Assembly (NCBI GenBank): GCA_024644875.1
Contig: JAHEGY010000010.1
Coordinates: 1-59,502, forward strand
DNA: 59,502 nucleotides
DNA from: Cyclobacteriaceae bacterium
GTDB taxonomy: Bacteria; Bacteroidota; Bacteroidia; Cytophagales; Cyclobacteriaceae
Direction of reading: 5' to 3'
The position numbers and the translations under genes are program-made. Numbering within the stretch: the stretch's first letter is position 1; every line of letters starts with the position of its first letter. Shown here piece after piece: positions 1-59,502 of the stretch. The notes under the pieces are model-generated. The model ran no database searches, had not been told where the DNA came from, and was given only the letters and a program-made list of their open reading frames with translations.

Positions 1-707
1 TTTTTCCTCACCCCGGCGGTATCGATCAGGAGCAGGTCTTTTCCGAACAGGTTATACCGGGTATTGATCGAATCCCTGGTTGTGCCTGCGATTTCGGTTA
101 CTATTGAACGTTCTTCTCCGATCAGGGCATTCAGCAATGATGATTTTCCTACATTAGGTCTTCCGATAATAGATATTTTTGGCAGATCATCCTTTGTCTC
201 AGCATCATGCTCATCCTTAAAATAGGATACCAGGTCATCCAGGAGTTCTCCTGTACCCGAACCGTTTGTAGATGAAATGGGATACATGGTCTCATAGCCC
301 AACTCATAGAACTCATTGGCGGCCAACCTGAGGTTACTGTTATCTGCTTTATTGGGGACCAGGAAAACGGGCTTGCCTAATGATCTGATAACATTAGAGA
401 AATCTTTGTCCAGATCAGTGAGCCCATCCTTACAGTCAACCAGAAAAATGATAAAATCAGCTTCTTTCATGGCAGATTCAACCTGGTCGCGGATGGCGGA
501 TTCAAAAATATCTTCGGAACCTGTGACATACCCACCCGTGTCTATAACAGTAAAAGACCGGCCATTCCATTCACCCACGCCATAATGACGGTCCCGGGTT
601 ACACCACTTTCATCATCCATAATGGCTTGTTTTTCTTCGACAAGCCGGTTGAACAATGTGGATTTCCCAACATTGGGGCGACCTACTATTGCAACCGTAT
701 AGGGCAT
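1..707 (-). CDS. der: Ribosome biogenesis GTPase Der (EngA), 3'-truncated by the window edge
   Basis: Tandem-domain GTPase that acts in 50S ribosomal subunit assembly. About 235 N-terminal codons are present and no stop is reached before the window edge. The first G domain shows GRPNVGKS at residues 9-16, a DTGG switch II motif and NKAD (G4). A second P-loop, GRPNVGKSS, follows about 165 residues later, then DTAG. Two consecutive G domains on one chain are diagnostic of Der; Era and the other Era-like GTPases have one. The start is the ATG at 707, giving [16 protein letters not shown], the usual Der N terminus. It lies 53 bp downstream of glyS on the same strand and may be co-transcribed with it, since no convincing terminator separates them. 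The missing part should hold the rest of G domain 2 and the KH-like C-terminal domain. Confidence 0.95.
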
Positions 708-760
708 ATTCTAATCAGGATATTTATATTCTAGAATTAAACAATTTTTTAGCCTGGTAG

Positions 761-2245
761 CTAAGCAATTTCTTTCAATATATTCTGTATAGAGACTCTG
801 TTTCCAATCTCATCTTTCAGGGCATCTACTTTAACGCGGACCTGTTCCATGGAATCCCTTTCCCGTATAGTGACCGTATCATCTTCAAGTGTTTGATGAT
901 CAATTGCTACACAGCAGGGCGTTCCTATCAGGTCCTGACGGGTATATCGCTTGCCTATAGATTGTGTTTCTTCGTATATCAGGTTGAAATCGAATCTCAA
1001 GTCATTATAGATCTTCTTAGCTATTTCCGGCAAACCATCTTTCTTAACCAGCGGGAATATAGCCGCTTTAACCGGGGCAAGACCGGGATGGATCTTAAGA
1101 TAAGATCTGGTCTTTTTATTTTCACCCTCACCAACTTCCTCCTCTCGGAATGAATTGCTCAATACCATGAAAAACAACCTGTCCGCGCCTGCAGATGTTT
1201 CAATTACGTATGGGACATATGATTTATTGATCTCATTATCAAAGTACTGCATCTTTTTCCTCGACAATTCCTGGTGATTGCCCAGGTCGAAATCAGTCCT
1301 GCTGTGTATACCTTCTACTTCTTTAAAGCCAAATGGAAATTCATATTCTATATCAACGGCAGCATTGGCATAATGCGCCAGTTTATCATGATCATGGAAC
1401 CTGAGTTTAGTATCAGGTATTCCCATAGCCTTATGCCAGTTTATCCTGATCTCTTTCCATTGTTCGTACCATTTGATCTCTTCTCCGGGTCGGATAAAAT
1501 ACTGCATCTCCATCTGTTCGAATTCCCGCATCCTGAAGATAAACTGCCGGGCTACAATCTCATTCCGGAAAGCTTTCCCTATTTGGGCTATTCCAAATGG
1601 GATCTTCATCCTGGCTGTTTTCTGTACATTCAGGAAGTTGACAAAAATTCCCTGGGCAGTTTCGGGCCTGAGAAAGATAGCATTCGCATCATCCGCTACA
1701 GAACCGATCTGGGTGGAAAACATCAAGTTAAATTGCCGGACATCCGTCCAGTTTGCTGTATTTGAAACAGGGCAGCGAATATCTTCATTGACGATAAGAT
1801 CATGAACACCCTTCAGGTCTTCTTTTACAAGAAGTCTGGACATTTTCTGAATAAGTGCTTTAGCTTTTTCAGGTTCTCCATTTGATTCATACTCAGCCGC
1901 TTTATCTTCCAGGAGGACATCTGCACGGTATCGTTTTTTGGAATCCTTATTGTCAACCATAGGATCGTTAAAACTATCAATATGCCCGGAAGCCTTCCAG
2001 GTTAAGGGGTGCATAAATATGGCGGCATCGATCCCGACGATATTATGGTGAAGTTTGATCATCGATTGCCACCAAAGGTCTTTAATATTATTCTTCAATT
2101 CGACACCATATGGACCGTAATCATATACGGCCTGGAGTCCGTCGTAAATCTCACTTGATTGATATACAAATCCATATTCTTTTGCGTGAGCAATTACATT
2201 TTTCAGTTGGACGTTATCTTCCGGTCTTGTGATGTTATCTGTCAT
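761..2245 (-). CDS. glyS: Glycine--tRNA ligase, homodimeric class II type
   Basis: Charges tRNA-Gly with glycine in the cytoplasm. At 494 aa it is the single-chain alpha2 type, not the split glyQ/glyS type. The N terminus (AKEYGFVYQSSEIYDGL) carries family motif 1. Motif 2 is around FRNEI with the downstream RMREFEQMEMQYF, and motif 3 is around TSAGADRL. The anticodon-binding domain fills the last ~120 residues (GTPCCVAIDHQTLEDDTV). The only Met near the N terminus is residue 1 (ATG at 2245), so the start is well fixed. A TATCTTTG promoter element ends just 6 nt upstream, which would put transcription initiation at or next to the start codon (see findings). der lies downstream on the same strand. 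Confidence 0.96.
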   Translation of the reverse strand: MTDNITRPEDNVQLKNVIAHAKEYGFVYQSSEIYDGLQAVYDYGPYGVELKNNIKDLWWQSMIKLHHNIVGIDAAIFMHPLTWKASGHIDSFNDPMVDNKDSKKRYRADVLLEDKAAEYESNGEPEKAKALIQKMSRLLVKEDLKGVHDLIVNEDIRCPVSNTANWTDVRQFNLMFSTQIGSVADDANAIFLRPETAQGIFVNFLNVQKTARMKIPFGIAQIGKAFRNEIVARQFIFRMREFEQMEMQYFIRPGEEIKWYEQWKEIRINWHKAMGIPDTKLRFHDHDKLAHYANAAVDIEYEFPFGFKEVEGIHSRTDFDLGNHQELSRKKMQYFDNEINKSYVPYVIETSAGADRLFFMVLSNSFREEEVGEGENKKTRSYLKIHPGLAPVKAAIFPLVKKDGLPEIAKKIYNDLRFDFNLIYEETQSIGKRYTRQDLIGTPCCVAIDHQTLEDDTVTIRERDSMEQVRVKVDALKDEIGNRVSIQNILKEIA

Positions 2246-2250
2246 AGCCG

Positions 2251-2258
2251 CAAAGATA
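2251..2258 (-). promoter_or_regulatory. Candidate -7 promoter element of glyS (TATCTTTG)
   Basis: The minus strand reads TATCTTTG, a full match to the Bacteroidota -7 consensus TAnnTTTG. A clear -33 TTTG is not seen at the usual distance. The element ends 6 nt before the glyS ATG, so the mRNA may have almost no 5' leader. Confidence 0.4.
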
Positions 2259-2337
2259 TACTAAGAATTATGAATAATGAATAATGTGCTAAGATTGTGG
2301 ATATGAGCACTATCAAATTGGGGAATGAAAGATTGTC

Positions 2338-4272
2338 CTACCGGCCGAAGCGGAGGGAGACATTATCCAGGCTTTCGATGGAACCAACAAAAGTTACTAT
2401 ATCATTTCTTCTCAATCGTGTATACCCATGAGATATGATCATCTGGCCGCCACGTTTCACAGATAAAACAATCACGTCCGGAGGAAGTCTCAGGTTACGC
2501 AGATAAACCCCATGAAGATTGGGGTTTAATACTTCCACATCCCTGGTATCCTGGTCTTTCTGTAAACCCAGCAACAAGGAAGTGGCTTGAGGAGATCTTA
2601 CGAAATGGTCCAGAAGGCTCACCATTGCCGTTGCCGGTTCAACGATCAAAGCTCCCAGCCTATGAAATTTCTCAAAATTTTCCCGATTATTGAGCCGGAC
2701 CACCATAACATTCGTTCCATAATACTGGTAAGCCAGTTCACAGATCTGAAGGTTCTCCTCGTCAGTCAGCATCATAACAAAAACCTCGGTTTTATGTGCC
2801 TTGATTTCATTAAGTTTTTCAATAGTAACCTTATCAAAGTAAATTACTTCAACACCATCGATCTTTGATTTTTTCTTTGCGGGATTTAATGTTACAATTC
2901 TGGTTTTCCAACCATTACTTGCCAACTGATTACCCAGGGCAATCGACTGGTTTTCCAGGCCAAATATCAGAACATCGCGGATCCCGTCATATTCATAAAG
3001 ATTCCCTCTGCTTCTGTCCTCACCTACATATCTCAGGGCATACTTAAACAAAGGAGGGCCAATAAATTGATTGACCACGATCACTGCAATAATTACCGTA
3101 GCAAATTCGGGGCCCCATTCAGGAAACTCGTTGGCGATTATAGTTGACAGACCCAGAGCTACTCCAGCCTGTGTGACATATGGCATCCATCCCACTTTGT
3201 TAAACCTGGAAGGATCCTTTGCAAGCATCCCCCCTCCGTACCCACCAATTATGATGGTGGCAAGCCTGATGATGAAAAATAAAAGCGCTACCAACCAGGC
3301 TGCTGCAAGCACATCCAGTTGCATGGAAGCACCTGTCAATGTAAAGAATGCAACATAAATATAAGGGCCAATATCGTTTATAATTCTGATGAATTCAGCC
3401 CTGTTCCTGGTATAATTGGTGATAATAAAACTAGCCAGAATACATATTAATAGGGGTTCAAGAAATAATTCATGATGAATAAGGTCAACCGAAATATGTC
3501 TTATAAAGTAGGAGAATTGATAAACGCCATATCCTGAAAACAAAACCAGAAATGTTTTGTAACGTTTTTCTATCTTTAGTTTAAGTATAAGAGAAAGTAA
3601 ATAATGCAATAAAAATCCAAAGGCAGCAGATAACACAAGTTCTATTATAATAAGAAGAACAGCTACTATATTGAATTCCTCCCCTTTAATCAGTGTCTCT
3701 GATATGTTCAAAGTCACTCCAAATAAGATGATCACAATAAAATCTTTGATCACGGTTACACCAAGAACCGTTTGTGTGAAAGGTCCTTTAGCCCTTAATT
3801 CGTTGATTACCGCGATGGCGGAGGCAGGTGAACGTGCAACAAAAACAGCCCCTGTCAGGAAGGAGATTGATATTTTCTCTATTATCCCCAGGTCTTTCAT
3901 ATAGGGGATCAGGTCAGAAATGAGAAAAACAACAATTCCACTTAATACAAATGTTGAAATGATTTGACCCAGGGTAATCCATTTAATACTGTTAAACCGG
4001 CTTCGAAGTTCATTAAGGTATAATTCGGCACCCGCTGCAAAAGCAATGAACGACAGTGCAACATCATTTATAAAAGATAGTTTCGGAATAGATTCATGCG
4101 GGATTAGATTTATCAGGTAAGGCCCGGATATAATTCCGATAAACAGCAATCCTGTAATGATCGGTAGATGGATCTTCTGGAAAAGTTTGGATATATGGCT
4201 CGATGCCACCGCAACTATTCCGAATCCTACGATCAATAGTAGAATGTTTATGTTATTTTGAAGAAAATCCAA
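2338..4272 (-). CDS. CPA2-family monovalent cation:proton antiporter with C-terminal RCK (TrkA-N/TrkA-C) domains
   Basis: Inner-membrane Na+/H+ or K+/H+ exchanger. Residues 1 to ~415 are hydrophobic, with about a dozen membrane segments of the Na_H_Exchanger fold. From ~428 a Rossmann-like TrkA-N domain begins (DVLIFGLENQSIALG) and continues with the nucleotide-binding TDEENLQICELAYQYYG region. The last ~60 residues look like a TrkA-C domain (LPPDVIVLSVKRGGQMIISH). At 644 aa it is in the usual range for Kef/RosB-like antiporters with regulatory RCK domains. The ion specificity cannot be told from sequence. It lies 83 bp downstream of thrC on the same strand. A T-rich stretch without a good stem lies between them, so read-through from the thr operon is possible but not shown. 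Confidence 0.88.
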   Translation of the reverse strand: MDFLQNNINILLLIVGFGIVAVASSHISKLFQKIHLPIITGLLFIGIISGPYLINLIPHESIPKLSFINDVALSFIAFAAGAELYLNELRSRFNSIKWITLGQIISTFVLSGIVVFLISDLIPYMKDLGIIEKISISFLTGAVFVARSPASAIAVINELRAKGPFTQTVLGVTVIKDFIVIILFGVTLNISETLIKGEEFNIVAVLLIIIELVLSAAFGFLLHYLLSLILKLKIEKRYKTFLVLFSGYGVYQFSYFIRHISVDLIHHELFLEPLLICILASFIITNYTRNRAEFIRIINDIGPYIYVAFFTLTGASMQLDVLAAAWLVALLFFIIRLATIIIGGYGGGMLAKDPSRFNKVGWMPYVTQAGVALGLSTIIANEFPEWGPEFATVIIAVIVVNQFIGPPLFKYALRYVGEDRSRGNLYEYDGIRDVLIFGLENQSIALGNQLASNGWKTRIVTLNPAKKKSKIDGVEVIYFDKVTIEKLNEIKAHKTEVFVMMLTDEENLQICELAYQYYGTNVMVVRLNNRENFEKFHRLGALIVEPATAMVSLLDHFVRSPQATSLLLGLQKDQDTRDVEVLNPNLHGVYLRNLRLPPDVIVLSVKRGGQMIISHGYTRLRRNDIVTFVGSIESLDNVSLRFGR

Positions 4273-4355
4273 CGGACTGAAATTGTTTATACAACAAGAA
4301 TATGAATAAAAAAGGAAATAAAAAAAATGTATTAGGTACGCAGCACTATTTCCGG

Positions 4356-5672
4356 TTATTTCTTCCTCCAGCTAGCCTTTAACAAAAACTTTTTAAAGTC
4401 ATCATAATCGCTGTTCATTTTAACCGATACTTTCTTCTTATTCAAAACACTTTTAAGTCCATGTGGAAAGGCAATTTCATAATCCAGGAATTTATTTATC
4501 TCGTTACTGAATTTTGCCGGATGAGCGGTCGAGACAAAAACACCGGTAAATTCATTTTCCCTGCCCAGTAAGTAATCATGAAGCCCAAGGTATCCAATGG
4601 CAGAATGCGGGCACATCAGGTAATGAGTCTCTTTGAAGATTTTCAAAATGGCCTTTTTGGTAATATGATCTGAATATGCTGAACCATGAATATCCTTGAT
4701 AACATTTTCGTACTTGTTTCCATATAGTTCGAGTATCCTGGGGAAGTTGCTCGGATTTCCAACATCCATGGCATTGGAAATAGTTTTAAGTGAAGGTCTT
4801 GGTTCAAATTTACCCGAATCAAGATAGTGCGGAACAATATTATTCGCATTTGTTGCGGCAATGAGATGATGAATCGGGATGCCCATTTTTTTGGCCAGCA
4901 AAGCACCACACATGTTTCCGAAATTTCCACTTGGGATAGAAAATACGATTGGTTTTTCGTATTGTTTTAACTGAGCATATGCATATATGTAATAAAAAGA
5001 CTGTGGCAATAACCTGGCAAAATTGATAGAATTAGCGCTTGTAAGGTGCATTATATCATTCAAGTCTTCATCAAGAAAGGCTTGTTTTACGAGCATCTGA
5101 CAATCATCAAAGGTGCCATCCACTTCAAGAGCCGTCACATTTCCCCCTATCGTTGTGATCTGTTTTTCCTGTAATTTGCTTACTTTTCCGCCAGGGTATA
5201 GAAGTACAACATATATCCCGGGTATTTTATAAAATCCCTGAGCAACAGCGCTGCCCGTGTCTCCCGATGTGGCTACCAGAATCACCGTTTCATTGGACTC
5301 TTTCCTCACAAAATGGGATAATAACCTGGCCATAAACCTTGCACCAAAATCTTTAAAGGCATAGGTGGGGCCATGATACAGCTCAAGGGAAAATGTGTTT
5401 TCCTTTACTTTATGTAAGGTCGCGTCAAAGTCAATGGCCTCATATACGATCTTTTTCAACCATTTTTCATCAATGTCCTCTTTTAGCCATAGTTTGCTGA
5501 TCTCAAGTGCCAGTTCCTGAAAATTTAAATCCGGAAGGTCATTGAGCAGATCAGCAGGTATTTTAGGAATAGACAAAGGCAAATACAGCCCATTATCCGG
5601 CGGCATGCCGTGGAGCACTGCTTCCTTAAAACTTACTTGCGGGGCACTATGGTTTGTACTGTAGAAATTCAT
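4356..5672 (-). CDS. thrC: Threonine synthase
   Basis: PLP enzyme converting O-phosphohomoserine to threonine, the last step of the pathway. The PLP-lysine motif TYAFKDFGARF places the Schiff-base lysine at K107. The conserved SGDTGSAVAQGF phosphate-binding loop and the SIPSGNFGN motif follow. At 438 aa it matches the short bacterial form. Its start codon overlaps the thrB stop by 4 bp (ATGA), so the two are translationally coupled. It is the third gene of thrA-thrB-thrC. Confidence 0.97.
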   Translation of the reverse strand: MNFYSTNHSAPQVSFKEAVLHGMPPDNGLYLPLSIPKIPADLLNDLPDLNFQELALEISKLWLKEDIDEKWLKKIVYEAIDFDATLHKVKENTFSLELYHGPTYAFKDFGARFMARLLSHFVRKESNETVILVATSGDTGSAVAQGFYKIPGIYVVLLYPGGKVSKLQEKQITTIGGNVTALEVDGTFDDCQMLVKQAFLDEDLNDIMHLTSANSINFARLLPQSFYYIYAYAQLKQYEKPIVFSIPSGNFGNMCGALLAKKMGIPIHHLIAATNANNIVPHYLDSGKFEPRPSLKTISNAMDVGNPSNFPRILELYGNKYENVIKDIHGSAYSDHITKKAILKIFKETHYLMCPHSAIGYLGLHDYLLGRENEFTGVFVSTAHPAKFSNEINKFLDYEIAFPHGLKSVLNKKKVSVKMNSDYDDFKKFLLKASWRKK

Positions 5673-6604
5673 GCTTGTTCGAGCACTATTGGGCCCTGAT
5701 TATTCACCTTTGAAACGTAAATATCGCTTTCTATACCGATTTTTTTAAATTCTTCTTTCATTTTTTGTGCTGCTTCCCGGGCAACCCGTGATCCTCTGCT
5801 CAATGCAAAAACTGAAGGGCCGGATCCGGATATGCCGCATCCCAGGACTCCTGAATCCAGAGCGGCCGCCTTCACCGCATCATAGCCAGGGATTAAAATA
5901 GAGCGGATGGGCTCGATAATATGATCTACCATTGACCTGCCAATCAATTCATAATCGGAGGTATATAAACCTGAAATAAGTCCTCCCACATTGCCCCATT
6001 GTTTAATGGCATTTTTCAGTTGTATCTGTTTTTTCAAAATATCTCTTGCATCCTTCGTTTTTATCTCGATCCTGGGATGAATTACCGAAGCATACAATTC
6101 CTCCGGGGCAGGAAGTTTGATCACATCGAGGGGATTATAGCTTCTTATTAATACAAAGCCTCCAAATAATGCTGGAGCCACATTATCTGCATGATCCGAC
6201 CCACAGGCAATTTTTTCCCCATACATGGCAAATTCCAGGACCTCCATTGAATCTAATGGATTGCCCAGTAATTCATTCACTGCGTAGGCCGCGGCCACAG
6301 AACTGGCCGCACTTGATCCAAGTCCGCTGCCCAGGGGCATCTTTTTGTGCAAACGAATATCAATGCCCAGAGGAAGTTTTAAATGCTTAAGAATATTTAT
6401 TATCACTGCTGAGGCGGAATTCTTTTCCGGATCCTTTGGCAGTTGACCATCATCGCCGGTAATATCAACTATTTTTACTTCGCCGGAGTCGTTTTGGTTC
6501 AGAATAATCTCATCTCCCGGGGTGTTAAGTGCAAAACCCAGTATATCAAATCCACATGATACATTGGCTACTGAAGCCGGTGCGAAAACCCTGATGCTTT
6601 CCAT
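5669..6604 (-). CDS. thrB: Homoserine kinase
   Basis: GHMP-superfamily kinase that phosphorylates homoserine with ATP to give the substrate of ThrC. The GHMP motif 2 (PLGSGLGSSAASS) is at residues 90-102, and the C-terminal GCGISGSGPSVFAL loop is present. The N-terminal FAPASVANVSCGFD is the family's substrate-side signature. At 311 aa it is normal in length. It lies 12 bp after thrA and overlaps thrC by 4 bp, so it is the middle gene of a tight threonine operon. Confidence 0.97.
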   Translation of the reverse strand: MESIRVFAPASVANVSCGFDILGFALNTPGDEIILNQNDSGEVKIVDITGDDGQLPKDPEKNSASAVIINILKHLKLPLGIDIRLHKKMPLGSGLGSSAASSVAAAYAVNELLGNPLDSMEVLEFAMYGEKIACGSDHADNVAPALFGGFVLIRSYNPLDVIKLPAPEELYASVIHPRIEIKTKDARDILKKQIQLKNAIKQWGNVGGLISGLYTSDYELIGRSMVDHIIEPIRSILIPGYDAVKAAALDSGVLGCGISGSGPSVFALSRGSRVAREAAQKMKEEFKKIGIESDIYVSKVNNQGPIVLEQA

Positions 6605-6616
6605 TAGAAATTGCCG

Positions 6617-9079
6617 TTATGGTAAGTAATTGGCTATACTGATTATATCTGCAAAGACCCCGGCAGCTGTAACCTCGGCACCTGCTCCCGGTCCTTTAAT
6701 AACCAGGGGCCTTTCCTTATAGCGGGTTGTAGTAAATGAAAGCATATTGTCACTTCCGGATAAATTATACAAGGCATGATCCTGCCCAACTGTACGCAGG
6801 CCAACAATGGCTTTACCTTCCGCCATGGTGGCCATAAAACGTAATTTCTGTTTCTTCTTCTGGGCCTTTTCCAGCAGGTCGGTAAAGTGATCATCATATT
6901 TTTCCAGCTCCTTGAAGAAATCATCCACTGAATCGACAGCAAAACAGGATGCGGGGATGAAAGGTTCATTTTTCACTTCCTCGATTTGCATTTCATATCC
7001 AACTTCCCTGGAGAGGATCAAGATCTTGCGGACAACATCCATTCCATTTAAGTCATCCCTTGGGTCAGGTTCTGTGAAGCCTTTTTCTTTAGCCTCCCTG
7101 ACCACCTGGCTGAATTTAACAGAACCATCGAAATTATTAAATATATAAGACAAAGTCCCCGATAAAACACCCTCTATCTTAATTATCCAGTCCCCACTCC
7201 ATTTCAGATCATTTAAGGTAGTTATTACCGGAAGTCCGGCACCTACATTGGTTTCGTATAAGTACTTAATATTTTTCTTTCTGGATAATCTGTATAATTT
7301 ATTATAATGATCAAGAGGTCCGGAATTTGCGAGTTTATTGGGTGTTGTTATTGAAATATTATTGTCAAGAACCTGTTCATAGACATCAACAACCGATTGG
7401 CTGGCTGTACAATCTACGAAAATGCTATTTGATAAATTCAGATGTAGCATTTTATCGACGAACTGTTGCATATTTGATTTCTCAGTGGCCTGATCTATAT
7501 GATCTTTCCATGATTCCATAGAAACACCTTCCCTGTTGAAATACATTTTCCTGCTATTTGCCAGGCCAACAAGCTTGAATTTCATATTATGCTCATTGAA
7601 TAAATACTCTTCCTGCTGTTTAATTTGTGAAAGTAGTGTGCTGCCAATTAATCCCGTGCCAACAAGGAAAAGGTGCAGTGTCTTTACATTTGAAAGGAAA
7701 AATGCTTCATGAAGTGTATTCAGTGATTTAGGCAGGTCAAAATGTGAGATGACCACAGACAGGTTCAGTTCGGAGGATCCCTGGGCTATGGCAACAACAT
7801 TTATCCCATTTTTACCCAGGGCATCAAACAGCTTACCTGAAATTCCGGGCGTATTCTTCATGTTTTCTCCGATAATAGCCACTATAGATAACCCGGACTC
7901 GATATTTACTTCATCGATCTTATGGTTCATGATCTCATTGGAGAATTCCTCTTCAATTGCCGTTTTGGCTTGATCAGTTTGATCCGGGCCAATGGCAAAG
8001 CAAATAGAATGTTCGGAGGAAGCCTGGGTGATCAGAATTATATTGATCTCGTTCCTGGCAAGGGTACCAAACAAGCGGGAAGATACGCCCGGTACGCCAA
8101 CCATGCCACTTCCCGTAAGGTTGATCAATGAGATATTTTCAATGGAGGAAATCCCTTTTATGAGGAAATCCTTATTCTCTGTCATTTCACTGATAATAGT
8201 TCCTTGAAAAGAAGGATTAAAGGTATTTTTTATCCGTAATGGAATTTTTTCGGTGAAAGCAGGCTGTAATGTAGGCGGGTAGATCACCTTGGCTCCGAAG
8301 TGTGATAGCTCCATTGCTTCAACATAGGACAATGAAATTTGAGGGAATGCATCCTGGACTTTTTTAGGATCAGTAGTCAAAACACCATCTACATCCGTCC
8401 AGATCTCAATTTCATCTGCTCCCAGAGCCGCTCCAAACAAAGCCGCTGTATAGTCAGATCCTCCTCGTCCCAGGGTGGTAGTTTCGCCTTTTGATGTGGA
8501 ACCGGCAAAGCCGGTAACCACCTGTAATTTCTGATGCGATTCGAAATATTTCCTGATATTCTCAAACGTGAGAGACTCAAAAACCTTTGCATTCCCGAAC
8601 TGATCGTTTGTTTTTATCAGTTGACGTGCATCAAGCCATTCACAAGGGAAGCCCAGTTGATTTAAGTAGGATGAAATAATCAAAGCCGCCAGCCGTTCAC
8701 CAAAACTCATAACCAGATCCAGGGTCCGGGGAGAAAGTTCTTTCAGCAGAAATACACCATGCAACAGATCTTCCAGATTATTGGTCAAAAATTTCATTTG
8801 TGCAATGATGCTGCTTTGAGATTTTATGTCAATCAATTCCTTGATAGCAGCCAGGTGATGACTAACTATTCTATCTGATAACTCAGTGTAATTTTCATCA
8901 TCCGCTGCAGCGGCTTTTCCCACTTCTATCAGGTCATTTGTTATTCCATACATTGCGGAAGTAACTACAATGATCTTTTCTCCATCATTTAAATAATCCG
9001 AAATTATATTGCTGACCTGCCTGATATTGTCAGGTGAGCCAACTGAGGAGCCTCCAAATTTGAGTACTTTCATCCGCAT
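6617..9079 (-). CDS. thrA: Bifunctional aspartokinase / homoserine dehydrogenase
   Basis: Fusion enzyme catalysing the first and third steps of the aspartate-to-threonine route. The aspartokinase domain opens with KFGGSSVGS (residues 7-15) and carries GRGGSDYTAALFG and WTDVDGVLTTDPKKV. ACT regulatory repeats fill roughly residues 300-465, with GVSSRLFGTLARNEINI and GISGKLFDALGKNGINV as the equivalent helices, so feedback control by threonine is likely. The homoserine dehydrogenase domain starts with the NAD(P) loop GTGLIGSTL and contains the catalytic region ETNVGAGLPVI. The fusion is 820 aa, as in E. coli ThrA. The ORF starts at ATG 9079 (MRMKVLKF); the second ATG at 9073 would give MKVLKFGGSS and is equally likely. 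An unusual leader lies upstream (see findings). Confidence 0.97.
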   Translation of the reverse strand: MRMKVLKFGGSSVGSPDNIRQVSNIISDYLNDGEKIIVVTSAMYGITNDLIEVGKAAAADDENYTELSDRIVSHHLAAIKELIDIKSQSSIIAQMKFLTNNLEDLLHGVFLLKELSPRTLDLVMSFGERLAALIISSYLNQLGFPCEWLDARQLIKTNDQFGNAKVFESLTFENIRKYFESHQKLQVVTGFAGSTSKGETTTLGRGGSDYTAALFGAALGADEIEIWTDVDGVLTTDPKKVQDAFPQISLSYVEAMELSHFGAKVIYPPTLQPAFTEKIPLRIKNTFNPSFQGTIISEMTENKDFLIKGISSIENISLINLTGSGMVGVPGVSSRLFGTLARNEINIILITQASSEHSICFAIGPDQTDQAKTAIEEEFSNEIMNHKIDEVNIESGLSIVAIIGENMKNTPGISGKLFDALGKNGINVVAIAQGSSELNLSVVISHFDLPKSLNTLHEAFFLSNVKTLHLFLVGTGLIGSTLLSQIKQQEEYLFNEHNMKFKLVGLANSRKMYFNREGVSMESWKDHIDQATEKSNMQQFVDKMLHLNLSNSIFVDCTASQSVVDVYEQVLDNNISITTPNKLANSGPLDHYNKLYRLSRKKNIKYLYETNVGAGLPVITTLNDLKWSGDWIIKIEGVLSGTLSYIFNNFDGSVKFSQVVREAKEKGFTEPDPRDDLNGMDVVRKILILSREVGYEMQIEEVKNEPFIPASCFAVDSVDDFFKELEKYDDHFTDLLEKAQKKKQKLRFMATMAEGKAIVGLRTVGQDHALYNLSGSDNMLSFTTTRYKERPLVIKGPGAGAEVTAAGVFADIISIANYLP

Positions 9080-9374
9080 AAATTTTATTATCGAAGTCCG
9101 GATAGCTTATCCCGCTTTAGTGGGAAAATCCACATGATTAAGCCACAATACTTTTGGGAGCAGAGTGCCTGAATATTATTCATCCGTCTTTGTGTTTAAT
9201 AAGTTTAACATGTGGATTTAATTTGATTATGAATCAGCCCACAAAGTTGTGAAAAAATATAGTCTATTAAAAAGCAGGCCTCATTTATTTCTCAATTGAT
9301 GAACATTAGAATACATAAAATTCCAATAATTTTTCCTGCTATCAACTTTATTAGTAAAAGGCTATCCCCTTCGT
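9080..9374 (-). promoter_or_regulatory. Candidate thr operon leader with an 11 bp inverted repeat and two short uORFs
   Basis: This 295 bp spacer upstream of thrA holds no recognisable gene. On the minus strand AAATCCACATG (9219-9209) and CATGTGGATTT (9136-9126) are perfect complements separated by 72 nt. Each arm contains the ATG of a tiny ORF: 9211-9176 (11 codons plus stop) and 9135-9088 (15 codons plus stop), the latter ending 8 nt before the thrA start. A further pairing, CTTTGTG (9246-9240) with CACAAAG (9194-9188), would cross the first. No U-run terminator is visible, and neither uORF is rich in Thr or Ile codons, so a classic thrL attenuator is not supported. A weak promoter, CAACTTTG, lies at 9249-9242 with TTTTT 19 nt before it. 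Confidence 0.35.
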
Positions 9375-9383
9375 TTGAGATCG

Positions 9384-9701
9384 ATGGAAAAATTCAGGCT
9401 TGTAGATTTCATCATGAACCAGGATATGAATCCTGAATTGTGGTGGCTGGAACAGGGAAATATATTGTTTTCAAAGGCTTGTATATTCGCGATCAAGGAT
9501 TCGGCTCGATCGACTATAGTTATATTTGTGAAATCAACAAGCGAGAAACAATATACAAAGAATGATATAAGAAGCTGCTTAAAAGAAGGGGAAATCCCGG
9601 TAATGATTGAGACCCGGGAGATCATAATAATGGCCTGTATTTCAGATTTCTTACAGGCCACTATTGGATTTTTAATTATTTACCAGCCACCTTTAGTTTA
9701 A
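9384..9701 (+). CDS. Doubtful small hypothetical protein, possibly a gene remnant
   Basis: An open frame of about 105 aa from ATG 9384; a TTG 9 nt earlier is a less likely start. The first ~80 residues (MEKFRLVDFIMNQ..., KSTSEKQYTKNDIRS) have plausible coding composition with many charged residues. The last ~25 residues are hydrophobic and run through a 9 bp hairpin (9631-9660) and into the 3' end of the convergent DUF2911 gene (26 bp overlap). This suggests the original stop was lost or the gene is a fragment. I recognise no family. The opposite-strand frame at 9362-9661 looks like its shadow. Confidence 0.35.
   Translation: MEKFRLVDFIMNQDMNPELWWLEQGNILFSKACIFAIKDSARSTIVIFVKSTSEKQYTKNDIRSCLKEGEIPVMIETREIIIMACISDFLQATIGFLIIYQPPLV
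9631..9660. terminator. Hairpin between convergent genes, weak bidirectional terminator candidate
   Basis: TGGCCTGTA (9631-9639) and TACAGGCCA (9652-9660) form a 9 bp stem with a 12 nt loop. On the minus strand, 16 nt after the DUF2911 stop, it is followed by TTATTAT; on the plus strand by ACTATTGGATTTTT. The U-tracts are weak in both directions. Confidence 0.4.
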
Positions 9702-10263
9702 AAGGTACCTGCTTATCTCCCCAATGCAAGAAAGCAGTGGCAGTGAAACCATCCAGATCCATAAAATTATAGGTTAACCGTTCAACCGAGTGAACCTTTT
9801 TTGGCGTAACAGTAACCCTCAGTGCATCCTGGCTTTGATCATATTTATAACTTCCCCAACCATCATTTACCTTATTGAATATGACTGTCCAGGTAGATTC
9901 CGAAGGGATCATATGTATGCTATACTTCCCTGCGGGAATCGACTTACCTTCAATTTGAAGGTCATTGTTAAATTCTATAGTCGTGTTCTGATCTGCACCG
10001 GCACGCCATGGAAATGGCTTATTGTCTGAATAATTATTCGGTTCTTCCATTCCATTCGGTACTACATCCCAATAAATGTCCCTTCCTCTCATTGCAGGTC
10101 TGCTGTAATCAATTGTAACTTTGGTGTCGACGCCAACCACCTGGCTAACTGTGGCACGCGGACTTTTCTTTGGCTGTTCATCCTGGGCTTTTACCATAGA
10201 TGAGAAGCCGAAACAAATCACAAATACCATTAAAACAATGGCTGAATAGTTTGATGTTTTCAT
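9676..10263 (-). CDS. Secreted DUF2911 domain protein
   Basis: 195 aa. Residues 1-26 form a signal peptide (hydrophobic core IVLMVFVICFGFSS, cleavage probably at VKA-Q), so it is exported. The rest matches DUF2911: an early TVSQVVGVDTKVTIDYSRP region, the conserved PFPWRAGADQNTTIEF, then a beta-rich half with IPAGKYSIHMIPS and WTVIFNK. The family is common in Bacteroidota and has no assigned biochemical function. It lies 129 bp downstream of an alpha/beta hydrolase on the same strand. No clear promoter was found in that gap. Confidence 0.85.
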   Translation of the reverse strand: MKTSNYSAIVLMVFVICFGFSSMVKAQDEQPKKSPRATVSQVVGVDTKVTIDYSRPAMRGRDIYWDVVPNGMEEPNNYSDNKPFPWRAGADQNTTIEFNNDLQIEGKSIPAGKYSIHMIPSESTWTVIFNKVNDGWGSYKYDQSQDALRVTVTPKKVHSVERLTYNFMDLDGFTATAFLHWGDKQVPFKLKVAGK

Positions 10264-10392
10264 GAGTACTTTTAGTTTTTTTAGTGTTAATATTTAGTAA
10301 TGTATTAAATAATGAACATTTTTTTATAAAGGGAAAGTAAACTTAATAAACTTGAATATTGGAAAGAAGAATTATTTGTGATTTATGCCCCT

Positions 10393-11256
10393 TTATTCAG
10401 TATCAGAAGTATTATTCCTTATTATTCTTCTTACTTCCTTAATCAGCAGGGGGTAGGCAGGTACTGCCATCCCGCCATGATCAAATCCATCCAGTTCATA
10501 TAAAGTTGTCTCCTGATGCCCGACCACCTCCATCATCCGCATCATGTATGCATTTTCTTCATACCGGCCCAGCAATTCAAGTTCACGATCGCCTGTTATA
10601 AGTATTAAAGGAGGTGCATCATCCCTGACGTGATACAGGGGGGCGAATTCATCTATAATTGGCTGGGTACCGGCTATTCCTCTTTCCTCTCTTACGGTAA
10701 AGTGAGTTATGGTATGACCACTGAAGGGGACCAGGCTGGCAATCTGGTTTGCATCAATGCCGTATACTTCCAAATACCTTTTGTCCAGTCCTATCATACT
10801 TGTTAAATAACCTCCTGCAGAATGGCCTGATACAATGATCAGTCCGGGATCTCCTCCGTAAGCTTCTACATTTCTGAAAACCCATGCTACTGCGGCGGCT
10901 CCATCCTGTATGTATGCCGGGCATGATGCCACCGGGGAAAACCTGTAATTGACAGCGACAACAGCTATCTCCTTATTCTTCAGCCATTCAGGAATAAATT
11001 TGTTTCCGGCCTTCAAACCACCACCATGAAACCAGACCACGGTTGCAAATCCTTGCTTATTTTTTGGATAGTATATATCAAGAACGCACCTTTCCTTCAT
11101 ATAATCTGTTACAGGTTCGACAGATGCATCCCTGTAAAATATATCAGATTGTTGTTCATAATCTTTATTTGATTGAGAGTAAACCTTATAATGTAGTGTG
11201 CTTGTTATAAAAACATAGCAAAATAAAGCAGCCAGACTGAGTTGTATTTTTCTCAT
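10393..11256 (-). CDS. Secreted alpha/beta hydrolase, carboxylesterase-like
   Basis: 287 aa with an N-terminal signal sequence (residues 1-28), so probably periplasmic. The oxyanion-hole motif HGGG is at 77-80. The nucleophile elbow GHSAGG is at 144-149 with Ser146. The acid is likely D223 in LILITGDREL, and the base H260 in DGFDHGG. This layout is that of the hormone-sensitive-lipase/BD-FAE esterase group. The substrate is unknown. It diverges from the M28 peptidase gene, and a TAAATTTG promoter element lies 57 bp upstream. Confidence 0.85.
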   Translation of the reverse strand: MRKIQLSLAALFCYVFITSTLHYKVYSQSNKDYEQQSDIFYRDASVEPVTDYMKERCVLDIYYPKNKQGFATVVWFHGGGLKAGNKFIPEWLKNKEIAVVAVNYRFSPVASCPAYIQDGAAAVAWVFRNVEAYGGDPGLIIVSGHSAGGYLTSMIGLDKRYLEVYGIDANQIASLVPFSGHTITHFTVREERGIAGTQPIIDEFAPLYHVRDDAPPLILITGDRELELLGRYEENAYMMRMMEVVGHQETTLYELDGFDHGGMAVPAYPLLIKEVRRIIRNNTSDTE

Positions 11257-11312
11257 AATGAAGTTTTACAGGATCATTTGATACATGGGATTTTATTGGG
11301 ATATAATTTGAA

Positions 11313-11320
11313 CAAATTTA
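11313..11320 (-). promoter_or_regulatory. Candidate -7 element for the alpha/beta hydrolase gene (TAAATTTG)
   Basis: The minus strand reads TAAATTTG, a perfect TAnnTTTG match in the divergent spacer. No good -33 TTTG is seen at the expected distance. Confidence 0.35.
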
Positions 11321-11389
11321 AATTAATAATCATAATACATTCCTTTATTTTGATAATTGTTATTTTTAAAGGATAAAGACTGAAAAAAT

Positions 11390-12865
11390 ATGAATCACAT
11401 TTGGCTTACAGGATGCTTTCTCTTTTTTATAAATACCCTTTCCGCGCAGGATACTGATCAAACCATAGAGCAAACCTTTAATCCCGAAAAAGCAAGATCC
11501 ATCGTCGAATTTATTGCTTCTGATAAGCTTAAAGGAAGGGATACCCCTTCAGAAGGATTAGAGCTTGCTGCTGATTATGCTGCCGGTTTTTTTGAAAATG
11601 CCGGGGTGCATTCTGCATTTGGATTTGAGAATTATCGTCAACCTGTGAGGATGGTATATAAAGGTCAGCCAGAAGAAATTATTATTAAATATCAGGGCCA
11701 AATAATGTCAATTCCCGGTAATCTGGTTCATCTGTCAGGTGCCGATCCATTAATAAACTCAAAGGTTATCATCTATGATCCTCAGAGCGATAATTTAGAA
11801 AACCGTGAACTGGAGAATAAAATAATTATAGTCTATATAAATAAAAGTGATCAATTAAATCCCCGTGAGCTCAATGAACAATCGCGGAAGATTGAGCGGA
11901 TGGCAAGAGATGCGAATTCCAAAGGATTAATAGAAGTTTTCGATGACAACCATCCTTACTGGTCCCGATATTACAGTTATTACAGCCGTTCGAGGATAGA
12001 TCTGGATCAGTCAGATGAAAACAATGATGATTTTCATCATGTACTGGTGCAAGATATTAATAGTGTTATTAAAACAGCAGTGGGCATGGAGCCTGCGGGA
12101 GAGCTAAGTATAGAAATATCAGGCCCCAGAGAAGAGCAATTCGTTACGAATAATATTGTTGGCGTGGTGGAAGGCACAGATCGCATTCTAAAAAATGAGT
12201 TCATAGTCTGTTCTGCCCATTATGATCATGTTGGTATCGGTAAACCTGATGCCTCGGGTGATTCCATTTACAATGGTGCACGTGATAATGCCATTGGAGT
12301 GATGAGTCTTCTCATGGCTGCAGAAAATATCGCCAAATACCCAACAAAACGCTCTGTACTTTTTATATTGCTTACGGGTGAGGAAAAAGGTTTATTAGGC
12401 AGCAAATGGTTTATTCGGCAGTCTCCCCTTGACCTGAGTAAAATGGTTTTTTGTCTTAATACAGATGGAGGAGGTTATAATGATACAACGATAGCAACCG
12501 TTATCGGGAAGAGAAGGATTGTTTCAAACCAGATTTTTGATAATGCCTGTGAGGCCAATGGCCTGGAAGTATTTGATGGGACTGATGATACCCAATTTCT
12601 GTTTAATAACTCCGATAACATCATTTTCTCTCAAAAGGGAATTCCATCAGTTACTTTCTCAGTTGGTTTCAGGGGTATGAATGAAGAAATTATAAAGCAT
12701 TATCATCAGCCATCTGATGAAACGGAGACCTTAAATTTCAATTATATTTTAAAATTCGCTAAATCCTTTGGGTTTTCGCTTAGGGAGATCGCAAATTCCG
12801 ATAAACGATTATTCTGGAAAGAGGAGGATGAATTTTATGATACCGGGAAACAGCTTTATCAATGA
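11390..12865 (+). CDS. Secreted M28-family zinc aminopeptidase
   Basis: 491 aa with a signal peptide (residues 1-19, ending LSA-Q). All five ligands of the two-zinc centre are visible in order: H277 (SAHYDHVG), D299 (NGARDN), E332 (TGEE, with catalytic E331), D359 (NTDGGG) and H439 (YHQPSDE). Residues ~85-255 before the catalytic part hold an inserted protease-associated-like region, with an unusual Tyr/Ser/Arg-rich stretch near 190-203. The peptide specificity is not predictable. It is transcribed divergently from the hydrolase gene and ends 74 bp before the convergent ArsC-like gene. Confidence 0.9.
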   Translation: MNHIWLTGCFLFFINTLSAQDTDQTIEQTFNPEKARSIVEFIASDKLKGRDTPSEGLELAADYAAGFFENAGVHSAFGFENYRQPVRMVYKGQPEEIIIKYQGQIMSIPGNLVHLSGADPLINSKVIIYDPQSDNLENRELENKIIIVYINKSDQLNPRELNEQSRKIERMARDANSKGLIEVFDDNHPYWSRYYSYYSRSRIDLDQSDENNDDFHHVLVQDINSVIKTAVGMEPAGELSIEISGPREEQFVTNNIVGVVEGTDRILKNEFIVCSAHYDHVGIGKPDASGDSIYNGARDNAIGVMSLLMAAENIAKYPTKRSVLFILLTGEEKGLLGSKWFIRQSPLDLSKMVFCLNTDGGGYNDTTIATVIGKRRIVSNQIFDNACEANGLEVFDGTDDTQFLFNNSDNIIFSQKGIPSVTFSVGFRGMNEEIIKHYHQPSDETETLNFNYILKFAKSFGFSLREIANSDKRLFWKEEDEFYDTGKQLYQ

Positions 12866-12939
12866 GAAACATCGATTTTGTTTAAATCAAAACCGGATCT
12901 TCAGGTACAATTGAATTGGAGAAAATGTTTTATGTCCCC

Positions 12940-13284
12940 TTATAATATTTCTTTGACTGATTCAGGCGGTCTGCCCAGTCTAACCTCATCACCTTTTACC
13001 ACAATGGGCCTTTCGATCAGTTTGGGATTTTCCACCATGATACTGATCCATTCATCATCTGAGTAAGATTTACCTTTAAAATTCGATTTGAAAACTTCTT
13101 CACCCTTTCTGATGACCTCCATAGGTTTTTTACCCATTCTCTTAAGAAGTTCTTTTAATTCTGAGGCAGAAGGGGGATTTTGAAGGTATTCAACGATTTC
13201 CGGTTCATGGCCGGCTTCCCTTATCAGGCTGAGTGTTTCACGACTTTTCCTGCAGCGAGGATTATGGTATATTTTAATCATCAT
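12940..13284 (-). CDS. ArsC/Spx-family protein (glutaredoxin-type arsenate reductase-like)
   Basis: 114 aa thioredoxin-fold protein. The N terminus has HNPRCRKSRETL with the reactive Cys at residue 11, matching the HNPxCxxSR signature of glutaredoxin-linked ArsC. The C-terminal RPIVV and RLGRPPE correspond to the conserved cis-Pro and RP region. There is only one Cys, so glutathione/glutaredoxin would be needed for turnover. The family also contains YffB/Spx-like members with no arsenate activity. No other ars genes are nearby, so resistance is not supported by context. Confidence 0.82.
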   Translation of the reverse strand: MMIKIYHNPRCRKSRETLSLIREAGHEPEIVEYLQNPPSASELKELLKRMGKKPMEVIRKGEEVFKSNFKGKSYSDDEWISIMVENPKLIERPIVVKGDEVRLGRPPESVKEIL

Positions 13285-13376
13285 TTTTAAAAAAAGGTCT
13301 TTTATAGAATTATGCTACATTATCAATATTTAAATAGCGCTTTTTATAATATTATCAATAACACAACGACCAGGAT

Positions 13377-14192
13377 TTAGATCTCTTTTGCTTTTTCCCA
13401 GTATTTGTCCATCTCTTCAAGACTCATATCGGAGATCTTCTTTCCAGCTTTCCTTGTTTCATTTTCCAGGTACTGAAACCGGCTTATAAATTTTTTATTG
13501 GTTCTTTCCAGGGCATCTTCCGGATTGATATCTATGAACCTGGCATAATTGACCAGAGAGAATAATAGATCACCAAATTCATTTGTTGCGGTAGAAATAT
13601 CTATTTTCCCCTCTTCATAGAGGTTGAATTCCCTGTGAAACTCTTCCATTTCCTCACGTACTTTTTCCCAGACCTGTTCCTTTTCTTCCCAGTCAAAACC
13701 CACACCACGGGCCTTTTCCTGGATCCTCATAGCTTTCACAAGGGCGGGTAATGCATTTGGCACTCCGCCCAGGACGGATTGAATACCTTTTTCCTTTAAT
13801 TTTATTTTTTCCCAGTTCTGTTTTACTTTTTCTTCATCTTCAGCATACTCATTTCCATATACGTGGGGATGCCGGTGTATAAGTTTATCGCAGATGTTTT
13901 CCAGCACATCCCCTATGTCAAATGCCTTTTTTTCTGATGCAATTTTAGAATAGAAAACCAGATGCAGCATTAAATCACCCAATTCCTTTTTTATTTCTTC
14001 AAGATCATGATCTAATATGCCATCAGAAAGTTCATATACTTCTTCTATCGTCAGATACCGCAAAGATTCAAATGTCTGTTTCCTGTCCCATGGGCAATTG
14101 ACCCTCAGTTCATCCATTATGGTCAGTAAATTGTCAAATGCCTTCAATTTTCTTTCACGGTCTGGATCTTTGGGCACGTCAATTTTAGGCAT
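13377..14192 (-). CDS. mazG: Nucleoside triphosphate pyrophosphohydrolase MazG
   Basis: 271 aa, the two-domain long form. The first MazG domain opens with LRVNCPWDRKQTFESLRYL and contains the metal-binding helices EEVYELSDGI and EEIKKELGDLM. The second, with NEFGDLLFSLVNYARF, follows after residue ~150. It hydrolyses canonical and aberrant NTPs to NMP and PPi and is usually housecleaning or ppGpp-related. It sits divergently from the glmM operon. Confidence 0.94.
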   Translation of the reverse strand: MPKIDVPKDPDRERKLKAFDNLLTIMDELRVNCPWDRKQTFESLRYLTIEEVYELSDGILDHDLEEIKKELGDLMLHLVFYSKIASEKKAFDIGDVLENICDKLIHRHPHVYGNEYAEDEEKVKQNWEKIKLKEKGIQSVLGGVPNALPALVKAMRIQEKARGVGFDWEEKEQVWEKVREEMEEFHREFNLYEEGKIDISTATNEFGDLLFSLVNYARFIDINPEDALERTNKKFISRFQYLENETRKAGKKISDMSLEEMDKYWEKAKEI

Positions 14193-14246
14193 ATTCTTTA
14201 ATTTTAAGGTTTAATAATACCGAACAAACCAGAAAACATTGAATAG

Positions 14247-14280
14247 TTTTGTTGGTTATTTATATAATCGTGTAAATTTG
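14247..14280 (+). promoter_or_regulatory. Promoter of the 14300-glmM-cysteine desulfurase operon
   Basis: TTTTG at 14247-14251, a 21 nt spacer, then TAAATTTG at 14273-14280. Both match the Bacteroidota -33/-7 consensus at the right spacing. The start codon at 14300 lies about 20 nt downstream of the -7 element. Confidence 0.65.
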
Positions 14281-14299
14281 CTCAAAATATTTGAATTAA

Positions 14300-14521
14300 A
14301 TGACTACTGTTATAATTGCAATCGTTTTGGTCGGTGTCTTTTTCCTTCTGATGTCAGTTAGGCTGATTTTTATTAAAGGAGGCAAATTTAGGGGAACATG
14401 TGCATCGCAAAGCCCATTTCTTCACAAGGAGGGTGTTTCTTGTGGAATGTGCGGCAGAAAGGTGGAGCCGGGAGACAAATGTAATAGTGAAGTCAACAAA
14501 GTACTTTCGAAATTCAAATAA
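14300..14521 (+). CDS. Small membrane-anchored Cys-containing protein
   Basis: 73 aa. Residues 2-24 form one membrane helix (VIIAIVLVGVFFLLMSV) followed by a basic stretch, so the rest is probably cytoplasmic or anchored. Four cysteines lie at 34, 48, 51 and 61; C48 and C51 form a CGMC motif, which could bind metal or form a disulfide. I recall similar small proteins in other Bacteroidota, annotated only as membrane or secreted proteins. It is the first gene after a strong promoter, 41 bp before glmM and probably co-transcribed with it. No function can be assigned. Confidence 0.7.
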   Translation: MTTVIIAIVLVGVFFLLMSVRLIFIKGGKFRGTCASQSPFLHKEGVSCGMCGRKVEPGDKCNSEVNKVLSKFK

Positions 14522-14562
14522 GCATTACCCAAACTGATTCTATTTACTAAAAACCGATTACC

Positions 14563-15957
14563 GTGGCTTTGATTAAATCCATTTCAGGGATACGTGGCAC
14601 AATTGGAGGCGTGCCAGGTGAAGGATTAACCCCTATTGATGTTGTAAATTTTAGTTCTGCATATGGCATGTGGATCAGGGAGCAGGCAGGACCAGATAAG
14701 GTAGTAATAGGGCGGGATGCCCGAATTTCTGGTCCATGGATTGCTGATCTAATTATCCATACGCTCCGTAATCTCGGCATTGATATAATCAACCTGGGAT
14801 TGTCAACAACCCCAACCGTTGAATTTGCTGTAGAAAAAGAAGTTGCAGGTGGCGGAATAATCGTTACGGCCAGCCATAACCCACTCAACTGGAACGCCCT
14901 TAAATTCCTGAATTCACAAGGAGAATTTATCTCCGAAGAAGATGGGCAATATATTCTGGATATTTCTGAAAAACAGGAATTTGTGTTTATGACACAAAGC
15001 AAAATTGGGGGTTACGAAGTCATCGAAGATTATATTGACAGGCATATAAACGGAATAATGAAATTGCCCCTCGTTGATGTTGAAGCCATCAAAGAAAGGA
15101 ATTTTAAAATTGCGATTGACTGCGTAAATTCTACAGGTGGAATTGCTGTTCCAAAATTGCTCAATGCCCTGGGTGTTGATCGAATTAGTGCTCATTATAT
15201 TGAACCGAATGGTCACTTCCCGCATAACCCCGAACCGGTACCGGAAAACCTTACTGAAATATGTGGAGAAATAGAAAAAGGAAACTTCGATCTTGGTATT
15301 GTAGTGGATCCGGATGTTGACAGGCTGGCACTCATTGCTGAGAATGGCATACCCTATGGAGAGGAATATACATTGGTTGCAGTAGCTGATTATATATTAC
15401 AGCATAGAAAAGGCAATACGGTTTCCAACTTATCATCATCCAAGGCCCTCAGAGACATCACAGAAAGTTATGGATGTGAATATTTCCCTGCAGCTGTGGG
15501 AGAAGTAAATGTGGTAAAAGTTATGAAGGAAAATAATGCCGTTATAGGAGGAGAAGGAAATGGTGGAGTGATATATCCTGAATTACATTACGGTCGTGAT
15601 GCCCTCGTGGGTATCGCATTATTCCTGACCTACCTGGCAAAATTCGGTAAGCCTGCCTCATTCTTAAGGACTTCCTACCCGAAATATTCCATTTCCAAGA
15701 ATAAAATTGAGCTGACACCTGAAATTGATGTTGATGGCATTCTCGAGGGTATTAAAAACAAATACAAAAAACAGCCTGTTAATACTATTGACGGTGTGAA
15801 GATAGAATTTGGAAATGAATGGGTTCATCTTCGTAAATCGAACACAGAGCCCATAATAAGGATAATTTCCGAATCGGATGTATTATCCAAGGCGGAAATC
15901 CTGGCCAACAAAATAATCGATGATATTAAAGAAATTATTTCAGAACAAGGTTTTTAA
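14563..15957 (+). CDS. glmM: Phosphoglucosamine mutase (GlmM-type phosphohexomutase)
   Basis: Interconverts glucosamine-6-phosphate and glucosamine-1-phosphate on the way to UDP-GlcNAc for peptidoglycan and LPS. The phosphoserine loop TASHNP is at 102-107 with S104. The metal loop DPDVDRLAL, the sugar-binding GGEGNGGVIYP and the C-terminal phosphate loop RKSNTEPIIRI are all present. At 464 aa it matches the Bacteroidota form. A phosphomannomutase or phosphoglucomutase role cannot be excluded by motifs alone. The start is GTG at 14563, giving the family N terminus M-ALIKSISGIRGTIGG. It overlaps the next gene by one base (TAATG). Confidence 0.9.
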   Translation: MALIKSISGIRGTIGGVPGEGLTPIDVVNFSSAYGMWIREQAGPDKVVIGRDARISGPWIADLIIHTLRNLGIDIINLGLSTTPTVEFAVEKEVAGGGIIVTASHNPLNWNALKFLNSQGEFISEEDGQYILDISEKQEFVFMTQSKIGGYEVIEDYIDRHINGIMKLPLVDVEAIKERNFKIAIDCVNSTGGIAVPKLLNALGVDRISAHYIEPNGHFPHNPEPVPENLTEICGEIEKGNFDLGIVVDPDVDRLALIAENGIPYGEEYTLVAVADYILQHRKGNTVSNLSSSKALRDITESYGCEYFPAAVGEVNVVKVMKENNAVIGGEGNGGVIYPELHYGRDALVGIALFLTYLAKFGKPASFLRTSYPKYSISKNKIELTPEIDVDGILEGIKNKYKKQPVNTIDGVKIEFGNEWVHLRKSNTEPIIRIISESDVLSKAEILANKIIDDIKEIISEQGF

Positions 15958-17087
15958 TGAAGGTTTATTTAGATAATGCTGCTACCACACCTGTTGATCC
16001 AGCGGTGTATGAGGCCATGCAGCCGTATCTGAAAAATGATTTTGGTAATCCTTCATCAACCCATTCCTTTGGTCGGATCTCAAAATCAGCTATTGAAGAA
16101 GCCAGAAAGAAAGTCTCTGATATTTTGAATGCAAGTCCAGGCGAGATATTTTTCACTTCCGGGGGTACGGAAGCTGACAATACCAGTTTAAATGGATTGA
16201 TAAGACGTTATAATATCAGAAATGTAATTACTTCTCCGATTGAACATCACGCTGTCCTCCATTCCCTGGAATTCTTTGAATCAATTGGTATGGCTCACGT
16301 TCAATTTCTCGATGTTGATAAAAAAGGCAATATTGATAAGGATCAGTTAATTGATCTTCTGAAAGACAAAAAAGACAGTCTGGTATCTCTTATGCACGCC
16401 AATAATGAGATTGGGAACCTGATTGACCTGGAGGAAATTGGTGAAATATGCAGGGAACATAAGGCGCTGTTCCATTCAGACACAGTTCAGTCCATTGCTA
16501 GATATGCTCTTGATTTGAACAAAGTAAATATCAATGCTGTACTGGGTTCAGCCCATAAATTTCATGGCCCAAAAGGAATTGGATTTATGTATATCAACGC
16601 TTCTACCCGGATACCGCCTTATATCATTGGTGGCGGCCAGGAACGGGATATGAGGGCTGGCACGGAGAATGTGTATGGCATTGTCGGGCTTGCCAAGGCT
16701 ATGGAAATTGCTTATGATAATCTATCCCTGAACAAGAAGCTTATTGAATCCCTTAAATCAAGGATGATCAAAGGACTCAAAAACACAATTCCCGGAGTTA
16801 AATTCAATGGATTAAGTGAAAACATAAAAAATAGCCTATATTCAGTTCTCAGTGTTAGTCTACCTCCTTCCGATAAAAATGAGATGATCCTGTTTCAGCT
16901 TGACCTGAATGATATTGCAGCATCAGGAGGCTCAGCTTGTGGAAGTGGTGCTTTGAAGGGATCACATGTTATAAATGCACTGAAAGCCGATAAGGATAGA
17001 ACGACGATCAGGTTTTCATTGAGCAAGTTTAACACCCCGGAGGAGATAGATTATACGCTTGATAAAATAAAAGAGATCTTAAATTAA
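15957..17087 (+). CDS. Cysteine desulfurase, IscS/NifS family
   Basis: PLP enzyme that takes sulfur from cysteine as a persulfide for Fe-S clusters and tRNA thiolation. The N terminus YLDNAATTPVDP is diagnostic. The PLP lysine is K201 in GSAHKFHGPKG. The sulfur-accepting cysteine is C328 in GGSACGSGA, in a short loop as in NifS-type class I/II enzymes. At 376 aa it is typical. No iscU/iscA or suf genes adjoin it, so whether it serves Fe-S assembly or tRNA modification is open. It is coupled to glmM by a one-base overlap and converges on hemH. Confidence 0.92.
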   Translation: MKVYLDNAATTPVDPAVYEAMQPYLKNDFGNPSSTHSFGRISKSAIEEARKKVSDILNASPGEIFFTSGGTEADNTSLNGLIRRYNIRNVITSPIEHHAVLHSLEFFESIGMAHVQFLDVDKKGNIDKDQLIDLLKDKKDSLVSLMHANNEIGNLIDLEEIGEICREHKALFHSDTVQSIARYALDLNKVNINAVLGSAHKFHGPKGIGFMYINASTRIPPYIIGGGQERDMRAGTENVYGIVGLAKAMEIAYDNLSLNKKLIESLKSRMIKGLKNTIPGVKFNGLSENIKNSLYSVLSVSLPPSDKNEMILFQLDLNDIAASGGSACGSGALKGSHVINALKADKDRTTIRFSLSKFNTPEEIDYTLDKIKEILN

Positions 17088-17140
17088 CCCGAAGAATTCA
17101 TCATAAACGAAAATATCTGTCGGCTGATGAATAATGCGGA

Positions 17141-18160
17141 TTAAATCTTAAGGATTAATTTTTCGAGTGTTTTGATCCAGGATTCCGAATCGTTAAGGCT
17201 ATCGATAAAAATCCATTCTTTTCCACCAGCCTCTTCAAATATTTCCCTGAACTCCGATCCTACTTCAACTGTAGTCTCAAGGCAATCTGCAACGAAGGAA
17301 GGCATCATCACAGCTACTTTTTCATATCCTTTAGAAGGGAGTGACCGGATAACCTCATCTGCATAGGGCTGTATCCACGGAGACTTTCCAAGGCGAGACT
17401 GAAAGACAATCTGGTATTTTTCTTTTGCAATTCCGAGTTCTTTAGCCAGCAACCTGGTAGTCTCATAACACTGGGCCCTGTAACAGAATTGATTGTGTAC
17501 GCCATAATTGGAGCAGCAATCATTCAATTGACAGAAATTGTCCACGGAGGCTTTCAATATCTGTCTTTCTGGTAAGCCATGATAAGAGAAGAGCATCAGA
17601 TCGAATTCCTTATCCTTTAATTTTTCCCTTGCCCTATCTGCAAATGCCTTTATGAAACCCTCATTATTACAGTAGCCATTTATAAAATGTAATTCAGGGA
17701 TATTTTCCCATTCCTTGATCTGTTCCATAACTTTCTGATGGATAGATCCTGTTGTTGCAGAGGCATATTGTGGAAAAAGGGGTAATATGATCAATGAGGA
17801 AATATTGGAGCCTTGCAAGTGTTTCAGGGCAGTCTTGATCGAAGGATTCTGATAACGCATTCCTAATTTTACTATAAAACCATCCCCCAGGACCTGTTGG
17901 AGTTTCTTCTCGATTTCTACGCCATAAAACATTAGTGGAGAGCCCTTTTCTGTCCAAAGTTCCTGATATACCTTCGCTGATTTAGGTGCGCGAAAGGGAG
18001 CTATTATCAGATTGACCAATAACCACCTGTTAAAATGAGGTATATCAATAACGCGGCCATCCATTAGGAATTCTCTCAAATATTTTCTAACATGAGGAAC
18101 TGAGTAATGATCAGGTGTTCCCAGGTTTACAATTAATACGCCTGTCTTATTAGATTTCAT
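17141..18160 (-). CDS. hemH: Ferrochelatase
   Basis: Inserts Fe2+ into protoporphyrin IX, the last step of haem synthesis. The N terminus GVLIVNLGTPD, the catalytic-His motif FSYHGLPER (H194) and the C-terminal FQSRLGKSPWIQPY are all clear. At 339 aa it is normal. After the active-site His there is a Cys-rich insertion with C210, C215, C216, C226 and C231, absent from the E. coli enzyme as I recall it. It may bind a metal or Fe-S cluster (inference). The gene stands alone, converging with the cysteine desulfurase gene and diverging from the PhzF gene. Confidence 0.95.
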   Translation of the reverse strand: MKSNKTGVLIVNLGTPDHYSVPHVRKYLREFLMDGRVIDIPHFNRWLLVNLIIAPFRAPKSAKVYQELWTEKGSPLMFYGVEIEKKLQQVLGDGFIVKLGMRYQNPSIKTALKHLQGSNISSLIILPLFPQYASATTGSIHQKVMEQIKEWENIPELHFINGYCNNEGFIKAFADRAREKLKDKEFDLMLFSYHGLPERQILKASVDNFCQLNDCCSNYGVHNQFCYRAQCYETTRLLAKELGIAKEKYQIVFQSRLGKSPWIQPYADEVIRSLPSKGYEKVAVMMPSFVADCLETTVEVGSEFREIFEEAGGKEWIFIDSLNDSESWIKTLEKLILKI

Positions 18161-18252
18161 ATTTCAATGGCTAATGCAAGAATATTCAATGTATAAGTAT
18201 ACTACATTTTTACCTTCATTTAATTAAAATACATCATTTAAAGTTATTTGAT

Positions 18253-19035
18253 ATGGATATACCGATTTTCCAGGTAGATGCATTTCATCATGAATTATTC
18301 AAAGGCAATCCCGCTGCAGTATGCCCTTTGAAAAAATGGTTGCCTGATGAAATAATGCAATCCATCGCAATGGAGAATAATTTATCAGAAACTGCCTTTG
18401 TCGTTGAAGTAGATACCGGATATGAGATTAGATGGTTCACTCCCCTTAGTGAGGTTGACCTTTGCGGGCATGCAACGCTGGCCACTGCACACGTGCTCTT
18501 CAACCACCTGGATTTTGAAGGTGACTCCATAGCGTTTTTTTCGGCCAGCGGTAATCTTTTTGTGAGACAGGGAAAAGAGGGACTGATATATCTGGATTTT
18601 CCGGCCCAAAAACCTCTTTTAGTAAAGAATGAGGAAATATATGAAGAAGCAATGGGATTGAAACCAAAATCCGCCTTAAAAGGGAAGAAACTGATGCTTG
18701 TTTATGAGAATGAGGAGGATGTGATTAATTTAAGACCTGATTTTCAACAGCTAATAAAATTGAATGATATTGGCGTAATCGCCACTGCACCGGGCAATGA
18801 TTTTGATTTTGTGTCACGTTTTTTTGCTCCGGCAGTCGGCATTGATGAAGATCCAGTTACGGGTTCAGCTCATACCCACCTTATACCTTACTGGTCGGAG
18901 ATGTTAAACAAGAAGTTTCTGAGGGCCTGGCAGTGCTCTGGAAGAGGAGGGATATTACTTTGTGAAAATCACGATGACCGGGTCCTTATTGGAGGAAAGG
19001 CAATTACCTATATGAATGGATATATACATATATAG
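18253..19035 (+). CDS. PhzF-family isomerase-like protein
   Basis: 260 aa. The family signature is complete: QVDAFHHELFKGNPAAV at the N terminus, the catalytic glutamate E46 in NNLSETAFV, DLCGHATLATAHVLF, and the second-half motif DPVTGSAHTHLIPYW. PhzF enzymes isomerise a dihydroanthranilate in phenazine producers, but most bacterial homologues (the YddE group) have unknown substrates and there are no phz genes here. It lies 73 bp before fabI, which has its own promoter. Confidence 0.9.
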   Translation: MDIPIFQVDAFHHELFKGNPAAVCPLKKWLPDEIMQSIAMENNLSETAFVVEVDTGYEIRWFTPLSEVDLCGHATLATAHVLFNHLDFEGDSIAFFSASGNLFVRQGKEGLIYLDFPAQKPLLVKNEEIYEEAMGLKPKSALKGKKLMLVYENEEDVINLRPDFQQLIKLNDIGVIATAPGNDFDFVSRFFAPAVGIDEDPVTGSAHTHLIPYWSEMLNKKFLRAWQCSGRGGILLCENHDDRVLIGGKAITYMNGYIHI

Positions 19036-19057
19036 GCCTTTAAGTCTTTTAAAAATG

Positions 19058-19088
19058 TTTTATTAACAAGAATATATTCATACATTTG
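19058..19088 (+). promoter_or_regulatory. Promoter of fabI
   Basis: TTTTA at 19058-19062, an 18 nt spacer, then TACATTTG at 19081-19088. The -7 is a perfect TAnnTTTG match and lies about 20 nt before the fabI ATG at 19109. Confidence 0.6.
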
Positions 19089-19108
19089 CACACTAAAATT
19101 TTGAATAC

Positions 19109-19927
19109 ATGGCATTTAATCTTCTAAAAGGTAAGAAAGGAATCATTTTTGGGGCCCTTGATGAAAAGTCGATCGCCTGGAAAGCGGCACTTAAAGCTTA
19201 TGAAGAAGGGGCTTCTATTGTTCTTACAAATGCACCTATAGCCCTCAGGATGGGGACGATACATGAACTTTCAGAAAAGACCGGAAATGCTCCGGTGATT
19301 GGGGCCGATGCTACTTCACTTGAAGACCTGGAAAACCTGTATAAATCAGCCGTGGAAAATTTTGGTGGTGGAATTGATTTTATCCTTCATTCCATTGGAA
19401 TGAGCCCAAATGTACGAAAGGGGCGTAGTTATGGAGACCTTAACTATGAATGGATGATAAAAGCGCTGGATGTTTCCGCTATTTCATTTCATAAACTTAT
19501 GCAGGTAGCAGAGAAAATGGACATCATGAATGAATGGGGATCAATAGTTGGATTATCCTATATTGCTGCACAAAGAACTTTCCCCGACTATTCGGATATG
19601 GCCCAGGCAAAAGCCATGCTTGAGTCCATCGCCAGAAGTTATGGATATCGATTTGGAAAATCGAAACACGTACGGGTAAATACCATTTCACAATCTCCCA
19701 CGGTCACTACCGCAGGATCCGGCGTGGGAGGCTTTGATACCTTTTTAGACTATTCTGAAAAAATGTCACCCCTTGGAAATGCTACAGCTGAGGAATGTGC
19801 CAATTATATCATTGCTTTGTTTTCGGATCTTACCCGCAAAGTGACCATGCAGAATTTAATGCATGATGGTGGATTCTCTTCCAGTGGTATGACAGAAGAA
19901 TTAATCCAGGACTTAAAGAAAAAGTAA
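19109..19927 (+). CDS. fabI: Enoyl-[acyl-carrier-protein] reductase (NADH), FabI type
   Basis: Reduces trans-2-enoyl-ACP in the last step of each fatty acid elongation cycle. It is a short-chain dehydrogenase with the FabI-type nucleotide loop GALDEKSIAWKAA. The catalytic set Y151 / Y161 / K168 is spaced exactly as in E. coli FabI (LSY...DYSDMAQAK). The SQSPTVTTAGSGV region corresponds to the substrate-binding loop. At 272 aa it is normal. ispE follows after 13 bp on the same strand. Confidence 0.96.
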   Translation: MAFNLLKGKKGIIFGALDEKSIAWKAALKAYEEGASIVLTNAPIALRMGTIHELSEKTGNAPVIGADATSLEDLENLYKSAVENFGGGIDFILHSIGMSPNVRKGRSYGDLNYEWMIKALDVSAISFHKLMQVAEKMDIMNEWGSIVGLSYIAAQRTFPDYSDMAQAKAMLESIARSYGYRFGKSKHVRVNTISQSPTVTTAGSGVGGFDTFLDYSEKMSPLGNATAEECANYIIALFSDLTRKVTMQNLMHDGGFSSSGMTEELIQDLKKK

Positions 19928-19940
19928 TTAACGGAAGAAA

Positions 19941-20753
19941 ATGATATCTTTTCCGAATGCCAAGATCAATCTGGGGTTGAACATAATTGAGAAAAGAAGC
20001 GATGGATATCACAATATTACTTCCTGTTTCTATCCTGTCCCCATAAATGATGTTCTTGAGATTAATTTATCAGATAAGCTTGATTTCCAAGTAAGCGGCA
20101 CCCCTATTCCTGGGAATAAAAATGAAAACCTGGTTATTAAAGCATATAAATTCCTGAAAAAGGATTTTAACCTGTCCAACGTAGCCATACACCTCCATAA
20201 GAATATACCCATGGAGGCCGGATTGGGAGGAGGATCCTCCGATGGGGCCTTTGCATTAAAAATGCTGAATGAGTTCTTTGACCTTTATCTGGATGATAGT
20301 GTCCTGGAAGATTATGCTGGTCTGCTGGGCAGTGACTGTCCTTTTTTTATTTATAATGAACCCATGCTGGTAGGGGGTCGGGGAGAAGAGATGAATGCCA
20401 TCAAAGTGGATCTAAAGGGATATTATATCTGTATTTTAAAACCTCAACTTTCAATATCCACGAAGGACGCGTACCAGGGGGTTAAGCCTGCCAAACCAGA
20501 GCACGCAATACAGTCAATTATTATATCCAAACCGGTGATTGAATGGAAAAATTTTTTAAAAAATGACTTTGAAGCATCAATGCTTGAAAAATATCCTGAA
20601 TTATCGAGGTTGAAAACGAGTTTATATGAAATGGGGGCAGAATATGCATCATTAACCGGTTCCGGGTCTGCAATATATGGGCTTTTCAGTATCAAGCCAA
20701 TACTGAATAAAGATATTACACAAAATTATTTCTACTGGGTTGGCAGCCTGTAG
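19941..20753 (+). CDS. ispE: 4-diphosphocytidyl-2-C-methyl-D-erythritol kinase
   Basis: GHMP kinase of the non-mevalonate isoprenoid pathway. The N terminus FPNAKINLGLNIIEKRSDGY is family-typical. The ATP loop PMEAGLGGGSSDGA and the C-terminal ASLTGSGSAIYGLF are present. The length of 270 aa is slightly short but complete. Its last 22 bp overlap the 3' end of the convergent EamA transporter gene. It is probably co-transcribed with fabI. Confidence 0.95.
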   Translation: MISFPNAKINLGLNIIEKRSDGYHNITSCFYPVPINDVLEINLSDKLDFQVSGTPIPGNKNENLVIKAYKFLKKDFNLSNVAIHLHKNIPMEAGLGGGSSDGAFALKMLNEFFDLYLDDSVLEDYAGLLGSDCPFFIYNEPMLVGGRGEEMNAIKVDLKGYYICILKPQLSISTKDAYQGVKPAKPEHAIQSIIISKPVIEWKNFLKNDFEASMLEKYPELSRLKTSLYEMGAEYASLTGSGSAIYGLFSIKPILNKDITQNYFYWVGSL

Positions 20754-21658
20754 CGATCCTTTTTTATTTTATTCTTGTTTGTCCAAACCCGAATTAAGGG
20801 ATACAGAATAACTGAAAATAGTATGACCAGTGTGCCAAGGTAGAACCCGGAATTCATTCTCTCTTTTTCTCCGAAGATCAGGTATGCCAGGATAATCCCA
20901 TAAACGGGCTCCATATTAATACTCAAATTCACAATGAATGCAGAGATTCTTTTCATTAATTCAATGGAAACAGTAAAGGGATATACTGTACATGCAATGG
21001 CCAGGATAAGCAGATAGCCCCAGTCCGAAATTGAAGGAATCCCTATCTGAGCAATGTTTCCAGATGTCAATAAGTAATAAAAAGGAATTATAAGGCCTGA
21101 CAGTAAACTGGCCCCTGCCATTTCATAAAAGGAGATGGTGTGATGGTTATGGGAATGGGTGAACCTGGAATTTATGACTGTAAATACTGAAGCCAATATT
21201 GCTGATGCCAATGCCAGTAATAAACCCAGTGCATGATTAAACTCAAAATGAAATATCAGATACAATCCTGCAATTACAATCAGGCCAAAGAAGACCTCCA
21301 ATAACTTTATTTGCCTTCGGTTGACCAGGGGTTCGATCAAGCTTGTCCAAAATGATGTTGTAGCCATTCCTGCGAGACAGACAGAAGCATTTGACACCCT
21401 GGCTGATCCAAAAAACAGGATCCAATGTGCGGCAATTATAAAACCTGTCCCAAGAAATCTGATCAGGTACTTTCGTGAAACCTTTAATGGGAGCTTCCTG
21501 TATCTTATAATGATCAGCAATCCAAAAGCTGCCAGAAAGGTTCTGTAAAATACCAATTCAAGAGGTGGCACATATATCAATAGTCCTAATATGGCCGTAA
21601 ACCCCCATAAGATTATAATAAAATGAAGTTGAATATAATCCCTGATTGAAGCACTCAC
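20732..21658 (-). CDS. EamA/DMT-superfamily transporter
   Basis: 308 aa integral membrane protein with about ten hydrophobic helices in two EamA repeats; the second repeat begins near residue 150 (GLLLALASAILASVFTVINS). The conserved glycine-rich ends of the repeats (NMEPVYGIILAYLIFGEKER) are typical of DMT carriers. The substrate is unknown; members export amino acids, nucleotides or drugs. It is the last gene of tgt-lptG-eamA, overlapping the permease gene by 4 bp. Confidence 0.85.
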   Translation of the reverse strand: MSASIRDYIQLHFIIILWGFTAILGLLIYVPPLELVFYRTFLAAFGLLIIIRYRKLPLKVSRKYLIRFLGTGFIIAAHWILFFGSARVSNASVCLAGMATTSFWTSLIEPLVNRRQIKLLEVFFGLIVIAGLYLIFHFEFNHALGLLLALASAILASVFTVINSRFTHSHNHHTISFYEMAGASLLSGLIIPFYYLLTSGNIAQIGIPSISDWGYLLILAIACTVYPFTVSIELMKRISAFIVNLSINMEPVYGIILAYLIFGEKERMNSGFYLGTLVILFSVILYPLIRVWTNKNKIKKDRYRLPTQ

Positions 21659-22734
21659 CGTGGCACTGTTTTGTAAATGAGAAAACCTATGGCGGAAAAA
21701 ATTATATTGGGCACCCAGATAGCCAGTGCGGGGTGCATACCTCCTGCCTCAGCTAATGTTTTGCTGAACCAGAAAAATAGAATGTAGATGAATGATATCA
21801 GAAACCCAAGTGCAATTTGAAATCCTGTACCGCCTCGCGCTTTTCTGGCAGAGACAAACAATCCAATAAAAGTCAACAAAATCACTGTGAAGGGGGACGC
21901 ATATCTAGTGTATTTCTCAACCTCATATACGATAACATCATCTGCCCCACGGGATTTTAAGAGCCTGATGTGGCTGTTTAATTCATTGATTGTGAGGGTT
22001 TCAAACAATCGCCAGTCATTTTCAAAATCTTTAGGAGTTATATTCAGGACAGTGTCCAGGTATTTACCCTTTGAATATAATTCTTCGAGACCATTAAATT
22101 TTCTTCTTTCCCAGGTCTTAAGTTCCCAGGATTGTGTTTCTTCCTTCCATTCAATACGTTGCGACGACAATTTCTCATGCAACTGATGGTCGGAAATTGT
22201 TTCAAGGGTGAATTTATATCCGATCTTAGATTGGTTATTATAACTCTCTAGGTAGAAATACGTTTCGGGCCCTATCTTAATATGTATGTCGCGGTCACTG
22301 AAATGGTAAGGGTTTTCAAAATACTGTATCTCAAATGCTATCCTGTCTTTATTGGAATCAGGGATTAGCCAGCCGGTTAAATAAAAGTTCAGTAAGGCTA
22401 TGATCATGCCACTCATCAGATAGGAAACCATTAAGCGTTTAAAACTAACGCCAGAACTCAATAGTGCAATAATTTCAGAATGACCTGCCATTTTTGCGGT
22501 GACAAAAACCACAGCGATGAAGGTTGTGATGGGGGTGATCATATTCCCCACATACGGGAAAAAATCAAGCATATATTCTACCACATCTAAAAAAGACAGG
22601 TTATGCTTGATGATCTTATCATTTTTTTCAGTAATCTGGATTACTCCAATTACTGATAGCAGGATAGCGACCACGAAAAAATATGCGCTAAGGACTTTCT
22701 TAATGATAAATTTATCTACAATCCTGATCATCAC
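21655..22734 (-). CDS. LptF/LptG-family permease (LPS export ABC transporter)
   Basis: Inner-membrane permease of the Lpt system that extracts LPS to the outer membrane with LptB, LptC and the bridge. 359 aa, with three N-terminal and three C-terminal membrane helices flanking a periplasmic beta-jellyroll domain (roughly residues 125-265). The N terminus VDKFIIKKVLSAYFFVVAIL and the motif MAGHSEIIALLSSGVSFKRL are signatures of the family. Whether it is LptF or LptG cannot be decided from sequence alone; only one is in this window. The start lies 3 bp after the tgt stop. Confidence 0.92.
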   Translation of the reverse strand: MMIRIVDKFIIKKVLSAYFFVVAILLSVIGVIQITEKNDKIIKHNLSFLDVVEYMLDFFPYVGNMITPITTFIAVVFVTAKMAGHSEIIALLSSGVSFKRLMVSYLMSGMIIALLNFYLTGWLIPDSNKDRIAFEIQYFENPYHFSDRDIHIKIGPETYFYLESYNNQSKIGYKFTLETISDHQLHEKLSSQRIEWKEETQSWELKTWERRKFNGLEELYSKGKYLDTVLNITPKDFENDWRLFETLTINELNSHIRLLKSRGADDVIVYEVEKYTRYASPFTVILLTFIGLFVSARKARGGTGFQIALGFLISFIYILFFWFSKTLAEAGGMHPALAIWVPNIIFSAIGFLIYKTVPR

Positions 22735-22737
22735 ACT

Positions 22738-23868
22738 CTACAGTCTCTGTGAAACTTTCTGCACCATTTTGTTCTTCCAATCTGTAAAATCACCCTTTTC
22801 AATATGTTTTCGGGCTTGTCTGACCAGCCAAAGGTATAACGAAAGATTTTGTAAACTGGCGATCTGGGCACCTAAAATTTCTTTACTAAGTACCAAATGC
22901 CTCAAATAGGCTTTCGAATAGTAATTGCTCACATATCCATCCATTTCCGGGTCCAGCGCTGAAAAATCATTTTTCCATTTCTCATTACGAATATTAATTA
23001 TTCCCTCAGTTGTGAATAGCATACCATTTCTGGCATTTCTAGTCGGCATTACGCAGTCAAACATATCGATTCCCAAAGAAATGCACTCAAGAATATTTTC
23101 AGGTGTTCCAACACCCATAAGATATCTTGGTTTGTCTTTGGGTAATATGTCACTCACAAGATCAGTCATAGCATACATTTCTTCCGCAGGCTCTCCTACT
23201 GATAATCCCCCGATTGCATAGCCATCCCGCTCGAAAGAAATAATAGTCTCTGCAGATATCCTTCTTAGGTCAGCGTACACACTTCCCTGCACAATAGGGA
23301 ATAAAGATTGCCTGAATCCATACCTTTCAGAAGTCCTGTCAAAATGATCACAACATCTTTTCAACCAGCGATGTGTCATGTCCATGGAATCTATGGCATA
23401 TGAATATTCGCATGGATACGGCGTGCATTCATCAAATGCCATGATAATATCCGCACCTATTTCCCTTTGTATATCGATGGCTATTTCCGGGGTCAAGCTG
23501 TGTGTTGATCCATCAATATGGTTTCTGAATGTAACGCCGGATTCATTGATTTTTCTGTTCTCGGCGAGCGAATACACCTGGTATCCTCCACTGTCAGTCA
23601 ATATGGGTCTATCCCAGTTAATGAATTTATGCAAACCCCCGGCTTTACTCAGAATTTCTGTTCCGGGGCGGAGATACAAATGATATGTATTGCCCAAAAT
23701 AATCTCTGCCTCAATATCTTGCACAAGCTCCCGTTGATGTACAGCTTTTACCGTACCCGCCGTACCGACAGGCATAAAAATAGGTGTATTTATGACTCCT
23801 CTTTCCGTAAAAAATTGCCCTGTACGGGCTTTTGATTTAGGGTCAACTTTCTTAATCTTGTATATCAT
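22738..23868 (-). CDS. tgt: tRNA-guanine(34) transglycosylase lacking the zinc-binding cysteines
   Basis: Exchanges G34 for a queuine precursor in tRNAs for Asp, Asn, His and Tyr. I place the start at ATG 23868 (MIYKIKKVDPKSKARTGQF, 376 aa); the frame stays open 14 codons further upstream, but that region overlaps the promoter. The general base is D92 (ILTDSGGYQ) and the nucleophile D271 (MFDCVMPTRNARNG). The bacterial zinc site CxCxxC, expected just before the YSKAYLRHL segment, is absent: the region (about residues 306-319) reads LDPEMDGYVSNYYS and has no cysteine. From memory, this is the usual state in Bacteroidota. It is the first gene of an operon with an LptF/G permease. Confidence 0.95.
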   Translation of the reverse strand: MIYKIKKVDPKSKARTGQFFTERGVINTPIFMPVGTAGTVKAVHQRELVQDIEAEIILGNTYHLYLRPGTEILSKAGGLHKFINWDRPILTDSGGYQVYSLAENRKINESGVTFRNHIDGSTHSLTPEIAIDIQREIGADIIMAFDECTPYPCEYSYAIDSMDMTHRWLKRCCDHFDRTSERYGFRQSLFPIVQGSVYADLRRISAETIISFERDGYAIGGLSVGEPAEEMYAMTDLVSDILPKDKPRYLMGVGTPENILECISLGIDMFDCVMPTRNARNGMLFTTEGIINIRNEKWKNDFSALDPEMDGYVSNYYSKAYLRHLVLSKEILGAQIASLQNLSLYLWLVRQARKHIEKGDFTDWKNKMVQKVSQRL

Positions 23869-23888
23869 CCGGGAGAAATAATTTAACA

Positions 23889-23896
23889 CAAAAATA
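23889..23896 (-). promoter_or_regulatory. Candidate -7 element of tgt (TATTTTTG)
   Basis: The minus strand reads TATTTTTG, a perfect TAnnTTTG match ending 20 nt before the preferred tgt ATG. It supports the internal start at 23868, because the longer frame would begin upstream of the transcription start. Confidence 0.45.
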
Positions 23897-23931
23897 TATT
23901 TTATCCCCAACTAAATTCGAAAATATAAGAT

Positions 23932-23939
23932 TATCTTTG
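23932..23939 (+). promoter_or_regulatory. Candidate -7 element of the glycosyltransferase-sigma-rsmG-dnaE run (TATCTTTG)
   Basis: TATCTTTG matches TAnnTTTG and ends 30 nt before the ATG at 23970. No clear -33 box is seen at 17-23 nt. It is divergent from the tgt promoter. Confidence 0.4.
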
Positions 23940-23969
23940 ATCATTCAATCAGGATGATTTTTCTCTAAA

Positions 23970-25082
23970 ATGGTTTTAGAAATCTTATTTATTACATTTT
24001 GCCTTTCCTCTTTTGTAGCCATTTTGCTGAACATACTTTCCCTGTTTAAGCTATCAAAATATAAATCCAAAGAGCATATCCTTGACATTGAGGACAAGCC
24101 AGTATCGATCGTAGTGTGTGCACATAATGAAATTGAAAACCTCAAGGTTCTTGTTCCAAAGTTACTGGCCCAGGCGTACGTTGATTTTGAGGTAATAATA
24201 GTCGATGACCGGTCTACTGACGGTAGCTATGAATATCTGTTAGAAGAACAGTCAAAGCATGCGAACATGAAAATGGTACGAGTTGAGTGGACTCCTGAAC
24301 ATGTAAATGAAAAAAAGTATGCCTTAACTTTAGGGATAAAGGGTGCAAAGAATGATCTTCTGGTCTTTACCGATGCGGATTGTGAACCCATATCCTATAA
24401 TTGGTTGAAGAAAATGGTGAGTCAGTTCAATGGTAAAACTGACTTCGTACTGGGATTTTCGTATTACCGGGAACATCCCGGTTTCCTGAATAAATTCATA
24501 AGGCATGAAACATTGCAAACAGCATTGTTATATGTTACTATGGCCCTGCTTGGGATACCCTATATGGGTGTCGGAAGAAACATCGGATACAAAAGATCCT
24601 TCTTTTTATCCAGGAAAGGATTTAATAAAATATTAAAAGTAACAGGAGGGGATGATGATCTGTTCGTTAATCGCTACTCCACATCAAAAAACACAACGGT
24701 CGTTCTTGATCCGGAAAGTGTGATATTATCAGAACCTAAGAATAAACTGGGTGAATTGATAACCCAGAAAATCCGGCATATATCCGTTAGTAAGTTATAT
24801 AAATTCAAACATAAGCTCCTTATCGGCCTGATCTCGATCAGTAAGATATTATTTTGGATTACCGGTTTGTCTTTGATCATATTAACATACAAAATCTATT
24901 GGACAGTCGGCCTTTTTTCTATCCAGTTGTTGTTATTATTAAGTGTCTATGATAGATTCACAAAAATCCTGAAAGTTAAATATGAGATTTGGAGTTTGTG
25001 GTTTATGGATTTTGTGTATATTTCATACTTGATATTATTTTCACTAAGGGCATTTACAGCTAGGAAAGTCAGATGGTATTAG
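23970..25082 (+). CDS. Membrane-bound family 2 glycosyltransferase
   Basis: 370 aa. There is one N-terminal membrane helix (residues 2-25), then a GT-A catalytic domain starting VSIVVCAHNE (46-54), with VIIVDDRSTDGS near 76-86 and the metal-binding DAD at 135-137 (FTDADCEP). A GGDDD acceptor motif follows, then two to three C-terminal membrane helices (~285-360). The layout suggests transfer to a lipid-linked acceptor at the inner face of the inner membrane. The sugar is unknown. Its 3' end overlaps the sigma factor gene by 10 bp, which links it to housekeeping genes and not to a polysaccharide cluster. Confidence 0.88.
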   Translation: MVLEILFITFCLSSFVAILLNILSLFKLSKYKSKEHILDIEDKPVSIVVCAHNEIENLKVLVPKLLAQAYVDFEVIIVDDRSTDGSYEYLLEEQSKHANMKMVRVEWTPEHVNEKKYALTLGIKGAKNDLLVFTDADCEPISYNWLKKMVSQFNGKTDFVLGFSYYREHPGFLNKFIRHETLQTALLYVTMALLGIPYMGVGRNIGYKRSFFLSRKGFNKILKVTGGDDDLFVNRYSTSKNTTVVLDPESVILSEPKNKLGELITQKIRHISVSKLYKFKHKLLIGLISISKILFWITGLSLIILTYKIYWTVGLFSIQLLLLLSVYDRFTKILKVKYEIWSLWFMDFVYISYLILFSLRAFTARKVRWY

Positions 25083-25681
25083 GCAAAGAGTTTTCAGATA
25101 AGGCGATTGAAGATTTTAAATTGATCGACCGGGCTATCATGAAAAATGATGAGACCGCCTATGCTGAATTAATGAAAAGATATAAAAAACCGGTTTATCA
25201 TATGATCCTGAAAATGGTACGTAATGTTGATGATGCCGAAGATCTTACCATTGAAGCTTTTGCCAAGGCATTTAAAAACCTGCACCGGTTTAAGAAAGAT
25301 TATACCTTCAGTACATGGTTGTTCCGTATTGCAACAAATAATTCCATTGATTTTATCAGGAAGAAAAAGCTGGAAACGCTGAGCCTGGATTCATCATATA
25401 AAGATGATGATGGTGAAACGATCAGCATTGATGTTCAGGATAAAGATCTTAATCCTCAGGAAGTAGCGATAAAAAAGCAAAAAATTGGGCTGATCCGCGA
25501 TTTTGTGACAAAATTGCCGCCAAAATATCAGCGTTTAGTAAAGTTGAGATATTTTGAAGAGCTCTCCTATGAGGAGATCGCGACTGAACTTGAAGCTCCT
25601 TTAGGTACTGTAAAAGCACAGTTACATCGTGCCAGGGAGTTGCTTTATGATATTGTGAAAGGGAAAGAACGTCATATATAG
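25073..25681 (+). CDS. Sigma-70 family (ECF-like) RNA polymerase sigma factor
   Basis: 202 aa. Region 2 (residues ~24-95) has DDAEDLTIEAFAKAFKNL and the -10-recognising FSTWLFRIATNNSIDFIRKK. Region 4 (~140-192) has LPPKYQRLVKLRYFEELSYE followed by the helix-turn-helix IATELEAPLGTVKAQLHRA. There is no region 1 or 3, as in ECF sigma factors. No anti-sigma (FecR or zinc-type) gene adjoins it; its neighbours are a glycosyltransferase and rsmG, so it may be controlled at expression level or by a distant partner. Confidence 0.92.
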   Translation: MVLGKEFSDKAIEDFKLIDRAIMKNDETAYAELMKRYKKPVYHMILKMVRNVDDAEDLTIEAFAKAFKNLHRFKKDYTFSTWLFRIATNNSIDFIRKKKLETLSLDSSYKDDDGETISIDVQDKDLNPQEVAIKKQKIGLIRDFVTKLPPKYQRLVKLRYFEELSYEEIATELEAPLGTVKAQLHRARELLYDIVKGKERHI

Positions 25682-25688
25682 TAATAAA

Positions 25689-26324
25689 TTGGACAACCCT
25701 GAGCTGGTATTTAAATACTTCCCAGAATTATCTGATCGGCAGACAGATCTTATCAATAAGTTGGGTTCCCTCTATAACTCGTGGAACCGGAGGATTAACC
25801 TCATTTCAAGAAAAGATATCGAATCTCTTTACGAGCGGCACATACTTCATTCCATGGCTATAGCCAGATTTATTGAATTTAAAGCCGGATCGAAAGTGCT
25901 GGACGTTGGCACTGGTGGTGGTTTCCCGGGCATACCACTCGCCATTTGTTTTCCGGATGTGGAATTTACTTTACTGGACTCCATAGGGAAGAAAGTTAGA
26001 GTGGTTGAAAATATACATCAGGAATTGAATTTAAAAAATGTTACAACCAGATGTGAACGGGTAGAAAATCTGACAGAGAAATTTGATTTTATAACGGCCA
26101 GGGCGGTTACGAAAATTACTCCATTCTATTCTTGGACAAAATCAAAAATTATTTCCAGTTTTACAAATGAAATACCGAACGGGATCCTGTATTTGAAAGG
26201 AGGGGATTTGGTCGAGGAGCTAAGTACTTTGAAAGTGCCTTACAGACTAATTGAATTGAAGGATTTTTTCAAGGAGTCTTTTTTTGATACTAAAAAACTG
26301 ATCTATATACCTTTTGTGAAATAA
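25689..26324 (+). CDS. rsmG: 16S rRNA (guanine(527)-N7)-methyltransferase
   Basis: SAM-dependent methyltransferase acting on G527 of 16S rRNA in the 530 loop. 211 aa. The SAM loop LDVGTGGGFPG is at residues 71-81, preceded by NSWNRRINLISRKD and followed by the RAV motif (TARAVTKITPF). The start is TTG at 25689; there is no ATG upstream of the conserved region in frame, and 7 bp separate it from the sigma factor stop. dnaE follows after 3 bp. Confidence 0.94.
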   Translation: MDNPELVFKYFPELSDRQTDLINKLGSLYNSWNRRINLISRKDIESLYERHILHSMAIARFIEFKAGSKVLDVGTGGGFPGIPLAICFPDVEFTLLDSIGKKVRVVENIHQELNLKNVTTRCERVENLTEKFDFITARAVTKITPFYSWTKSKIISSFTNEIPNGILYLKGGDLVEELSTLKVPYRLIELKDFFKESFFDTKKLIYIPFVK

Positions 26325-26327
26325 AAT

Positions 26328-29300
26328 ATGCCATCATTTAACCATTTACACTGTCATACCCAATATTCTCTTCTAGACGGAGCTGCTTCTATTAAAGATA
26401 TGGTCCAGAAAGCCTATAATGATGGAATGAGTGCTGTGGCTCTCACTGATCATGGCAATATGTTCGGTGCTTTTAAATTCGTTGCGGAAGCCAACAAGTA
26501 TAATATAAAACCCATTGTCGGCTGCGAGTTCTATATTGTTGATGACCGTCATAAAAAGTCCTTCAGTAAAGAAAACAAGGATAACCGTTATCACCAGTTA
26601 TTGCTGGCAAAGAACAAGACCGGCTACAAGAATCTTATGAAGCTATGTTCATTGGGATATACAGAAGGATTATATAGTAAATGGCCCCGTATTGATAAAG
26701 AATTGATATTAAAATATCATGAAGGACTGATAGCCACATCATGCTGCATTGGTGCTATCGTTCCCCAGGCCATTTTGTGGAAATCGGAAGCGGAGGCCGA
26801 GATTGAGTTTAAATGGTGGCTTGATCTGTTTGGAGAGGACTATTATATTGAATTACAGCGGCACAATCTGCAGGATATTGACAATTCGGGCAAAAGCCAG
26901 GAGGATGTAAATCAGGTTCTGTTAAAATGGAGTAAGAAGCATAAGGTAAACGCTATTGCCACCAATGATTCTCACTATGTAGAAAAAGAAGATGCGGAAG
27001 CCCATGATATTCTATTATGCGTAAATACCGGCGATCTGAAATCTACCCCAATTGGAGATGGAAGGGGTTATCGTTTTGGATTCCCGAACGACGAATTTTA
27101 TTTCAAGTCGACCGAAGAAATGGGTCAGCTTTTTAAAGATGTCCCGCAGGCGCTGGATTTTACCAATGAGATTGCTGATAAGTGTTTCACCCCGAATCTC
27201 AAGCGCGATATATTACTCCCTAATTTTCCCATCCCCCAAGGATATGTCGATGCTGATGCATATCTGAGACACTTGTCTTTTGAGGGAGGGAAGAAACGAT
27301 ATTCCGATTTTACACAGGATATTGAAGATCGTATAAACCACGAGCTGAATATTATTAAGACTATGGGTTTTGCGGGATATTTTCTTATTACTGCTGACAT
27401 GATCAATGCGGGGAGAAATTTAGGAGTCATGATCGGTCCCGGGAGAGGTTCCGCTGCGGGATCAGTGGTCGCATATTGCATAGGTATAACCAATATTGAT
27501 CCTATAAAATACAATCTTCTGTTTGAACGGTTTTTAAACCCGGAACGTGTTTCAATGCCGGATATTGATACTGATTTTGATGACGAAGGCCGGCAGAAAG
27601 TGATTGATTATGTGGTTGACAAATATGGGCATAATCAAGTTGCACAGATCATTACTTACGGCACTATGGCTGCCAAAATGGCCATTCGTGATGTAGCAAG
27701 GGTGCTCGACCTTCCATTGTCAGAAGCGGATACGCTGGCCAAACTGGTACCTGAAAGGCCGGGTGTATCACTATCCCAGGCATTCAAAGAGGTGAAGGAA
27801 CTGGAAGATATCAGAAAAGGTAGTGATGAGAAGTCCAATGTTTTAAATCTGGCGGAAAAACTGGAAGGATCTGTTCGGAATTCCGGTATCCATGCCGCTG
27901 GTGTTATCATTGCTCCGGATGACATCACCAACTATATTCCGGTTTCTTCCTCCAAGGATACAGAATTATGGATTACCCAGTTTGATGGAAAGGTGATCGA
28001 AGATGCAGGAATGTTAAAAATGGATTTCCTGGGATTGAAAACCCTGAGTATTATTAAAGATGCCCTGGAGATCATAAAAAAGTCCAAATCCATCGAAATT
28101 GATATTGATAAGATCTCCTTTAATGATGAAAAGACCTTCGATTTATATCAGCGTGGAGATACGATAGGCACTTTTCAGTTTGAATCTGCAGGGATGAGAA
28201 AGTATCTTCAGGAATTGAAACCAACGGATATTGAGGATCTGATCGCTATGAATGCGCTCTTCAGGCCTGGACCAATGGACTTCATACCCAATTTTATCAA
28301 CCGGAAACATGGCAGGGAAAGAGTAGTATATCCTCACGAACTCCTGGAACCAATACTGAAAAATACCTATGGGATAATGGTCTATCAGGAGCAGATCATG
28401 CAGACGGCCCAGATTATAGCAGGGTTCTCTCTAGGAAAAGCGGATATACTACGCCGCGCAATGGGAAAAAAGAAAATGGATGTTATGCGTGGTATGCAGG
28501 AGGAATTCATTGAAGGGGCAAAGAAACTGCATAATATTGGTGTAAGACAAGCCACGGAGATTTTTTCAATCATGGAAAAATTTGCTGCCTATGGCTTCAA
28601 CAGATCGCATTCTGCAGCATATTCCGTAGTAGCTTACCAAACAGCATACCTGAAAGCTCACCATCCATCAGAATACATGGCCTCTGTCCTGTCTCATAAT
28701 CAAAATAATATTGATAAGATTACTTTTTTTATGGACGAATGCCGCCGAATGGGCATTAAGGTTCTTGGTCCGGATGTAAATCAAAGTAGCACTTCTTTTA
28801 CTGTGAATGAAAAGGATGAGATCCTGTTTGGACTTGGGGCCATCAAAGGAACCGGGGATGCAGCGGTTGAAGCTATAATAGTTGAAAGAGAAGAAAATGG
28901 AGCTTATACCGATGTATTTGATTTTGCCACCCGGGTAAACTTGCGAACTGCTAATAAAAAGACTTTTGAAAGCCTCGCCATGTCTGGTGCCTTTGATGGT
29001 ATTGGTGATATCCATAGAAGACAATATTTGTATTCAGATGAAAACAACACCAGTCTGATCGAAAAGGCGATAAAATATGGCAATAAATTCCAGTCCGAGA
29101 AAAATGCTTCTCAACAATCTTTGTTTGGAGGTAGCTCGGGGGAGAGCCTTCCCTTACCCAAAATTGAACCCTGTGATCCCTTCACTAATATAGAAAAACT
29201 TAAGATTGAAAAAGATGTTGTAGGATTCTATATTTCCGGACATCCACTGGATCAATATAAATTTGAACTCAAGCATTTCTGCAATACAAATTTAGGAGAA

Positions 29301-29837
29301 TTCAGTGATTTAAGTAATTTGAAAGGGAAGGAGATCAGGTTAGGAGGTATAGTATCAAGTTTTGCACACCGGATCACCAAGAAAGGTAAACCTTTTGGCA
29401 TACTTACTTTGGAAGATTATGAATCAACCTATTCTTTCTATCTTTTTTCCGATGATTACCTGAAATTCAAGAAGTATTTTGAAACTGATTGGTTCCTTTT
29501 TGTTCGTGGTTTGATCACACCCAGGAAATGGAATGAAAATGAGCTTGAATTTAAAATTCAGGAAATTGACTTGCTGAGTGAAGTAAGAGAAAAGTATCTG
29601 GATGGGATCGAGTTGTTTGTTGATATTGGGGACATCACTGATACATTTATCTCCAAGATGTCAGATTTAGCTGAGAGTAATCCTGGTAAGGGATCTTTAT
29701 TATTTAATATCGCGGATACCAGGGAAAACCTTAAGGTGGATATGTTCTCAAGGAAGATAAGGATTGGCATTACCAATGACCTTATTGGTGAACTGGAAGC
29801 CATGCCTGGAATGGAATATAAGGTTTTAATGCATTGA
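26328..29837 (+). CDS. dnaE: DNA polymerase III subunit alpha
   Basis: Replicative polymerase catalytic subunit, 1169 aa. The N-terminal PHP domain keeps its metal-binding histidines (HLHCHTQYSLLDG at residues 6-18, ALTDHGNMFG), so it may be metal-binding or proofreading-competent (inference). The polymerase active site shows GPGRGSAAGS and the catalytic aspartates of PDIDTDFDDEGR near residues 411-422. The fingers region includes FNRSHSAAYSVVAYQTAYLK. The C-terminal part carries an OB fold (~residues 985-1090, EIRLGGIVSSFAHRITKKGK). It is the last gene of the run that starts at 23970. Confidence 0.97.
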   Translation: MPSFNHLHCHTQYSLLDGAASIKDMVQKAYNDGMSAVALTDHGNMFGAFKFVAEANKYNIKPIVGCEFYIVDDRHKKSFSKENKDNRYHQLLLAKNKTGYKNLMKLCSLGYTEGLYSKWPRIDKELILKYHEGLIATSCCIGAIVPQAILWKSEAEAEIEFKWWLDLFGEDYYIELQRHNLQDIDNSGKSQEDVNQVLLKWSKKHKVNAIATNDSHYVEKEDAEAHDILLCVNTGDLKSTPIGDGRGYRFGFPNDEFYFKSTEEMGQLFKDVPQALDFTNEIADKCFTPNLKRDILLPNFPIPQGYVDADAYLRHLSFEGGKKRYSDFTQDIEDRINHELNIIKTMGFAGYFLITADMINAGRNLGVMIGPGRGSAAGSVVAYCIGITNIDPIKYNLLFERFLNPERVSMPDIDTDFDDEGRQKVIDYVVDKYGHNQVAQIITYGTMAAKMAIRDVARVLDLPLSEADTLAKLVPERPGVSLSQAFKEVKELEDIRKGSDEKSNVLNLAEKLEGSVRNSGIHAAGVIIAPDDITNYIPVSSSKDTELWITQFDGKVIEDAGMLKMDFLGLKTLSIIKDALEIIKKSKSIEIDIDKISFNDEKTFDLYQRGDTIGTFQFESAGMRKYLQELKPTDIEDLIAMNALFRPGPMDFIPNFINRKHGRERVVYPHELLEPILKNTYGIMVYQEQIMQTAQIIAGFSLGKADILRRAMGKKKMDVMRGMQEEFIEGAKKLHNIGVRQATEIFSIMEKFAAYGFNRSHSAAYSVVAYQTAYLKAHHPSEYMASVLSHNQNNIDKITFFMDECRRMGIKVLGPDVNQSSTSFTVNEKDEILFGLGAIKGTGDAAVEAIIVEREENGAYTDVFDFATRVNLRTANKKTFESLAMSGAFDGIGDIHRRQYLYSDENNTSLIEKAIKYGNKFQSEKNASQQSLFGGSSGESLPLPKIEPCDPFTNIEKLKIEKDVVGFYISGHPLDQYKFELKHFCNTNLGEFSDLSNLKGKEIRLGGIVSSFAHRITKKGKPFGILTLEDYESTYSFYLFSDDYLKFKKYFETDWFLFVRGLITPRKWNENELEFKIQEIDLLSEVREKYLDGIELFVDIGDITDTFISKMSDLAESNPGKGSLLFNIADTRENLKVDMFSRKIRIGITNDLIGELEAMPGMEYKVLMH

Positions 29838-29879
29838 TGGATGTCACATATTTTACAAAGCCGGATTTTATATGTTCAA

Positions 29880-29914
29880 TTTGAAATACACCTCAGTTTT
29901 TAAAATTATATTTG
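29880..29914 (+). promoter_or_regulatory. Promoter of trxA
   Basis: TTTG at 29880-29883, a 23 nt spacer, then TATATTTG at 29907-29914. Both elements match the Bacteroidota consensus. The trxA ATG at 29950 is about 35 nt downstream. Confidence 0.6.
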
Positions 29915-29949
29915 TACAAGTTTAATTATTGGATTCAAAATTATTAACA

Positions 29950-30270
29950 ATGAGCAAACCTATTGAAATTAATGATGGTAATTATCAGGATATATTGGGA
30001 ACCGAAAAGCCTGTTCTGGTCGACTTCTGGGCTGAGTGGTGCGGCCCCTGTAAACTAATTGGACCGGTTGTTGAAGATCTGGCCAAAGACTATGAGGGTA
30101 AAGCTGTTATTGGTAAAGTTGATGTTGATAATAATCCGGCTGTATCGGCACAATTTGGTATAAGGAGTATTCCTACCCTGTTATTCTTCAAAAATGGAGA
30201 AATTGTTGACAAACAGATTGGAGCTGTTCCCAAGAGTGTCCTTTCAAAAAAATTAGAGGCACAATTATAA
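29950..30270 (+). CDS. trxA: Thioredoxin
   Basis: 106 aa protein disulfide reductase of the cytoplasm. The active site WCGPC is at residues 30-34 within VDFWAEWCGPCKLIGP; the cis-proline motif is RSIPTLLFF. ATG 29950 gives MSKPIEINDGNYQ, the usual length; an in-frame TTG at 29929 would add seven residues and is unlikely. There is no signal peptide. It is a single gene with its own promoter and a strong terminator. Confidence 0.96.
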   Translation: MSKPIEINDGNYQDILGTEKPVLVDFWAEWCGPCKLIGPVVEDLAKDYEGKAVIGKVDVDNNPAVSAQFGIRSIPTLLFFKNGEIVDKQIGAVPKSVLSKKLEAQL

Positions 30271-30272
30271 TA

Positions 30273-30300
30273 TAATCCCGCTTCCGGCGGGATTATTTTT
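30273..30300 (+). terminator. Rho-independent terminator after trxA
   Basis: TAATCCCGC (30273-30281) pairs with GCGGGATTA (30287-30295) around a 5 nt loop, followed by TTTTT. It is a 9 bp GC-rich stem right after the trxA stop. The T-tract also reads as a -7 promoter element for waaA (see findings). Confidence 0.88.
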
Positions 30301-30301
30301 G
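30294..30301 (+). promoter_or_regulatory. Candidate -7 element of waaA embedded in the trxA terminator (TATTTTTG)
   Basis: TATTTTTG matches TAnnTTTG and lies 14 nt before the waaA ATG. It shares bases with the stem base and T-tract of the trxA terminator. No -33 TTTG is visible at the correct distance, so support is limited. Confidence 0.3.
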
Positions 30302-30314
30302 TATTTTGCCATAT

Positions 30315-31556
30315 ATGGGCATCATTATCTACAACATACTGATTCGTATATTTAACCTGATAATCTTAGTCTATTCGAAATTCAACACCAGAGCAAAACT
30401 TCTGATAAGCGGAAGACATCATACTTTTAGAACATTAGAGCAAAAACGGGTCAAGGAAAAAAAGTGTCTCTGGTTTCATTGTGCTTCATTAGGTGAGTTC
30501 GAACAGGCCCTGCCATTGATAGAAAGGATTAACGAGACATTTCCGGATTATCAGCTTTTTGTTTCTTTTTTTTCACCTTCCGGGTTTGAATATCAAAAAG
30601 ATAATCCATTGGCGGATGGAGTTTTTTATTTGCCCGCTGACACCAAATCAAATGCCAGATTGCTGATAGAATTATTGAATCCAACAGCAGTTTTTTTTAT
30701 AAAATATGAATTTTGGTTTCACTATTTGAATACCTGCAGTGAAAAAGATATCCCTGTGTTCTCAGTTTCTACTATTTTAAGATCTGATCAGGTGTTTTTT
30801 AAATTCTATGGATCATTCTACAGACATATACTCCAAAAATTTAATTATTTCTTTGTGCAGAATCAGGAAACCAGGGATTTGTTGAAAAGTATTGGAATAG
30901 AGAATGCCATAATAACTGGAGATACCCGATTTGACAGGGTAGAGGCAATTTTGAAAAAACAAACTCCCCTCATACCCATAGAAAAATTTGCAGGTGATTC
31001 ACGGTTGATCGTATTGGGAAGCACATGGATAAAAGATATTGACTTATGGGTGCCTTTTATTAATCAAGGCCATAATCTGAAATTCATTATTGCTCCACAT
31101 AATATCAGAGAGGAAGAGATATCTTATATTGAGGGAACAATTGATTTAGAAGTGATCAGATATAGTAATATTCATGATCAACATAATAAGGTACCTGTAC
31201 TTATTGTTGACAATGTCGGCATGTTATCCACCATATATAAATATGCTCACATCACCTATGTTGGTGGTGCATTTGGTGAAGGATTACATAATATTCTGGA
31301 GCCTGCGACCTATGGCAGGCCTGTTATTGTTGGCAAAAGCAAGTTGAATAAGAAATATCAGGAGGTTCAGGTTTTGATTAGCAGAGGCGGAGCATTTGAA
31401 GTGGCTAGTCCAAAAGAACTTGAGTATTTAATGAACGATTTACTCCATGATGATGCATTCTATTCAGAATCCTGCCGGGCAAGCAGGACTTATGTGATCG
31501 AGAATCTTGGATCTACAGATACCATTTTGGAAAATGTAAAGACTTATTTGTCATGA
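30315..31556 (+). CDS. waaA: 3-deoxy-D-manno-octulosonic acid (Kdo) transferase
   Basis: GT-B-fold glycosyltransferase adding Kdo to lipid A precursor at the inner membrane. 413 aa from ATG 30315; a TTG three codons earlier is less likely. There is an N-terminal membrane anchor (IIIYNILIRIFNLIILVYS). The catalytic-base motif is FHCASLGEFEQALPLI. The C-terminal nucleotide-sugar region has VLGSTW and YVGGAFGEGLHNILEPA. Its start is 15 bp past the trxA terminator and its stop overlaps rsgA by 4 bp. Confidence 0.93.
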   Translation: MGIIIYNILIRIFNLIILVYSKFNTRAKLLISGRHHTFRTLEQKRVKEKKCLWFHCASLGEFEQALPLIERINETFPDYQLFVSFFSPSGFEYQKDNPLADGVFYLPADTKSNARLLIELLNPTAVFFIKYEFWFHYLNTCSEKDIPVFSVSTILRSDQVFFKFYGSFYRHILQKFNYFFVQNQETRDLLKSIGIENAIITGDTRFDRVEAILKKQTPLIPIEKFAGDSRLIVLGSTWIKDIDLWVPFINQGHNLKFIIAPHNIREEEISYIEGTIDLEVIRYSNIHDQHNKVPVLIVDNVGMLSTIYKYAHITYVGGAFGEGLHNILEPATYGRPVIVGKSKLNKKYQEVQVLISRGGAFEVASPKELEYLMNDLLHDDAFYSESCRASRTYVIENLGSTDTILENVKTYLS

Positions 31557-32476
31557 CTGTTGATGGATTAGTATTAAAATCTACAGGTTCCTGGTATGAT
31601 GTAAAATCAGATTCGAAAGGTTTAATCAAATGCAGGTTAAGAGGCAAATTGAAACTGATAGGGATCGAAACTACCAATCCTATTGCAGTTGGCGATCATG
31701 TCAGGTTTACCATTGATGAGCATGGCGATGGGATCATCTCAGAAATATTTCCGAGAACCAATTACCTCATACGGAAATCAACTAAAAAATCAAGCCAGGC
31801 GCATATTATAGCAGCCAATATCGATCAGGCCATACTTGTGGCCAGCCTGATATACCCGAGGACTTCTGTGGGATTTATTGACAGGTATCTAGTATCGGCT
31901 GATTCATTCAGGATACCAGCGAAAATTATTTTCAATAAATCAGATCTTCTTAATGATTCTTTGCTTGAGCTGCATGATTATTTGGCCAAGGTATATCGTG
32001 ATATAGGCTATGAAAATTTACTCATCTCCGCTGAAAAAGATAAAGATCTGAATATTGTAAAATCATGGTTAACAGGAAAGAAATCACTTATTTCAGGACA
32101 CTCAGGCGTTGGAAAATCAACCATTCTGAACCGGATAAACCCTGACCTTCAATTGCCAACTGATAAAGTCTCAGACTTTGCCAATAAGGGAAAACATACA
32201 ACCACTTTTGCCCAGATGATCGAGCTTGAAAAGAATACCTATGTTATTGATACACCCGGGATAAAGGAACTTGGACTGATTGACATGGAATCATGGGAGA
32301 TCAGTCATTATTTCCCTGAAATGAGGGACAAACTGGGTGAGTGTAAATTTAAGAATTGCCTGCATATCAATGAACCAGGCTGTGTTGTTCTGGAGGCTTT
32401 AGAGCGTGAGGAAATAGCTGAAACCCGCTATGACAGCTATGTGAGTATGATCATTGATGATGACAACCGGCGCTGA
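31553..32476 (+). CDS. rsgA: Small ribosomal subunit biogenesis GTPase RsgA
   Basis: Circularly permuted GTPase that assists late 30S maturation. 307 aa. An OB-fold domain comes first (~residues 1-70), then G4 (IIFNKSD), G1 (GHSGVGKST, ~182-190) and G3 (DTPGIKELG) in the permuted order that defines the family. The C-terminal zinc knuckle is intact: CKFKNCLHINEPGC gives C, C, H and C ligands. This contrasts with the lost zinc sites in TGT and AccD elsewhere in the window. Confidence 0.95.
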   Translation: MTVDGLVLKSTGSWYDVKSDSKGLIKCRLRGKLKLIGIETTNPIAVGDHVRFTIDEHGDGIISEIFPRTNYLIRKSTKKSSQAHIIAANIDQAILVASLIYPRTSVGFIDRYLVSADSFRIPAKIIFNKSDLLNDSLLELHDYLAKVYRDIGYENLLISAEKDKDLNIVKSWLTGKKSLISGHSGVGKSTILNRINPDLQLPTDKVSDFANKGKHTTTFAQMIELEKNTYVIDTPGIKELGLIDMESWEISHYFPEMRDKLGECKFKNCLHINEPGCVVLEALEREEIAETRYDSYVSMIIDDDNRR

Positions 32477-32518
32477 TATTATTTCTGTCGCTTTTATTTC
32501 GTATAGATCTGATAATCT

Positions 32519-33442
32519 TTAGCTCCTTAGTTTTAGAATATTATTTATCAGAATATATAATGAACGTTTAGCTCCAGGTTTTAAATTCCTGATAAGAAGC
32601 GAAGAAAAATTATGGGCATACTTAAAATTGCCGGAAAAAAGTGCTTTCCTGAACTCATATATACTTCTCTGGCAAAGCGCTTTTGTTTCTGATCCGGTTT
32701 CATTCAGTTTTTCTGCTTTCAAGCAGACCTGATAGGTTGAACTTAACATATTGCTGTTCCGTTTATATTGGCCAGAAGAAAGTGAATCTTTCAATACTCT
32801 TTTTTTGACAAGTACTTTATCCGTATAGCAATATTTCGTGATTTTTCCCGATCTGATCCAGAAATCAAAATCCTCATATTTTAGATTTTCGTCATAGCCA
32901 CCCAATTGATCTAATACGGATTTGCGCATCATCATGGTAGGAGTACAAATAAAATATCTTGCCAACAAGTCGGAATACACATTACCTTCAGGTACCGTAT
33001 CTAATAGCAGTCCTTTATGATCTCTTTTGTAGTGCTGACCTATCACATTGCCAGAATCATCAATATATAATGCATCAGTGAAGTTTACACCATATTCTTC
33101 ACCATTTTCAGCAAAACTTTTTAAACCTTCTTTAATGCGGTCAGGGAGAAGTAAGTCATCACCGGAAAGATCAATGATAAATTTCCCTCCCGACTCTGCA
33201 AGGCCAAGATTAAATGCCCGGCAGTTCCCGATATTTTCACTCAACATGATCATTTTAATAGCAGGATTTTCCGAGGCGATTTTCTTTATGATTTCCCGAG
33301 AATTATCCGGACTTCCATTATCTATAATTATTATCTCGAGCTTGGTATAGGTTTGATTTATTAGTGATTCTACGGCCTCGGGAATATATTTTTCATGATT
33401 ATAGCACAGGCAAATTATGGTAACCAAAGGTGACGCCATCAA
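32519..33442 (-). CDS. Family 2 glycosyltransferase
   Basis: 307 aa, soluble GT-A type. The N terminus VTIICLCYNHEKYIPEAVES and IIIIDNGSPDNS are family signatures, and LSGDDLLLP carries the metal-binding DD. The acceptor-side part contains YEDFDFWIRSGK. No membrane helices. The donor and acceptor are unknown. It is the last gene of the GNAT-flippase-glycosyltransferase operon, overlapping the flippase gene by 4 bp, and probably adds a sugar to a lipid-linked surface glycan. Confidence 0.88.
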   Translation of the reverse strand: MMASPLVTIICLCYNHEKYIPEAVESLINQTYTKLEIIIIDNGSPDNSREIIKKIASENPAIKMIMLSENIGNCRAFNLGLAESGGKFIIDLSGDDLLLPDRIKEGLKSFAENGEEYGVNFTDALYIDDSGNVIGQHYKRDHKGLLLDTVPEGNVYSDLLARYFICTPTMMMRKSVLDQLGGYDENLKYEDFDFWIRSGKITKYCYTDKVLVKKRVLKDSLSSGQYKRNSNMLSSTYQVCLKAEKLNETGSETKALCQRSIYEFRKALFSGNFKYAHNFSSLLIRNLKPGAKRSLYILINNILKLRS

Positions 33443-34680
33443 AAAAGTATTCTTTTATTCAAAATTATAAGAATTATTGCTAACACAAAGTATCTTATGG
33501 CATGTGCAGCAGGAATACCTTCTATCCCTAAATTTGAGGATATTGCGTAAACCAGAAAAATGTAAAATATAGCAGAGGCTGCCTGTAAAAGGATAAATGT
33601 CAGGGTTCTTGCCTGGGCTGATATTATATAGGTTAACAAGTAAGCAATAATACAGAAAAAGTCCCCCAGGAATTGCATAGGCATCAAATCACCGGCGGGG
33701 ATAAATTCCCTGTTGTACAAGATTATCAATATAGGTTCACGGAATATATAGATCAGGAACAGGCCTGTTACACTGATTATAACCACGATCTTAAATACAT
33801 CTCGTAAATACTGACGCAAATCGTCTGTGTTAAAGATCATGGACGATACTTGTGGGTAATATACAATCCCGACCGTGTTGATAAACAACATCATGTATCC
33901 ATCCGATAACTTTACAACGGATTGCCAGAGTCCGGTATGCAACATTCCGAAAGACTGAATGGCATAATCCCGGATGAAGAAGTCTGTCACCTTGCCAAAA
34001 ACCAGTATACTAAGTGCCATAAGCACAAATCCGCCAAGTTTACGGTATTCTTTCAATGATATGCGTCCTTTTACAGGAATTAGAATTCCTTTGTGGAATC
34101 CGTATATAAGAGAAAATACTACCGAAAAACTTTGGGCTATTAAGAAAGCCAACAGGGCGTAATTAAGATTTCCTTTTGGAGCAACAATCAATATGGCTAT
34201 AACAACAAGTATTGATCCCAGGGCATTAATTATGGCATAAACTTTAATTTTCTGAAAAGAAAGAATGATGGAAAGGAGTAATAAATGGACTATATAAAGT
34301 GTAATCCCAAGAATTAGAAATGTTATGATTGTTGTGTTGAAATAAAAATTGAAATCCCGGAAAAAATAGGATCGGAATAAGAATAATAAAATCAGGGTAA
34401 TTACCAGAACCCCAATGTTTAAGAAAAAACCTGCTTTTAAATATTTCTGTTTTTCAACAGCAGAAACATTTTCTCCAGACCAATATTTTATTATGCCTCT
34501 ATTGATCCCATCATTCGGAACCTGCGTCACTAAACTTATAAGGTTTTGAAAATGGGCTAAAAGTGTAATGCCAGTTGCTCCAAAATATATCGCAAACAGT
34601 TTGTTTGTTGCCAGGGAACATATTGATTTTATGATTATTGAGGAAAATGACCACGTAGATTTCTTTAAAAAATCAATCAT
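33439..34680 (-). CDS. O-antigen/polysaccharide flippase (Wzx-like)
   Basis: 413 aa, almost entirely hydrophobic with about 12 predicted membrane segments. The N terminus (IDFLKKSTWSFSSIIIKSIC) and the pattern of paired helices fit the polysaccharide-synthase/MOP flippase family. It would move undecaprenyl-linked oligosaccharide across the inner membrane. It sits between a GNAT/FemAB-like gene and a glycosyltransferase gene on the same strand, which supports this role. No polymerase or ligase gene is adjacent, so the cluster is partial or the glycan is assembled elsewhere. Confidence 0.85.
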   Translation of the reverse strand: MIDFLKKSTWSFSSIIIKSICSLATNKLFAIYFGATGITLLAHFQNLISLVTQVPNDGINRGIIKYWSGENVSAVEKQKYLKAGFFLNIGVLVITLILLFLFRSYFFRDFNFYFNTTIITFLILGITLYIVHLLLLSIILSFQKIKVYAIINALGSILVVIAILIVAPKGNLNYALLAFLIAQSFSVVFSLIYGFHKGILIPVKGRISLKEYRKLGGFVLMALSILVFGKVTDFFIRDYAIQSFGMLHTGLWQSVVKLSDGYMMLFINTVGIVYYPQVSSMIFNTDDLRQYLRDVFKIVVIISVTGLFLIYIFREPILIILYNREFIPAGDLMPMQFLGDFFCIIAYLLTYIISAQARTLTFILLQAASAIFYIFLVYAISSNLGIEGIPAAHAIRYFVLAIILIILNKRILF

Positions 34681-34686
34681 TAACTA

Positions 34687-35628
34687 TTAAATTTCTTTTA
34701 GGAAAGTAAGTTTACTAACAGATATACTACCAAGTCTTTCTTTAAACCTGATGAGGCCTTTCTGAGGATTATTGTTGATGGATGAAACACCGAGATCTAT
34801 AAATTTTATCTTATTTTCTGATGCGTATTGATATATCTTTTCCATTAAAAATACCATTGGGCTGTACATATTGAATGTACTGTTGTGTGCAGGCAGGAAG
34901 TTATATAATATTGAATCTTTCACCTTTACACATACAGTAGCAGCAACCATTTCATTTTTCATTGATACAGTGAAAAGCTTATAGTTTTGAGGAAATACAT
35001 GAATCAACCTCATCAGTGAGTCAAATTCTATATTTACCGGGATATTCCTCGCCTTTCTGAAAGTATCTATAGCATTAAACACTATTTTGGCCTCAGTGTT
35101 TTGGTGTTCAGTAAAAATGATGCCTTCCTTCTTTGTTTTATTCAGGTTTCTTAGTTCCATTGGGTGGATAATAGAATCAAATGGATCGTTCGTTATCTCA
35201 ATGATCTGATTAATATCGATCAAGGATATCCTGAAACCACTCAAAGCAAGAAAGGAAATCACTTTTTCATAGATAAGCGGATGATATAATCCCGGGTAGT
35301 GTCTGATCTTTATTTTTTGAACACCATTTAACCTTAAGTGCGTTTGGATGAAATTCATGAAATCACTTAATGTATCAAAATCAACCTCATGGGAAAGGGA
35401 AATTGATCCAAATGGTGCTGTGGTTAGACTTATAGCAGTATCTTCTTTTATCTGGAAATGGATCGAGGCTGCGATCTTTTGAGTTTTTGAATTGACAATC
35501 AGGAAAGTGGAGTTTTTGAGTTCATTCCATAGGCTTACATATTCCTGAGCGTTATATAAACATATATCGCCGGGAAATGTATATCTGGAAAGTGGCTCGG
35601 CAATTACAAATTCAAATTTAGCACTCAA
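34687..35628 (-). CDS. GNAT/FemAB-like acyltransferase
   Basis: 313 aa. The C-terminal half resembles the FemAB-like GNAT fold, with MVAATVCVKVKDSILYNFLP and the typical ending FIDLGVSS...GLIRFKERLGS. The N-terminal half is a weaker GNAT-like repeat. Members transfer acetyl or aminoacyl groups to sugars or peptidoglycan precursors. Placed first in an operon with a flippase and a glycosyltransferase, it may decorate a surface glycan (inference). The precise donor is unknown. Confidence 0.7.
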   Translation of the reverse strand: MSAKFEFVIAEPLSRYTFPGDICLYNAQEYVSLWNELKNSTFLIVNSKTQKIAASIHFQIKEDTAISLTTAPFGSISLSHEVDFDTLSDFMNFIQTHLRLNGVQKIKIRHYPGLYHPLIYEKVISFLALSGFRISLIDINQIIEITNDPFDSIIHPMELRNLNKTKKEGIIFTEHQNTEAKIVFNAIDTFRKARNIPVNIEFDSLMRLIHVFPQNYKLFTVSMKNEMVAATVCVKVKDSILYNFLPAHNSTFNMYSPMVFLMEKIYQYASENKIKFIDLGVSSINNNPQKGLIRFKERLGSISVSKLTFLKEI

Positions 35629-35719
35629 AATTTATGCTGTATGAAATTATAGATCCATGATATTATAAAAATACATGATTTATAATCATTGTTTACGAGA
35701 ATTCGATTATTTAGTAGCT

Positions 35720-36616
35720 ATGATATACCTGATACTGACCATTCTAATGAATATTGGTATTTTTCTCTCCTTCCGGTCCTATTCCAGGCTGGGAATAAAT
35801 ACAATTAATGCAATTGTAGTTAATTATCTGGTTTGTGTTTTAACAGGAATGATTTTTTATGGCGGTGATTTATTAGAAAATATCTCTATTTTATCAGAAT
35901 CATGGATACTATTCCCGGTAGCGCTGGGCGCTGTTTTTGTTCTGACTTTTTTTCTGATGGCTATTACCGTCCAGAAATATAACGTAGCTGTTGCCACTGT
36001 TTTTTCTAAGATGTCTATGCTGATACCCGTTATTTTCAGTATATATATATTTAAGCTGCTGGATACGAAATTTGATATAATAAATTTTACAGGATTGTTT
36101 TTTGGAGTTGTCTCCATTATATTATGTTCAATCAGATCAACGCGAATGGAAAAAATAACCTGGGCCCAAAAGTACATGGTATTAATTCCAATATTCGTTT
36201 TTTTGGCCACAGGGTTCGTTGATACGTCATTGAATTACATGAATGCCTTTCTGATCACTTCTGAGCAGAAGCCGGTGCTTCCTGTTATTATTTTTACATC
36301 CGCCTTCATAATAGGTGTGGTTATCCTGGTTTTGAGAAAAGAGAGAATCAGCAAGATGGATTTTTTAGGAGGGGTTTATTTAGGTATTCCAAACTATTTC
36401 AGTGTATATTTCTTACTAATGACCTTGTCGGGTTTTAGCAACAATGGTGCAGTTGTATATCCCATCCTGAATGTTGGAATTATCGTATTGTCTAGTATGG
36501 CTTCTTATTTAGTATTTAATGAAAAGCTTATCAAAGCAAATATATTTGGCATGATACTCGCCATTTTTGCTATATTGTTAATATCCTATCAGGATATAAT
36601 TTTATATTTTTCTTAA
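35720..36616 (+). CDS. EamA-like multi-helix transporter
   Basis: About 298 aa from ATG 35720 (MIYLILTILMNIGIFLSF); the frame is open 15 codons further upstream but those residues are hydrophilic and unlike the family. About ten membrane helices are arranged in two EamA-like halves, ending with YLVFNEKLIKANIFGMILA, the usual last-helix pair. The substrate is unknown. It diverges from the glycan cluster and precedes a secreted TPR-like gene by 9 bp. Confidence 0.75.
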   Translation: MIYLILTILMNIGIFLSFRSYSRLGINTINAIVVNYLVCVLTGMIFYGGDLLENISILSESWILFPVALGAVFVLTFFLMAITVQKYNVAVATVFSKMSMLIPVIFSIYIFKLLDTKFDIINFTGLFFGVVSIILCSIRSTRMEKITWAQKYMVLIPIFVFLATGFVDTSLNYMNAFLITSEQKPVLPVIIFTSAFIIGVVILVLRKERISKMDFLGGVYLGIPNYFSVYFLLMTLSGFSNNGAVVYPILNVGIIVLSSMASYLVFNEKLIKANIFGMILAIFAILLISYQDIILYFS

Positions 36617-36625
36617 TATGCATAT

Positions 36626-37756
36626 ATGAAACTTTTTCTGTTTCATTTAATACTTGTGATCTCAATATCAAATTCTGTTTCTCAGGAATCAATTCTCAAA
36701 GACAGTGCCTTGATTAACCGTATGAACAGAACAATAGATCTGATCTATAATTTTGACTTTGATATTGCATACCTTGAAATAGATACACTTGAGAACCAGC
36801 TCGGAGATCATCCTGCAAATCACTTACTCAGGTCCATGATTCTTTATTGGAAGGATAGACCGTTTAAAGAGGATACAGATCCCTATCTTGAGTATCAAAA
36901 GGAATTGGAAACGGCCATTGAACTGGCCATTCCATTTCAGGAAAATGAGGGCCTCTATGAAGAAGGTGAGTTTTATGTATTGGCTGGTTATGGTCTTCTT
37001 ACGGATCTTTATAATGGCGTCGGGCATAGAATGAAGGCTATAGGTTCTGCTAAAAAGGCTTACAATTCATTAAAGGAAGGATTTGAACTTAAGGAAAAGT
37101 TTCCGGATTTCTATTTTTCCAGCGGTGTATATAATTACTACCGGGAAAAGTTTCCTGAATTGCATCCATTTTATAAAACTTTTATGTGGGTATTCATGAA
37201 TGGTGATATGGAACTGGGGCTGGAGCAATTGAAAGTGGCTTCCAAAGAGGGAATTTTTACTCAAAGAGAAGCACTGATTTATCTTTTTCACATATACCTC
37301 AGATATGAGAACAATCCTGAGCAGGCATTACCATATTCCAGAATCCTGGTTGACCGGTTTCCCGGGAACTTTCGGTTCCAATGTTTGTTTATAGAATCTA
37401 TGATCTATAATAATAGTGATAGTATCTCAGGTGGAATGATAGAATCCCTGATAAACCATGATGATATCTTTTATCAGCTTGCCGGGAATCTGTTTTCAGG
37501 ATTGATTGCAGAAGAGCAGGGAAAATTTGAAGCTGCAAGGTATTATCTTAAAATAGCACATGAAAAATATGAAGAAATGGGAAGGGATGATTTGCATTAC
37601 CTGAGCCTTATATATACGGGTATGGCAAGATTGGCGATTGACCTGGAGGATAATGGGAAAGCCAGGCGGTATTATAAACTCGCCTTAAAGACCGATCCTT
37701 ATGTTCCTGTAAGAAGCGAGGCTGAGCAATTTTTGCAAAAGAATGATGACGGATAA
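36626..37756 (+). CDS. Secreted TPR-like protein of unknown function
   Basis: 376 aa. Signal peptide at residues 1-19 (LFLFHLILVISISNSVS-Q). The mature part is all-helical with degenerate tetratricopeptide units; the clearest are near the C terminus, AEEQGKFEAARYYLKIAHEK and LEDNGKARRYYKLALKTDP. It contains a Tyr/Phe-rich segment, FPDFYFSSGVYNYYREKFPE. It is probably periplasmic, a scaffold for protein contacts (inference). It overlaps yigZ by 14 bp, so the two are translated from one mRNA. Confidence 0.75.
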   Translation: MKLFLFHLILVISISNSVSQESILKDSALINRMNRTIDLIYNFDFDIAYLEIDTLENQLGDHPANHLLRSMILYWKDRPFKEDTDPYLEYQKELETAIELAIPFQENEGLYEEGEFYVLAGYGLLTDLYNGVGHRMKAIGSAKKAYNSLKEGFELKEKFPDFYFSSGVYNYYREKFPELHPFYKTFMWVFMNGDMELGLEQLKVASKEGIFTQREALIYLFHIYLRYENNPEQALPYSRILVDRFPGNFRFQCLFIESMIYNNSDSISGGMIESLINHDDIFYQLAGNLFSGLIAEEQGKFEAARYYLKIAHEKYEEMGRDDLHYLSLIYTGMARLAIDLEDNGKARRYYKLALKTDPYVPVRSEAEQFLQKNDDG

Positions 37757-38354
37757 TTTTCTTTCCATAAAAGACAATTCTGAAGGATTATATAAGGAAA
37801 AGGGCAGTAAGTTCATTGCCCTTGCCTTTCCTGTAAGTAATGAAAATGAGGTTAAACAGATAATTAAATCTGTAAAAAAAGAACATTACAATGCCAGGCA
37901 CCATTGCTATGCATATATAATTGGTAATGAAGATATACATTTCAGATCTAATGATGATGGTGAACCACGACATACTGCCGGGGATCCAATTCTTAACCAG
38001 ATCAGGTCTTTTCAGCTCATAAACGTACTTGTTATTGTGGTCCGGTATTTTGGTGGCACTAAATTAGGTAAGGCCGGCTTGATCAATGCTTATAAAACAG
38101 CATCGAAGGAGGCTTTATCCAAAGCCGCGATTATTGTGAAAGTACATAAATCTGAGATCGCCATTAATTTTAAATACGACGGGATAAATGATGTGATGCA
38201 TTTGATACAAAAGAAGGATTTTGAAATTCTTACTCAGAAATATGAAGAAAGCTGTTCCATAACCGGGCTTATCCCAAGGTCTCAGGTTCAGGAAATCATT
38301 AATGCTCTTACAGGGTATAAAAATGTGATAAAAGTTACTCAACTACCGGGTTGA
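37743..38354 (+). CDS. YigZ/IMPACT-family protein
   Basis: 203 aa. The UPF0029/IMPACT N-terminal domain carries the hallmark DGEPRHTAGDPILNQI and VVRYFGGTKLGKAGLINAYK. The C-terminal domain (~residues 135-200) is ferredoxin-like, as in E. coli YigZ. The role is uncertain; eukaryotic IMPACT affects translational control and a few YigZ proteins have been tested as peptidase-like. Its start lies inside the 3' end of the TPR gene and its stop overlaps the convergent M14 gene by 12 bp. Confidence 0.9.
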   Translation: MMTDNFLSIKDNSEGLYKEKGSKFIALAFPVSNENEVKQIIKSVKKEHYNARHHCYAYIIGNEDIHFRSNDDGEPRHTAGDPILNQIRSFQLINVLVIVVRYFGGTKLGKAGLINAYKTASKEALSKAAIIVKVHKSEIAINFKYDGINDVMHLIQKKDFEILTQKYEESCSITGLIPRSQVQEIINALTGYKNVIKVTQLPG

Positions 38355-40907
38355 CGAACTGCTGATAATATCACCAAGGAAAATTGCATTTAAGAAGAGT
38401 CTGTTTGACCCATACCAGAAAGCCCTGAAATTTGGATTATCACTAAAACATATGGTCTTACCCCTGCCAATGGAACTAACAATTAATCCTGAAGTATTTT
38501 TAACCAGTTCATAGTTCTCCTTAGATATATATCCACTTTGTAATGGATCTTCAGAATATAAAACAGGACTGTTATAAGGATTATTTGATTTCTGGAAGAA
38601 CAATTTATTATTCTTGAACAGGCTGAGATACTTATCCGGATAACCAAAACACAGTGGGTGTGAAAGATCAAGGGTGGCTTCAAAAATAGAACCGCCTATA
38701 TTCTGAGCCCCTATATGTTGATACATATCCCCATAATTTTTAATACTGGTAGTATCTTTGGATGTTTTTTTCAATTTTATATTGGCGAGATTATGATCGA
38801 TCAGCCATTTTGATCCACCTTTTGTCCCGATTATATTGCCGCCATCCCTAATCCATTTTTCCAATTTCTCCCTTGAACTTCCGGATATCCTGGAATAATT
38901 TCCATTTACCATAATTATAGTATTGTATCGTGAAAGATTTATACGGTTAAATCTATCAATTTCGACCATAGATAAAGGTATCCCAAACCGGTTATCGAGC
39001 AAATGCCAAACTTCTCCTGCTTCATAGGATGAAACTCCATTTCCGACAAGCATCATAACCTTTGGCTTTTCCAGGTTGACCATATTCGGACTTCCCAGAT
39101 CTATTCCTGCCTGATTGAATCCTGTTGAAACATGGCTAAAATCGATATTACTTTTAGTTGAGATTTCCTTAAGAATATCATATACCTGATCTTCTGTTTT
39201 AGATTGGATGTTTACCGGGATAAGAATTGTTCCGCGATCGTGTTCCGATCCTCCGCTGGTTGAAAAAGACTTTAATGCAATCTTAACCTTAAGATTATTT
39301 TTTAAGATCATATAAAGGGCTTTATATGAATTGTAATCATCCAATTTCATTAAATATGCATATGAACTCTTTGCACTCACCTTCCCGGTCAATTCCGGAA
39401 TTTCAATGAGTTTATCTCCCAGTAAGTCATTTTTGTATGATTTTCCTGCAATTGCCGTGTATTCGATATCAAAAGCAAGCGGGAAGGTCCATGCTGAAAC
39501 ATCATAAAATAAGCTATCCGCGAATGATGTTGATTTCTCAAAAATTGCCTTGATAAGTCTGAACTGATCTTGTTCCAGTGGGACGATGTATGAACTATTT
39601 GTTGAATAATTATGATCATCATAGAATAAACCTTCAGAAAGTCTGTAGGTATTAATTTGATGTTGAAGCAGGATGTCAAGGAACCTGTTGGTTTTGGAGT
39701 GATCAACCCCGCCATCAAAAACATAAGCTTTCACTGGTTCATTAAGAGCAAGTTCGGATGCTTGCCGGTAAAAATCGGCCTGGTATTTTAAAAGTTCGTT
39801 TTTAAGCTCGTATCCTGATCTTATTGTAGATAGCGATACGGTCAACTGATTTCTGATAGTAAATGGGAAATCCAGGACGCCATTGACTGTTTGCTGTGAC
39901 AATCCTCTTGAGGAAGCCTGCTCGAATAATATTCCAATACTACCATTCACATCGGGGTAGGACGACCCTTTACCGTAGTAAAAATCATCGAATTGCTCTT
40001 TTGAGAAGTATAATGAGCCAATTTTATTAAGTGCATCAGCATGATAAGCCGCTATCTTATTCGTTAAACTAAAATTCTCAGGGGGCGTATTAGGATTTGT
40101 TCTGGAAGGGATCCCCGGTTGAAAGAAGAATGTAGAATTACTTCCCATTTCGTGATGATCGGTTAATATATTAGGCTTCCATTTGTGGAACTGTTTTATC
40201 CTTGCCTGAGATTCAGGGTGCTGTAAGGGCAACCAATCCCTGTTCAAATCAAACCAATAGTGGTTAGTCCTCCCTCTTGGCCATGCTTCATTATGTTCTA
40301 CATTATTAGGATCACTGATTGATACATCCGACATATATTGGTTAACCCACTGTTCAAATCGGCTATAACCATCTGGGTTTATACTAGGATCGAGGAGAAT
40401 AACTGTATTGCTTAATATATTATTCAACTCATCTGATTCAGCAGCAGCAAGGTAATAGGCGACCAGGAGTGATGCATTCAGGCCGCTTGGTTCATTTCCG
40501 TGAACGCTGTATCCCAGCCAGATCACTGACGGCATATTGGTAATACTTATATCGCCGGGATAAGCAGGATCTGAAAGTTTGAGATGATCTTCCCTGATCT
40601 TGTCAATTTTTGTGAGGTTATCCGGTGAGGAAATGGTTAAAAGCAGAAGAGGCCGATGTTCATATGTCCATCCATATCTTTCAATCTTTACTCTATCAGA
40701 TTGTTCGGCAATAATGTGCATATATTTAACAAGCTGATCGTGACTGACATGTTTTTCTCCTATTTCAAAATCAAGGATGTCTGAGGGTTTGGAAATTTTT
40801 GAGTTGAATGAAATGTTGTCGCCGAAATAGTAGTCCAGATTTGTCTGTCCTGTAATATTTAAACTGATTAAGGTCAATAAAAATATAATAGATCTTTTCT
40901 TTATCAT
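38343..40907 (-). CDS. Secreted M14-family zinc carboxypeptidase
   Basis: 854 aa with a signal peptide (residues 1-21, ending ITG-Q). The catalytic domain shows the zinc motif HGNEPSG with H136 and E139, the substrate-binding PSINPDGYSRFE and DLNRDWLPLQHPES, and the third zinc ligand in TDHHEMGSNST. After the peptidase domain (~residue 370) there is a long region of ~480 residues, including a segment resembling a glutamine-amidotransferase-like fold (KPKVMMLVGNGVSSYEAGEV, IRDGGNIIGTKGGSKWLI). This architecture is known in Bacteroidota M14 proteins. It probably degrades peptides in the periplasm or outside. Confidence 0.88.
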   Translation of the reverse strand: MIKKRSIIFLLTLISLNITGQTNLDYYFGDNISFNSKISKPSDILDFEIGEKHVSHDQLVKYMHIIAEQSDRVKIERYGWTYEHRPLLLLTISSPDNLTKIDKIREDHLKLSDPAYPGDISITNMPSVIWLGYSVHGNEPSGLNASLLVAYYLAAAESDELNNILSNTVILLDPSINPDGYSRFEQWVNQYMSDVSISDPNNVEHNEAWPRGRTNHYWFDLNRDWLPLQHPESQARIKQFHKWKPNILTDHHEMGSNSTFFFQPGIPSRTNPNTPPENFSLTNKIAAYHADALNKIGSLYFSKEQFDDFYYGKGSSYPDVNGSIGILFEQASSRGLSQQTVNGVLDFPFTIRNQLTVSLSTIRSGYELKNELLKYQADFYRQASELALNEPVKAYVFDGGVDHSKTNRFLDILLQHQINTYRLSEGLFYDDHNYSTNSSYIVPLEQDQFRLIKAIFEKSTSFADSLFYDVSAWTFPLAFDIEYTAIAGKSYKNDLLGDKLIEIPELTGKVSAKSSYAYLMKLDDYNSYKALYMILKNNLKVKIALKSFSTSGGSEHDRGTILIPVNIQSKTEDQVYDILKEISTKSNIDFSHVSTGFNQAGIDLGSPNMVNLEKPKVMMLVGNGVSSYEAGEVWHLLDNRFGIPLSMVEIDRFNRINLSRYNTIIMVNGNYSRISGSSREKLEKWIRDGGNIIGTKGGSKWLIDHNLANIKLKKTSKDTTSIKNYGDMYQHIGAQNIGGSIFEATLDLSHPLCFGYPDKYLSLFKNNKLFFQKSNNPYNSPVLYSEDPLQSGYISKENYELVKNTSGLIVSSIGRGKTICFSDNPNFRAFWYGSNRLFLNAIFLGDIISSSSTR

Positions 40908-40928
40908 TTATTCTAGATTAATAAACCT

Positions 40929-40959
40929 CAAATATACTTGTTAAGTGAGTATTAACCAA
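40929..40959 (-). promoter_or_regulatory. Promoter of the M14 carboxypeptidase gene
   Basis: On the minus strand, TTG (40959-40957), a 20 nt spacer, then TATATTTG (40936-40929). Both elements and the spacing fit the Bacteroidota consensus. The ATG at 40907 is about 20 nt downstream. Confidence 0.6.
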
Positions 40960-41001
40960 TTTGCATTCCCTCCTAATTTCTTCATCAAATTATTGTTCTA
41001 C

Positions 41002-41030
41002 TTTGTGATAATATCCTCTTGGTATATTTG
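41002..41030 (+). promoter_or_regulatory. Candidate distal promoter upstream of the TonB-dependent receptor gene
   Basis: TTTG at 41002-41005, a 17 nt spacer, then TATATTTG at 41023-41030. The -7 match is perfect. The receptor gene starts ~250 nt further on, with a hairpin in between. Confidence 0.4.
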
Positions 41031-41096
41031 AAAAATTGAGTAAGTTCGTACTGAAAATTATTTTACCGGGGCTTGCATAATTTTCATTTTTTTCGG

Positions 41097-41119
41097 AATC
41101 CAAATCTTATTGGATTTTT
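41097..41119 (+). terminator. Terminator-like hairpin in the TonB-receptor upstream region
   Basis: AATCCAA (41097-41103) pairs with TTGGATT (41110-41116) around a 6 nt loop, followed by TTT. The 7 bp stem is only moderately stable. It could end a short transcript from the promoter at 41002-41030 or act as an attenuator. Confidence 0.4.
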
Positions 41120-41286
41120 AATAAATTCTATCAAACTATTAGACTGATTATTACCTGATTTCTTTGGTAAGTAATTGTTAATTAAGGATAATGAAAAATA
41201 TTAATTTCTTAACACTAATAGGTTTTTATTTTTTGAAACAAAACTAAGATTTGCATTCATTTTATAATCTAATTAATCTAAAGCTT

Positions 41287-44049
41287 ATGAGAAGATTTTT
41301 ACTTATCGTCACATCTTTTTTGATCACAGTTACGGTATATGCACAAACAGGTACCGTAACAGGTCGAATTATTGATCAGGGTACAGGCGACGGATTGCCG
41401 GGTGCTAATGCTATTATCAAGGGTACTGCCATCGGATCAATTACTGATCTGGATGGTTATTTTACCATTGCCGATATACCAACAGGAACACAGGTTATTG
41501 TGATATCTTATGTTGGTTATGAGACTATCGAACAGACTGTTGAAGTGAACAGTGGAACCGTGAATATGGGAACAATCAACCTTTCCCTGGGTGCTGTTGG
41601 ACTTAAGGAAGTGGAAGTCATTGCTTCTGTGGCTATCGACCGGAAAACACCGGTAGCCGTTTCAACCATAAAGGGACAGACTATTGAGGAAAAGGTAGGC
41701 AACCAGGAATTCCCGGAAGTTCTAAGATATACTCCTTCTGTTTATGTAACTAAGCAGGGTGGTGGATTCGGTGATTCCAGGATCAATGTACGGGGCTTTG
41801 ATCAAAGTAATACAGCGGTTATGATCAATGGTGTTCCAGTAAACGACATGGAAAATGGCTGGGTGTACTGGTCAAATTGGGCTGGTTTAACTGATGTCTC
41901 TTCACAAGTTCAGATGCAGCGTGGATTAAGTGCCTCTAAATTGGCTATTTCCTCTGTTGGTGGGACCATCAATATTATTACCAATGCTGCTGAAATGGAT
42001 AAAGGTGGCAAGTTCTCCGTGAATATCGGAAATGATGGTTACCAGAAATATAACCTGATGTTATCTACAGGTCTTGGTAAGAGTGGCTGGGCATTTACGA
42101 TCCAGGGAACACATACGAGAGGTAATGGATGGGTTGATGGTACTTCCTTCCGTGCTTATTCATACTTTGCCTCCCTCGCCAAGAAGGTCAACGATAAGCA
42201 TACATTGGTATTCACAGGATTGGGTGCTCCACAATGGCATCATCAGCGCCTGGTAGGTCGTTTTGATGGTATATCATTCCAGGATCTTCTGGATCATGAA
42301 AGAGGGATCAAGTACAATTCCATGTGGGGTGATTATAATGGTGAGGAATTCTCTTGGAGAAGGAATTTCTACCACAAACCAAAGTTTTATGCTAACTGGT
42401 ATTGGACCCTCAGTCCAAGAACAGATATAGCTACAACTGCTTATGCATCCTTTGGCCGTGGTGGCGGGACCGGACCCAGGGGCCGGATAAATGGATCTTT
42501 TGAAAATAGTTCCAGGTTTTATGATGACCGTTATGGTGACGATTCCCAGGGACAGGTAATGTTCGATCAGATTGATAATTGGAACTCTGGAGGCACGAAT
42601 TATCCAAGTGAATGGGGAGATCCGGCACAGATTTTTGACAGCGTTGACCGGGACATAGATAACGGCAGGGATTTCTTTGGAGACAAATATGTGAATACCA
42701 GCGGCAATGGTTTTATTAGAAGGGCTTCTATGAATGGCCACAACTGGTATGGGATTCTATCGACACTAACCCACAATTTCAATGATAATCTTAGCCTGGT
42801 AGGAGGGATTGACCTCAGATGGTATAGAGGAATTCATTACAGGAGGGTGACCAACCTGCTGGGATCGGATGCATATTTTACAGATACTGATATTAACATT
42901 GCGGGTCAGTTTATTTCCCAGGAGAAAGAAGCCAGTGCCATTGTAAATATGAACAATGATATGAAGTTAAATTATCATAACGATGGAATTGTTGGATGGC
43001 AGGGAGCCTTTGCTCAATTGGAATGGGCCAATGATAATATATCAGCCCACATTTCAGGAGCATTCTCAAATCAGTCGTATAAGCGGGTTGATTACTTCAA
43101 TTACTATTATTCAGATGCTTTAAGTGACGCTGCAGGACTCGATGAAACCATGGAATCTGAGACAGTCAATCAGCTTGGCGGGAATATCAAAGGTGGTATC
43201 AACTGGAATATCTCTTCCAAGCATAATGTTTTTTTTAATGGTGGATTTTATTCCAGACAACCCTTGTTCGATGCTGTTTTCTTAAACTTTGTAAATGAGA
43301 TCAATGATGACCTGGTAAATGAAAAGGTTACCGGACTGGAATTAGGTTATGGTTTTCGTTCTAAATTTATTAATGCCAATTTGAATCTTTATCGCACCAC
43401 CTGGACAGACAGGTTCCGTCAGGAATCCGTGCAACTGGGAGGAGGAGAGGAAGGAACAGCCAATTTGTCGGGTATTTCCCAAACACATACAGGGGTTGAA
43501 ATAGAGCTATTTGGTGAAATTGCAAAGAACCTCTATCTGGAAGTCATGTTCTCCCTGGGTGATTGGACATATAGTGATAATGTAAACGTGGATGTTTTTG
43601 ATGAAAACCGAAACCTGCTTGGAGATACAACCTTATATTTAAGCAATGTTAAAGTTGGGGATGCTGCGCAGACTACAACGCGTGTTGCATTAACGTACAC
43701 CTTCCTTAAAAACTTCAGAATTTATGGTAGTTTTTATTATGCTGATAATCTGTTTGCTGATTTTGATCCTACTGAAAGAGCATTTCTGGATGTAAATAAC
43801 CGTGGAGCTCTGAAACTTCCAAATTTCAATCTTGTTGATGCCGGTTTATATTACGATTTTAAAGCCGGAAAGAAATTGAATTTTACTGCTAAGGTAAATA
43901 TCAATAATTTGTTTAACACCAGGTATATATCTGAAGCTGAGAGCAATAACTTCCCGGAAGAAGGTACGGATGAAACCATTTACACCGAAAACTTCGGATA
44001 TTTCGGTTTTGGAAGAACATGGAATGCCGGAATCATGATGCGTTGGTAA
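41287..44049 (+). CDS. TonB-dependent outer-membrane receptor with CarboxypepD_reg-like N-terminal domain
   Basis: About 920 aa from ATG 41287 (MRRFLLIVTSFLI); a TTG 12 codons upstream is unlikely. Signal peptide at 1-20. Residues ~22-105 form the beta-sandwich carboxypeptidase-regulatory-like domain (GTVTGRIIDQGTGDGLPGAN, TDLDGYFTI). The plug follows, with RINVRGFDQSNTAVMINGVP and the conserved SSVGGTINIIT. The rest is a 22-strand-type barrel ending in the aromatic FGRTWNAGIMMRW. It imports a ligand through the outer membrane with TonB-ExbBD. There is no SusD partner, so it is not a standard glycan pair; the ligand is unknown. Confidence 0.93.
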   Translation: MRRFLLIVTSFLITVTVYAQTGTVTGRIIDQGTGDGLPGANAIIKGTAIGSITDLDGYFTIADIPTGTQVIVISYVGYETIEQTVEVNSGTVNMGTINLSLGAVGLKEVEVIASVAIDRKTPVAVSTIKGQTIEEKVGNQEFPEVLRYTPSVYVTKQGGGFGDSRINVRGFDQSNTAVMINGVPVNDMENGWVYWSNWAGLTDVSSQVQMQRGLSASKLAISSVGGTINIITNAAEMDKGGKFSVNIGNDGYQKYNLMLSTGLGKSGWAFTIQGTHTRGNGWVDGTSFRAYSYFASLAKKVNDKHTLVFTGLGAPQWHHQRLVGRFDGISFQDLLDHERGIKYNSMWGDYNGEEFSWRRNFYHKPKFYANWYWTLSPRTDIATTAYASFGRGGGTGPRGRINGSFENSSRFYDDRYGDDSQGQVMFDQIDNWNSGGTNYPSEWGDPAQIFDSVDRDIDNGRDFFGDKYVNTSGNGFIRRASMNGHNWYGILSTLTHNFNDNLSLVGGIDLRWYRGIHYRRVTNLLGSDAYFTDTDINIAGQFISQEKEASAIVNMNNDMKLNYHNDGIVGWQGAFAQLEWANDNISAHISGAFSNQSYKRVDYFNYYYSDALSDAAGLDETMESETVNQLGGNIKGGINWNISSKHNVFFNGGFYSRQPLFDAVFLNFVNEINDDLVNEKVTGLELGYGFRSKFINANLNLYRTTWTDRFRQESVQLGGGEEGTANLSGISQTHTGVEIELFGEIAKNLYLEVMFSLGDWTYSDNVNVDVFDENRNLLGDTTLYLSNVKVGDAAQTTTRVALTYTFLKNFRIYGSFYYADNLFADFDPTERAFLDVNNRGALKLPNFNLVDAGLYYDFKAGKKLNFTAKVNINNLFNTRYISEAESNNFPEEGTDETIYTENFGYFGFGRTWNAGIMMRW

Positions 44050-44071
44050 ATATTTAAAATTTCATACTAGT

Positions 44072-44104
44072 AATCCCGGGGACATCACCCGGGATTTTTT
44101 TTGT
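44072..44104 (+). terminator. Rho-independent terminator after the TonB-dependent receptor gene
   Basis: AATCCCGGG (44072-44080) pairs with CCCGGGATT (44088-44096) around a 7 nt loop, then TTTTTTTG. The 9 bp stem and T-tract 22 nt past the stop codon are classic. Confidence 0.9.
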
Positions 44105-44206
44105 TTTGTTTGGATTTACCGCAAAATTTGCTTTATTTGCAATATATAAATTTTCCAATATAAAGTTTGATTTTTCTTAAATCACTCTTCTTTGGAGATT
44201 TTATAT

Positions 44207-45679
44207 ATGGATATCTTAGTTCATAGAGCTGTGCTAAATAAAAGAAATACTGTCCTTTCTGTTCTGTTATCGCTTTTATTTACATCCTGTGGTTTGTTTG
44301 ATAAGGATGATGAAATACAAACGGAAAAAATTACATTCACTGATCATGCGATCGAGTCTATTACAAATTTGAATGGTGAACTGGATGTTGAAACAGTTGT
44401 AAAAAGCGGTTACAGAGTATTGTATGACATTAAGATAGTAAACAAGTTGGATCAACCCATTGAGAATGTATCCATTGTTTATAACCAGGTTAACGGGAAA
44501 TCTATTATATTCATTAAAGATAACTTCAAAAGATACAGCTCTGCTTTTCTTTACGGAACTCCAGAAGAACTTGATGATTACTTCACAACCCAAGGATTGG
44601 CCTTGTCCGTCGAGCCTGAGAACGGGGAGGAAGACAATTTATTAAGAATAGCGATGTCCTTGCCACTCATCCCCTTAGAAGAAACTGAACTGAATTCAAT
44701 TCCTGGGGCGCATTACATACAGCAGTTTCATGTATCCGATTCAACGCTTGAAGGTATTGATTACTTGATTAATTGCAAGGAAATTGAAATGGTTCCTGAG
44801 TTGATCAAGGAGCAGACCAATATCGCCATGAAATCTTCTTCCATTCTTATCTCCATTGAATCCGATGGGGTTTATGAATTAATAGAGATCGCCTCCAACC
44901 GTATTTTAGATGAAAGCTTTAATTTCAGCGATAAGTTAATTTCCAAAGCCAGCGAACAGTGGGGGATGAGGCGTGAAGAGCTCATAGATCTTATAGCGAT
45001 AAAATCCTTTTTTACGGAGCAGAATGAACAATATGCTCATGTAGAAACACAATTTGAATATTATCAGATTGAACTTGAAAACACACGGTGCATGAAATAT
45101 ATTGTGGATGTACCGGAACCGGTAAATGAATTTTTAAATATGGATTTTATAGAGATCCTGGAGGGAAAGGGACTTCAGATCAATAATGGGCTTATGCCTG
45201 ATAATGTAACTGGTAATTATTTTGTTGATAACTGGACAAACCTGGAGTCCGGAACCCGTTATGTAAATTACAGTTTTCAATTTTTAAATCAAACCTCAGA
45301 ATTCCTGATCGAAGTTAAGAGTGCGGCTGAATTTTCTGATGCAACAGGTATAGTGGCATATATATCCGGAGATGGTCAGTATTTTTCCATATATAGTGAG
45401 CAGGATCATAATATTGATGACAGCGGTCATACAGTCTTTATCAAAACAGCAGACATTTACAGCGGTAAGGTAACCAGCGACGGGATTCTCGATTTCCAGA
45501 ATGGATTTATAGTCCTGCAAAAAGAGAACGACTGGTATGACCGATTCCTGAACGTAGGTGATTCCAGGGTGGTATATGAAGCTGATTTTATTGCGGATGC
45601 TGTGGATGCTTTCCCCTTTCAATCAACCGATCTGGATCCGGAAAATTCATTCTTCCGTATCATGACCGAAACCAACTAA
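44207..45679 (+). CDS. Lipoprotein of unknown function
   Basis: About 490 aa from ATG 44207 (MDILVHRAVL); a TTG five codons upstream is less likely. Residues ~14-28 are hydrophobic (TVLSVLLSLLFTSCG) and end in a lipobox-like LLFTSC, so it is probably lipid-anchored at Cys 28 (residue numbers count from ATG 44207). The acidic DKDDE right after the Cys may act as a surface-export signal in Bacteroidota (inference). The rest is acidic and beta-rich without a family I know. It follows the receptor terminator by ~100 bp with no clear promoter found. Functional pairing with the receptor is a guess from position only. Confidence 0.6.
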   Translation: MDILVHRAVLNKRNTVLSVLLSLLFTSCGLFDKDDEIQTEKITFTDHAIESITNLNGELDVETVVKSGYRVLYDIKIVNKLDQPIENVSIVYNQVNGKSIIFIKDNFKRYSSAFLYGTPEELDDYFTTQGLALSVEPENGEEDNLLRIAMSLPLIPLEETELNSIPGAHYIQQFHVSDSTLEGIDYLINCKEIEMVPELIKEQTNIAMKSSSILISIESDGVYELIEIASNRILDESFNFSDKLISKASEQWGMRREELIDLIAIKSFFTEQNEQYAHVETQFEYYQIELENTRCMKYIVDVPEPVNEFLNMDFIEILEGKGLQINNGLMPDNVTGNYFVDNWTNLESGTRYVNYSFQFLNQTSEFLIEVKSAAEFSDATGIVAYISGDGQYFSIYSEQDHNIDDSGHTVFIKTADIYSGKVTSDGILDFQNGFIVLQKENDWYDRFLNVGDSRVVYEADFIADAVDAFPFQSTDLDPENSFFRIMTETN

Positions 45680-45750
45680 GAGCGGTCCGAAAGACAATTC
45701 AATATGACATATTATCAAAATCCCTGGTAGCCGGGCTTGTGGGAATAATA

Positions 45751-46911
45751 CTATAATAGCCTTGCCTGTGTATTTATCCATCTCTCCGGCAATTCTCCTT
45801 TCATCGCCTTTTCATAGTCTGAATAACTACAGGGGACAATACTGTTACGGTCAAATACTTTTTTCCCTTTTGGATAAGGAACTTCCATCCACCATTTCTC
45901 GGAAAGCTTGCTTTTAAAAAATGTCAGTGCATCGGTATCGGATGGCATTGACACCACATACTTCATATAATAATTACTTTTAAAACTGAAGTGATCTTTT
46001 CTATGGTAAAATCCCTCTATAAAGTACCAGATCATCGTAGCTATTACCGAAGCGGTTTTTTTATGCTGATCATCCTGCATGAGATCATATTCAAAGAATC
46101 CGGCAGAACTCATTTTTTCATTAAGGCCGGCATACCAGCACAATTGACAGGCTTCTTCACCAGTTAACCCGAAAGGCTGGGCATTTGCATTTCCCGGTGC
46201 ATCGCCTGAGCGGATGGCCGTAATGTCAAAACTTAGTATATCGGCATCCCGGATTACCGGTTCCATTTCAAAGATATTTTGCCGCAGTTTACCGATCCGG
46301 TATGTGTCAAAGTATAACTCCTCCATCATGGCCAGACTTTTCGGATTGATCAGATAACTTTGATATCCAATATGACTAAAATTGAACAGAAAGTTTGGTT
46401 CATGAGTTAGAATCTTATATATGTGATTTTGGTTATCAAATTTTTCATCTTCGAGTCCAAGATCGATAAAGGCATCTACATTTAATATGCTCACCAGTTT
46501 TTCCATGTCCTGATATGCTTTATATAGGGCAATATCCATATCATGGGTACCCCCGAAAACCAGGGGAAGCACTTCATTGTCGAGTAAAAAGCGACAGACT
46601 TCCTGGAGTCGTGTTTGAGTTTCCTCCAATGTCGGCCCATTTCTTAAATTTCCTAGATCTACAATTTTATAAGTATTGGCACCCTTTTTCAGATTATAAA
46701 GTTTTGCACGGATCTCGTCCGTTCCATGATCACGCTCATTCTCACGGCCCGCACCCCTGTATTCCTCAAGACCGATCATGGCTATATCGGCCTTTTTAAT
46801 ATCGGGGAAACTAGGGCCCGGTAGATATATGTTCTTAAAAAATGAATGACCGGATTCTATAGGATTGTATAGCCTCTCATTGACTGCGTTAAAAAAAATC
46901 TTAACATCCAT
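45751..46911 (-). CDS. Arginase/formimidoylglutamase-family protein with a degenerate metal site
   Basis: 386 aa ureohydrolase-fold protein. The three metal motifs can be located. GGTHD (120-124) keeps its His. NVDAFID (144-150) has Phe148 in place of the His of DAHxD. SFDITAIRSGD (227-237) keeps D229 but has Thr231 and Arg234 where DxDxxD has Asp. So about half of the dinuclear Mn ligands are missing. Bacteroidota homologues are usually annotated formimidoylglutamase and share similar changes, as far as I recall. No hut genes are nearby. It may be catalytically dead or use another chemistry. It is separated from nqrF upstream by a strong terminator. Confidence 0.75.
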   Translation of the reverse strand: MDVKIFFNAVNERLYNPIESGHSFFKNIYLPGPSFPDIKKADIAMIGLEEYRGAGRENERDHGTDEIRAKLYNLKKGANTYKIVDLGNLRNGPTLEETQTRLQEVCRFLLDNEVLPLVFGGTHDMDIALYKAYQDMEKLVSILNVDAFIDLGLEDEKFDNQNHIYKILTHEPNFLFNFSHIGYQSYLINPKSLAMMEELYFDTYRIGKLRQNIFEMEPVIRDADILSFDITAIRSGDAPGNANAQPFGLTGEEACQLCWYAGLNEKMSSAGFFEYDLMQDDQHKKTASVIATMIWYFIEGFYHRKDHFSFKSNYYMKYVVSMPSDTDALTFFKSKLSEKWWMEVPYPKGKKVFDRNSIVPCSYSDYEKAMKGELPERWINTQARLL

Positions 46912-46943
46912 AGAGTAGATTATTTTATTTTATAAAAATAAAT

Positions 46944-46974
46944 ATAAAAAAAATCCCGCCATATGGCGGGATTT
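46944..46974 (-). terminator. Rho-independent terminator after nqrF
   Basis: On the minus strand AAATCCCGCC (46974-46965) pairs with GGCGGGATTT (46960-46951) around ATAT, followed by a T-tract. The 10 bp stem lies 11 nt past the nqrF stop. Confidence 0.9.
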
Positions 46975-46984
46975 GAAACTTTAA

Positions 46985-48295
46985 TTATCCTCCAAAGTCA
47001 TCAAACCGGATATTTTCGGGAGGGACTCCCATATTATCCAGCATTTTCAACACAGCTGCATTCATTAACGGGGGACCACACAGATAGAATTCAATTTCAT
47101 CCGGATCAGGATGATCTTTCAGGTAGTTATCATATAATACCTGATGAATGAATCCCGTATAGCCATCCCCTTCTCTATCCTCAAGGTCCTTATTTATTTT
47201 CCAGTTATCTTCAGGGAGTGGTTCAGAAAGACCAATAAACAATCTGAAGTTAGGAAATTCCTCTTCAATTTTTCTGAATTCATCAACATAGAATAACTCT
47301 CTTTTTGATCTCCCTCCATACCAGTAGCTAACTTTCCTGTTTGTTTTTTCTGTATTAAACAGGTGGAATATGTGAGATCGTAGTGGTGCCATTCCCGCAC
47401 CTCCACCAATATATATCATTTCCCTCTCAGTAGGATTGATAAAGAATTCACCGTACGGACCGGATATTGTTACCTTATCACCTGGTTTTCTTGAGAACAC
47501 ATAGGAGGAACATATCCCTGGATTAACATCCATCCATTTCCCCGCTGACCTGTCCCATGGAGGGGTAGCTACCCTGATATTAAGCATTATGATGTTTCCT
47601 TCGGCCGGGTGGTTAGCCATGGAATAAGCCCTGAAAATGGGCTCGTCATTTTTCATTTTCAGGTCCCACATCTGAAATTTATCCCAGTCACTTTTATACA
47701 CATCCTGTGCATGTCCAAGACTTGGGTGAGGCGTTATATCAATATCTTTAAAGTTCACCTCGATTTCGGGAACATCTATCTGGATATAGCCGCCAGATTC
47801 GAAATCCAATGTTTCGCCCTCCGGAAGCTTTACTACAAATTCCTTAATAAACGTGGATACATTATAATTAGAAACTACCTCACATTCCCATTTCTTAATT
47901 CCGAAGATCTCTTCGGGTATCTTGATCTGCATATCCTGTTTGACCTTTACCTGGCAGGATAACCTTACCTTTTCCTGCTGCTCTTTTCTGGTGAGGTGTC
48001 CCACTTCCGTTGGAAGAACTTCACCACCACCATCTTCAACAACACATTTACACATGGCACAGGTACCACCACCGCCACAAGCCGATGGAAGGAAGATTTT
48101 CTGGGCAGATAAAGTAGACAATAATGTCGACCCTCCAGAAGCTATTAATGCTTCATCGTCTTTCCCATTTATGGTAATCTTGACGTCTCCCGTTTGTACC
48201 AGTTTGGATTGTGCAAAAAGCAGGATCAATACCAGCAGGATAATAACTATTGAAAAAGCGACTATTGATGAAAATATTACCGGACCCATTATCAA
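46985..48295 (-). CDS. nqrF: Na+-translocating NADH:quinone reductase subunit F
   Basis: Entry subunit of the sodium-pumping NADH dehydrogenase: takes electrons from NADH via FAD to a [2Fe-2S] centre. 436 aa. A membrane helix comes first (residues 8-28), then the 2Fe-2S ferredoxin domain with C73, C79, C82 and C114 ([13 protein letters not shown]), spaced as in Vibrio NqrF. The FAD motif is [10 protein letters not shown] and the NADH domain has [14 protein letters not shown] and [13 protein letters not shown]. Start MIMGPVIF at 48295; the second Met two codons later is also possible. It has its own promoter and terminator, and nqrA-E are not in this window. Confidence 0.95.
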
Positions 48296-48322
48296 TTATG
48301 TTTTCTTTCGTTCAAAGATGTG

Positions 48323-48330
48323 CAAATATA
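48323..48330 (-). promoter_or_regulatory. Candidate -7 element of nqrF (TATATTTG)
   Basis: The minus strand reads TATATTTG, a perfect TAnnTTTG match, 27 nt before the nqrF ATG. A well-spaced -33 box is not obvious. Confidence 0.45.
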
Positions 48331-48419
48331 TCTATATTAATTCAAAGGAATTAGTCTGATTTTAAAAATATTATCCTGGTGTATCACACTTAAAAAACAT
48401 CCGTAAAGAATAGCAGTGA

Positions 48420-49265
48420 TCATTTTTCAAGCAGCATACTAAGAAGTGTGGTTAATGTATTCTTCAGCTTCCGCCTGTCCACTATAAAATCCAGAAATCC
48501 GTTTTCCAATAAGAACTCTGAGGTTTGAAATCCCTTTGGAAGGTCCTTGCCCATAAATTCGCGGATTACACGAGGTCCAGCAAATCCAATTAAGGCCCCT
48601 GGTTCAGCAATATTGAAATCCCCAAGCATTGCGTAGGAAGCTGTAACACCGCCTGTGGTAGGGTCAGTCATTAAAGATATATATGGTACTTTGGCTTCAG
48701 ATAGCAGGGCGAGTTTCGCTGAGGTCTTACCCATTTGCATTAGTGAATATCCTGCCTCCATCATTCTGGCACCTCCTGATTTGGAAATGATTATCAAGGG
48801 GTATTTCTTCTTTAGGGCAAAATCAATGGCCCTGGCGATTTTTTCACCTACGACTGAACCCATGGATCCACCAATAAAAGAGAAATCCATGCAGGCAATT
48901 ACAATGTTGATCCCATTCATCTTACCGTGGGCAGTTCTTACGGCGTCGTTTAGATGTGTTTTCTTAATGGAAGCTTTTAAGCGGCCTATATAAGGTTTAG
49001 AATCCACGAACTTCAATGGATCACTTGATACCATTTTAGCATCTAGCTCCGTAAATTTATTTTTATCAAAGAGTAGCTCAAAATACTCTTTTGAACCAAT
49101 TCTGACATGATATCCATCATCCGGACTCACATAAGCATTGTTCTTCAATTCTCTGGTATGAATTATCTTTCCGCTGGGAAGTTTATACCAAAGGCCATCA
49201 GGGACGTCTTTTTTATCTTTGGTTGGGGTTTGAATACCTTTTGCTTTTCTAAGAAACCAGGTCAT
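48420..49265 (-). CDS. accD: Acetyl-CoA carboxylase carboxyltransferase subunit beta, zinc ribbon lost
   Basis: Beta half of the carboxyltransferase that moves CO2 from carboxybiotin to acetyl-CoA for fatty acid synthesis. 281 aa. The crotonase-like core is intact ([65 protein letters not shown]). The N-terminal zinc ribbon is recognisable by alignment but all four cysteines are gone: CPxC has become L29-P-S-G32, and the second CPxC has become S47-P-D-D50, just before GYHVRI. From memory this is general in Bacteroidota AccD. accA is not nearby. Confidence 0.94.
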
Positions 49266-49344
49266 ATATTATTTCTAGTTAGGGTGGTAAATTTAGAAAT
49301 TTATTCCATAGCAAAAAATGTTTATTATTAGTAAGGTATGTTTT

Positions 49345-49566
49345 TTAATTAACCTCCTCATAATCAATATAATCACCGCCTTTGATATTGCCGGATCTAT
49401 TGTGTTTCTTGTCTTCAGGAACATAATCGATATCCAGGTTGCTATTCTTGGCCCTCTTCCTTTGTGACCTCTTATCTTCTATATCATTTCTCGGTTTAAA
49501 AGGCAGTATTAACACATAATAAATGGCAAGGAAGATCATGAAAATGATAAACAGAAATTTCAGCAT
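49345..49566 (-). CDS. DUF4834-like small membrane protein
   Basis: 73 aa. One N-terminal membrane helix (FLFIIFMIFLAIYYVLIL) is followed by a basic linker (KRSQRKRAKNS) and the closing motif KGGDYIDYEEVN. The ending GxYIDYEE together with one helix is what I know as DUF4834, a family limited to Bacteroidota with no known function. It starts 12 bp downstream of the carB stop on the same strand and is probably co-transcribed with carB. Confidence 0.7.
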   Translation of the reverse strand: MLKFLFIIFMIFLAIYYVLILPFKPRNDIEDKRSQRKRAKNSNLDIDYVPEDKKHNRSGNIKGGDYIDYEEVN

Positions 49567-49578
49567 AATTCAAGATTA

Positions 49579-52392
49579 TTATCTACTCAGATACAGATTT
49601 CTATAGGAATAAACTTCCATGAAGTAATCATCCATCAGGTCATCAATGAAATATATGGATTCCCCCGTTGATTTCATTTCAGGCCCCAGTTCTTTATTTA
49701 CATCGGGGAACTTGTCAAAGGAAAACACAGGTTCTTTAATCGCATACCCTTTTTTAACCGGCTTGAAATCAAAGTCAGTTAATTTAGCATCCCCCAGCAT
49801 AATCCTGGTGGCATAATTTACATAATTTTCCTGATAAGCCTTACATATAAATGGTACGGTACGCGAGGCCCTTGGGTTGGCTTCTATAATGTATACGATG
49901 TCATCTTTAATGGCAAATTGTATATTTATTAAGCCAACTGTCTTTAATGCCAATGCGATCTTTCTAGTATGAGCTTCTATCTGCTGCATTACAAAATCAC
50001 CAAGATTATATGGAGGTAAAACGGCATATGAGTCTCCCGAATGAATACCCGCCGGCTCAATATGCTGCATAATACCAATTATATAAACATCTTCACCATC
50101 TGAGATGGCATCAGCCTCAGCTTCAATGGCACCATCAAGAAAATGATCAAGCAGTACCTTATTCTTTTTAAAGTCTTTGAAAAGGTCTACAACATGGGAT
50201 TCCAGTTCCTGATCATTTATTACAATTTTCATGCTCTGACCGCCAAGCACATAGGATGGTCTGACGAGCAGGGGAAATCCAAGATCTTTTGATAGCTCGA
50301 GTGCCTGGTCAGCATCTTCAATAACTCCGAATTTCGGATAAGGGATATTGTTGTCTTTCAGAAGCCTTGAGAAACTGCCCCTGTCCTCCGCAAGATCAAG
50401 TGCTTCAAAACTCGTCCCTAATATCTTTATTCCATACCGGTTCAGTTTTTCCGCCAGTTTCAAAGCAGTTTGTCCGCCAAGCTGAACAATAACCCCGATT
50501 GGTTTTTCATGCTGGATGATATCATATATATGTTCCCAGAAAACTGGCTCGAAATATAATTTATCCGATACATCAAAATCAGTAGATACCGTTTCAGGAT
50601 TACAGTTGATCATGATTGTTTCATAGCCAGCTTCTTTGGCCCCCAATACACCATGAACACAACAATAATCAAATTCTATTCCCTGTCCTATACGGTTAGG
50701 ACCCGATCCCAGGATAACCACCTTTTCCTTGTCTGAACTGACTGATTCATTTTCAACATCAAATGTGGAATAATAATAAGGTGTCTGGGCCTGGAATTCA
50801 GCAGCACAGGTGTCCACAAGTTTAAATACCCTTTTTATTCCCAGGTCAGTTCTTCTTTTATGCACCTGACTTTCAAGACACCTGAGAAGGTGAGCGATCT
50901 GCCTGTCAGCATATCCTTTTTCTTTGGCAGTTCGTAACAGGTCCTCAGGGACCGTATCCACAGTAAATTGTTCGATCTCTACTTCCAGATGAACCAGTTC
51001 GTTGATCTGGTTCAGGAACCATTTGTCAATTTTAGTCAGTTGTTCAATGGTCTTAAAGGGGATACCCAATTTAAAGGCATCATAAATATGAAACAGCCTG
51101 TTCCAGCTTGGATTGGCCAGACTTTTCAGGATCGCTTCCTGATTCTTCAATTCCCGGCCATCTGCTCCCAGACCGTTCCTCTTGATCTCCAAAGACTGAC
51201 ATGCCTTCTGAAGGGCTTCCTGGAAGTTTCTGCCAATCCCCATAGCTTCGCCAACAGATTTCATTTGAAGCCCCAGCCGTCTGTCAGAGCCCCGGAACTT
51301 ATCAAAGTTCCATCTCGGAACCTTTACAATGACATAATCCAGGGTTGGCTCAAAAAATGCTGAAGTGGTTTTTGTGATTTGGTTTTCAAGCTCATCCAGA
51401 TTGTAACCAATAGCAAGTTTGGCAGCTATTTTAGCTATTGGATAACCGGTTGCCTTCGAAGCCAGTGCGGAAGATCTCGAAACCCTGGGGTTTATCTCAA
51501 TCCCTATGATATCATCAGTTTCAGGGTTAACCGCAAACTGGACATTACATCCACCGGCAAATTCTCCTATACCATTCATCATGCGAATGGCAAGGTCCCT
51601 CATTTCCTGATACACAGTATCCGGTAAAGTCATGGCTGGTGCAACTGTGATAGAATCACCTGTATGAATTCCCATAGGATCAAAATTCTCTATGGAACAG
51701 ATGATGATAACATTCCCAATATTATCCCTCAGCAATTCCAATTCATATTCTTTCCATCCGAGGATACTTTGTTCAACAAGGACCTCATGAATTGGCGATG
51801 TGTGCAGGCCTTTAGTAAGGGCCTTTTCAAATTCATCAGGGCTATTCACAAAACCACCACCTGTACCCCCCAGTGTAAAGGAAGGCCTGATTACCAGTGG
51901 AAATCCTATATCCTGTGCAATTTCCTTCCCCTGAAGAAATGAAGTAGCCGTTTTACCTTTACATACACTCACGTTCAATTCCTTCATTCTAAGTCTGAAC
52001 TTCTCCCGGTCTTCTGTGGTTTCAATTGCATCGATGTCAACACCTATTACCTTAATCCCGAAATTCTCCCAAATACCTGCTTTTTCACAGTCGATTGCAA
52101 GGTTTAGTGCAGTCTGTCCTCCCATTGTCGGTAGAACAGCATCAATCTTATGCTTTTTCAGGATTTCAACGATGGATTTCTTTGTAAGGGGTTTAAGATA
52201 AATGTTATCTGCAGTAACATTATCTGTCATAATGGTGGCCGGATTGGAATTGATCAGTGTCACTTCAATTCCTTCTTCTCTAAGTGATCTGGCCGCCTGT
52301 GATCCGGAATAGTCAAATTCACAAGCCTGCCCGATTATGATCGGGCCACTTCCAATTATTAATATTGATTTTATACTAGGGTCTTTCGGCAT
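49579..52392 (-). CDS. carB: Carbamoyl-phosphate synthase large subunit without the C-terminal allosteric domain
   Basis: Makes carbamoyl phosphate for pyrimidines and arginine. Start is ATG 52392 (MPKDPSIKSILIIGSGPI), 937 aa; the open frame begins with TTG 11 codons earlier but overlaps the promoter's expected transcription start. Two ATP-grasp halves are complete, with GSGPIIIGQACEFDYSG and the repeat GSGPNRIGQGIEFDYCC. The chain ends (YSYRNLYLSR) right after the second ATP-grasp unit, so the ~130-residue MGS-like domain that binds UMP and ornithine in E. coli CarB is missing. Bacteroidota CarB proteins of ~950 aa are known. carA is not in the window. Confidence 0.95.
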   Translation of the reverse strand: MPKDPSIKSILIIGSGPIIIGQACEFDYSGSQAARSLREEGIEVTLINSNPATIMTDNVTADNIYLKPLTKKSIVEILKKHKIDAVLPTMGGQTALNLAIDCEKAGIWENFGIKVIGVDIDAIETTEDREKFRLRMKELNVSVCKGKTATSFLQGKEIAQDIGFPLVIRPSFTLGGTGGGFVNSPDEFEKALTKGLHTSPIHEVLVEQSILGWKEYELELLRDNIGNVIIICSIENFDPMGIHTGDSITVAPAMTLPDTVYQEMRDLAIRMMNGIGEFAGGCNVQFAVNPETDDIIGIEINPRVSRSSALASKATGYPIAKIAAKLAIGYNLDELENQITKTTSAFFEPTLDYVIVKVPRWNFDKFRGSDRRLGLQMKSVGEAMGIGRNFQEALQKACQSLEIKRNGLGADGRELKNQEAILKSLANPSWNRLFHIYDAFKLGIPFKTIEQLTKIDKWFLNQINELVHLEVEIEQFTVDTVPEDLLRTAKEKGYADRQIAHLLRCLESQVHKRRTDLGIKRVFKLVDTCAAEFQAQTPYYYSTFDVENESVSSDKEKVVILGSGPNRIGQGIEFDYCCVHGVLGAKEAGYETIMINCNPETVSTDFDVSDKLYFEPVFWEHIYDIIQHEKPIGVIVQLGGQTALKLAEKLNRYGIKILGTSFEALDLAEDRGSFSRLLKDNNIPYPKFGVIEDADQALELSKDLGFPLLVRPSYVLGGQSMKIVINDQELESHVVDLFKDFKKNKVLLDHFLDGAIEAEADAISDGEDVYIIGIMQHIEPAGIHSGDSYAVLPPYNLGDFVMQQIEAHTRKIALALKTVGLINIQFAIKDDIVYIIEANPRASRTVPFICKAYQENYVNYATRIMLGDAKLTDFDFKPVKKGYAIKEPVFSFDKFPDVNKELGPEMKSTGESIYFIDDLMDDYFMEVYSYRNLYLSR

Positions 52393-52432
52393 ATGGGATG
52401 GATGAATTAATTTATCAAAGATCAAATTGACG

Positions 52433-52440
52433 CAAAAATA
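52433..52440 (-). promoter_or_regulatory. Candidate -7 element of carB (TATTTTTG)
   Basis: The minus strand reads TATTTTTG, matching TAnnTTTG, 40 nt before the carB ATG at 52392. Transcription from here would start at about 52426, just upstream of the alternative TTG, and so supports the ATG start. Confidence 0.45.
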
Positions 52441-52562
52441 TACCTATTTAATTAAAATTAAAATCTGTTTTATAAACTAAAATAAATTTTATTCATTCAA
52501 TCCGAAAATTTAGATAAATAAATCAGTCAGGACTGAATAATCAGATATGGCCAAGAGTTTGT

Positions 52563-53963
52563 TCAAACATGAATGGCCCTGTTTTCAGTAGCTGCAAGGC
52601 AGGCCTCTTTAATGGCTTCGGTAAAAGTAGGATGAGCATGAGACATTCTGGCTATATCTTCAGCAGATGCCCTGTATTCCATGGCCACCACACCTTCGGC
52701 AATCAAGTCGGCTGCCCTTGGACCAATGATGTGCATTCCCAGTATTTCATCTGTCTCCTTGTCTGCGAGTACTTTTACCAATCCGTCTGTATCCATACTT
52801 GCCCTGGCTCTACCGGATGCCTTAAAGGGAAAGGAACCTGACTTGTAATTCTTGCCATTTTCTTTTAGCTGCTCTTCTGTATACCCGACACTAGCAACTT
52901 CAGGCCAAGTATATACAACACCTGGGATTAATAAATAATTAATGTGCGGTTTCTGGCCTGCTAAACGTTCCGCTACATAAATGCCTTCTTCCTCAGCTTT
53001 GTGTGCCAGCATCGGTCCGGGAATTACATCCCCGATAGCGTAGATGTTATCAACTTTCGTTTGTAATTGATCGTTTACATCTATCCGTCCCGTATTGTCC
53101 AGGGATATCCCTACTTTTTCCAGACCAAGGTTTTCAGTGTATGGACTTCTACCGATGGATACCAGGCAATAATCTCCCTTAATTTCTATTTTTTCTTTTT
53201 TCGGGTTTTCAGCTTTTACCGTAACCTGTCTGGTGGTTGAAGAAACTTCAAACACTTTGTGCTTCAGATAAAATTCGAATCCCAGTTTTTTAAGCGACTT
53301 CTGTAATTCCTTACCCATGGTCTTATCCATAGTCGGGATGATGCTGTCCAGGAATTCAATAACTGTGATTTTAGCTCCCAGCCTGGCATATACTGATCCA
53401 AGTTCAACACCAATAACGCCACCACCTATAATTATCATATGTTTTGGGACCTGTTTGAGGTTCAGCACCTCTGTACTGGTTATAATTCTTTTTTTATCGA
53501 TCTTGATAAACGGTAATGAAGCTGGTTTAGAACCAGTGGCTATAATGACCTTATCCGTTGAAATGGTTTCCTGTTTTCCCTCAGAATCTGTTATCCTGAT
53601 ATTATTCCTGTCAGCAAAACTGCCCAGACCATGATAAACATCTATTTTGTTTTTCTTCATAAGAAAAGATACGCCATCGGTGGTTTGTCCTACTACTTCA
53701 TCCTTTCTTTTAATCATTTGTGAAAGGTTAACTTTTAAATCAGACAATTCAATGCCATGGGTTTTAAAGTCTTTATCAGCTGCATGAAAATGTTCTGAAG
53801 AGTCGAGTAGGGCTTTAGAAGGAATGCAGCCCACATTTAAGCATGTACCACCAAGTGTCCTATATTTTTCAATAATAGCTGTTTTCATGCCTAATTGTGC
53901 ACATCGAATGGCAGCCACATAACCGCCTGGGCCGGAACCTATAATAGTCACATCGTATTTCAT
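52563..53963 (-). CDS. lpd: Dihydrolipoyl dehydrogenase
   Basis: E3 component that reoxidises dihydrolipoamide with NAD+. 466 aa. The FAD loop GSGPGGYVAAIR leads into the redox disulfide GGTCLNVGCIPSK with C41 and C46. The NAD loop is GGGVIGVELGSVYARLG and the second FAD motif is YAIGDVIPGPMLAHKAEEEG. The C-terminal catalytic His-Glu pair is in SHAHPTFTEAIKEA. It lies 15 bp after sucB and serves the 2-oxoglutarate dehydrogenase operon, possibly also other 2-oxoacid complexes. Confidence 0.97.
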   Translation of the reverse strand: MKYDVTIIGSGPGGYVAAIRCAQLGMKTAIIEKYRTLGGTCLNVGCIPSKALLDSSEHFHAADKDFKTHGIELSDLKVNLSQMIKRKDEVVGQTTDGVSFLMKKNKIDVYHGLGSFADRNNIRITDSEGKQETISTDKVIIATGSKPASLPFIKIDKKRIITSTEVLNLKQVPKHMIIIGGGVIGVELGSVYARLGAKITVIEFLDSIIPTMDKTMGKELQKSLKKLGFEFYLKHKVFEVSSTTRQVTVKAENPKKEKIEIKGDYCLVSIGRSPYTENLGLEKVGISLDNTGRIDVNDQLQTKVDNIYAIGDVIPGPMLAHKAEEEGIYVAERLAGQKPHINYLLIPGVVYTWPEVASVGYTEEQLKENGKNYKSGSFPFKASGRARASMDTDGLVKVLADKETDEILGMHIIGPRAADLIAEGVVAMEYRASAEDIARMSHAHPTFTEAIKEACLAATENRAIHV

Positions 53964-53978
53964 AAGTATAATACTTTT

Positions 53979-55511
53979 CTAGATTTCCAATAATAGTCGT
54001 GAAGGATCTTCGAGCAGTTGTTTGACTCTGACAAGAAAACTGACAGATTCCCTTCCATCAATTATCCTGTGGTCATAGGAGAGGGCAACGTACATAACCG
54101 GGCGGATTACTACCTCTCCATTTTCAACTACCGGCCTTTCAACAATGTTATGCATGCCCAATATGGCAGATTGAGGGGCATTTATAATGGGTGTGGACAG
54201 CATAGAGCCAAATACACCCCCATTAGTGATTGTAAAAGTCCCTCCGGTCATTTCTTCCATACTGAGTTTGTTTTCCCGGGCTTTTGTAGCAAGGTTCAGA
54301 ACTTCTCTTTCAATCTGCACAAAGTTCAATGATTCGGCATTGCGGATGACAGGTACTACAAGGCCTTTTGGGGCAGAAACTGCTATTGATATATCGCAAT
54401 AATTATAGTGTATTACTTCATCTCCATCAATTTTAGCGTTTACCGATGGCCATTCCTGAAGCGCTATACAGCAGGCTTTGGAAAAGAAGGACATAAATCC
54501 AAGGTTAACATCATATTTTTCCTTAAATGAGTCTTTATATTTTTTCCTCAGATTCATTATTGCAGCCATATTCACCTCATTGAAGGTAGTCAGCATGGCT
54601 GTTTCATTCTTCACCGCCACCAGTCTCCTGGAAACGGTTTTTCGGAGTTGAGAGAGTTTTTTTCTGGTCTCATTTCTGTTTTCCCCATAATCCGAAGCTC
54701 CTGAGACTGACACTTCCGTTCCGGATGGAGTCTTTTTTTCAATATCCTTCGGAATAGATTTCTCTGCATCCTCTTTTAGAATCCTACCCCCGGGACCGGT
54801 ACCTTTAATATCTTTAGAGGATATCCCCTTTTCGGCCATAATCTTGGCTGCGGCGGGTGATGCGTGTCCAGCGCTATATGGTTTGCCGGTCTCTTCAGAG
54901 ACTTCCACTTTCTTTTCTGGAACTTTTTCATCTTTAATATTTTCAGAAGGAGCACCTGAGACTTCTTCAATTGCACATATCAATCCACCGATTTCAAGGG
55001 TAGTGCCTTCCTTTACTTTCTGATGGAGAATACCTCTTCCTTCAGCTGTCAATTCAAATGTAGCTTTCTCAGATTCAATTTCTGCAATCACCTCATCCAG
55101 TTCAACCATATCCCCTTCATTCTTCATCCATGTGGATATCGTTACTTCCGTAATTGATTCACCAACGGTGGGTACTTTCATCTCTATCACCTTCCCGGTT
55201 TTTTCAGAGTCGGATGAATTCTTAACAGGCGCCGCTTGATGATCTTTGGATGTTTTATCCTCTTGCCCACCTTCAGAGGGTTCAATTTCGCAGATTACTT
55301 CACCTATTTTCATTGTCGCCCCTTCTTCGGCTTTTATTTTCAGTATACCCGATACCTCCGCATTAAGCTCGAAAGTAGCTTTTTCGGACTCCATCTCGCA
55401 GATCACTTCATCCATTTCAACAAAATCACCATCTGACTTCATCCATTGTGCTATAGTGACTTCAGTGATTGATTCACCTACAACGGGTACTTTTATTTCA
55501 GTAGACATCAT
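53979..55511 (-). CDS. sucB: 2-oxoglutarate dehydrogenase E2 (dihydrolipoyl succinyltransferase) with two lipoyl domains
   Basis: 510 aa. Two lipoyl domains are visible: residues ~3-78 with K44 in [11 protein letters not shown], and ~108-183 with K149 in [12 protein letters not shown] linker follows, then the peripheral-subunit-binding domain ([30 protein letters not shown]), another charged linker, and the catalytic domain ending with the catalytic-His motif [12 protein letters not shown]. coli SucB has one lipoyl domain, so this form is larger. The gene is 4 bp downstream of sucA, which fixes its substrate as succinyl transfer. Confidence 0.94.
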
Positions 55512-55515
55512 ACTA

Positions 55516-58260
55516 TTATTTTTCGAATGCAGAATTAATTATGACCTGTTGTTCCTCCGTATGGACTTTCATAAATCCGGTCGCTGGGGAGGCACTCGAT
55601 TTTCTGGCAATGATCCTATCGATCTTACCTTTATAAGTCCTTAATATAAAATCTCTTCCACCCATATTTTCCGGTTCTTCCTGCAACCATACCGTTTCAG
55701 TTTTGGGGTATTTTTTCAGAACCTGGGCCAGTTGTCGTTCCGGGAAAGGATAGAATTGTTCAAGTCGAATGAGGGCTACATCCTTTATCCCGCGTTTCTC
55801 CTGTTCTTTCCTTAGATCATAGAAGACTTTTCCGCTACATATAATGATTCTCCGGACTTTATTTTTCGTTACAAAACCATCATCGATTACTTCCTCGAAA
55901 TGTCCTTTTGTAAAATCGGATACAGGTGATATAACTTCAGGATGTCTCAGGAGAGATTTCGGAGACATTACTATGCAGGGTTTTCTGAAATTCCAGGTCA
56001 CCTGCCTTCTTAGAAGATGGAAAAAATTAGCGGGGGTAGTAAGATTGGCTATAACGATATTATTTTCGGCGGCAAGCTGCAGAAACCGCTCCGGTCTTGC
56101 ACTGGAATGCTCAGGTCCCTGTCCTTCATAGCCATGTGGCAGCAGGAGTACTATGCCATTCATCCTTTGCCATTTGCTTTCCGCACTTGCGATGAACTGA
56201 TCTATGATCACCTGTGCTCCATTTGCGAAATCTCCAAACTGGGCTTCCCAGATTACGAGGGCATTTGGGGTTGCCATGGAATAACCATATTCAAATCCTA
56301 AAATACCATATTCAGAAAGGGGTGAATTAAAGATCCTGAATTTCTCCTGACCTTCCTTGATATTACAAAGGAAGCAATATGATTCATTTGTCTCCGCATC
56401 AAATACCATAGAATGCCGGTGTGAAAATGTCCCTCTCTTCACATCCTGCCCTGACATCCGTACGATCACTTTCTCAAGGAGCAGGGATCCGTAAGCAAGA
56501 AGTTCAGCATCCGCCCAGGATAAGTTTTTTCTCTTGAAGAAATTAGCTTCTCTTTCTTTGATCAGTTTTTCAATTTGCCTTAAAGGCTGAAATCCTTCCG
56601 GTAGTTTGATCAATGCTTTGCCGACGAGATTCACAGTATTTGAAGAAATTCCTGTATTTGGGGATTTATTGAAAACCTTATCATCTGGTTTCTTCATAAG
56701 TTTCCATTCCTCCTCGATTTTCTGAGGCTTATAGGGGAGGGGGTTCTGCTTTACCAGATTTAACCTGTCCTGCAACAAGGATCGGAATTCAATGTCCATA
56801 TTTTTAGCCAATTCCGCATCCAGGTCTTTTCTTTCTATCAACCTTTTAGTATAGATCTCCCTTGGATTTGGATGTCTTGCAATGAGATTATATAATCTCG
56901 GTTGTGTAAACTTCGGTTCATCGCTCTCATTATGTCCATGACGCCGATAGCACAGGATATCAAGATATATATCCTTATTAAAGGTTTGCCTGAATTCAAC
57001 TGCCAGTTTTGCGCCAAAAATGATGGCTTCGGGATCGTCGCCGTTTATGTGTAATACCGGAGCATCAACGGTCTTGGCTATATCGGTACAATATATGCTG
57101 GATCTTGCGTCATCGTAATCAGTGGTGAAACCCACCTGATTATTAATAACTATATGGATGGTGCCTCCCAGGCGATATCCCGGCAGGTTCGTCATCTGGG
57201 TGATCTCATAGATAATGCCCTGACCGGCAATGGCAGCATCACCATGGATGAGTATCGGGATAGCTTTCTCTTCTATTCCATCATATTCATCATCAATCTG
57301 ACCGCGTACATAGCCCAGAACGACCGAATCCACAGCCTCCAGGTGCGAGGGATTAGGCGAGAGTTTAAGATAAATTGACTTTCCGGATTCAGTTTTAATT
57401 TCACTGTTATATCCCAAATGATATTTAACATCACCATAGCCATAAGTAAGATCAGGGGTGATGTTACCTTCAAACTCACTGAATATTTCTTCATATGTCT
57501 TTCCCATGATATTGGCCAGTACATTCAACCGACCCCTGTGTGCCATTCCTATATTAACTTCCCTTACCTTATTTGCGGCGGCCAGTTCTATGATCAAGTC
57601 AAGTGCCGGGATAAGGTTTTCTCCCCCTTCAAGTGAAAACCTTTTTTGCCCAATATATTTTGTGTGCAGGAAGTTCTCGAAAACGACGGCCTCATTCAGT
57701 TTCGTCAATATTCTGTGTTTCTCCTTTTGTGAGGGGGAGTAGTTCAAAAACTCTCTTTCAGCTTTTTGCTTGAACCAGTCGAGGATATCCGGATTTCTAA
57801 TATACATGTATTCGAAACCGATAGGCCCCAGATAAACTGTCTTAAGTGTTTCTACTATTTTTTTTAAAGTAGCCTTACCGATTCCAATTCGACTTCCGAC
57901 TTCAAATTCCTTATTCAGGTCTTCGTCCGAAAGTCCAAAGTCAGCTAGATCCAGAAATACTTTATGAGGACGCCTTGGCCGGATAGGGTTGGTGTCTGAT
58001 TTCAGATGTCCGCGTGTACGATAACCATGTATCAATTCACGAACCCTGGTTTCAAGGGTAGTGCCCTCCACAGCAATTTGGTCATAGGTATCATCCCCGT
58101 TTGTTTTTACCTTATCATCTTTGAAGTCAAGTGAGAATTCAAATCCTTCGAAGAATCTTTGCCAGCTAGGGTCTACAGATTCCGGATCTTCAAGAAAGGC
58201 CTTGTATAGTTCTTCGATATATGCACCATGTGCATTTGATATGTAAGAATATCTGTCCAT
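55516..58260 (-). CDS. sucA: 2-oxoglutarate dehydrogenase E1 component
   Basis: ThDP-dependent decarboxylase of the TCA cycle. 914 aa. The N-terminal E2-binding segment [20 protein letters not shown] is present. Typical motifs are [24 protein letters not shown], the ThDP-loop region [14 protein letters not shown], and [12 protein letters not shown]. The C-terminal half contains [19 protein letters not shown] and [20 protein letters not shown]. It is the first gene of sucA-sucB-lpd, and its presence indicates a complete oxidative TCA cycle. Confidence 0.97.
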
Positions 58261-58281
58261 GATTTAATTTTCGGAGTTCAA

Positions 58282-58289
58282 CAAAAGTA
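58282..58289 (-). promoter_or_regulatory. Candidate -7 element of the sucA-sucB-lpd operon (TACTTTTG)
   Basis: The minus strand reads TACTTTTG, matching TAnnTTTG, 21 nt before the sucA ATG. A T-rich TTTTTA sequence about 20 nt upstream may serve as the -33 region. Confidence 0.45.
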
Positions 58290-58424
58290 TAAAGCTATTT
58301 TCATTATTAAAAATCGCTTACGCGAATATACAATTATTATAAAAGTCATTCACTTATTATACCAATGTGCAAGGGAAAACGTTGTTTGCAGGTTGTAGGC
58401 GAACAAGGATTATATTAGATCATA

Positions 58425-58456
58425 TTTTCATAGTTAAATAAAATATTGTAAATTTG
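58425..58456 (+). promoter_or_regulatory. Promoter of rpsP
   Basis: TTTT at 58425-58428, a 20 nt spacer, then TAAATTTG at 58449-58456. The -7 match is perfect. The expected transcript has a leader of about 40 nt before the ATG at 58506. Confidence 0.5.
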
Positions 58457-58505
58457 CGTTCCTTTTTTAAACATGGACGAGTTCCAAACATAAAACAAAA
58501 AAAGA

Positions 58506-59502
58506 ATGGCAGTAAAAATTAGATTAGCACGTCGAGGACGTAAAAAACTGGCACTGTACGACGTTGTCGTAGCTGACGTCAGATCACCACGAGATGGTCG
58601 TTATATTGAAAAACTCGGAATATTCAATCCGAATACTGATCCTGTAACCGTTGACATCAATGATGATAAGGCACTTGACTGGATCATGAAAGGGGCACAA
58701 CCCACCGATTCCGCAAGGACAATCCTTTCCAAGAGAGGAATTATGCTGAGAAAACATTTGCAGATCGGGGTTCAAAAAGGCGCAATTACCCAGGAAGAGG
58801 CTGATAAGAGATTTCAGGCATGGCTTAAAGAGCGTGAAGGTAAGAACCAGGCAAATGTTGACCAGATAACCAAGAAGCAGGAAGCTGAAAAGAAATCCAG
58901 ACTGGAGGCTGAAAGAAAAATAAGTGAAGCAAGAGCAGAGGAGTTAAATAAAAAGGCCGCCGCCTTAGCACAGCAAGCTGCTGAAGCTGAAGCTCAGGAT
59001 TCAGAAGAAGCTGACGAGGTAGAACAGGGAAGTGTTGACGCACAGGCTGAAAGTACTGAAGCTCCGGCGGAGGAACCCGCTGAAGCGGTAAAGGCAGAAG
59101 CAGAAACTTCAGATACGAAAAAAACCGAAACTTCATCTGAAGATAAATCTGACGTTGAAGAAAAGGCCGCAGAAAAGGTAGGAGAAGAGCCTAAGCCGGA
59201 AGCGAAAGCAAAGGAAGAGGAAACACCTGAAGATAAAAAAGAAGAAAAACCTGCTGCTGAGGAAACTAACACTGAAGAGACCAAAGCTGAAGAGACTAAA
59301 GCTGAGGAAACTAACACTGAAGAGACCAAAGCTGAAGAGACTAAAGCTGAGGAAACTAACACTGAAGAAACCAAAGCTGAAGAGACTAAAGCTGAGGAAA
59401 CTAAAGAAGAAGTAAACGAGGAGGTCAAGGGAGTTGAACCTGAAAAGGTTGAGGATAAGGCCCCCGAAGCGGAAGAAGCTGCTCCAGCCGCCGAAGAGGC
59501 AG
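58506..59502 (+). CDS. rpsP: Ribosomal protein S16 with a very long acidic repeat-bearing tail, 3'-truncated by the window edge
   Basis: The frame starts at ATG 58506 and is still open at the window edge (332 codons, no stop). Residues 1 to ~85 are ordinary S16 (MAVKIRLARRGRKKLALYDV, the SPRDGRYIEKLGIFNP segment, DWIMKGAQPTDSARTILS). Residues ~95-165 are a Lys/Glu/Ala-rich predicted coiled coil (KKQEAEKKSRLEAERKISEA). From ~165 on the protein is almost purely Glu, Ala, Lys and Thr and includes three 15-residue tandem repeats (254-298). Typical S16 is 80-100 aa; Bacteroidota versions often have a tail, but over 330 aa is extreme. It is opposite in direction to the suc operon. Confidence 0.93.
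   Translation, partial: MAVKIRLARRGRKKLALYDVVVADVRSPRDGRYIEKLGIFNPNTDPVTVDINDDKALDWIMKGAQPTDSARTILSKRGIMLRKHLQIGVQKGAITQEEADKRFQAWLKEREGKNQANVDQITKKQEAEKKSRLEAERKISEARAEELNKKAAALAQQAAEAEAQDSEEADEVEQGSVDAQAESTEAPAEEPAEAVKAEAETSDTKKTETSSEDKSDVEEKAAEKVGEEPKPEAKAKEEETPEDKKEEKPAAEETNTEETKAEETKAEETNTEETKAEETKAEETNTEETKAEETKAEETKEEVNEEVKGVEPEKVEDKAPEAEEAAPAAEEA
59265..59399 (+). repeat. Three 45 bp in-frame tandem repeats in the rpsP tail
   Basis: Units at 59265-59309, 59310-59354 and 59355-59399, each starting ACTAACACTGAAGA and encoding TNTEETKAEETKAEE. The three copies differ at one silent position (G to A in unit 3). Each unit is itself made of shorter ETKAE modules, and a degraded fourth copy (TKEE...) follows. 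Confidence 0.95.

What the first reader, a model, noticed from the sequence alone, without database searches (positions are those of the whole stretch)
58506..59502. Ribosomal protein S16 carrying a >240-residue acidic, disordered extension
The S16 core ends near residue 85, but the frame continues for at least 247 more codons to the window edge: a charged coiled-coil segment, then a Glu/Ala/Lys/Thr-rich low-complexity tail. Bacteroidota S16 proteins commonly carry tails, but one that triples the protein is unusual. On the 30S subunit it would give a long negatively charged arm near the platform/body. It could recruit basic partners, affect hibernation or simply be tolerated expansion (inference).
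Basis: partly seen in the sequence, partly recalled or inferred. Interest (0 to 1): 0.62.

Follow-up and report, generated by a model that had tools for sequence, protein, structure and literature searches.

The report
Ribosomal protein S16 with acidic tail
This is an ordinary ribosomal protein (S16) that ends in a long, floppy, negatively charged stretch; its bacterial family usually carries such a stretch, this one is at the long end of the range but not unique, and its true end is hidden because the assembled DNA stops inside it.

Summary
The reading frame is real: rpsP starts at 58506 and is open to the contig end (the contig is the window), 332 residues so far. Two corrections. (1) Residues 82-150 are the conserved helical extension of Bacteroidota-type bS16 (NCBIfam NF011094 matched over 184 of 186 positions; AlphaFold2 helix 96-172), so the odd part starts near residue 173. 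(2) Acidic tails are lineage-typical: 143 of 148 family genomes searched have S16, in open frames of 159-441 codons (median 214). Of 142 others, 11 have frames of 332 codons or more; I read all 11, and 8 truly have 332 or more residues (336-440), the only other genome of its genus in the sample among them (379). Frame length goes with genus (ICC 0.82). All 126 distinct tails I examined are net negative. The window's tail holds an in-frame 45-bp tandem repeat. Ala/Glu-rich C-terminal low-complexity regions of bacterial S16 are in print (PMC6821194). Most likely it is a flexible polyanionic bristle, tolerated and lightly constrained; its function is unproven. Side finding: in another family of the phylum the acidic S16 tail ends in a conserved ~45-residue module that also ends ribosomal protein L21.

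The parts
58506..59502 (+). rpsP, ribosomal protein bS16, 332 complete codons, 3' end cut by the contig end
58506..58745 (+). universal S16 fold, residues 1-80
   Evidence: PF00886 at 9-67, TIGR00002 at 3-80, Foldseek matches to S16 chains
58791..59021 (+). predicted single long helix, residues 96-172; its first part is the conserved Bacteroidota-type extension
   Evidence: AlphaFold2 model; conservation of 82-150; NF011094
58899..58943 (+). conserved patch of the helix, residues 132-146 (A135 97%, E136 100%, K138 94%, A142 92%, R143 94% of 111 proteins)
59022..59501 (+). acidic low-complexity tail, residues 173-332, net charge -38, pI 4.2, no predicted secondary structure
59256..59404 (+). 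tandem repeat inside the tail: 45-bp (15-codon) unit, 3.3 copies, 99% matches

Best explanation
It is the family's ordinary bS16: the universal fold (1-80), the conserved Bacteroidota-type helical extension (about 82-172), then an acidic Glu/Ala/Lys/Thr/Pro tail that has grown by in-frame duplication of short codon repeats (sequence features shown; the growth by duplication is read from the repeats). On the ribosome the tail most likely stands out from the solvent side of the 30S body as a flexible polyanionic bristle (inferred). I think it has no single fixed partner: its acidity keeps a long appendage off the rRNA and may screen the strongly basic rest of S16 before and after assembly, so content is held loosely while length drifts (inferred, not tested).
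For: Frame and families. Lineage-typical length: 143 of 148 genomes with S16, frame median 214, and ICC of log frame length within genus 0.82 over 108 genomes in 47 genera, with 0 of 2000 permutations as high. The same-genus genome G004 has a closed S16 of 379 residues. 126 of 126 distinct tails net negative, range -88 to -2; 9 of 126 with any aromatic or Cys residue. dN/dS about 0.28 between neighbouring repeat copies, one array from each of 40 tails. AlphaFold2: no secondary structure after residue 172, pLDDT about 40-50 from residue 171 on. In solved Bacteroidota ribosomes the bS16 chain searched by Foldseek is 85 residues long for F. johnsoniae (7jil; sequence 188) and 118 or 97 for P. gingivalis (9i5v, 9i5x; sequence 192); I take this as the modelled part, which fits a mobile arm. 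pI 9.9 for residues 1-145 against 4.2 for 173-332.
Against: Glu-Lys flips between repeat copies are not rarer than a simple codon model expects (17 of 143 single-step changes, 11.9%, against 9.6%), so a demand for negative charge as such is not shown. The helix patch at 132-146 is strongly conserved although the F. johnsoniae and P. gingivalis chains are too short to include it, which suggests a real partner at least for the helix. In another family a conserved module ends the same kind of tail, which speaks against 'only a bristle' there. The end of this tail is unseen. No experiment on any such tail was found.
Confidence: 0.6

Rival explanations
1. The tail is a tether or landing strip: it recruits a basic factor (for initiation, hibernation, folding or RNA decay) or presents a terminal docking element to one.
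For: In family f24 of the same phylum the acidic S16 tail ends in a conserved ~45-residue module (module found in 51 of 58 genomes; 26 of 34 loci read are S16) that also ends bL21 (7 of 34 loci). The helix patch 132-146 is conserved.
Against: A profile of that module finds only the four f24 proteins L124-L127 among the 126 distinct S16 proteins held; the next best has E 2.2. Six of the 126 are cut by a contig end, the window's among them, so their ends are unseen. Tails in the window's family have no fixed end sequence beyond a bias to charged residues, and frame length differs by up to 150 codons (about 1.5-fold) within a genus.
Confidence: 0.2
2. Neutral slippage product: repeats expand and shrink in frame, the cell tolerates them, and the acidic make-up is only what the repeated codons happened to be.
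For: Near-identical 45-bp repeat in the window; tandem arrays in 40 of 126 tails; no avoidance of charge flips; a relative (L033) with a scrambled, non-acidic end.
Against: 126 of 126 tails net negative and nearly free of aromatic residues; dN/dS about 0.28 between copies; frame length clusters by genus. The sequences are related and were not sampled at random, so these counts are not independent.
Confidence: 0.17
3. Artefact: a misassembled or frameshifted contig end gives a false open frame.
For: The contig ends inside the repeat-rich gene, and rimM is lost in the same gap.
Against: Tail content and length agree with closed genes in other genomes, the same-genus one included; the repeats keep the frame.
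Confidence: 0.03

Closest known systems
Bacteroidota-type bS16, NCBIfam NF011094 / PRK14521 (186 positions; 'Bacteroidota-type' is my reading)
   Same: Matched over 1-184 of 186 at 241.8 bits, above the 209-bit cut-off; aligns with bS16 of PDB 7jil (F. johnsoniae) and 9i5v (P. gingivalis) to residues 143-146
   Different: At least 146 residues longer than the model; the extra part is acidic low-complexity repeat
C-terminal Ala/Glu-rich low-complexity regions of bacterial ribosomal proteins (PMC6821194; passages read)
   Same: S16 is one of three bacterial ribosomal proteins there with over 100 LCR-bearing orthologues; 157 of 187 S16 LCRs are mostly Ala and Glu; most ribosomal LCRs lie at the C-terminus
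   Different: Here A+E is 51% of residues 173-332, below that paper's 70% class; Lys and Thr are also common, and the stretch is very long
bS16 C-terminal extension of Cutibacterium acnes (PMC10085706, section 17 read)
   Same: An extension of about 65 residues beyond the E. coli length, with an unresolved flexible end
   Different: Residues 81-150 of the window alone match only three Bacteroidota chains in the PDB and no actinobacterial one up to E 10; docking on uS4 is not shown for this lineage

Membership tests
bS16 (Ribosomal_S16) | PF00886 / TIGR00002 domain above the curated cut-off | tested here: met
   73.3 bits against 27; 91.3 bits against 45.3
bS16 (Ribosomal_S16) | trmD-operon order rpsP-rimM-trmD-rplS | tested here: inconclusive
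   rpsP at the end of C144; end of rimM, trmD and rplS on C248; the joint is not assembled. Order rpsP-rimM (and trmD in L002) read in two relatives
bS16 (Ribosomal_S16) | protein present on the 30S subunit | not testable with these tools
   needs proteomics or cryo-EM
NF011094 bS16 with helical C-terminal extension | full-length match over the equivalog cut-off | tested here: met
   1-184 of 186, 241.8 bits against 209
Ribosomal-protein C-terminal low-complexity regions (PMC6821194) | C-terminal low-complexity stretch | tested here: met
   composition and tandem repeat; that paper's own LCR program was not run
Ribosomal-protein C-terminal low-complexity regions (PMC6821194) | over 70% Ala+Glu, as in most S16 LCRs | tested here: not met
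   81 of 160 residues (51%) in 173-332; shorter pieces were not scored
f24-type S16 with conserved C-terminal module | ~45-residue end module | tested here: inconclusive
   absent from residues 1-332 of the window's protein by profile; the end of the protein is not in the assembly

The most novel reading that the evidence does not exclude
Acidic S16 arms in Bacteroidota are functional tethers. In one family they end in a conserved ~45-residue module that also ends bL21, so that one protein of each ribosomal subunit offers the same docking element to a common unknown partner. The arm of the window's family would be a variant that works through its conserved helix patch and acidic tail.
Probability: 0.12. 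Interest if true: 0.7.

Novelty: new member of a known kind. Interest (0 to 1): 0.27.

Why it matters
As given, the finding adds one long example to a known class of ribosomal-protein tails. It does raise two testable questions: why the helix patch at residues 132-146 of this bS16 type is strongly conserved although the solved Bacteroidota chains seen here stop before it, and what, if anything, binds the C-terminal module shared by bS16 and bL21 in family f24.

Tried and rejected
Tried without success: the rest of the tail through rimM (nothing) and trmD (on C248, which ends inside rimM); an overlap search with the last 140 bases (besides the tail itself, short similar stretches only, one of them in the bS1 gene). 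The tail used as a protein query in the own genome found only itself, though the bS1 gene has a tail of similar make-up, so that call says nothing about other tailed proteins. A 16S rRNA search, to test the h17-length idea of the C. acnes paper, found none in the assembly (its control rang in 9 of 14 genomes). Residues 81-150 alone did not match actinobacterial chains, so I dropped the claim that the two extensions are homologous. The 739-codon frame of G442 is mostly upstream open frame; the protein read is 284 residues. Antisense frames under the tail mirror the repeat and are rejected as genes. ARAGORN found no tRNA in the window.

Limits of the counts: one search lists stop-to-stop frames, which exceed the protein (three of the eleven longest fell below 332 on reading). 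The sets are not random: 39 distinct proteins from the family (best matches plus nine places, eight of them chosen for long frames and one for a frame of 301), 72 distinct named loci (many Hymenobacter) and 15 of the phylum chosen mostly for long frames. 'Tail' there means everything after the equivalent of window residue 148, so it includes the end of the predicted helix. L033 (scrambled end) and six proteins cut by a contig end, the window's among them, were kept. One search left out one of the 143 lengths; one search is the corrected count. The match list was cut, so no phylum-wide length statistics are given. The motif scan missed L124; one search replaces it. That all 85 arrays have periods divisible by three is expected of coding repeats and is not counted as evidence.

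Paper searches. Passages only were seen of PMC10085706 (section 17 whole), PMC10039652, PMC10931766, PMC9976891 and PMC6821194. The F. johnsoniae ribosome paper was not held.

Full report
WHAT IS THERE. The frame starting at 58506 is rpsP. It runs 332 codons to the window edge without a stop. The window is the whole of contig C144 of a 254-contig, 5.06-Mb assembly, 97.35% complete, so probably a metagenome-assembled genome (inference). Named relatives found by S16 are Cytophagales, with titles such as Cyclobacteriaceae, Catalimonadaceae and Flammeovirgaceae; the best identity over residues 1-145 is 72%. Contigs of equal length (for example 413641, 5344, 35908 and 39277 bases) suggest that the window's family holds records with those titles. 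The S16 query has one match in the genome, and the gene is divergent from a 2-oxoglutarate dehydrogenase E1 gene.

THE MISSING END. In the two relatives I read, rpsP is followed by rimM, and in L002 by trmD. In this assembly RimM was not found. TrmD is on contig C248, together with rplS and a dapF-like frame, and the end of C248 carries the last codons of RimM (by comparison with L015). The gap between the two contigs should thus hold the rest of the tail and nearly all of rimM (inference from gene order). The true length of this S16 is unknown.

ANATOMY. Residues 1-80 are the universal S16 fold. Window residues 82-150 align with mean gap fraction 0.00 in 111 distinct proteins of relatives, with conserved positions such as H84, L85, G88, K91, W106 and E136 at 100%, A135 at 97%, K138 and R143 at 94%. 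AlphaFold2 on 41 sequences gives one helix at 96-172, with mean pLDDT of 92 or more in each ten-residue block up to residue 160 and about 40-50 from residue 171 on (mean 69.8, pTM 0.48). Residues 173-332 have net charge -38 and pI 4.2, against pI 9.9 for residues 1-145. A 45-bp unit repeats 3.3 times with 99% matches at 59256-59404.

HOW UNUSUAL IT IS. Of 148 family genomes searched, the own one included, 143 have S16, in stop-to-stop frames of 159-441 codons, median 214, quartiles 190 and 264, 90th percentile 310. Eleven of the 142 others have frames of 332 codons or more. I read all eleven: from the start codon eight have 332 residues or more (336, 337, 344, 346, 353, 361, 379, 440) and three fewer (305, 319, 328). 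The one of 361 ends in a scrambled stretch. Two other family genes that I read run off their contigs (L009, L039) and may be longer. The other genome of the same genus in the sample has 379 residues. One named MAG has 443 (L047). Frame lengths cluster by genus (ICC 0.82 on log length, 108 genomes in 47 genera; largest of 2000 permutations 0.47), yet differ by up to 150 codons within a genus. The window is thus in the top tenth of its family and in keeping with its genus, as far as two genomes can show.

EVOLUTION OF THE TAIL. All 126 distinct tails are net negative and 9 hold an aromatic or Cys residue. Net charge falls with length (r -0.94, about one net negative charge per four residues). 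Tandem arrays are found in 40 of the 126 tails. Neighbouring repeat copies in one array from each of 40 tails give dN/dS about 0.28, but Glu-Lys flips make up 17 of 143 single-step amino-acid changes, against 9.6% expected from a simple codon model. Amino-acid content looks constrained; negative charge as the target is not shown. The sequences are related and not randomly drawn, so these numbers are descriptive.

WHERE IT SITS. In C. acnes the bS16 extension binds uS4 and links the bottom of the body to the shoulder, and the C-terminus of bS16 is among the parts without density (PMC10085706, section 17). For Bacteroidota, the chain lengths given by Foldseek are 85 for F. johnsoniae (sequence 188) and 118 or 97 for P. 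gingivalis (sequence 192). That fits a mobile arm on the body, not the platform. A third sequence (9zcd, 188 residues) was not among the 50 Foldseek rows shown. Whether the helix docks on uS4 in this lineage is unknown.

MECHANISM. Shown: sequence, conservation, repeats, charge, distribution. Inferred: solvent exposure, screening of the basic core, avoidance of rRNA. No call supports a role in hibernation or recruitment of basic partners.

KNOWN OR NEW. A survey of prokaryotic low-complexity regions names S16 among the bacterial ribosomal proteins with most such regions (over 100 orthologues); 157 of 187 S16 regions are mostly Ala and Glu, and ribosomal ones lie mainly at the C-terminus (PMC6821194, passages). 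The window's tail is 51% Ala+Glu, so it is a long, somewhat mixed member of a known kind.

SIDE FINDING. The module was found in 51 of 58 f24 genomes; in an order-wide search it was found in 56 of 61 f24 genomes and in 0 of 36 genomes of other families (the two samples overlap). Of 34 loci read, 26 are S16, 7 are bL21 (all 7 match TIGR00061 above its cut-off) and 1 is unclear because of a scaffold gap. No convincing match in Pfam or the PDB was found. One paper search on S16, L21 and Balneola listed nothing that looks like it (listing only). Among the 126 distinct S16 proteins held, the module is in the four f24 ones only.

Noticed in passing
L150-L183 (family f24 genomes), for example L150, L161, L164; also L124-L127: A conserved ~45-residue C-terminal module (STDMxAKEAIDHI...GFVPEDEDRVTVQRAWESK) ends the acidic tail of bS16 (26 of 34 loci) and bL21 (7 of 34); no convincing Pfam or PDB match.
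   Followed up: partly
L146 1107..3404, - strand (own genome, contig C14): Ribosomal protein bS1 of the same genome (NF004953 at residues 18-602 of 765) runs on for about 160 residues past the model as a Glu/Ala/Lys/Pro-rich tail.
   Followed up: partly
window 58899..58943: The helix patch of bS16 (residues 132-146) is strongly conserved, although the solved Bacteroidota chains seen look too short to include it.
   Followed up: partly
L033 (unnamed family genome G130, contig C229): This S16 tail ends in a scrambled, non-acidic stretch, as from a late frameshift or an assembly error.
   Followed up: no
window 58449..58456: TAAATTTG upstream of rpsP resembles the -7 promoter box TAnnTTTG of Bacteroidota (box recalled, not tested).
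   Followed up: no
own genome, end of C144 and end of C248: Nearly all of rimM is missing from the assembly in the same gap that cuts rpsP.
   Followed up: yes
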